Shown piece by piece: positions 1-33,156 of a stretch of 33,156 nucleotides of DNA (its first letter is position 1; each line of letters opens with the position of its first letter). Where the stretch lies: positions 1 through 33,156 of the forward strand of contig CANGHK010000055.1 of assembly GCA_947453625.1 (NCBI GenBank). Direction: 5' to 3'. Under the pieces are notes generated by a model. It was not told where the DNA came from. It saw only the letters and a list, made by a program, of their open reading frames with translations, and made no database searches. The position numbers and the translations under genes were made by a program. The DNA is from Burkholderiales bacterium. GTDB lineage: Bacteria; Pseudomonadota; Gammaproteobacteria; Burkholderiales; Burkholderiaceae_C.

Positions 1-266
1 GTCCGGCTCACCATCGCCTTGCCCGCCAGCTCGGGGTGGGCGCGGATCAGCGCGAGCTGGGCCTCGCTGCCGGCTTCGCGCACCGCCTGCACCAGCGCCG
101 CCTTGAGCTGGACCAGGCTGGCGAAGGGCCGGGCGCTGGCAGCGCGCTCAGTGATCCAGGGCGAGTGTTCGTAGGTGCCATCCAGCAGCGCGACGAAGTC
201 GGCGAGGCTGGCGGCGTTGACTGCGTCCAGGGTCAATGCGGGCGTAGGGGGCAAGGTGGTCGGCAT
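1..266 (-). CDS. uraD: OHCU decarboxylase, partial (3' end outside window)
   Basis: The first 88 residues of 2-oxo-4-hydroxy-4-carboxy-5-ureidoimidazoline decarboxylase can be read on the minus strand; the rest lies beyond base 1. The enzyme decarboxylates OHCU to S-allantoin, the last step of the urate-to-allantoin route. The visible part contains the family hallmark RAHPELAGK at about residues 75-83, whose His77 corresponds to the catalytic histidine of the family, after a helical N-terminus with SLADFVALLDG and SPWITERA. The ATG lies 5 bases after the allantoinase stop, so the two genes are co-transcribed and probably translationally coupled. The family is usually about 165-175 residues, so roughly half is seen. 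Some relatives are fused to other urate enzymes; that cannot be judged here. Confidence 0.93.
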   Translation of the reverse strand, partial: MPTTLPPTPALTLDAVNAASLADFVALLDGTYEHSPWITERAASARPFASLVQLKAALVQAVREAGSEAQLALIRAHPELAGKAMVSR

Positions 267-271
267 GGGGT

Positions 272-1255
272 TCAGGCCCAGACAAAGGCGGTGGCGGGAT
301 CGAAGGGATGGACCTGAGCCCAGTGGCGCGCGATGTCGATCCGGCGCGTCACCCAGACCCGGTCGTGGCGCTCGATGTGGTCGAGAAAGCGCTGCAACGC
401 GCGCATCCGGCCCGGCCGGCCCAGGATGCGGCAGTGCATGCCTATGCTCATCATCCTCGGCCTGTCCTCGCCCTCGGCATAGAGCACATCGAAGCTGTCG
501 CGCAGGTAGTCGAAGAACTCGTCGCCATGGCTGAATCCCTGCGGCAGGCCGAAGCGCATGTCGTTGCAGTCCATCGTGTAGGGCACGACCAGTTGCGGCA
601 CGAGGTCGCCGTCGCTCTTTTTGACCTTGAGCCAGAACGGCAGGTCGTCGCCGTAGTAGTCGCTGTCGTATTCGAAACCGCCGTGGTCGGCCACCAGGCG
701 CCGGGTGGCCGGGCTGTCGCGCCCGGTGTACCAGCCGGCCGGCCAGAGTCCGCCGGTGATCTGCCGCAGCAGCGCGGTGCCGGTGTGCAGGTGCTCGCGC
801 TCGACCGCCTCGTCGACCTGCTGGTAGTTGATCCAGCGCCAGCCATGGCAGGCGATCTCATGGCCTTGGTCCAGCAGCGCCTGGGCCAGCTCGGGGTGGC
901 GCTGCAGCGCCATCGAGACGGCGAACACGGTCAGCGGCAGGCCGCGCCGCTCGAACTCGCGCAGGATGCGCCAGACCCCGGCGCGCGATCCGTACTCGTA
1001 GATCGACTCCATCGACAGGTGGCGCGCCGGATAGGCCGGCGGGTTGGCCATCTCGGACAGGAACTGCTCGCTGCCGGCGTCGCCGTGCAGCACGCTGTTC
1101 TCGCCGCCCTCCTCGTAGTTCAGCACGAACTGCACGGCGACCCGGGCCTGCTTGGGCCAGCGCGCCTCGGGCAGGTCGCGACCGTAGCCGATCAGGTCGC
1201 GGGGATAGCGCATGCCTGGCGTGCCGGCCATGCCGTCGGGGTGTGGGAGGGTCAT
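272..1255 (-). CDS. puuE: Allantoinase PuuE (polysaccharide-deacetylase fold)
   Basis: This 327-residue protein matches PuuE, the allantoinase that hydrolyses allantoin to allantoate and is unrelated to the amidohydrolase-type AllB. It belongs to the carbohydrate esterase 4/NodB fold. Recognisable family segments are PRDLIGYG near the N-terminus, VQFVLNYEEGGENS, the long LSMESIYEYGSRAGVWRIL stretch, HEIACHGWRW and SIGMHCRILGRPGR near the C-terminus. The length is close to the family norm of about 300-320. It is cytoplasmic, with no signal peptide. It sits between gntR (22 bases upstream) and uraD (5 bases downstream) in one leftward unit. The ATG at 1255 has only a weak GAG-type ribosome site; an in-frame Met at residue 9 or 15 would also fit the family start. 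Confidence 0.95.
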   Translation of the reverse strand: MTLPHPDGMAGTPGMRYPRDLIGYGRDLPEARWPKQARVAVQFVLNYEEGGENSVLHGDAGSEQFLSEMANPPAYPARHLSMESIYEYGSRAGVWRILREFERRGLPLTVFAVSMALQRHPELAQALLDQGHEIACHGWRWINYQQVDEAVEREHLHTGTALLRQITGGLWPAGWYTGRDSPATRRLVADHGGFEYDSDYYGDDLPFWLKVKKSDGDLVPQLVVPYTMDCNDMRFGLPQGFSHGDEFFDYLRDSFDVLYAEGEDRPRMMSIGMHCRILGRPGRMRALQRFLDHIERHDRVWVTRRIDIARHWAQVHPFDPATAFVWA

Positions 1256-1277
1256 CTCGATCAGCCTGAAGGGGGTG

Positions 1278-2030
1278 TCAGTTGGCGCCCGGCCGCAACA
1301 CCGCGGCCAGGTCGGGGGTGCGGGGATGCAGGTGCAGGTTGCGCTCGACGCTGGCCAGGTGTTGCGCCATCAGTGCTACCGCGCCATCGGCGTCGCGCCG
1401 CTGCAGCGCATCGACGATCAGCCCATGCTCGGCCTGTGAGCATTCGGCCGACTGCGAGGACTGGACCATCATCGCGACCAGCGACGACCGGCTCAGCAAA
1501 TCGGCCAGCGTCTGCGCCAGCACGGCGTTGCCGAACTGGCGCGCCAGCAAGCCATGGAAGTCGGCCAGCAGCCGGGTGCGGCCGCTGACGTCGATGCGGG
1601 CCAGGGCCTCGCGCTCGAGGCACAAGTGGGCGCGCAGCGCCTCCAGCTGCGCCTCGGTGATCGATTGGCAAAGCCGGCGCAACATCGCGGTCTCGATCAT
1701 CGCGCGCAGCTCGAACACTTCGCGCGCCTCGTCCACGCTGGGCACCGCGACGAAGGCGCCACGCGCCGGCGTCAGCGTCACCAGGCGGTCGCGGCTGAGC
1801 TGGTTCAGCGCCTGGCGCACCAGCGTGCGCGAGACCTTGAAGATGTCGGCGATAGTCTGCTCGGCCAGCTTGGTGCCCGGCATCAGCCGGCGCTCGATGA
1901 TCGCCGTGGTGATGGCCTCGGCGATGCGCTGGGTGGCGCCGGCTGGGGGCGACTCGACGGGCGCCGCACGCCGCGTCCGGCCGGCCGGCGTTGCCGGCAG
2001 CTCAGGCGGGACGGGGCGGTTTGGGGGCAT
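1278..2030 (-). CDS. GntR-family (FadR subfamily) regulator of urate catabolism
   Basis: A 250-residue transcription factor with an N-terminal winged helix at about residues 30-95 (KLAEQTIADIFKVSRTLVRQAL, then a beta wing ending TPARGAFVAVP) and an all-helical FCD ligand-binding domain over the rest (EAREVFELRAMIETAML, then DFHGLLARQ with the usual metal-site histidine). Its position as first gene of the puuE-uraD unit, divergent from uraH, makes it the local regulator; the inducer is probably urate or a downstream intermediate, which is inference. A perfect 16-bp palindrome of GntR type lies 33-48 bases upstream of its ATG, so autoregulation is likely. The first 25 residues are Pro/Arg-rich and outside the domain, so a slightly later start is possible. 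Confidence 0.93.
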   Translation of the reverse strand: MPPNRPVPPELPATPAGRTRRAAPVESPPAGATQRIAEAITTAIIERRLMPGTKLAEQTIADIFKVSRTLVRQALNQLSRDRLVTLTPARGAFVAVPSVDEAREVFELRAMIETAMLRRLCQSITEAQLEALRAHLCLEREALARIDVSGRTRLLADFHGLLARQFGNAVLAQTLADLLSRSSLVAMMVQSSQSAECSQAEHGLIVDALQRRDADGAVALMAQHLASVERNLHLHPRTPDLAAVLRPGAN

Positions 2031-2062
2031 CGCGGGCTTCAGCGGGGTGTCACGACAAGATC

Positions 2063-2078
2063 AAAGTGTATACACTTT
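2063..2078. promoter_or_regulatory. Probable GntR operator, copy 1 (gntR-uraH divergent region)
   Basis: AAAGTGTATACACTTT is a perfect 16-bp palindrome centred on GTATAC, in the 109-bp space between the divergent gntR and uraH genes. FadR-type GntR factors commonly bind palindromes of this form. A second copy with one mismatch precedes puuD at 2585-2600. It can serve both divergent promoters. Assignment to the adjacent regulator is inference from position and symmetry. Confidence 0.75.
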
Positions 2079-2139
2079 AGAGGCTGTGCGGCCGGCAAGA
2101 CCGCCGGCCTGGCTTCGACACCCCCTGGAAAGGCGCTTT

Positions 2140-2496
2140 ATGGGACACCTGAGCACCCATGTGCTGGACACCGCCAATGGCTGCCCGGCCGCCGGCATGC
2201 AGGTCACGCTGCAGCGGCTCAACGGCGCTTCGGCCGACACCGTCGCGACCTTCACGCTCAACGCCGACGGCCGCAACCCGGGCGGCGCCTTGCTGGACGC
2301 CCAGGCCATGGCGGTGGGCCCCTACCGGCTGTTGTTCGAGGTGGCGCCCTATTTCCGTGCACGCGGCGCCCTGTTGCCCGACCCACCGTTCATCGATACG
2401 GTGCAGGTCGACTTCGGCATCGCCGATGCTGCCGGCCACTACCACGTGCCCCTGCTGGTCAGCCCCTGGAGCTACAGCACCTACCGCGGCAGCTGA
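2140..2496 (+). CDS. uraH: 5-hydroxyisourate hydrolase (transthyretin-like)
   Basis: A 118-residue transthyretin-related protein that hydrolyses 5-hydroxyisourate, the product of urate oxidation, to OHCU. The diagnostic ends are both present: LSTHVLDTANGCPA at residues 4-17 and the C-terminal YRGS (115-118). The catalytic set is visible as His7, Arg45, His102 and the terminal Ser118. The open frame extends far upstream, but the family N-terminus fixes the start at ATG 2140, preceded by a GGAAAGG ribosome site. There is no signal peptide, so it acts in the cytoplasm with PuuD facing it. It is the first gene of the rightward urate unit, with the GntR-type palindrome about 62-77 bases upstream. 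Confidence 0.97.
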   Translation: MGHLSTHVLDTANGCPAAGMQVTLQRLNGASADTVATFTLNADGRNPGGALLDAQAMAVGPYRLLFEVAPYFRARGALLPDPPFIDTVQVDFGIADAAGHYHVPLLVSPWSYSTYRGS

Positions 2497-2499
2497 CGT

Positions 2500-2520
2500 C
2501 GGCAGCCCACCCCGCTGCCG
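2500..2520 (+). terminator. Stem-loop after uraH
   Basis: CGGCAGC and GCTGCCG form a 7-bp GC stem around a 7-base loop, beginning 4 bases after the uraH stop. No T-run follows, so it is either a factor-dependent stop or an mRNA 3'-end stabiliser. It separates uraH from the independently controlled puuD promoter region. Confidence 0.4.
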
Positions 2521-2584
2521 GGCATGCACCTTGCTTGAAAGACTGGGTCACCTTTCGGGGTAAATCCCCTCGCAGCCAGAACGC

Positions 2585-2600
2585 AAGGTGTATACACTTT
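2585..2600. promoter_or_regulatory. Probable GntR operator, copy 2 (upstream of puuD)
   Basis: AAGGTGTATACACTTT matches the palindrome at 2063-2078 at 15 of 16 positions. It lies in the 252-bp gap between uraH and puuD, about 150 bases before the puuD start, which implies a second regulated promoter for puuD and the genes after it. Apart from this site and the stem-loop after uraH, nothing else was recognised in the gap. Confidence 0.72.
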
Positions 2601-2748
2601 CCAACCGATCGCCGCGGCGCCCGCGTTACGGTCCGGCCATTGGCCGGCCGCACCGGCTTGCGATCTCCCACCCTCACAGAGCCCGCTGTGGTGAGGGCAG
2701 CCCTGCCGACGCTGTCGGACGGACTGCCCCCGCTTGCCTGAGGCCGTG

Positions 2749-3954
2749 ATGGAAACCTACCTGCTCGACTGGGCCAACCTGCTGCTGCGCTGGGCCCATG
2801 TCATCGTCGCGATCGCCTGGATAGGTTCGTCGTTCTACTTCGTCTTCCTCGACAACAGCCTGACCCCGCCGGCCGACCCGGCGCTGCAAGCCAAGGGCGT
2901 CAACGGCGAGCTGTGGGCGGTGCATGGCGGCGGCTTCTACCACCCGCAGAAGTACATGGTGGCGCCGCGACAGATGCCCGAGCACCTGCACTGGTTCTAC
3001 TGGGAGAGCTACAGCACCTGGCTCACCGGTTTTGGCCTGTTCACGGTGCTCTACCTGTTCAACGCCAGCACCTTCCTGGTCGACAAGAACGTGCACGACT
3101 GGTCGGCGCAGGCGGCCGTCGCCGCGGCGCTGGGTTTTCTGGTGGTGTGCTGGTTCGTCTACGACAGCATCTGCCGGGCCTTCGGCCAGAAGAAGAACGG
3201 CGACCTGATCGTCGGCGCCGGCTTGTTCGGCTTCGTCGTCTTCGCGTCCTGGCTGGCCTGCCAGTTGTTCGCCGGCCGCGCGGCCTTCCTGCTGGTCGGC
3301 GCGATGCTCGCCACCTCGATGAGCGCCAACGTCTTCGTCTGGATCATCCCCGGCCAGCGCAAGGTGGTGGCCCAGCTCAAGGCCGGGCAGCCGGTGGACC
3401 CGGTGCATGGCTGGCGCGCCAAGCAACGCAGCGTGCACAACACCTACTTCACGCTGCCGGTGCTGATCGCGATGCTGTCCAACCACTACGGCTGGCTCTA
3501 CCAGGGCCGGCACAACTGGGCCGTGCTGGTGCTGCTGATGCTGGCCGGGGCGCTGATACGGCACAGCTTCGTCGCCAGGCACAAGGCCCTGGTGCAGGGC
3601 CGGCGCGTGCCCTGGGAGCATGCCGGCGTCGGCTGCGCCCTGCTGATCGCGCTGGTGGTCTGGCTGGCGCCGGCCCCGCCCTCGGCAGCCGCGCTGGCTG
3701 CTGCCAGGCAGCCAGCGAGCTTCAGCGCCGTCCAGGCGGTGATCAACCAGCGCTGCACGCCTTGCCACAACGCGCAAATACAACAGAAAGGCGTTGCGCT
3801 GCACAGTTCGGCGCTGATCATTCAAAATACTCAGGCCGTCTATCAACAGGCTGTATTGTTGAAACTGATGCCGATGAACAACGCCACCCAGATTACCGAC
3901 GACGAGCGCGCGCTGATCAAGCGCTGGTTCGAGTCGGGCGCCAGGCCAGACTGA
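2749..3954 (+). CDS. puuD: Membrane urate hydroxylase fused to cytochrome c (PuuD)
   Basis: A 401-residue inner-membrane protein that oxidises urate to 5-hydroxyisourate without forming hydrogen peroxide, replacing soluble uricase. The first about 310 residues form the urate-oxidase N-terminal membrane domain (formerly DUF989) with about eight hydrophobic segments and typical motifs such as IAWIGSSFYFVFLD and HGGGFYHPQKYMVAPRQMP. The last about 75 residues are a c-type cytochrome domain with heme motif CTPCH (Cys336, Cys339, His340) and a likely Met374 or Met376 axial ligand in KLMPMNN. Electrons would therefore pass to the respiratory chain. An upstream TTG at 2734 would add five residues; ATG 2749 fits the family start. 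The GntR-type palindrome about 150 bases upstream suggests induction with the other urate genes. Confidence 0.96.
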   Translation: METYLLDWANLLLRWAHVIVAIAWIGSSFYFVFLDNSLTPPADPALQAKGVNGELWAVHGGGFYHPQKYMVAPRQMPEHLHWFYWESYSTWLTGFGLFTVLYLFNASTFLVDKNVHDWSAQAAVAAALGFLVVCWFVYDSICRAFGQKKNGDLIVGAGLFGFVVFASWLACQLFAGRAAFLLVGAMLATSMSANVFVWIIPGQRKVVAQLKAGQPVDPVHGWRAKQRSVHNTYFTLPVLIAMLSNHYGWLYQGRHNWAVLVLLMLAGALIRHSFVARHKALVQGRRVPWEHAGVGCALLIALVVWLAPAPPSAAALAAARQPASFSAVQAVINQRCTPCHNAQIQQKGVALHSSALIIQNTQAVYQQAVLLKLMPMNNATQITDDERALIKRWFESGARPD

Positions 3955-4033
3955 GCCGAAGCCGCCGCGACCGTCGACACCGAGTATTGCCCCCCTGCAA
4001 GTCAACCCCAACCTTTCCCTCCAGGAGTTCCAC

Positions 4034-5062
4034 ATGAACAGAATCAAGTCGCTTGCGCCCGCCCTGCTGAGCGCAGCCCTCTGCGTCGCCGCGCCGCTGA
4101 CCGCCCAGGCTCAGTCGAATGTCTCGCTGTACGGCATGATCGACCTGGCCGCCGGTCAGTTCCAGAACGCCGGCGACAGCAAGACCTCCAAGGTCGAGAG
4201 CGGCGGCATGAGCACCAGCTATTTCGGCTTCCAGGGCACCGAAGACCTGGGCGACGGCCTGAAAGCCATGTTCAAGCTCGAGGGCTTCCTGCGCAACGAC
4301 ACGGGCGCCTCGGGTCGATTCAACGGCGACACGATGTTCGCCCGCAACTCCTATGTCGGACTGCAGGGCAAGCTGGGCGGCGTGATGGTCGGCCGCAACA
4401 CCACGCCGCTGTTCGTCTCGACGCTGATCTTCAACGCCCTCGGCGACTCGTTCGGCTATTCGCCCAACATCCGCCAGTTGTTCATCCCGACCACCGGCCT
4501 GGCTTTCTTCGGCGACACCGGCTGGAACAACTCGGTCGCCTACAGCAGCCCGAACTTCGGCGGCCTGAGCTTCAACCTGCTCGGCAACGTCAGTGAAGGC
4601 GCTGCGGGCGCCACCGGCAACAACATCGGCGGCAACGTGCTGTACTTCGCCGGCCCGCTCGCGGCCACCGGTGCCTTCCAGCAGGTCAAGAACGGCGCCT
4701 TCGGCACGCCGGCAGGCTTCAAGAGCCAGGACACCTGGCAGCTCGGCGCGTCCTATGATCTGTCCGTGGCCAAGCTGTACGGCCAGTACAGCAACGTCAA
4801 GACCAGCGCCACCGCCGACACCGAGACCCGGCTCTACGGCGTCGGCGTGGCGGTGCCTGTCGGTCTGGGCAAGGTGCTGGCGCAGTGGGGCGATGCCAGA
4901 GCCTACTTCGGCAGCAAGGAAGTGGTCAACAAGACGCTGTCGCTGGCCTACGACCACAACCTGTCCAAGAACACCGACATCTACGCCGTGGTGATGAACG
5001 ACAAGTTGACGGCCAAGACCGCCGGCAACACCCTGGCCGCCGGCATCCGCCTGAAGTTCTGA
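4034..5062 (+). CDS. Outer-membrane porin (Gram-negative trimeric porin family)
   Basis: A 342-residue general porin of the Burkholderia/Neisseria type. It has a Sec signal peptide ending AQA at residues 24-26, the family N-terminus SNVSLYGMIDLAAG, many alternating beta strands, the eyelet-region motif RNSYVGLQGKLGGVMVGRN, and a C-terminal strand ending in Phe (AGIRLKF) needed for BAM recognition. It starts 79 bases after puuD with a good AGGAG site. Its place between the urate hydroxylase and the purine permease suggests that it serves outer-membrane entry of urate or related purines, although specificity cannot be read from the sequence. Confidence 0.93.
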   Translation: MNRIKSLAPALLSAALCVAAPLTAQAQSNVSLYGMIDLAAGQFQNAGDSKTSKVESGGMSTSYFGFQGTEDLGDGLKAMFKLEGFLRNDTGASGRFNGDTMFARNSYVGLQGKLGGVMVGRNTTPLFVSTLIFNALGDSFGYSPNIRQLFIPTTGLAFFGDTGWNNSVAYSSPNFGGLSFNLLGNVSEGAAGATGNNIGGNVLYFAGPLAATGAFQQVKNGAFGTPAGFKSQDTWQLGASYDLSVAKLYGQYSNVKTSATADTETRLYGVGVAVPVGLGKVLAQWGDARAYFGSKEVVNKTLSLAYDHNLSKNTDIYAVVMNDKLTAKTAGNTLAAGIRLKF

Positions 5063-5096
5063 CCTTCCCCGGGGTCGCCGCCACAAGGCGCCCCAC

Positions 5097-5130
5097 CCGG
5101 ACGCGCGGGCCACCGGCCCTGCGCGTCCGG
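5097..5130 (+). terminator. Strong stem-loop between porin and permease
   Basis: CCGGACGCGCGGGCC (5097-5111) pairs with GGCCC-T-GCGCGTCCGG (5115-5130), giving a 15-bp stem with one bulged T and a three-base loop. No T-run follows. It lies in the 141-bp gap after the porin and probably limits read-through or protects the porin mRNA 3' end. Nothing else was seen in the gap except the AGGAGA ribosome site of the next gene. Confidence 0.5.
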
Positions 5131-5203
5131 CCCTCGAACCGAGGCAGCACGGCCAGGACCTGCGCGGTCCGGCGCCAAAGCCGCCCGACCCCAGGAGACA
5201 AGC

Positions 5204-6709
5204 ATGACCCTTGAAACGTTGCACCCAGTCGATGAGCGACTGCCCACCCCGCGCCTGTTGACGCTGGGTTTCCAGCATGTGCTGGTGATGTACGCCGGCG
5301 CGGTCGCGGTGCCACTGATCGTCGGCCGCGCGCTCAAGCTGTCGCCTGAACAGGTGGCGATGCTGATATCGGCCGACTTGTTCTGCTGCGGCCTGGTCAC
5401 GCTGATCCAGTCGCTGGGTTTCGGGCGCTGGTTCGGCATCAAGCTGCCGGTGATGATGGGCGTGACCTTTGCCGCCGTCGGCCCGATGGTGGCGATGGCC
5501 AATGCCCAGGGCGGGCCCGACGGCGCGAGGGCGATATTCGGCGCCATCATCGGCGCTGGCGTGATCGCGATGCTGATCGCGCCGCTGATGGGCCGCCTGC
5601 TGCGTTTCTTTCCGCCGGTGGTCACCGGCACCATCATCGCGATCATCGGCATCAGCCTGATGCGGGTGGGCATAGGCTGGGCGATGGGCGGTCCGGCGCC
5701 GGCCGCGCAAAGCGTGAACCTGCCGAAGCTGGCCGCGATGGTCGACAGCGCAAGGGCGGTCCAGGCCGCGGCAGCGGCGTCGGCGTCTGCGACCGGCGCC
5801 AGCGCCCCGCTGCTCAAACTGGCCGGCCCGGTGCCCATGCTCGACAACCCGGGCTATGGCGCGCTCGACAATCTGGCCATCGCCGCCTTCGTGCTGGTGG
5901 CCATCCTGCTGCTGGTGCGCCACGGCCGCGGCTTCGTCGCCAACATCGCCGTGCTGCTGGGCATAGTCGCCGGCTGCGCCGTGGCGGTGGCCCTGGGCAA
6001 GATGGGCTTCGACAAGGTGGCCAAGGCACCTTGGTTCGACCTGGTCACGCCGTTTGCGTTCGGTCTGCCCACCTTCGACCCGGTGATGGTGCTGACGATG
6101 ACGCTGGTGATGATCGTCGTGATGATCGAGTCGGTGGGCATGTTCCTGGCGCTGTCCGACCTCACCGGCAAGCCGCTGTCGCGCGACGCGCTGACCGCCG
6201 GCCTGCGCACCGACGGCCTGGGCACGCTGATCGGCGGCCTGTTCAACACCTTCCCCTACACCAGCTTCTCGCAGAACGTCGGGCTGGTGGGCGTGACCGG
6301 CGTCAAGAGCCGCTGGGTCTGCGTGGCGGCCGGCGCGATCATGATCGTGCTCGGGTTGCTGCCCAAGATGGCGGCCCTGGTCGAGGCCGTGCCGCAGTTC
6401 GTTCTCGGCGGCGCCGGGCTGGTGATGTTCGGCATGGTCGCGGCCACCGGCATCCGCATACTGGCCAATGTCGACTTCAAGGCCAGGCGCAACAACCTCT
6501 ACATCGTCGCGATCTCGATAGGCGCCGGCATGATCCCGCTGGTGGCACCGCGCTGGACCCAGCAGATGGCGCATGAGTTGCACCCCTTGCTCGAGAGCGG
6601 CATCCTGCTGACGGCGGTTTCAGCCGTGCTGCTGAACTTCTACTTCAACGGCGGCAGCGGCGACGCCGCCGGTGCGGTCGAAGCCGCCAAGACGGCCGAG
6701 GCACACTGA
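5204..6709 (+). CDS. NCS2-family xanthine/urate:proton symporter
   Basis: A 501-residue inner-membrane permease of the nucleobase-ascorbate transporter family. The N-terminus has the family phrase GFQHVLVMYAGAVAVPLIVG, and the NAT signature appears as QNVGLVGVTG beginning at Gln357, followed by VKSRWV. The many hydrophobic segments agree with 14 transmembrane spans. A hydrophilic, Ala/Ser-rich insertion occurs around residues 180-205. In this family, members with these motifs move xanthine or urate with protons; context (puuD, uraH, uraD) favours urate. It starts with a clear AGGAGA site. It most resembles the UacT/PbuX branch, but xanthine rather than urate cannot be excluded. Confidence 0.93.
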   Translation: MTLETLHPVDERLPTPRLLTLGFQHVLVMYAGAVAVPLIVGRALKLSPEQVAMLISADLFCCGLVTLIQSLGFGRWFGIKLPVMMGVTFAAVGPMVAMANAQGGPDGARAIFGAIIGAGVIAMLIAPLMGRLLRFFPPVVTGTIIAIIGISLMRVGIGWAMGGPAPAAQSVNLPKLAAMVDSARAVQAAAAASASATGASAPLLKLAGPVPMLDNPGYGALDNLAIAAFVLVAILLLVRHGRGFVANIAVLLGIVAGCAVAVALGKMGFDKVAKAPWFDLVTPFAFGLPTFDPVMVLTMTLVMIVVMIESVGMFLALSDLTGKPLSRDALTAGLRTDGLGTLIGGLFNTFPYTSFSQNVGLVGVTGVKSRWVCVAAGAIMIVLGLLPKMAALVEAVPQFVLGGAGLVMFGMVAATGIRILANVDFKARRNNLYIVAISIGAGMIPLVAPRWTQQMAHELHPLLESGILLTAVSAVLLNFYFNGGSGDAAGAVEAAKTAEAH

Positions 6710-6741
6710 CTCCTCGCGCGGCGCCACGGACGCCGACAAGG

Positions 6742-6788
6742 GCACGCCGGCAAGCATGCAAGGCCCGGCAGGGCGGTTGCCGGGGTGC
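6742..6788 (+). repeat. Inverted repeat between permease and aminotransferase
   Basis: GCAC-G-CCGGCAA (6742-6753) and TTGCCGG-G-GTGC (6777-6788) can pair over 11 bases with one mismatch, enclosing a further GC-rich loop. It sits in the 140-bp gap before the aminotransferase with no T-run after it. It may be a partial terminator or attenuator; no other feature was recognised in this gap. Confidence 0.35.
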
Positions 6789-6849
6789 TAAGCTGACCAC
6801 CCCTTGTCCGGAGCGCCGTGCGGCTGCTCCTCAAACCGGAGCCCACCCC

Positions 6850-8004
6850 ATGCCTGGCCTGCTGCCCCATATCGATCCTGATGGCCTGCTGGAGTACTCG
6901 GTGGTCTACACCGACCGGGCGCTCAACCACATGTCGGCCAAGTTCCAGGGCGTGATGCGCGACATCTCGGCCCTGCTCAAGAGCGTCTACGGCGCGCGTT
7001 CGGCCATCGTCGTGCCGGGCAGCGGCACCTTCGGCATGGAGGCGGTGGCGCGCCAGTTCGCCACCGGCAAGAAGTGCCTGGTGATACGCAACGGCTGGTT
7101 CAGCTACCGCTGGAGCCAGATCTTCGAGATGGGCCAGATCCCGTCCGAGACCACGGTGCTCAAGGCGCGACGCGTCGCCGACCAGCACCAGGCGGCCTTC
7201 GCGCCGGCGCCTATCGACGAGGTGGTGGCGGCAATCCACGCCCAGAAGCCCGATCTGGTGTTCGCGCCGCATGTCGAAACCTCGGCCGGCCTGATCCTGC
7301 CCGATGCCTACCTGCGCGCCGTGGGCGAGGCGGTGCACGCGGTGGGCGGCCTGTTCGTGCTCGACTGCATCGCCTCGGGTGCGATCTGGGTCGACATGGC
7401 CGCGCTCGGCGTCGACCTGCTGGTCAGCGCGCCGCAAAAGGGCTGGAGCGGCTCGCCCTGCTGCGCCTTCGTGATGCTCAGCGAGACCGCGCGCCAGCGC
7501 ATAGCCGCCACCACCAGCACCAGCTTTGCCTGCGACCTGAAGAAATGGCTGCAGATCATGGAGGCCTACGAAGGCGGCGGCCATGCCTACCACGCCACGC
7601 TGCCGACCGACGCGCTGACCCAGGTGCGCGACGTGATGCAGGAGACGCAGTCGCGCGGCTTCGAACGGGTGCGCGCGCAGCAGCAGGCGCTGGGCGACGC
7701 GGTGCGTGCATCGCTGGCGCGCAAGGGCTTCAAGAGCGTGGCCGCGCCGGGCTTCGAGGCGCCGGGCGTGGTCGTCAGCTACACCGACGACGCCGGCCTG
7801 AGCAGCAGCAAGACCTTCCTCGGCCTGGGCCTGCAGACCGCCGCCGGCGTGCCGCTGCAGTGCGACGAGCCGGCCGACTTCAAGACTTTCCGCATCGGCT
7901 TGTTCGGGCTCGACAAGCTGGCCGACGTTGCCGGCACGGTGGCGCGGCTGGACGCTGCGCTGAACCAGGTCGCGTCCTCCGCGCCTTTGGCCCAGGCAGC
8001 CTGA
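6850..8004 (+). CDS. Class-V PLP-dependent aminotransferase (possible ureidoglycine-glyoxylate aminotransferase)
   Basis: A 384-residue fold-type I aminotransferase of the alanine/serine-glyoxylate group. Visible landmarks are VPGSGTFGMEAV (residues 55-66, phosphate-binding turn), HVETSAG (141-147), Asp172 in LDCIAS (pairs with the PLP ring nitrogen) and the Schiff-base Lys197 in SAPQKGWSGSP. In purine catabolism, the related PucG transaminates ureidoglycine with glyoxylate. That is a reasonable role as last gene of the rightward urate unit, but a plain alanine-, serine- or 2-aminoethylphosphonate-type activity cannot be ruled out from sequence. A GGAG site precedes the ATG. A hairpin region separates its end from the convergent glpV. 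Confidence 0.85.
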   Translation: MPGLLPHIDPDGLLEYSVVYTDRALNHMSAKFQGVMRDISALLKSVYGARSAIVVPGSGTFGMEAVARQFATGKKCLVIRNGWFSYRWSQIFEMGQIPSETTVLKARRVADQHQAAFAPAPIDEVVAAIHAQKPDLVFAPHVETSAGLILPDAYLRAVGEAVHAVGGLFVLDCIASGAIWVDMAALGVDLLVSAPQKGWSGSPCCAFVMLSETARQRIAATTSTSFACDLKKWLQIMEAYEGGGHAYHATLPTDALTQVRDVMQETQSRGFERVRAQQQALGDAVRASLARKGFKSVAAPGFEAPGVVVSYTDDAGLSSSKTFLGLGLQTAAGVPLQCDEPADFKTFRIGLFGLDKLADVAGTVARLDAALNQVASSAPLAQAA

Positions 8005-8007
8005 TCG

Positions 8008-8049
8008 CAAAAAGGCCGCGCGCCGCCCTGTCGGGGCAGCCGCGCGGCC
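8008..8049 (-). terminator. Rho-independent-type terminator of the leftward glp operon
   Basis: GGCCGCGCG (8014-8022) and CGCGCGGCC (8041-8049) form a 9-bp stem. On the minus strand the hairpin is followed directly by a run of five T residues (the AAAAA at 8009-8013 on the plus strand), the classical arrangement for a leftward terminator. It lies about 83 bases beyond the glpV stop, in the convergent gap with the aminotransferase, and could also act on rightward transcripts without a U-tract. Confidence 0.65.
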
Positions 8050-8093
8050 AAGCTCTTGGCAGGAGCATCGGAGACAAACGGAAAACGCTGGGC

Positions 8094-8125
8094 AGCGTCA
8101 CAGCCCGCAAGCGGGCCGTGACGCT
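8094..8125. terminator. Long stem-loop directly after glpV
   Basis: AGCGTCAC-A-GCCCGC (8094-8108) pairs with GCGGGC-C-GTGACGCT (8111-8125), a 14-bp stem with one mismatch and a two-base loop. It starts 7 bases beyond the glpV stop codon. It is a likely 3'-end structure of the glp mRNA, working with the T-tailed hairpin further on. Confidence 0.55.
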
Positions 8126-8131
8126 ATCCCG

Positions 8132-9862
<1,731 letters not shown>

Positions 9863-9883
9863 GTCTCATCTCCTCACGTGGTT

Positions 9884-9930
9884 TGCTTCCCCGCCATGCC
9901 CAAACGGGTCGCCACGGCCCCGGGGAAGCA
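9884..9930 (-). repeat. Intercistronic inverted repeat upstream of glpV
   Basis: TGCTTCCCCG (9884-9893) and CGGGGAAGCA (9921-9930) are perfect 10-base inverted copies. They lie in the 94-bp gap between the DUF2160 gene and glpV. In the mRNA they form a stem-loop ahead of glpV, of the kind that protects a downstream binding-protein message after processing or weakens read-through. Confidence 0.55.
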
Positions 9931-9956
9931 CCGGGCCGGATCCCTGCTGCAAGAAC

Positions 9957-10265
9957 TCAGCCGCGCCGCATGATCAGACCCAATACGGCCATCGACAAGC
10001 CCAGACTGATCCAGATGCTGGGCTCGGCGGCCAGACCGAACCACTCGGTGGCCTTGCCGGCCAGGCCGACAAACGCCAGGTTGATATAGGCCGCCGTCAG
10101 CAAGCCGATGAACAAACGGTCGCCACGGGTGGTGGCGATCGGCAGGAAACCCTTGCGCATCACGGTCGGCGACCGGGTCTCCCACACCGTCATGCCCACC
10201 AGCATCAAGCCGATGCAGCTGAAGAACACCGCTACCGGCAAAGTCCAGGCCATCCACTCAAACAT
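9957..10265 (-). CDS. DUF2160 small membrane protein of the glycerol transporter locus
   Basis: A 102-residue inner-membrane protein with about three hydrophobic segments (residues 5-27, 52-70 and 79-99) and the central phrase GMTVWETRSPTVMRKGFLP that is typical of DUF2160. Genes of this family occur between glpQ and glpV in glycerol ABC operons, and this may be the product called GlpU in rhizobia. Its biochemical role is not established; a partner or assembly factor of the permease is a reasonable guess. Its start overlaps the end of a possible 27-codon reading frame. Confidence 0.85.
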   Translation of the reverse strand: MFEWMAWTLPVAVFFSCIGLMLVGMTVWETRSPTVMRKGFLPIATTRGDRLFIGLLTAAYINLAFVGLAGKATEWFGLAAEPSIWISLGLSMAVLGLIMRRG

Positions 10266-10341
10266 GGCCTGCCCCCGTAGCGCCTGCGGCCTGGCGGAGC
10301 CAGTTGCGCGGCGTCTGCTTGTTCGTGTCTGAGTTCGTCAT
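10258..10341 (-). CDS. Possible 27-residue leader peptide coupled to the DUF2160 gene
   Basis: In the 99-bp gap after glpQ, an ATG at 10341 opens 27 codons, begins MTNSDTNKQTPRNWLRQ, and ends at a TGA lying inside the first codons of the DUF2160 gene (shared bases ATGTTTGA). The overlap would allow translational coupling. There is no good ribosome site and no recognised homologue, so it may be chance. It is recorded because the gap otherwise holds no feature. Confidence 0.25.
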   Translation of the reverse strand: MTNSDTNKQTPRNWLRQAAGATGAGHV

Positions 10342-10364
10342 GGGTTATCCGCTTTTCGATTCGT

Positions 10365-11169
10365 TCAAACCCGACCCATTGCAAAGCCCTTGGCGATGTA
10401 ATGCCGCACGAACCAGATCACGATCGCGCCGGGCACGATGGTCAGCGTGCCGGCTGCCGCCAAGGTGGCCCAATCCATGCCCGAGGCGCTGACAGTGCGG
10501 GTCATCGTCGCGACGATGGGCTTGGCGTTGACGCTGGTCAGCGTGCGCGCCAGCAGCAGTTCGACCCAGCTGAACATGAAACAGAAGAAGGCCGCCACGC
10601 CTATGCCGGCCTTGATCAGCGGCACGAAGAGGGTCAGGAAGAAACGCGGGAAGGAATAACCGTCGATGTAGGCGGTCTCGTCGATCTCGCGCGGAATGCC
10701 GCTCATGAAGCCTTCCAGGATCCACACCGCCAGCGGCACGCTGAACACCAGGTGCGCCATCGCCACCGCCAGATGGGTGTCCATCAGCCCGAGCGTGGTG
10801 TAGAGCTGGAAGAAGGGCAGCAAGAAGACCGCCGGCGGCGTCATCCGGTTCGTCAGCAGCCAGAAGAACAGATGCTTGTCGCCGATGAAGCTGTAGCGGC
10901 TGAAGGCATAGGCGGCCGGCAGCGCCACCGCCAGGGTGACCACCATGTTGATCGCGACGTAGATCAGGCTGTTGATGTAGCCCGAGTACCAGGACTCGTC
11001 GGTGAAGATCTTGCCGTAGTTGGCCCAGGTGAAGTGCTGGGGCAGCAAGCTGAACGAGGACAGGATCTCCTCGTTGGTCTTGAAGCTCATGTTGACCATC
11101 CAGTAGATCGGCAGGATGGCAAACACCAGGTAGACGATCAGGAAGACCGTGCGTTTCTGGAACTTGGGT

Positions 11170-11177
<8 letters not shown>
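10365..11177 (-). CDS. glpQ: Glycerol ABC transporter permease (MalG type)
   Basis: A 270-residue inner-membrane permease with six predicted spans. The first is at residues 9-29 (TVFLIVYLVFAILPIYWMVNM), followed by the MalG-family phrase MSFKTNEEIL. The EAA coupling loop, which docks on the ATPases, is at about 162-190 with the core IDETAYIDGYSFPRFFL. It forms the glycerol channel with GlpP. Its start overlaps the glpP stop by 8 bases. Length and motifs match binding-protein-dependent carbohydrate permeases, and assignment to glycerol comes from the operon. Confidence 0.93.
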
Positions 11178-12050
<873 letters not shown>

Positions 12051-12054
<4 letters not shown>

Positions 12055-13106
12055 GCGGCCACCCCGTTGATCAAGGTTTCGTCCTTCGCGTACCAGCAGG
12101 TGCGCGGCCCGACCAGACCGAGCCAGACCGCGTCGCCCTGGCGCGGCGGATCGGCCTCGGGCGCCAGCCGCAGGCGCACCAGGTGCTCGCCCGCGCCGGA
12201 CGAGATCCGCGCCGTCACCAGCCAGTAGGTGCCGACGTCCTGGGTCATCGCCACCTGGGCCTGCAGCGCGCCGGCCTCACCGGCCCGCGCCAGCGTCACA
12301 TACTCGGGCCGCACGCCCAGCGTCACGGCGCCCGCGGGCGCGGCCGGCAGCAGCGCGGCGGGCAGGAAGTTCATGCCCGGCGAGCCGATGAAATGGCCGA
12401 CGAACATATGCTCGGGCCGGTCGAACAGCGCGTCGGCCGAGCCCACCTGCACCGCGCGGCCGCGTGTCATCACCACCACCTGCTCGGCAAAGGTCAGCGC
12501 CTCGACCTGGTCGTGGGTGACGTAGATCAGCGTCAGCTTCAACTCCTGGTGGATCTGCTTCAACTTGCGCCGCAGCTGCCATTTCAGGTGCGGGTCGATC
12601 ACCGTCAGCGGCTCGTCGAACAGCACCGCCGAGACATCCTCTCGCACCAGGCCGCGGCCCAGGCTGATCTTCTGCTTGGCGTCGGCCGCCAGCCCGGCGG
12701 CGCGCTGGTTCAGTTGGCCGCTGAGTTCCAGCATCTCGGCGATCTTGCCGACCCTGGCCTTGATGCGGTCGGGCGCGACGCCGCGGTTCTTCAGCGGGAA
12801 AGCCAGGTTCTCGGCCACCGTCATCGTGTCGTAGATCACCGGAAACTGGAACACCTGGGCGATGTTGCGCGCCTGCGGCGTCTTGCGGGTGACGTCCTCG
12901 CCGCCGAAGAGCACCGTGCCCTGCGAGGGTTGCACCAGGCCGGAGATCAGGTTGAGCATCGTCGTCTTGCCGCAGCCCGACGGGCCCAGCAAGGCGTAGG
13001 CGCCGCCGTCGTCGAAGCACATCTTCAGCGGCAGCAGCGCGTAGTCAGCGTCCTGCTGCGGGTCGCGCTTGTAGCTGTGGGCGAGGTCTAGGGCTATGCG
13101 GGCCAT
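12051..13106 (-). CDS. glpT: Glycerol ABC transporter ATPase with degenerate signature motif
   Basis: A 351-residue nucleotide-binding subunit of the MalK-like class with a C-terminal TOBE-type domain after about residue 240. Walker A is GPSGCGKTT (41-49), Walker B is VLFDEP with Asp164 and Glu165, and the H-loop His198 (VTHDQ) is intact. The ABC signature, normally LSGGQ, reads LAADA at 139-143. The protein can therefore bind and cleave ATP but cannot supply a normal signature to its partner. The frame is open to 13265, but the start is set at ATG 13106 because the preceding residues look non-coding and the ATG falls 1 base after the glpS stop. The symbol follows the rhizobial GlpSTPQV naming and is not the E. 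coli GlpT antiporter. Confidence 0.92.
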
Positions 13107-13107
13107 C

Positions 13108-14154
13108 TCAGCCCCCCTTTCTGGCCGGGGCCGACAACAGCAGGCCATCGGCGCCGAAGACATAGACCTGGGCCGGGTCGAGGTAGAGCGTGACCGGCGC
13201 GCCCAGGTCGAAGAAATGCACGCCGCTGAGCTGCGCCACCAGTTCACCGGCCGGCGTGGCCACATGGACGAAGGTGTCGGAGCCCGAGATCTCGGCCAGT
13301 TCCACCACCCCCGGCAGCGCGATATCGCCGGGGCGCTGCAGCACCCGCAGCGCGCTGGCGCGCAGGCCTACCGTGGTGTCGGGCGTGGCGGCGGCCAGCG
13401 TCAGGCCCAGCCGCGGTGCGCCGGCCGACAGCAGGTTCATCGGCGGGTCGCTGAAGGCGCGCGCGACCCGTATCGACACCGGGTGGTGGAAGACTTCGGC
13501 CGTGGGCCCGTACTGCAAGACCTCGCCGCGGTCCATCACCGCGGTCCAGCCGCCCAGCAGCAAGGCCTCGGTCGGCTCGGTAGTGGCGTAGACGACGGTG
13601 GAACTGCCGGCGGCGAACAGCGCCGACAACTCGTCGCGCAACTCCTCGCGCAGCTTGTAGTCCAGGTTGACCAGCGGCTCGTCGAGCAACATCAGCGGCG
13701 CGTCCTTGGCCAGCGCGCGGGCCAGCGCCACGCGTTGCTGCTGGCCACCCGACAACTCGGCCGGCAGGCGCGTCAGAAAGCTCTCGATATGCAGTTTCTC
13801 GGCCAGCGCCTGCACCCGCGCGGCGATCGCGGCGCGGTCCAGCGCCCCGCGCAACTTGAGCGGCGAGGCGATGTTGTCGAACACCGTCATCGACGGGTAG
13901 TTGATGAACTGCTGGTAGACCATCGCGACGTTGCGCTGGCGCACCGGCAGGCCGGTGACATCCTGGCCGTCGACATGCACCTTGCCGTGGGTCGGCACAT
14001 CCAGCCCGGCCATCAGCCGCATCAGCGTGGTCTTGCCGGCCTGGGTGGCGCCCAGCAGCACCGTCACCGTGCCGGGCTGCAGTGCCAGGCTCAGCGGGTA
14101 GAGGTGGGTGGCGGCACCGGCCTTGTGCTCGATCCGGTCGAGTGTCAGTTGCAT
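13108..14154 (-). CDS. glpS: Glycerol ABC transporter ATPase with substituted H-loop
   Basis: A 348-residue MalK-like nucleotide-binding subunit. Walker A is GATQAGKTT (35-43), the ABC signature LSGGQ is complete at 134-138, and Walker B (LMLLDEP, Asp158, Glu159) is intact. The switch histidine is replaced by threonine: ATTEPTEAL at 190-198, with Thr192 where GlpT has His198. This complements the defect in GlpT, so a GlpS-GlpT dimer would hold one complete ATP site and one degenerate one. It overlaps the end of glpD by 10 bases and ends 1 base before glpT. A C-terminal regulatory beta domain follows after about residue 235. Confidence 0.92.
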   Translation of the reverse strand: MQLTLDRIEHKAGAATHLYPLSLALQPGTVTVLLGATQAGKTTLMRLMAGLDVPTHGKVHVDGQDVTGLPVRQRNVAMVYQQFINYPSMTVFDNIASPLKLRGALDRAAIAARVQALAEKLHIESFLTRLPAELSGGQQQRVALARALAKDAPLMLLDEPLVNLDYKLREELRDELSALFAAGSSTVVYATTEPTEALLLGGWTAVMDRGEVLQYGPTAEVFHHPVSIRVARAFSDPPMNLLSAGAPRLGLTLAAATPDTTVGLRASALRVLQRPGDIALPGVVELAEISGSDTFVHVATPAGELVAQLSGVHFFDLGAPVTLYLDPAQVYVFGADGLLLSAPARKGG

Positions 14155-15764
14155 ACAGCCTCCCGGGCCACGATGTGCCGGACCTCAGGGTGGCGCACCA
14201 GCCACCAGTCGGCCACCCTGGCGCGCGACGGCGCGTCCAGGTGCAGGCCCAGCTTGGTGCGGCGCCACAGCACATCCTCGGCGCAGCGCGCCCATTCATG
14301 CTGGTACAGGTAGTCGAGCTCGGCCTCGAACAGGCCGGGGGCCACTTCGGCGCCCAGGTCACCGGCCTGCAGCAGCAGCGCCACGCGCCCGCCGTAGCAA
14401 CGCGCCCAACGCTCGCGCATCGATGCCGGCAACTGCGGGTGGCGGTCGGCCAACACGGCGTTGAAGCGCCGGATGTCGGTGTCGGGGCGCTGCGCCGCGC
14501 CTATCCAGGCCGACAGGTCGCCGCCCGGAAACATGGCGGACTCGGTCCAGGCCGGCCGGTGCTCACCCAGGCGCTGCACCAGCAGGTCGGCGGCCTCTTC
14601 GGCGAGCTTGCGGAAGGTGGTGATCTTGCCGCCCCAGACCGACAACAGCGGTCCGCGGTCGAGTGCGCCGGCCACGGCGGGCGGCCCGTCGTCGAATTCG
14701 AGCAGGTAGTCGCGCGTCACCGCCGAGGCGTCGCCCGACTCGTCGTCGAGCAGCGGCCGCACGCCTGAATAACGCCAGACGACATCGGCCGGCAGCACCG
14801 GCCGGGCAAAGTAGCGGCTGGCCTGCTCGCAGAGGTAATCGACCTCGTTGTCCTCGACCCGCGCGCTGTCGGGCGCACCGGCTTCGACCTCGACATCGGT
14901 GGTGCCGATCAGCGTGAAGTCGCCCTCGTAGGGGATCGCGAAGATGATGCGCTTGTCGGGGTTCTGGAAGATGTAGGCATGGTCGTGGTCGAACATCTTC
15001 TTGACGACGATGTGGCTGCCCTTGACCAGCCGTAGCGCGCGGGCGCTCTTGACGCCGGCGCGGGCGCGCAGGAACTCGCCCGTCCAGGGCCCACCGGCAT
15101 TGACGATCGCGCGCGCCTGCAGCGCGACCGGCGCCCCGCCCAGCGGCTGCAGCGTGGCGCGCCAGCCCGCGGGGGTGCGCTCGGCGCGCTCGCAGCGGCA
15201 GCGGGTCAGGATGGTGGCGCCATGGGCGGCGGCGTCCACCGCGCCCAGCACCACCAGCCGCGCGTCGTCGACCCAGCCGTCGCTGTACTCGAAGCCGCGG
15301 GTGTAGCGGGGTTTCAGCGGCGCGCCCACCGGGTGGGTGCGCAGGTCCAGCGTGCGGCTGGCCGGCAGCCATTCGCGCTTGGCCAGGTGGTCGTAGAGGA
15401 ACAGGCCGATGCGCACCATCCACACCGGACGCATCGACGGGTCGTGCGGCATCACGAAGCGCAGCGGCCACATGATGTGCGGCGCGCTCTTGAGCAGCAG
15501 TTCGCGCTCGGCCAGCGACTTGCGCACCAGGCTGAACTCGTAGTACTCGAGGTAGCGCAGACCGCCGTGGATCAGCTTGGTCGACGACGACGAGGTGTGG
15601 TGGGCCAGGTCATCCTGCTCGCACAGCACCACCTTCAGGCCGCGGCCAGCCAGGTCGCGGGCAATGCCGACGCCATTGATGCCGCCGCCCACCACCAGCA
15701 CGTCGCAGGACGCCGGCACGGCAGCGGTCAGGGGCACGGGTGCGCCCAGGGATGGCTCGGTCAA
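14145..15764 (-). CDS. glpD: Aerobic glycerol-3-phosphate dehydrogenase
   Basis: A 539-residue FAD-dependent, membrane-associated enzyme that oxidises glycerol-3-phosphate to dihydroxyacetone phosphate and passes electrons to ubiquinone. The FAD dinucleotide fold is at about residues 23-45 (VLVVGGGINGVGIARDLAGRG), followed by the GlpD-specific TSSSSTKLIHGGLRYLE. Further family segments are GVKSARALRLVKGSHIVV, FAIPYEGDFTLIGTTDVE, YSGVRPLLDDESGDASAVTR and SVWGGKITTFRKLAE. It is a little longer than the E. coli enzyme (501). It heads the leftward operon and is divergent from glpR across a 205-bp region with repeated TTCGTT boxes. Its product and GlpK's act in series. Confidence 0.96.
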   Translation of the reverse strand: MTEPSLGAPVPLTAAVPASCDVLVVGGGINGVGIARDLAGRGLKVVLCEQDDLAHHTSSSSTKLIHGGLRYLEYYEFSLVRKSLAERELLLKSAPHIMWPLRFVMPHDPSMRPVWMVRIGLFLYDHLAKREWLPASRTLDLRTHPVGAPLKPRYTRGFEYSDGWVDDARLVVLGAVDAAAHGATILTRCRCERAERTPAGWRATLQPLGGAPVALQARAIVNAGGPWTGEFLRARAGVKSARALRLVKGSHIVVKKMFDHDHAYIFQNPDKRIIFAIPYEGDFTLIGTTDVEVEAGAPDSARVEDNEVDYLCEQASRYFARPVLPADVVWRYSGVRPLLDDESGDASAVTRDYLLEFDDGPPAVAGALDRGPLLSVWGGKITTFRKLAEEAADLLVQRLGEHRPAWTESAMFPGGDLSAWIGAAQRPDTDIRRFNAVLADRHPQLPASMRERWARCYGGRVALLLQAGDLGAEVAPGLFEAELDYLYQHEWARCAEDVLWRRTKLGLHLDAPSRARVADWWLVRHPEVRHIVAREAVCN

Positions 15765-15836
15765 CCTTGTCTCCTCGGTAGAGCCCCTGGCGCCTCGCGG
15801 CGCTGCGTCGTTTCGCTCAGGGACCGATGGTTAGCG

Positions 15837-15873
15837 TTCGTTATTTCGTTCTTTTCGTTCGCTTGCTTTCGTT
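15837..15873. promoter_or_regulatory. Direct TTCGTT repeats, probable GlpR operator region
   Basis: Four copies of TTCGTT start at 15837, 15845, 15854 and 15868 in the glpD-glpR divergent region, with spacing of 8 to 14 bases; a related TTTCGCTC lies at 15810. DeoR-type repressors, including GlpR, often bind repeated TTTCGTT-like boxes. The surrounding stretch is much richer in T than the genome average. Assignment to GlpR is inference from position and motif type. Confidence 0.55.
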
Positions 15874-15969
15874 TGTAACGCAATCCGGCAAAATCCGCAA
15901 GCCGGTTTTCCCTGATCGTGCGGCGACGCACATCGCTTACCCTGCAGCCCGAAACCCGCCCCGAAAAAC

Positions 15970-16829
15970 ATGACCGCACTGATCCCCAACCCGCGCCAGG
16001 CCGGTGTGCTCGAGACCGTGCGAGAGCTCGGTTCGGTCACCGTGGATGCGCTGGCCGAGCGCTTCGGTGTCACGCTGCAGACGGTGCGGCGCGACGTCAA
16101 GCTGCTGGCCGAGGCCGGCCTGCTGGCGCGTTTTCACGGCGGCGTGCGGCTGCCAGCCAGCACCACCGAGAACATCGCCTACCGCCAGCGCCAGCAACTC
16201 AACGAGGACGCCAAGCGGCGCATCGCGCGCGCCGTGGCGGCGCAAGTCCCCGACGGCTGCAGCCTGATCCTCAACATCGGCACCACGGTGGAGGCAGTGG
16301 CGCGCGAGTTGCTGGCCCGCCGCGGCCTGCGCGTGATCACCAACAACCTCAACGTCGCGGCGCTGCTCAGCGACAACCCCGACTGCGAGGTGATCGTCGC
16401 GGGCGGCCTGGTGCGCCCGCGCGACCGCGGCATCATCGGCGAAGCCACGGTCGAGTTCATCAGCCAGTTCCGGGTCGACATCGGGCTGATCGGCATCTCG
16501 GGCATAGAAGCCGACGGCACGCTGCGCGACTTCGACTACCGCGAGGTCAAGGTGGCGCAGGCCATCATCCGCGCCAGCCGCCAGGTCTGGCTGGTGGCCG
16601 ACCACAGCAAGTTCAACCGCCCGGCGATGGTCGAGATGGGCCGGCTGGCCCAGGTCGACGCGCTGTTCACCGACATCGCGCCGCCACCGGCCTTCCAGAC
16701 CCTGCTGACCGACGCCGGCGTGGCCTGCACGGTGGGTCAAGGCAGCGACCGCGGTGACGGCGGCGACAGTGCCCTCCCCAAGCCCGCCACCCGACCCAAC
16801 GCCGATACCGCCCGATCAGGAGACCGACC

Positions 16830-16833
<4 letters not shown>
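15970..16833 (+). CDS. glpR: DeoR-family glycerol-3-phosphate regulon repressor
   Basis: A 287-residue DeoR-family repressor with an N-terminal winged helix at about residues 5-60 ([24 protein letters not shown], then [13 protein letters not shown]). The C-terminal sugar-phosphate sensor domain has the phosphate-binding [13 protein letters not shown] and the family phrases [21 protein letters not shown] and VADHSKF. The expected ligand is glycerol-3-phosphate. It is about 35 residues longer than E. coli GlpR because of a low-complexity, Asp/Pro-rich tail. It is divergent from the glpD operon and its TGA overlaps the glpK start (ATGA), so repressor and kinase are co-translated. Confidence 0.92.
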
Positions 16834-18350
<1,517 letters not shown>

Positions 18351-18482
18351 CCACTGCCCGCGGCATTGCCGCCTTCGACGCAGTCGCCCGTAGCCCAGGG
18401 CAGCGCCGCGCTCGCCTTCAGCGGCCACCGGCTGTCGCCGACGCGATCGGACACGCCGCAGCGCAGGCCTTATCCTGCGCCG

Positions 18483-19169
18483 ATGAACCTCTGCAGACTC
18501 GACGGCAAGCGGGTGCTGGTCACCCAGTCACAAGACTTCATGGGCCCGGCGCTGACCGAGGTCTTCAGCCGGCTGGGCGCCACGGTGATCGCCGACCCAC
18601 GGCCCCTGGCCGACGATCCGGGCTTGCCGGCAGCCCTGGTTCAGGCCGCCGGACAGGTCGACGTGCTGGTCGTGCACCTGGCACTGCCGGCGCCGTCCAC
18701 CCCGGCGGGCGAGATCAGCGACGCCGAATGGCGCCAGGTGTTCGCCCACCTGGTCGACCCGATGCCGCGCCTGGTGGCCGCGGTGCTGCCGCAGATGCTG
18801 GCGCGGCGCGCAGGCCGCATCCTGCTGATGGGCAGCGCCGCGGCGCTGCGCGGCCAGAAACGCAACGCCAGCTACAGCGCGGCGCGTGGCGCGCAACTGG
18901 CCTATGTGCAGTCGGTCGGGCTGGAACTGGCGCCGAGCAACATCCAGTTCAATGCGATCGCGCAGAATTTCGTCGACAACCCGACCTATTACGGCGCCGA
19001 GGTGCAGGCCAACCCGCGCTTCCAGGACCGGCTCAAACGCGAGGTGCCGCTGGGCCGACTGGTGACGGGCGAGGAGGACGCGCTCTTCGCCGCCTACCTG
19101 TGCAGCGACGCGGCCGCCTGCTTCGTCGGCCAGGTGTTCCCGGTCAGCGGGGGCTGGGCGACGCGCTGA
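18483..19169 (+). CDS. SDR-fold protein with Ser-Tyr-Arg triad, halohydrin-dehalogenase-like
   Basis: A 228-residue protein of the short-chain dehydrogenase fold whose active site departs from a dehydrogenase. The Gly-rich NAD(P) loop is replaced by VLVTQSQDFMGPAL (residues 11-24), and the catalytic triad reads Ser118, Tyr131, Arg135, with Arg in place of Lys. The 13- and 4-residue spacings are those of halohydrin dehalogenase HheC (Ser132, Tyr145, Arg149). The phrases RLDGKRVLVT, GSAAALRGQ, IAQNF, NPTYY, VPLGRL, EEDAL and GGWAT resemble HheB-type sequences as I remember them. Such enzymes close vicinal halohydrins to epoxides and release halide. The start at ATG 18483 is chosen because the upstream frame is non-coding in character. 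It follows glpK by 132 bases. An atypical reductase remains possible. Confidence 0.8.
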   Translation: MNLCRLDGKRVLVTQSQDFMGPALTEVFSRLGATVIADPRPLADDPGLPAALVQAAGQVDVLVVHLALPAPSTPAGEISDAEWRQVFAHLVDPMPRLVAAVLPQMLARRAGRILLMGSAAALRGQKRNASYSAARGAQLAYVQSVGLELAPSNIQFNAIAQNFVDNPTYYGAEVQANPRFQDRLKREVPLGRLVTGEEDALFAAYLCSDAAACFVGQVFPVSGGWATR

Positions 19170-19230
19170 GCACGCTCACCAGGCACGCCGAAGCAAGGGC
19201 CAGAGCAAGGCCGGCTCGCGCCCCCTGACC

Positions 19231-19248
19231 ATCCCTGCGTGCAGGGAT
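19231..19248. repeat. Short perfect inverted repeat
   Basis: ATCCCTGC-GT-GCAGGGAT is a perfect 8-base inverted repeat with a two-base centre. It lies 61 bases after the SDR stop and 7 bases beyond the end of the leftward antitoxin fragment. It may be a weak terminator for either, without a clear T-run. Confidence 0.4.
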
Positions 19249-19255
19249 TCGATGC

Positions 19256-19447
19256 TCACAACGGCAACTCACGGGTCAGGCGGGTGTCGTGATCGACCAC
19301 CAGTTCTTCGTCAAGCCCCACCAAGGGCGAAGCCTGCATGAGGTCCACCACCGACGCCGCCTGGCCGGACAGCCGCTCGAGCGTCGCGCGGGACAGCACC
19401 ACCGATCGACCGTGCAGCGTGATGTCCTGCGGTTCCTCGCGTTCGGC
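19256..19447 (-). pseudogene. Remnant of a Phd/YefM-type antitoxin gene (C-terminal part)
   Basis: In the 329-bp gap between the SDR gene and lacI, the minus strand encodes about 63 residues that read AEREEPQDITLHGRSVVLSR, then LERLSG, SVVDLMQASPLVGL and a final DTRLTRELPL before TGA. This is the pattern of the C-terminal two thirds of Phd-family prevent-host-death antitoxins. The core strand lacks two residues relative to the usual SVAVVLSR, and the N-terminal DNA-binding part is not found upstream in this or another frame. There is no toxin gene downstream. The absence of a start codon and partner indicates a decayed orphan module. Confidence 0.6.
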
Positions 19448-19480
19448 GCGGCTTCGAGCCCGTGGCGCAGTAGCATTGCT

Positions 19481-19492
19481 GAAACTGGTTTC
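19481..19492. promoter_or_regulatory. LacI-type operator in front of lacI-family gene
   Basis: GAAACTGGTTTC lies 6 bases before the regulator ATG and matches, with one change, the perfect palindrome GAAACCGGTTTC found upstream of the transporter at 20639. LacI-family proteins bind even palindromes with a central CG of this form. Its position over the translation start region suggests autorepression. Confidence 0.65.
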
Positions 19493-19498
19493 AAACTC

Positions 19499-20572
19499 AT
19501 GGCAAGAAAGCTTCCCGACAACGCCGCAACCCTGATGCCGGCAGCCGAGGTTCGCGCAACCATCGACGATGTCGCGCTCAGGGCCGGCGTCTCGAAGGCT
19601 ACGGTCTCGCGCTTCCTGAACAACCGCGAGAAATTGCTGAGTCTCGGAATCGCCGCGCGGGTCGAGGCCGCGATCGAGGCGCTGGGCTACACGCCGAGTC
19701 CGATGGCGCAGGCGCTCAAACGGGGACGCTCACGGCTGATAGGCCTGGTGGTGGCCGACATCGCCAACCCCTTCTCGGTGGCCGTGCTGCGCGGCGCCGA
19801 GAAAGCCTGCCAGGAGGCGGGCTACCTGGTGATGCTGTTCAATCTTGGTGATGCGCGCGAGCGCGAGCGCGAAGGCATCGAGGCGCTGGCCTCCTACCAG
19901 GTCGAGGGGTTCATCCTCAACACGCTTGGGGGCGACTCCAATGCGGCCCGCGAGATGGTGCGCCACGGCAGGCCGGCGGTGCTGGTAGACCGCAGACACG
20001 GCACGATGCAAGCCGACTTCGTGTCGCTGAACAACGCCGACGCGGTGCAGCGCACGGTGGCTCACCTCGTGCGCAACGGCTACGGTGAACTGCTCTTCGT
20101 CACCGAGCCTACCGCGGGCGTGAGCACGAGGGTCGAGCGCGAGTCAGCCTTCCGAGCCTGCGTGGCACAGCACGGCACCGGCGTCGCCGGACGCAGCCTG
20201 GAACTCGGGAAATCCACCGACGACGCGCTCGACCTGGCTTTGCGCGAATTGAAGCAACGCGCCGGGACGGGCATCCCGGCGGTCATCGCCAGCAACTCGC
20301 CCATGACCTTGCGCGTGGCCGCCTCGGTGGCGCGCCTCGGCTGGCAGTTCGGCGCCGACATCGGCTTCGTCGGCTTCGACGAGACCGACTGGGCGCCCTT
20401 GATCGGGCCGGGCCTGAGCACGATCGCTCAGCCCACCGACGACCTCGGTCGCGTCGCCGTGAACTGCCTGCTCGAACGCCTTCGGGGCAGCAACCTGCCG
20501 CCGCGCGAGATCCTGCTGGCGGGCCGATTGGTCGTGCGGGCGTCCTCGCAGCGGGGCCAGGCAAGCGACTGA
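19499..20572 (+). CDS. LacI-family transcriptional regulator
   Basis: A 357-residue repressor with an N-terminal LacI helix-turn-helix at about residues 20-42 (TIDDVALRAGVSKATVSRFLNN), the hinge region around 65-80, and a periplasmic-binding-protein-like ligand domain (LIGLVVADIANPFSVAVLRGAE, later GIPAVIASNS and IGFVGFDETDW). The frame is open upstream to 19289, but the HTH position and the operator just before it favour ATG 19499. It probably represses the adjacent importer and kinase and itself, through GAAACCGGTTTC-type sites. The inducer is likely the sugar or sugar acid handled by that operon; this is inference. Confidence 0.93.
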   Translation: MARKLPDNAATLMPAAEVRATIDDVALRAGVSKATVSRFLNNREKLLSLGIAARVEAAIEALGYTPSPMAQALKRGRSRLIGLVVADIANPFSVAVLRGAEKACQEAGYLVMLFNLGDAREREREGIEALASYQVEGFILNTLGGDSNAAREMVRHGRPAVLVDRRHGTMQADFVSLNNADAVQRTVAHLVRNGYGELLFVTEPTAGVSTRVERESAFRACVAQHGTGVAGRSLELGKSTDDALDLALRELKQRAGTGIPAVIASNSPMTLRVAASVARLGWQFGADIGFVGFDETDWAPLIGPGLSTIAQPTDDLGRVAVNCLLERLRGSNLPPREILLAGRLVVRASSQRGQASD

Positions 20573-20638
20573 TCTCCCGCGGTTCGGTTTGGACAAAGCT
20601 TGCGGGTGCACACCTGGGGAAAACACCAAGCCGAAACT

Positions 20639-20650
20639 GAAACCGGTTTC
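20639..20650. promoter_or_regulatory. LacI-type operator upstream of ABC importer, site 1
   Basis: GAAACCGGTTTC is a perfect 12-bp palindrome 40 bases before the first permease start. Its centre is 20 bases from that of a second site at 20660-20669, about two helical turns, so both face the same side of the DNA. Confidence 0.72.
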
Positions 20651-20659
20651 TTAAGATGA

Positions 20660-20669
20660 AAACCGGTTT
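20660..20669. promoter_or_regulatory. LacI-type operator upstream of ABC importer, site 2
   Basis: AAACCGGTTT repeats the core of the site at 20639-20650 and lies 20 bases before the GTG start of the first permease gene. The pair would allow cooperative binding by the upstream LacI-family protein. No clear -10/-35 pair could be singled out between the regulator and the permease. Confidence 0.62.
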
Positions 20670-20689
20670 GAGCAAAAAGCGACCCTTAC

Positions 20690-21361
20690 GTGAACTACGC
20701 CTTCCAATTTGCCGATGTGCTTGGCGCCTGGCCACTGCTGCTCAGGGGCACCTGGACCACGGTCCAGCTCTCGCTGCTGGCCACCCTGCTGGGCCTGAGC
20801 GTGGCGATCGCCTGCGCCTGGGGCAAGACGTCGGGCCCGAAGCCGCTGCGCTGGGTGATCCAGGTCTACATCGAGCTGATCCGCAACACGCCGTTCCTGG
20901 TGCAACTGTTCTTCCTCTTCTTTGCGCTGCCGGCCGTCGGCTTGCGTTGGTCACCCTACACCGCGGCGCTGACCGCGATGGTGATCAACCTGGGCGCCTA
21001 CGCCACCGAGATCATCCGCGCCGGCATCGAGTCGATTCCCAAGGGGCAGATCGAAGCCGGACTGGCACTGAGCCTGAAGTCGCACCAGATCTTCCGCTTG
21101 ATCATCCTGAAGCCAGCGCTGCGCGCCATCTTCCCGGCGTTGACCAGCCAGTTCATCCTGCTGATGCTGAGTTCGGCGGTGGTCTCGGTCATCTCGGCCG
21201 ATGACCTGACCTCGGTCGCCGCCAACCTGCAGTCGCAGACCTTCCGCAGCTTCGAGATCTACATCGTCGTCACGCTGATCTATCTGTCGCTCGCGCTGTC
21301 GTTCTCGGCGCTGTTCCGCCTGATCCAGGCGCGCGCCCTGTCCTACCCAGATCGCCGCTGA
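20690..21361 (+). CDS. Family-3 (polar amino acid type) ABC importer permease 1
   Basis: A 223-residue inner-membrane permease of the His/Glu/Gln/Arg/opine class. The N-terminus has the class phrase LLLRGTWTTVQLSLLATLLGLSVAIA, followed by YIELIRNTPFLVQLFFLFFALP, and the EAA loop appears as IESIPKGQIEAGLALSLKSHQIFRLIILKPALR. It starts with GTG at 20690; no earlier ATG in frame fits. It is the first structural gene behind the paired LacI-type operators and forms the channel with the next permease. Confidence 0.92.
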   Translation: MNYAFQFADVLGAWPLLLRGTWTTVQLSLLATLLGLSVAIACAWGKTSGPKPLRWVIQVYIELIRNTPFLVQLFFLFFALPAVGLRWSPYTAALTAMVINLGAYATEIIRAGIESIPKGQIEAGLALSLKSHQIFRLIILKPALRAIFPALTSQFILLMLSSAVVSVISADDLTSVAANLQSQTFRSFEIYIVVTLIYLSLALSFSALFRLIQARALSYPDRR

Positions 21362-21371
21362 GCGCGCCGAC

Positions 21372-22019
21372 ATGCGTAGCTTTTCCATCCAGGACTTCTG
21401 GTTCATCCTGCAAGCCGCGCAGTGGACGGTGCTGCTGTCGCTGATCGCCTTCGCCGGCGGCGCGATCGGCGGCCTGAGCGTGGCGCTTGCCCGGACCTCG
21501 GACCGCCCGGTCCTTCAGCACTCAGCCACGGCCTTCATCCAACTGTTCCAAGGCACGCCGCTGCTGATGCAACTGTTCCTGGTGTTCTTCGGCGCGCCGG
21601 TGTTGGGCCTGGACGTCAGCCCCTGGACCGCAGCCAGCATGGCGCTGGTGCTCAACACCAGCGCCTTTCTCGGTGAGATCTGGCGCGGCAGCATCCAGGC
21701 CATCCCGCGCGGCCAATGGGAAGCCGGTGACGCACTCGGCCTAAGCTACGCGGTGCGCATGCGCAAAGTGGTGCTGCCACAGGCCTGGAAGATCGCGCTG
21801 CCGCCCACGGTGGGCTACATGGTGCAGGTGGTCAAGGGCACCTCGCTGGCCGCCATCATCGGCTTCGCCGAGATCACCCGTGCCGGCCAGATCATCAACA
21901 ACGCCACCTTCCAGCCGCTGATCGTTTTCAGCGTCGTCGGGGCCCTCTACTTTGCGCTGTGCTGGCCGCTGTCCTGGTGGGCCGGACGCATCGAACGCCG
22001 CCAGTCGCTGGCGCGTTGA
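21372..22019 (+). CDS. Family-3 (polar amino acid type) ABC importer permease 2
   Basis: A 215-residue inner-membrane permease of the same class as its neighbour, beginning 10 bases after it. Class motifs are FIQLFQGTPLLMQLFLVFFGAP and the EAA loop IQAIPRGQWEAGDALGLSYAVRMRKVVLPQA. It should form a heterodimeric channel with permease 1. The motifs do not tell the substrate, which is better judged from the binding protein. Confidence 0.92.
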   Translation: MRSFSIQDFWFILQAAQWTVLLSLIAFAGGAIGGLSVALARTSDRPVLQHSATAFIQLFQGTPLLMQLFLVFFGAPVLGLDVSPWTAASMALVLNTSAFLGEIWRGSIQAIPRGQWEAGDALGLSYAVRMRKVVLPQAWKIALPPTVGYMVQVVKGTSLAAIIGFAEITRAGQIINNATFQPLIVFSVVGALYFALCWPLSWWAGRIERRQSLAR

Positions 22020-22059
22020 GCAACACACACCTTCCCTAGACCCCCAAGGAGACCCCGCC

Positions 22060-22866
22060 ATGACCCACTTCACCCGCCGCCACCTGGCGGCCACCACGGC
22101 CGCACTGGCCTGCAGCACGCTGCTGGCCGCCTGGGCCCCCGCTGCCTCGGCGCAGTCGGTCGAGGAGATCAAGAAGAAGGGCACTCTCACCGTCGGCCTG
22201 CTGGTGGACTTTCCGCCCTACGGCACGATAGACATTGCCAACCAGCCCGATGGCTACGACGCCGATGTCGCCAGGCTCTTGGCCAGGGACCTGGGCGTCA
22301 AGCTGGTGCTGGTGCCGGTGACCGGGCCGAACCGCATCCCCTTCCTGCTGACCAACAAGGTCGACGTGTTGGTGGCCTCGCTGGCGGTGACGCCCGAGCG
22401 CGCCAAACAGGTGCAGTTTTCGCGTCCCTACTCGGCGGCCACGATCGTGCTGTTCGGTGCGAAGAAGATCAGCGTGAAGGGGCCGGCCGACCTGAAGGGT
22501 CTGCGTGTCGGCGTCGCCCGTGCCAGCACGCAGGACACTGCGCTGACCGCGATGGCGCCCGAAGGCGCCGAAATCCGACGCTTCGACGACGATGCGTCGG
22601 CGATGCAGGCCCTGCTGTCGGGCCAGGTCGATGCCATCGGCTGCTCGACCACGGTGGCGGCGGTGATCGCCAAGCGTGCCGGCGATGCCTTCGAGAACAA
22701 GCTGGTGCTCAAGCAGCAGTTCATGGCCGTGGCCATGCGCCAGGGACAGATCGACCTGCATAAGTCGGTCGATGCCTTCGTGGCCAGGAGCGTGGCAAGC
22801 GGTGAACTGACCAAGCTCTACCAGAAGTGGCTGCAGACCGACCTGCCGACCCTGCCGGCAAATTGA
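22060..22866 (+). CDS. Family-3 periplasmic binding protein lacking the ammonium-binding Asp
   Basis: A 268-residue binding protein with a Sec signal peptide cleaved after about residue 31 (ASA, then QSVEE). The mature part begins VEEIKKKGTLTVGLLVDFPPYG. Arg114 in TPERAKQ, the residue that holds the ligand carboxylate in family-3 proteins, is present. In GlnH and HisJ/LAO the sequence DA-x-x-x-D ends in the Asp that binds the alpha-ammonium group; here it reads DAIGCS (191-196), with Ser196 at that place. The ligand is therefore likely a carboxylic acid without an alpha-amino group. The upstream frame is open, but an AAGGAG site and the signal peptide fix the start at 22060. Confidence 0.93.
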   Translation: MTHFTRRHLAATTAALACSTLLAAWAPAASAQSVEEIKKKGTLTVGLLVDFPPYGTIDIANQPDGYDADVARLLARDLGVKLVLVPVTGPNRIPFLLTNKVDVLVASLAVTPERAKQVQFSRPYSAATIVLFGAKKISVKGPADLKGLRVGVARASTQDTALTAMAPEGAEIRRFDDDASAMQALLSGQVDAIGCSTTVAAVIAKRAGDAFENKLVLKQQFMAVAMRQGQIDLHKSVDAFVARSVASGELTKLYQKWLQTDLPTLPAN

Positions 22867-22894
22867 GCCCTGGACCGACCCGCAGAGCACCCGC

Positions 22895-23662
22895 ATGAGC
22901 ACCGCGCCCATCATCCAGATCACCCATGTCAACAAGTGGTACGGCCAGTTCCAGGTGCTGACCGACATCGACCTCGAGGTCCGCCCCGGCGAGCGCATCG
23001 TGATCTGCGGGCCTTCAGGCTCTGGCAAGTCGACGCTGATCCGCTGCATCAACCACCTCGAGAAGGCGCAGCAGGGCAAGATCGTGGTCGACGGCATCGA
23101 ACTGACGGGCCACCACCGCAGGAACGTCGAAGCGGTGCGCCGGGAGGTCGGCATGGTGTTCCAGCAGTTCAACCTGTTCCCGCACATGACGGTGCTGCAG
23201 AACTGCATGTTGGCGCCCATGCACACCCGTGGTGTCGGTGCCGAGGAGGCCGAAGCCACCGCGATGAAGTACCTGAAGCGGGTGCGCATTCCCGAGCAGG
23301 CCGCCAAGTACCCCAGCCAGCTTTCGGGCGGCCAGCAGCAGCGTGTGGCGATAGCGCGCGCGCTGTGCATGAACCCGAAAATCATGCTGTTCGACGAGCC
23401 GACGTCGGCGCTCGACCCCGAGATGGTCAAGGAGGTGCTCGACACGATGGTCAGCCTGGCCGAGGACGGCATGACCATGCTGTGCGTGACCCACGAGATG
23501 GGCTTTGCGCAACGCGTCGCCGACCGGGTGGTCTTCATGGCCGACGGCCGCATCCTCGAACAGGCGCCACCGAGGGTGTTCTTCGGCGCCCCAGAGCACC
23601 CCAAGCTGCGCATGTTCCTCGGCCAGATCCTGACCCCGCACGGCCAGGAGGCCCAGGCGTGA
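22895..23662 (+). CDS. Family-3 ABC importer ATPase (GlnQ-like)
   Basis: A 255-residue ATP-binding subunit with every motif intact: Walker A GPSGSGKST at residues 39-47, Q-loop in MVFQQFNLFPHMTVLQN, signature LSGGQ at 143-147, Walker B IMLFDEPTSALD, and H-loop VTHEMGFA. It is a homodimeric partner of the two permeases. It starts 28 bases after the binding-protein stop, and its end overlaps the GTG start of the kinase gene by 4 bases. Confidence 0.95.
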   Translation: MSTAPIIQITHVNKWYGQFQVLTDIDLEVRPGERIVICGPSGSGKSTLIRCINHLEKAQQGKIVVDGIELTGHHRRNVEAVRREVGMVFQQFNLFPHMTVLQNCMLAPMHTRGVGAEEAEATAMKYLKRVRIPEQAAKYPSQLSGGQQQRVAIARALCMNPKIMLFDEPTSALDPEMVKEVLDTMVSLAEDGMTMLCVTHEMGFAQRVADRVVFMADGRILEQAPPRVFFGAPEHPKLRMFLGQILTPHGQEAQA

Positions 23663-24672
23663 CGCTTCAACCCAGGGCACTGGCCGCTGGCGGTTCGGCG
23701 ATGGACGTCGTGACTTTGGGGGAGGCGATGCTGCTGCTGGCGGCCGAGCAGCCCGGCCCCATCGAGCAGGCGTCGACCTTCACCAAGTGCACGGCAGGTG
23801 CCGAAACCAATGTCGCGATAGGCCTGTCGCGGCTCGGGCTGCGGGTCGCCTGGGTCAGCCGCCTGGGCACCGACTCTGTCGGCCGCTACCTGTTGGACGC
23901 CATGCGGGGCGAAGGCATCGACTGCTCGCATGTGGTGTGCGACGCCGCACAGCGCAGCGGCCTGATGTTCAAGGGGCGTGTCACGGACGGCAGTGACCCG
24001 CCGGTGGAGTACCACCGCCAGGGCTCGGCGGCGAGCCGCTTCCTGCCCCAGGACATCGACGCGTCCTGGCTGACCGCAGCGCGCCACCTGCACGCCACGG
24101 GGGTATTTCCGGCGCTGTCGGACAACTGCTTCGAGGCCACGCTTCACAGCATGGCGCTGATGCGGGCCGCCGGCCGCACGATCTCGTTCGACCCCAATCT
24201 GCGACCCACGCTGTGGCCAAGCCTCGAGCGCATGCGCGAGGCGGTCAACCGGCTCGCCGCGCTGGCCGACTGGGTGCTGCCCGGGCTGGAGGAAGGACAA
24301 CTGCTGACAGGTCACTCCACGCCCGAGGGCGTGGCGCGCTTCTACCGCGAGCGCGGCGCCAGGCTGGTGGTCGTCAAGCTCGGCCCCGAGGGCGCGTACT
24401 TCGAGTCCGAAGACGGCGCCGGCCGGGTTGCGGGGCGGCCGGTGGCGAAGGTCGTCGACACCGTGGGCGCCGGCGACGGCTTTGCCGTCGGCGTCATCAG
24501 CGCGCTGCTGGAAGGGCTGACGCCGGTCGACGCGGTTCGCCGCGGCGCCTGGATCGGCGCCCTGGCGGTGCAGGTGCTCGGCGACACCGAAGGCCTGCCG
24601 CTGCGGGCCGACCTCGAGGCGCTCGGACCGGTGGCGCAGTTGCTGTCGCAAAGTGCCACGAGCACCGCCTGA
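23659..24672 (+). CDS. PfkB-family sugar kinase, 2-dehydro-3-deoxygluconokinase-like
   Basis: A ribokinase-fold kinase of 337 residues from the GTG. The N-terminal DVVTLGEAMLLLA and the PfkB signature DTVGAGDGFAVGV, with catalytic Asp273 in GAGD, are clear. KDG-kinase-like stretches include TAGAETNVAIGLSRLGL, GTDSVGRYLLDAM and SFDPNLRPTLW. It would phosphorylate a keto-deoxy sugar acid or a ketose. GTG 23659 overlaps the ATPase stop and has an AGGAGG site at ideal distance; ATG 23701 gives the more usual family N-terminus without a ribosome site, and I cannot decide between them with certainty. Co-transcription with the family-3 importer links the kinase to the imported compound. Confidence 0.88.
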   Translation: MTLQPRALAAGGSAMDVVTLGEAMLLLAAEQPGPIEQASTFTKCTAGAETNVAIGLSRLGLRVAWVSRLGTDSVGRYLLDAMRGEGIDCSHVVCDAAQRSGLMFKGRVTDGSDPPVEYHRQGSAASRFLPQDIDASWLTAARHLHATGVFPALSDNCFEATLHSMALMRAAGRTISFDPNLRPTLWPSLERMREAVNRLAALADWVLPGLEEGQLLTGHSTPEGVARFYRERGARLVVVKLGPEGAYFESEDGAGRVAGRPVAKVVDTVGAGDGFAVGVISALLEGLTPVDAVRRGAWIGALAVQVLGDTEGLPLRADLEALGPVAQLLSQSATSTA

Positions 24673-24738
24673 ACCGACCCGTGACACCGGCCACCCCTCA
24701 ACCGCCCTGTCCCCCTGCCTCACCCCAGAAAGAACAAG

Positions 24739-25072
24739 ATGATCAACCGACGCCTGATTGCCTGCACGCCGCTGGCCGTTGCGGCCAGCATCCTGTCGGG
24801 CGCCGGCCCGGCCTGCGCCACCGACTTTCCCAACCACAGCATAGAGGTGATCGTGCCCTTGGGCGCCGGTGGCGGCACCGATGCAAGGACGTGATCGACT
24901 TGCTGAAGGAGGGCGACCCGCAAGACCATGAACGAGCCGCAGATGCGCGAGGCCATGGACAAGCTGGCGCTGGGCTATGCCCTACGGCGATGAAGTCGCT
25001 TTCAAGGCCACGATGGCGCGCGACAACGACTACTTCAAGGCGCTGACTCCGAAGTTGAACCTGAAGCCTTGA
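24739..25072 (+). pseudogene. Collapsed TctC/Bug-type binding-protein gene
   Basis: An ATG at 24739 opens a signal-peptide-like start that continues TDFPNHSIEVIVPLGAGGGTDA, the standard mature N-terminus of tripartite tricarboxylate transporter binding proteins, then stops at 24895. The remainder contains a C-terminal tail in other frames: PQMREAMDKLALGYA, and after a further frame change PYGDEVAFKATMARDNDYF and ALTPKLNLKP before TGA at 25072. About 200 central residues are gone, since the family is near 320 residues. At least two frame breaks remain. It lies 66 bases after the kinase and was probably part of that operon. The following 138 bases show nothing recognisable. Confidence 0.8.
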
Positions 25073-25210
25073 TTGCCCCGCCGTCACGGTACGCAAGCCG
25101 CCGGACTGGACCATCGGCCCGCATGCCGGAGGCGGTACCCGGGCCAGACCTTCAACGCCGGCAGATGCTTCAACCGCGCCGGGCGGCTTGGCGCTGCGCC
25201 GAGGCGACGC

Positions 25211-26182
25211 TCAGTCCTCGATCTTGAAGCCGGTGGCCTTGACCACCGGGCCCCAGCGGTCGAGGTCGCGGCGCAGCAGGCTGGCGAAATCCTCCGAACT
25301 CGAGGTGTTGACGCTGAAGGCCAGCTTGTCGAGCGCCTGCTTGACCTCGGCAGTCGCATAGGCTTCGACCGCGCTGGCCTGCAGCCGCTTGACGGTGGCG
25401 GCCGGCGTGGCCGCGGGGGCGAACAGGCCGAACCACTCCTGCGACTGCAGGTCGCCGAAGCCGGCTTCGGCGAAGGTCGGCACCTCGGGCAGCTGCGGCA
25501 GGCGCTGGGCGCTGGACACCGCCAGCACCCGCACCTTGCCGGCCAGCGCCGAGGGCACGACCTCGCTGACGACGTTGACGCTGGAAGCGATCTGGCCGCC
25601 CATCACGTCCAGCAGTGCCGGCGCCCCGCCCTTGTAAGGCGCGTGCACATAGCTGAAGCCGGCCTCCTTGGCGAACATCACGCCGACATAGTGCGGCGTC
25701 GTGCCGTTGCCCGGCGAGCCGTAGGACGCCTTGTCCGGATTGGCCTTGGCCCAGGCTGCAAAGTCCTTCATGGTCTTGACCGAGGCCGGCACCATCGGGC
25801 CGACGTTCAGGCTGTAGGGCACGCTGGCCAGCGGCGTGACGGGCTTGAAGTCCTTGACAGGGTCATAGCTCAGCTTGCTGTAGACGAAGGGGTAGATCGT
25901 CATGATCGAGCCCGGCGTGACGAGCAGCGTCGTGCCATCGGCCTCCGCGGTCTTGACCGCGTCGACCGCGATCCGGCCACCCGCGCCCGCCTTGCTGTCG
26001 ACGATGCCGTTGCCGCCGGCCTCGAAGCGCATGCGCGTGGCGAGCAGCCGCGCCACCACGTCGGCCGCACCGCCGGGCGCGAAGCCGATGACGAAGCGGG
26101 TGGTGCGGGCCTGCTGGGCCTGCAGCAGCGGGACGGCAAGCGCCGAGCCGGCGGCTGCGATGAAGTGGCGGCGGTGGATCAT
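25211..26182 (-). CDS. Bug-family tripartite tricarboxylate transporter binding protein
   Basis: A 323-residue periplasmic binding protein of the TctC/Bug class, abundant in Burkholderiales. The leader MIHRRHFIAAAGSALAVPLL has a twin-arginine pair and may be Tat- or Sec-exported. Class motifs are FVIGFAPGGAADVVARLLA, AVKTAEADGTTLLVTPGSIM, DFKPVTPLASVPYSLNV, YGSPGNGTTPHYVGVMFA, YKGGAPALLDVMGGQI and LPEVPTFAEAGFGDL. The bound solute is probably a carboxylate but cannot be named. It is the only apparently complete Bug-type binding protein here and has no TctA/TctB membrane partners nearby. It lies 57 bases after the SDR gene on the same strand. Confidence 0.93.
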   Translation of the reverse strand: MIHRRHFIAAAGSALAVPLLQAQQARTTRFVIGFAPGGAADVVARLLATRMRFEAGGNGIVDSKAGAGGRIAVDAVKTAEADGTTLLVTPGSIMTIYPFVYSKLSYDPVKDFKPVTPLASVPYSLNVGPMVPASVKTMKDFAAWAKANPDKASYGSPGNGTTPHYVGVMFAKEAGFSYVHAPYKGGAPALLDVMGGQIASSVNVVSEVVPSALAGKVRVLAVSSAQRLPQLPEVPTFAEAGFGDLQSQEWFGLFAPAATPAATVKRLQASAVEAYATAEVKQALDKLAFSVNTSSSEDFASLLRRDLDRWGPVVKATGFKIED

Positions 26183-26239
26183 GGGGTTTTCAGTCTCCTG
26201 GGGTCGTTTTCGTTGTCAAAGCGTGGTGGCGACCGCCGG

Positions 26240-27025
26240 TCAACCAGCGTTCAGCGCCAGGCCATTGTCGGGGGCGATGATCTGGCCGGTCATGCCGGGC
26301 TGGGTGGCCAGCGCCCAGGCCAGGTCGGCGATTTCCGGCGGCAGGCAGACCCGGCGCAGCGGCGCGCTGGCCTGCAGGCGGGCCAGCACTGCGGCGTAGT
26401 CATCGGGCGGCAGCGCCCGGCTGAGCAGGCCCTCGTCGACGAATCCCGGGGCGATCGCGTTGACGCGCACCAGCGGCGCCAGCGTGCGGGCCAGCGACAG
26501 CGTCAGCGTGTTGGCCGCGCCCTTGGACGCGGCATAGGCCATCGACGACCCGGTGCCGTGGATGCCGCCGACCGAGGTGATGTTGAGCACCGCGCCGCCG
26601 CGCTCGCGCAGGGCCGGCAGGCAGGCGCGCACGGTCTGGAAGATGCCGACGACGTTGACGTCATAGACCCGGTGGAACTCGGCGCCGTCCAGGCTGTCGA
26701 GGTCGGCTTGCGGAATCGGGCGGGTGGTGCCGGCCGAGTTGATCAGCACATCGATCCGGCCCCAGCGCGCCAGCACCTCGCCGGCCATGCGGCGGCAGTC
26801 GGCGTCCTGGCTGACATCGCCCTCCAGCAGCAGCGCTTGCCCGCCAGCTGCCGAGACCCCTGCGGCCAGCGCCAGCGCGGCCAGCAGCGTGGACGGACCG
26901 AAGTTGTTGATCGCCACAGCCCAGCCGGCAGCGGCAAAGCGCCGCACGCAGGCCGCGCCTATGCCGGTGGCACCGCCGGTGACAAAGCAGACGGGGCTGG
27001 GGGACAGGGTGTCAGGGTTGTTCAT
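26240..27025 (-). CDS. Classical SDR-family oxidoreductase
   Basis: A 261-residue NAD(P)-dependent oxidoreductase. The cofactor loop TGGATGIG is at residues 16-23, NSAG at 96-99, and the catalytic set is Asn124, Ser151, Tyr164 and Lys168 (YAASK). The family phrase RVNAIAPGFVDEG is present. Its substrate is unknown; relatives include 3-oxoacyl-ACP reductase-like and sugar-alcohol or hydroxy-acid dehydrogenases. The open frame runs upstream to 27217, but the fold begins just after ATG 27025. It precedes the Bug-type binding protein and may act on the solute that protein captures. Unlike the SDR at 18483, its active site is of normal type. Confidence 0.92.
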   Translation of the reverse strand: MNNPDTLSPSPVCFVTGGATGIGAACVRRFAAAGWAVAINNFGPSTLLAALALAAGVSAAGGQALLLEGDVSQDADCRRMAGEVLARWGRIDVLINSAGTTRPIPQADLDSLDGAEFHRVYDVNVVGIFQTVRACLPALRERGGAVLNITSVGGIHGTGSSMAYAASKGAANTLTLSLARTLAPLVRVNAIAPGFVDEGLLSRALPPDDYAAVLARLQASAPLRRVCLPPEIADLAWALATQPGMTGQIIAPDNGLALNAG

Positions 27026-27077
27026 CCCCGCATGTTGCCTGGGCGCCGAACCCAGCCCCAAACCTCGCCCAACACGC

Positions 27078-27956
27078 TCACCAGGCCAGCGGATGCACCT
27101 GGTAGAGCAAGGCCAGTTCGCGGTAGACCTCGGGCGCTTCGGCGGCCAGCGCCCGAGGCCGCTCGAAAAAGGTCTCGGTGACCACCGCGAAGAACTCGGC
27201 CGGGTCAGTGGCGGCATAGGGGTCGATCACCGAGGGCCAGGCGCTGTCCTGGGACGGGGCCTGGCGCAGGCGCTGCCAGGCCCCGTCCATCACCGCCGCC
27301 CAGCGCCGGCGCAAGGCCCGCGTGGGACGCCAGGGCCGGCCATCGGCCACGCCCTTGTCCTGGTCGATCTGGTGCGCGAACTCGTGCAGCACGACGTTGC
27401 GGCCGTCGACCGGGTCGGCCGCGCCGGACAGCACCTGGTCCCAGGCCAGGATCACCGGGCCGCGGCTCCAGGACTCACCGGCCAGCGCCTGACGCCGCTC
27501 GTGCACCACGCCGCCGCCCTGCGGCTGCACCCGGTCGACCACGAAGGCGTCGGGATAGACCAGGATCTGGCGCAGGCGCGGGTAGTAGTCGGGCCGGGCG
27601 TGGCCCAGCAGCAGCAAACAGGCCTGGGCGGCGATGGTCACCCGCACCTCGTCGCTGATGGCCTGGCCGCCGCAGCCGATGAAGGGTTTCTCGGCCAGGA
27701 AGACCTGGACATGGCCCTTCAGCCGCTGCTGCAGGTCGGGCGGCAAGGCCGCCACCGCCGGTACGCGCCGGCGCAGGATGCGGCGCCAGGCTGGCGGAAA
27801 AGGCTGTGACCGCAGCCGGGCGCGGCCACGCGCTAGCCACCAGGGCTGGGCCAGCAGCGCCACGCCGCCCAGCAGCACCGCGGTGACCAGGACCAGCAGG
27901 GGCAGCGCGTCGGTGAAAGCGGCAAGACTCACCCGGTCGAGATGGCCCCGTGACAC
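27078..27956 (-). CDS. MtfA-like zinc metallopeptidase
   Basis: A 292-residue protein related to MtfA, the E. coli peptidase that binds the repressor Mlc/DgsA. The zinc motif HEFAH is at residues 191-195 (VVLHEFAHQIDQDKG), with a third ligand probably among the Glu residues in DPAEFFAVVTETFFE (about 251-265). Unlike E. coli MtfA, it starts with a transmembrane segment at about residues 15-36, so it is probably anchored in the inner membrane with the catalytic part in the cytoplasm. The start is GTG at 27956. It stands alone, convergent with nothing, between the SDR and M16 genes; a link to sugar-uptake control here is not shown. Confidence 0.9.
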   Translation of the reverse strand: MSRGHLDRVSLAAFTDALPLLVLVTAVLLGGVALLAQPWWLARGRARLRSQPFPPAWRRILRRRVPAVAALPPDLQQRLKGHVQVFLAEKPFIGCGGQAISDEVRVTIAAQACLLLLGHARPDYYPRLRQILVYPDAFVVDRVQPQGGGVVHERRQALAGESWSRGPVILAWDQVLSGAADPVDGRNVVLHEFAHQIDQDKGVADGRPWRPTRALRRRWAAVMDGAWQRLRQAPSQDSAWPSVIDPYAATDPAEFFAVVTETFFERPRALAAEAPEVYRELALLYQVHPLAW

Positions 27957-28015
27957 GGCAATTCAAGCCCCGGCGCCTCGGGGGGCCGACCGGCCGCGCT
28001 TGCGGCGCCAACCCG

Positions 28016-29527
28016 TCAGGGCCGCGCGCCCAGTCGGGGCTGCTCGAGGTCCAACGCCGCAAGCGTCAGGCGCAGCGCCTGCGGCTGGGCCGACGCCGAC
28101 AAGCCCTCGCCGGCCGCGGCCAAGTCGCCCGCCACCACCGCGCGCAGGCTGCCGGGCTGCCAGAACCTGCGCGCGAAATCGCGCACCTGGTCGGGGCTGA
28201 CCGCCAGCAGGCCGGCGCCGTAGGTCGACAGTTCGGCCAGGGGCCGGCCTTGGGCGATCTGGCCGACCAGCAAGGCCGCCAGCCCGCCGGTGGTCTCGAG
28301 CCGGCGCGCGAAACCGCCCACCAGCGTGGCCTGGCGGGCGGCCAGTTCGTCGGCGCCGGGCGCAGCGTCGGCCAAGCGCGTGATCTCGGCCCGCAGGATC
28401 TGCAGCACCTCGGCGGCGGTCGGGTGATCGGTCTGGGCATGGGCGCTGAACATGCCGCCGCCAGGATGGCTCTCGGCGCTGCTGCCCGCGCCATAGCTCA
28501 GGCCGCGCTTGATGCGCACCTCCTGGTTCAGCCGCGCCGAGTAGCCGCCGCCCAGCACCGCGTTGGCCACCAGACCGGCGTAGCGCTCGGGCGCCTCGGC
28601 CGCGCTGTTGCCGATGAAGGGCGCGGCCACGGCGACGCCGCACTGGCCGCTGCCGGGCATGTCGATCAGCACCAGCGGCGCATCCAGCGGGGCCGGCGGC
28701 GCCAGCGCCAGCCTGGGCCAGGCGCCGGCCGGGACGGGCCAGTCGCCCAGCAGGCGCTGGGCCAGCGCCTGCGCCTGCACGGCCGTGACATCGCCGACCA
28801 GCACCAGCGCCACCCGGTCGGGCCGCACCCACTGGCGCTGGAAGGCCAGCAGGTCGGCGCGCCGCAGGCGCTTGATGGCCGCCGGCGGCGCCACCCGGCC
28901 ATAGGCGCCGTCGCCCCAGAAGGCGCGCCGCAGCGCCAGCGCCGCCACCTCGGACGGGTTGCCCAGCGTGACGCGCAGGCCGTCCAGCGCCTGGGCCCGG
29001 GCGCGCTCCAGTTCGGAGGCGGCCAGCAGCGGATGGCGCAGCACATCGGCCATCAGCGACAAGGCCGGGTCGAGCCTGGGGCTGCTCACCGTCATGCTCA
29101 GCGTGCTGGCGCCCCATTGGCTGGCGGTCTCGAGCCCGCCGCCCAGCGCCTCGGCTTGGCGCGCCAGCTCGGTCGCGGGCACGGGCCGCCCGGCGCGCAG
29201 CGCGCCCTTGGGCCACAGCGTGCTGGTCATCGCCGCCACGCCGGCGCGGCCAGTCGGGTCGGTCTCGGCGCCGGCGCGCACCAGCAGCGTGATGCTGACC
29301 AGCGGCAGGCCGGCGCGCGGCGCCACCACCAGCGTCAGGCCATTGGCCAGGCGCTGTTCGGTCAGCGCGGGCAGCCGCAGCGGGCGTGGCGGCTGGGCCG
29401 CGGGCGGCTCGTCGACGCCGGGCGTGCCGGCCAGCAGCCCGGCAGGCAAGGCCAGCGGCCAGGCCAGCGCCGCGCGCCGGCTCAGGCCGGCGCCCGTCAT
29501 CGCTTGGCTCTCCGTCAGCGGCTTCAT
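28016..29527 (-). CDS. M16-family peptidase subunit without the zinc motif
   Basis: A 503-residue member of the M16 (pitrilysin/processing peptidase) family. The N-terminal M16 phrase RLANGLTLVV is present at residues 59-68. The zinc motif HxxEH is lost: where the partner reads HLFEH, this protein has AMTST (99-103), so it is catalytically inert. The leader has LSRRAALAWPLALPAGLLAG, a twin-arginine-like export signal. Its start overlaps the stop of the active partner by 4 bases, and the two should form a heterodimer, as in bacterial M16 pairs and the mitochondrial processing peptidase, in the periplasm. The substrate is not known. Confidence 0.93.
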   Translation of the reverse strand: MKPLTESQAMTGAGLSRRAALAWPLALPAGLLAGTPGVDEPPAAQPPRPLRLPALTEQRLANGLTLVVAPRAGLPLVSITLLVRAGAETDPTGRAGVAAMTSTLWPKGALRAGRPVPATELARQAEALGGGLETASQWGASTLSMTVSSPRLDPALSLMADVLRHPLLAASELERARAQALDGLRVTLGNPSEVAALALRRAFWGDGAYGRVAPPAAIKRLRRADLLAFQRQWVRPDRVALVLVGDVTAVQAQALAQRLLGDWPVPAGAWPRLALAPPAPLDAPLVLIDMPGSGQCGVAVAAPFIGNSAAEAPERYAGLVANAVLGGGYSARLNQEVRIKRGLSYGAGSSAESHPGGGMFSAHAQTDHPTAAEVLQILRAEITRLADAAPGADELAARQATLVGGFARRLETTGGLAALLVGQIAQGRPLAELSTYGAGLLAVSPDQVRDFARRFWQPGSLRAVVAGDLAAAGEGLSASAQPQALRLTLAALDLEQPRLGARP

Positions 29528-30942
29528 GCGGCGGCTCCCTGCAGGTAGTCGATCGTGACGCGCCGCGCCTGCAGCACATGGCGGTTCAGCACCCGCTGCA
29601 CGTCGGCCACCTGCACCGCCTGCAGGCGGGCGATGCGCAGGTCAGCCTCGCGCACGTCGCCGTGCAGCAGCACCGCCCGGCCTGCCGCGTCGGCCAGGCC
29701 TTGCGGCGTCTGGCGCGACAGCAGCGCGCCAGTCAGCATTTGGGTCCGCACCTTGTCCATCTCGGCCCAGCCGATCGGGCCCTGCGCCAGCCTGGCGATC
29801 TGCGCCAGCAGCGCGGCCTCCAGCTTGCGCAGCGGCTGGCCGCTGGCGGCGATCGCGTAGGCGGCCAGCATGCCGGCATCGGCATACAGCTCGGCGCTGA
29901 AGCCCGCCGCCTGGGCCGCCTGGGTGTCGTAGACCAGGGTGGCGTTCAACCGCGAGGAATCGCCCGCCGACAGCAGCGCCGATGCGACCTCCAGCGCCGG
30001 CGCGTCGGGATGCGACACCGCCGGGCCCTTCCAGACCAGCGCCACCGCGGGCAGCGGCACGCTGGGCGCCTTGAGCGTGACCCGGCTGTGCTGCGCCCGC
30101 GCCGGCTCGGCGGTGCTGACGCGCGGAATGTCCTGGGCCGGCGTGGCGAGCGGGCCGAAATAGCGATCGACCCAGCCGTCGAGCTGGGCCGGGTCGAAAT
30201 CACCGACCACGATCAGCAGCGCGTTGTCGGGCCGGTAGTAGGTGGCGTGGAAGCGCCGCACGTCGTCCAGCGTGGCGGCGTTCAGGTCGACCTCGCTGCC
30301 GATCACCGGCCGCTGGTACGGGTGGCGCTCGAAGGCGAGCTTCGGCAAGGCGTTGAACAGCCGGCCATAGGGATCGGCCAGCACACGCTGGCGCAACTCC
30401 TCGATCACCACCTTGCGCTCGCTGTCGAAGTTGGCCTGGTCGACCTGCAGGTGGGCCAGTCGCTCGGCCTCGGCCCACAGCAGGCGCTCCAGGTGGTTGG
30501 ACGGCACCTCGCTCTGGTAGGCCGTCATGTCCTCGGCGGTGAAGGCGTTGTTCTGGCCGCCCACGTCCTCGGTCAGGCGGTCGAACATCTCGTTGGGCAT
30601 GTTGCGGGTGCGCTTGAACATCATGTGTTCGAACAAATGCGCAATGCCCGATCGGCCCGCCGGGTCGTCCTTGCCACCGACCCGGTACCAGACCTGCACA
30701 CTGACGCTGGCACCCTGGCCCGCATCGGCATTCGGCAGGCTGACCACCTGCAGGCCGTTGGCCAGCCGGCGCTGGCGCCAGGCCAGTGGCGCCAGCGCGA
30801 TGGCGCTGTCCGCCCGAATTGACGTCGAGGCCGCCGAGGCCGAATGCGGCCTGGCCTGGGCGTTGGCGGGGCTGGACCAGCCGGCCAGGCTGGCCGCGCC
30901 CAGCAGCGCCAGGCCCTGGCGCCGGTTGAAAACATCTGGCAT
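29524..30942 (-). CDS. M16-family zinc peptidase, catalytic subunit
   Basis: A 472-residue M16 peptidase with the inverted zinc motif HLFEH (His102, Glu105, His106) and the distal zinc-binding Glu about 76 residues on, in RKVVIEEL (Glu181 or Glu182). Other family phrases are RLANGLQVVSLPN, NAFTAEDMTAYQSEVP and AFERHPYQRPVIGSEVDL. The leader MPDVFNRRQGLALLGAASLAG carries an Arg pair before a hydrophobic stretch and ends near ANAQA, indicating periplasmic export, perhaps through Tat. The frame is open to 31146; ATG 30942 is chosen because it directly precedes the signal sequence, with an alternative Met 12 codons upstream. It is the first gene of the M16 pair. Confidence 0.93.
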   Translation of the reverse strand: MPDVFNRRQGLALLGAASLAGWSSPANAQARPHSASAASTSIRADSAIALAPLAWRQRRLANGLQVVSLPNADAGQGASVSVQVWYRVGGKDDPAGRSGIAHLFEHMMFKRTRNMPNEMFDRLTEDVGGQNNAFTAEDMTAYQSEVPSNHLERLLWAEAERLAHLQVDQANFDSERKVVIEELRQRVLADPYGRLFNALPKLAFERHPYQRPVIGSEVDLNAATLDDVRRFHATYYRPDNALLIVVGDFDPAQLDGWVDRYFGPLATPAQDIPRVSTAEPARAQHSRVTLKAPSVPLPAVALVWKGPAVSHPDAPALEVASALLSAGDSSRLNATLVYDTQAAQAAGFSAELYADAGMLAAYAIAASGQPLRKLEAALLAQIARLAQGPIGWAEMDKVRTQMLTGALLSRQTPQGLADAAGRAVLLHGDVREADLRIARLQAVQVADVQRVLNRHVLQARRVTIDYLQGAAA

Positions 30943-31057
30943 GTCGGAATCTCGATCGAAGCGCGGGGTCGCGATCATCGCCGATACGCTGCCACCGCGC
31001 CGGGGATCCGGCCTCAAACAGGCGTCGAACAGGCCGTCCAGCTCGGCCGCGCCAGTC

Positions 31058-31879
31058 TCACAGCAGCAGTTGCCCGCCCTCGTCAAAAAAGGGAAAAGGC
31101 CCCTCGGTCGGTTCGCTGAAGACCTGGTGGGTGACCAGCCCCTCACCGCTCCACCAATGCAGCAGGTAACCGGGGGGCTCCATGCGGAACATGGGCGCGG
31201 CGTCGCGCGCGATGTCCAGCTGCACCGTGTGCGCCGTGCTGGGCGCAGTCATCACGGCGCGGCCGCCGACAGTCGCGCGGATGTTGCGGTGCAGGTGGCC
31301 GCAGATCACCAGTTGCACCTGTGGATGGGCGGCCAGGATGTCGCCAAAGGCCTCGCGGCCGGTCAGGCCGATGTCGTCCATGTGGCCGATGCCGGTCGTG
31401 AAAGGAGGGTGGTGCATGGCCACCAAAGTCGGCGTGGCGGGTGCCGCGGCGAGTTGCTGCGCCAGCCACGCCAGGCGTTCCTCGCACAGCAGGCCGCCGC
31501 TCTGGCCCGGGTTCAAGGTGTCGAGGCCGATCAGGCGCAGCGGCCAGTGCGATTCCTGCGCCACGTACTGCCAGAAACCCGCCGCCGGCACCCAAGGGTG
31601 CGCCGGGAAGGCCGCGCGCATCTGCTCGCGGTCGTCGTGGTTGCCCGGGATCAGCAGCCAGGGTATCGTCACCGTCTCGAGTTGGGCGCGCAGGCGCGCG
31701 TATTCCTCGGCCGAGCCGGCGTCGACCAGGTCGCCGGTCAACAGCAGCAGATCGGGCTGCTGCGGCAAGGTCTTCAGGTGCGCCAGGGCCTGGTCCAGCA
31801 GTGCCGTGGTGTCGACGCGCTGGTAGGCCAGGCGGCCGGCGGGCTTGATGTGGGTGTCGGACAGTTGTGCGATCAGCAT
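31058..31879 (-). CDS. GpdQ-type glycerophosphodiesterase (binuclear metallophosphoesterase)
   Basis: A 273-residue calcineurin-like phosphoesterase. The metal ligands are Asp8, His10, Asp50, Asn80, His156, His195 and His197, in SDTH, TGDLVD, PGNHDD, MHHPP and GHLH. These are the same residue numbers as in Enterobacter GpdQ, and further phrases such as SAEEYARLRAQL and LLIPGNHDD also agree. GpdQ cleaves glycerophosphodiesters to glycerol-3-phosphate and an alcohol and is promiscuous towards other phosphodiesters. In many genomes it sits in the ugp operon; here it follows a damaged UgpB-like gene by 44 bases. A CpdA-type cAMP phosphodiesterase is the main alternative but fits the numbering less well. 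The product would enter the GlpD route. Confidence 0.85.
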   Translation of the reverse strand: MLIAQLSDTHIKPAGRLAYQRVDTTALLDQALAHLKTLPQQPDLLLLTGDLVDAGSAEEYARLRAQLETVTIPWLLIPGNHDDREQMRAAFPAHPWVPAAGFWQYVAQESHWPLRLIGLDTLNPGQSGGLLCEERLAWLAQQLAAAPATPTLVAMHHPPFTTGIGHMDDIGLTGREAFGDILAAHPQVQLVICGHLHRNIRATVGGRAVMTAPSTAHTVQLDIARDAAPMFRMEPPGYLLHWWSGEGLVTHQVFSEPTEGPFPFFDEGGQLLL

Positions 31880-31923
31880 GCGGGTCTCCTGCGCCCCCGG
31901 GCATCCCGGAAGCGCGTGGGCGC

Positions 31924-33057
31924 TTATTCCATCAGGCCTTCGGTGGCCTTGACCAGTTCCGGCAGGGCCTGCTCAGCGGTCTTCTCGCCGCGCATCACCG
32001 CCGCGATCACATCGCGCTGGGCACGCCAGATGCGCACCGACTGACCGCCCGGATAGCCGCCCCAAGGCAGCGACTTGTCGATCTGCGTCGTGGCGGTGCG
32101 GAAGTTGGGGTTCTTGTCATAGAAAGGGCCGAGGAAGTCGGGGCCGAGGGCGCGCTGGTTGGTCGGCAGGTAGCCGGTCATCTCCACCACGACCTTCTGC
32201 GCTTCCGGGCTGGTGACGAACTTCATGAAGGCCCAGGCGGCTTTTTGCTTGGCGGCGTCCTTGGTGAACATCACGACGGCATTGCCGCCGGTCGGCACGC
32301 CGCCATGGGCCTTGTCGTCGAGCGGGAAGCGCGCGGTGCCCCAGTCGAACTTGCCGCCGACCAGATCGGTCACGACCTTCAGGTGGGCCGGCGTGGAGAA
32401 CAGCAAGCCGGTCTTGCCGGCGCCGAAGGCCTGGCGCGACTGGTCCCAGTCGACCAGCTGCATGCCGCCGTCGGTGACGAAGCGGCGGAAGGTCTTGAGC
32501 GCGCGCACGCCGCCGTCATTGTTGAAGCCGACCTTCTTGCTGCCGGGCTCCACCAGCTTGGTGGCTTGCTGGTACAGCATGCCCTGGAACAGCCAGTCGT
32601 CCGGCCAGGCATGCACGTCGTAGGACATGCCGTTGACGTCGCCCGGCAAGGCCTTGATCTTGCCGGCCAGGGCGATCAGGCCGTCCCAGGTGTTGGGCAT
32701 GTTGCGGGGGTCGCCGCCGGCCCGCTTGACCAGGTCGGCGTTGAAATACAGGATGGGCGAGGAGGCATTGAAGGCCAGGCCGTACTGCTTGCCGTCCACC
32801 TGGGCCAGCGACATCATGCGCGGCGCGAAGTTGCTGGCGGCAAAGTTGGCCGGCTCGTTCTTGAGCAGCGGGGCCAGGTCGACGATCTGGCCCCGTTTGT
32901 CCAAGGTGCGGGCCATCTCGCCCAGCAGGTGGTAACCGGCGTAGTAGACGTCGGGCAGCTGGTTCGTGACGGCGCTGCGCAACACCACCTGGTGGCCTTC
33001 GTCGTAGCTGGCCGAAGGCGCGCGAAACTGGATCTTGATCTCCGGGTGCTTTTTCAT
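31924..33057 (-). pseudogene. UgpB-like ABC binding protein lacking its signal peptide and start
   Basis: From ATG 33057, 377 residues of a family-1 extracellular solute-binding protein can be read (KKHPEIKIQFRAPSASYDEG, then YGLAFNASSPILYFN, NTWDGLIALAGKI, YDVHAWPDDWLFQGMLY and AAWAFMKFVTSPEAQKVVVE). The homologous reading continues 22 codons further upstream, as ADNPSFARFHEPLAAEF just before the Met, but meets an in-frame TAA at 33124-33126. No signal peptide is present. The ATG therefore lies inside the mature domain, and the protein as encoded would stay in the cytoplasm and lack its first strand. Permease and ATPase genes of the ugp type are not in the window. It is best read as a 5'-truncated gene or pseudogene. 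The substrate was probably glycerol-3-phosphate or a related compound. Confidence 0.65.
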
Positions 33058-33142
33058 GAATTCGGCCGCCAGGGGCTCGTGGAAGCGCGCAAAGCTGGGG
33101 TTGTCAGCTGCTGAAATAAGTGTTTACAAATATAGACATTGC

Positions 33143-33155
33143 TTCCATTATGGAA
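33143..33155. promoter_or_regulatory. 13-bp palindrome at the window end, possible operator
   Basis: TTCCAT-T-ATGGAA is a perfect inverted repeat around one base in an AT-rich stretch (33112-33156) that contrasts with the surrounding GC-rich coding DNA. TATATT on the minus strand a few bases further on could serve as a -10 box for the leftward binding-protein gene. IclR-type repressors bind sites of similar shape, but no such gene is visible here. Confidence 0.4.
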
Positions 33156-33156
33156 C

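Follow-up and report, generated by a model that had tools for sequence, protein, structure and literature searches.

Halohydrin dehalogenases (HHDHs) are recognized by two diagnostic motifs, an N-terminal T-X4-F/Y-X-G and a catalytic S-X12-Y-X3-R, according to the motif definitions given in PMC4989007 and PMC11976700. By the same published motif description, HheC of Agrobacterium radiobacter AD1 carries this pattern with a Ser-Tyr-Arg triad. Its gene shares an operon with that of an epoxide hydrolase, as stated in PMC11976700, and PMC4989007 counts only two HHDH genes then known to be arranged in this way. The epoxides and haloalcohols tested in PMC11976700 are, as that paper remarks, probably not the natural substrates of HheC. 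Within subtype D, HheD2 is described as a gammaproteobacterial HHDH (PMC5892878). We report here a gene, hheD, in a contig of a Burkholderiales bacterium (CANGHK010000055.1, assembly GCA_947453625.1), whose positions 1 to 33,156 we refer to as the window. We conclude that hheD very probably encodes a chromosomal, stand-alone HheD-type HHDH with a Ser-Tyr-Arg triad and without NAD(P) motifs, and that the glp genes beside it reflect a gene order local to the lineage rather than partners conserved with it.

The hheD gene is a single open frame (Table 1). A preliminary description of this DNA had reported the residues Ser118-Tyr131-Arg135 and the lack of a TGxxxGxG loop; the open frame, strand, length, and residue numbers were all as given there. 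Residues 14-21 of the protein read TQSQDFMG (T14, F19, and G21), in agreement with the N-terminal HHDH motif, and S118-x12-Y131-x3-R135 agrees with the catalytic motif. Three features of classical short-chain dehydrogenases (SDRs) are absent from the protein. The stretch TQSQDFMG at residues 14-21 lacks the glycine loop T-G/A-X3-G/A-X-G, Arg135 replaces the Lys of Tyr-X3-Lys, and Gln161-Asn162 replace Pro-Gly, the cofactor-related PG motif that usually follows the fifth or sixth strand of classical SDRs. As a control, we scanned nine SDR paralogues from the same genome. The TGxxx[GA]xG pattern was present in seven of them, N-x-[IVL]-x-P-G in eight, and S-X10-14-Y-X3-K in all nine frames, a match that may not mark the catalytic site in every frame.

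The HHDH residues recur in relatives. In an alignment of 18 proteins, T14, F19, G21, S118, Y131, R135, Q161, and N162 were invariant. Both HHDH motifs were present in all 30 family-sample proteins that we extracted, the window's own included (a locus was available for 30 of the 33 matches), and in 79 of 80 named loci, which were taken from 454 relatives with up to 10 kb of flank on each side. The lone exception (L091:4487-5167) has Val for Phe/Tyr in the nucleophile-loop motif. None of the 80 named HheD relatives has the SDR PG motif, and 74 have an N-x-I-[AG]-[QH] pattern at that place.

Table 1. Features of the hheD locus, with positions in the window
Feature	Position	Strand	Evidence
hheD, halohydrin dehalogenase (HHDH) subtype D, 228 aa	18483..19169	+	motifs, PDB sequence match, Foldseek, tree
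codons 14-21, T-X4-F-X-G, loop of the predicted nucleophile (halide) pocket, replacing the SDR glycine loop	18522..18545	+	sequence; definition PMC4989007, PMC11976700
codons 118-135, catalytic S-X12-Y-X3-R	18834..18887	+	sequence, alignment
codons 161-169 (QNFVDNPTY), place of the SDR PG cofactor motif; low model confidence at 162-169	18963..18989	+	
glpK, glycerol kinase	16830..18350	+	TIGR01311 691.7 bits, curated cut-off 590.35
glpR-like DeoR-family regulator, overlaps glpK by 4 bp	15970..16833	+	284.6 bits, below curated cut-off 331
glpD, glycerol-3-phosphate dehydrogenase, divergent	14145..15764	-	725.3 bits, cut-off 360
GlpSTPQV-like ABC importer: two ATPases, two permeases, DUF2160-like small protein, binding protein	8132..14154	-	
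glpK-hheD gap, 132 bp (glpK stop to hheD start)	18351..18482	+	

When the protein was compared to solved structures by sequence, the top match was HheD2 (7b73; 327.8 bits, E 3.5e-97), followed by HheD8 (8xxb; 292.8 bits) and HheB (4zd6; 160.2 bits). Enzymes named as classical SDRs began at 78.1 bits. Since the 7b73 match is this strong and the motifs recur in relatives, the identity of hheD is not due to chance. HheD2, from the gamma-proteobacterium HTCC2207, is 66% identical to the window protein over 223 columns of the structural alignment and has the same motifs and length class. The protein of the HTCC2207 locus in our set (L096) is identical to the 7b73 sequence at 225 of 225 residues, but its gene has a GNAT acetyltransferase gene upstream, whereas the window gene has glpK. 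HheD8, by the title of its entry a triple mutant with chloride bound, is 63% identical and shares the fold and motifs; the deposited chain is engineered and departs from the window protein at its mutated positions and elsewhere. HheB (4zd6 and 5b12) is ~41% identical and has the same motifs, except that its pocket loop carries Tyr instead of Phe, and constitutes a separate subtype outside the HheD rows of our tree.

An AlphaFold2 model of the protein had a mean pLDDT of 81.9, with values below 50 at residues 162-169, 189-193, and 218-228. The sequence motifs agree with a halide pocket in the position of the NAD(P) site, a pocket predicted to include the low-confidence stretch 162-169. Foldseek ranks 1-5 were HheD2 and HheD8 (four 7b73 chains and 8xxb), ranks 6-9 were HheB chains, and rank 10 was the dehalogenase 6a41; NAD(P)-type SDRs started only at rank 11. 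As the rmsd was ~6 Å, the evidence lies in this ranking and not in the fit. We also built a tree of 28 rows, whose only HHDH references were HheD, HheB, and 6a41 and which used nine of the 34 further SDR-like matches in the same genome. The nine paralogues split from HheD, HheB, and 6a41 with support of 100/98, placing the window protein with HheD and apart from these SDRs. The HheD rows, including the window protein, separated from HheB with moderate support (90/76), and treekit flagged long branches in the SDR, 6a41, and HheB rows.

The protein exceeds the cut-offs of the general SDR models in Pfam (adh_short_C2 and adh_short), which is normal for a member of this superfamily. The NCBIfam matches were also SDR-type, including FabG-like models, and the best 25 of 189 were all far below their curated cut-offs. 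Automatic annotation would probably call hheD an SDR oxidoreductase. These matches fit a reading of the product as an NAD(P)-dependent SDR whose motifs are atypical, a reading that we regard as extremely improbable, as Lys is changed to Arg, an aromatic loop stands for the glycine loop, Gln-Asn stands for PG, and the protein's closest structures and companions in the tree are HHDHs. Motifs, nearest solved structures, fold search, and tree agree on the halohydrin dehalogenase identity that had been proposed for this gene, and sequence data could scarcely make it firmer.

If the enzyme follows its family, Arg135 would lower the pKa of Tyr131, which would take the proton of the substrate hydroxyl, and Ser118 would hold the substrate and position its oxygen. 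The oxygen would displace the vicinal halide into a pocket that residues 14-21 and roughly 161-169 would make up, yielding an epoxide. In the reverse reaction, epoxides would be opened with halide or other small anions. The expected substrates, as predicted from the protein's motifs and relatives, are chlorinated or brominated alcohols, which would be converted to epoxides. The epoxide would be removed in trans, possibly by an unlinked EphB-like hydrolase.

The preliminary description had also named a set of glycerol genes beside hheD, and this neighborhood was largely as stated there. Of these genes, glpK and glpD scored over curated cut-offs, whereas the regulator did not (Table 1). The two ABC ATPases and one permease of the importer were below their curated NCBIfam cut-offs, and its binding protein, small DUF2160-like protein, and other permease had no NCBIfam match at 1e-20. 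The label GlpSTPQV therefore follows from gene order and the general make-up of such importers, and is in part presumptive. Within the gap between glpK and hheD, we saw no promoter-like or terminator-like site at the scan thresholds, a result that says little because shuffled sequences lead one to expect only 0.2 and 0.9 such sites in the 2.9 kb scanned. For promoter footprinting, the region upstream of hheD aligned poorly among near relatives. The GC content of hheD (0.709) is the same as that of glpK and thus gives no sign of recent acquisition. By eye, positions 272-8004 of the window resemble a purine/urate catabolism cluster, with what we take to be polysaccharide-deacetylase-type, hydroxyisourate-hydrolase-like, and PuuD-like proteins, a permease, and an aminotransferase.

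The attachment of hheD to glycerol utilization as a functional unit, as first proposed, was not supported when we examined relatives. We mapped the genus, with the window included, by orthologues that were 50% or more identical, and equated genome (G) and named-locus (L) contigs of equal length via a shared 300-base word. In three of the 17 genus genomes that carry hheD, glpK is its immediate neighbor, with short gaps: the window, G262 (L041), and G251 (L048). Three others have glpK less than 6 kb upstream with different genes between: a TIR-domain gene in G264 (L046), an opposite-strand catalase-family gene in G256 (L055), and a regulator-like gene in G257 (L058). Since these further genomes keep glpK within 6 kb, the adjacency may be ancestral in the genus. 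The TIR-domain gene (L046:8926-9981, plus strand) ends 4 bp before the called hheD frame. In nine genomes (G266, G252, G011, G227, G143, G255, G265, G261, and G258), glpK was absent from the flank examined, which was short on one side for G265 and G261 and on both sides for G258. The remaining two (G263 and G254) were undeterminable, as their contigs end just upstream of hheD.

Among the 80 named loci, glpK was near hheD in six, a lower bound because many loci extend less than 10 kb on a side. It lay upstream in L041, L046, L048, L055, and L058, all contigs of the genus; among the other 75, some of which are also of the genus, only L057 had it, ~7 kb downstream. The closest named relative (L040, 87%) had no glp gene within 10 kb. 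No glpK match flanked the 29 other hheD loci of the family sample, with flanks of at most 1.5 kb a side and some shorter. A glycerol kinase match was present in 32 of the 33 family-sample genomes with hheD, 31 of them over the cut-off. Eight family genomes have hheD and an over-cut-off glpK on one contig; the two genes are 132 bp apart in the window and 163 kb to 3.2 Mb apart in the other seven (G058, G060, G087, G091, G143, G164, and G212; distances are along the contig, circularity ignored). Adjacency to glpK is not kept among relatives. The synteny is lineage-local: apart from L057, only some genomes of a single genus have it among the loci examined. A functional pairing of hheD with glycerol genes is not supported, and most of the relatives examined lack the gene order of the window, which looks accidental and local.

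Neighbor clustering and Pfam tallies of the hheD loci revealed no widely shared partner. The ORF caller was crude, missing hheD itself in 17 and 18 loci, and hheD was forced in for one clustering. For the upstream tally, we took one gene from each of 68 of the 80 loci. Four loci had no called upstream ORF (L051, L052, L081, and L108), others were left out as short or with few ORFs (L050, L080, L092, L095, and L097), as were L098, L101, and L117, and the second ORF was used for L065, L071, L072, L075, and L076, where the first was ~105 aa or shorter. The downstream tally covered 74 of 80, with none for L068, L069, L080, L085, and L108, L044 left out, and the second ORF used for L094. Among the 25 most frequent Pfam families of each tally (out of 111 and 89), none adjoined hheD in more than 6/68 loci upstream or 6/74 downstream. 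The commonest were glyoxalase and GNAT acetyltransferase upstream (6/68 each) and KDPG aldolase downstream (6/74); the glycerol-kinase-type FGGY family was directly upstream in 2/68. As these tallies lack a common family, hheD behaves as a lone gene whose neighbors are set by lineage, and the 80 closest named loci suggest that HheD genes in general are without a widely shared partner. The glyoxalase-family gene, presumably GloA-like from its opening residues, directly precedes hheD in L090, L099, L106, L111, L113, and L116, which have Comamonadaceae, Limnohabitans, or Burkholderiales titles. The GNAT gene is upstream in L085, L086, L093, L096, L100, and L115, with Porticoccaceae, SAR92, HTCC2207, or Pseudomonadales titles.

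We saw no epoxide hydrolase gene adjoining hheD in the window, an arrangement unlike that of hheC. A loose motif scan of 81 loci, which would miss hydrolases without these motifs, gave matches in L050, L079, L112 (twice), L118, and the window. We rejected the L050 match, which overlaps a called amidohydrolase gene but is in a different frame, and the window match (30565, minus strand, RGRP...GGDRG), which is without the His-Asp nucleophile element. Of the matches in L050, L079, L118, and the window, we take those in L079 and L118 (~7.7 kb from hheD) to be the only plausible linked epoxide hydrolases. In the window's own genome, PF06441 (EHN), PF07858 (LEH), and the exact GHDWG pattern were not found (the assembly is 95.6% complete). 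A wider PF00561 scan, of which we examined the best 30 of 38 matches, yielded a 371-residue open frame with HGFP and GHDFG on contig C9 (L150:1453-2565, minus strand; C9 about 109251-110225), unlinked to hheD. This alpha/beta hydrolase resembles the solved EphA/EphB epoxide hydrolases and matches the chain 2zjf of mycobacterial EphB along its length (143.5 bits). Since the genome has this EphB-like hydrolase at another site, a route to glycerol in trans is possible. The channeling of halogenated glycerol through an epoxide to glycerol, as previously envisaged, thus remains chemically feasible in this genome but has no gene-order tie to hheD.

One explanation for the arrangement in the window is that hheD belongs to a glycerol catabolic unit co-expressed from glpR-glpK, in which chlorinated glycerols that are imported or arise in the cell would be converted to glycidol or epichlorohydrin and then to glycerol for GlpK and GlpD. 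The three genes run in one direction with only the 132-bp gap and no terminator-like site, the order and short gaps recur in L041 and L048, three more genus genomes keep glpK less than 6 kb upstream, and the EphB-like hydrolase is present in the genome. In the three touching genomes, glpR, glpK, and hheD could be co-transcribed and hence under glycerol-linked regulation. We nevertheless consider this explanation improbable, as the genes touch in only 3/17 genus genomes and are separated by unrelated genes, one on the opposite strand, in three more; the closest named relative lacks a nearby glp gene; in all seven further family genomes where a single contig carries both, hheD and glpK are at least 163 kb apart; and hheD has no epoxide hydrolase beside it in the window. 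We are just as doubtful that, in a sub-lineage of the genus, hheD was captured by the glpR-glpK transcription unit, is expressed together with glycerol kinase, and, with the unlinked EphB-like hydrolase, serves to salvage or detoxify glycidol or chlorinated glycerols. A search of the open-access literature, outside which most subscription papers lie, found none that pairs a halohydrin dehalogenase with glycerol kinase or glpK.

Alternatively, HheD may give general protection against reactive electrophiles, working mainly in reverse to open toxic epoxides by adding chloride or another anion, or may act on small environmental halogenated metabolites. Such a role would explain a lone, scattered hheD without fixed partners and is consistent with the lack of a widely shared neighbor among the named loci. 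The upstream glyoxalase-family genes fit detoxification weakly, although that association is local to one clade. PMC4989007, in its remarks on physiology, leaves other functions of HHDHs possible. We offer protection tentatively, as a possible role that we think somewhat unlikely; it concerns role and is compatible with the stand-alone HheD identity. A literature search on natural role gave nothing on this enzyme among the matches listed. For the stand-alone HheD enzyme that we favor, the lone-gene pattern of the 80 closest named loci therefore makes the glpK neighborhood a poor clue to natural role, and the window serves as a warning against reading function from the gene order of one genome. 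For biocatalysis, the window adds one HheD enzyme, another that can be cloned.

HheD homologues (E <= 1e-45) were found in 17/21 genus, 33/250 family, and 5/369 class genomes (samples, with the window's own genome counted). Named matches reach alphaproteobacterial, Acidobacteria, Desulfatitalea, Phycisphaerales, and Polyangiaceae records, and as many of these are metagenome bins, some may be binning errors or transfers. One genus genome, G255, has two hheD copies (L142 and L144), which are 64-65% identical to that of the window.
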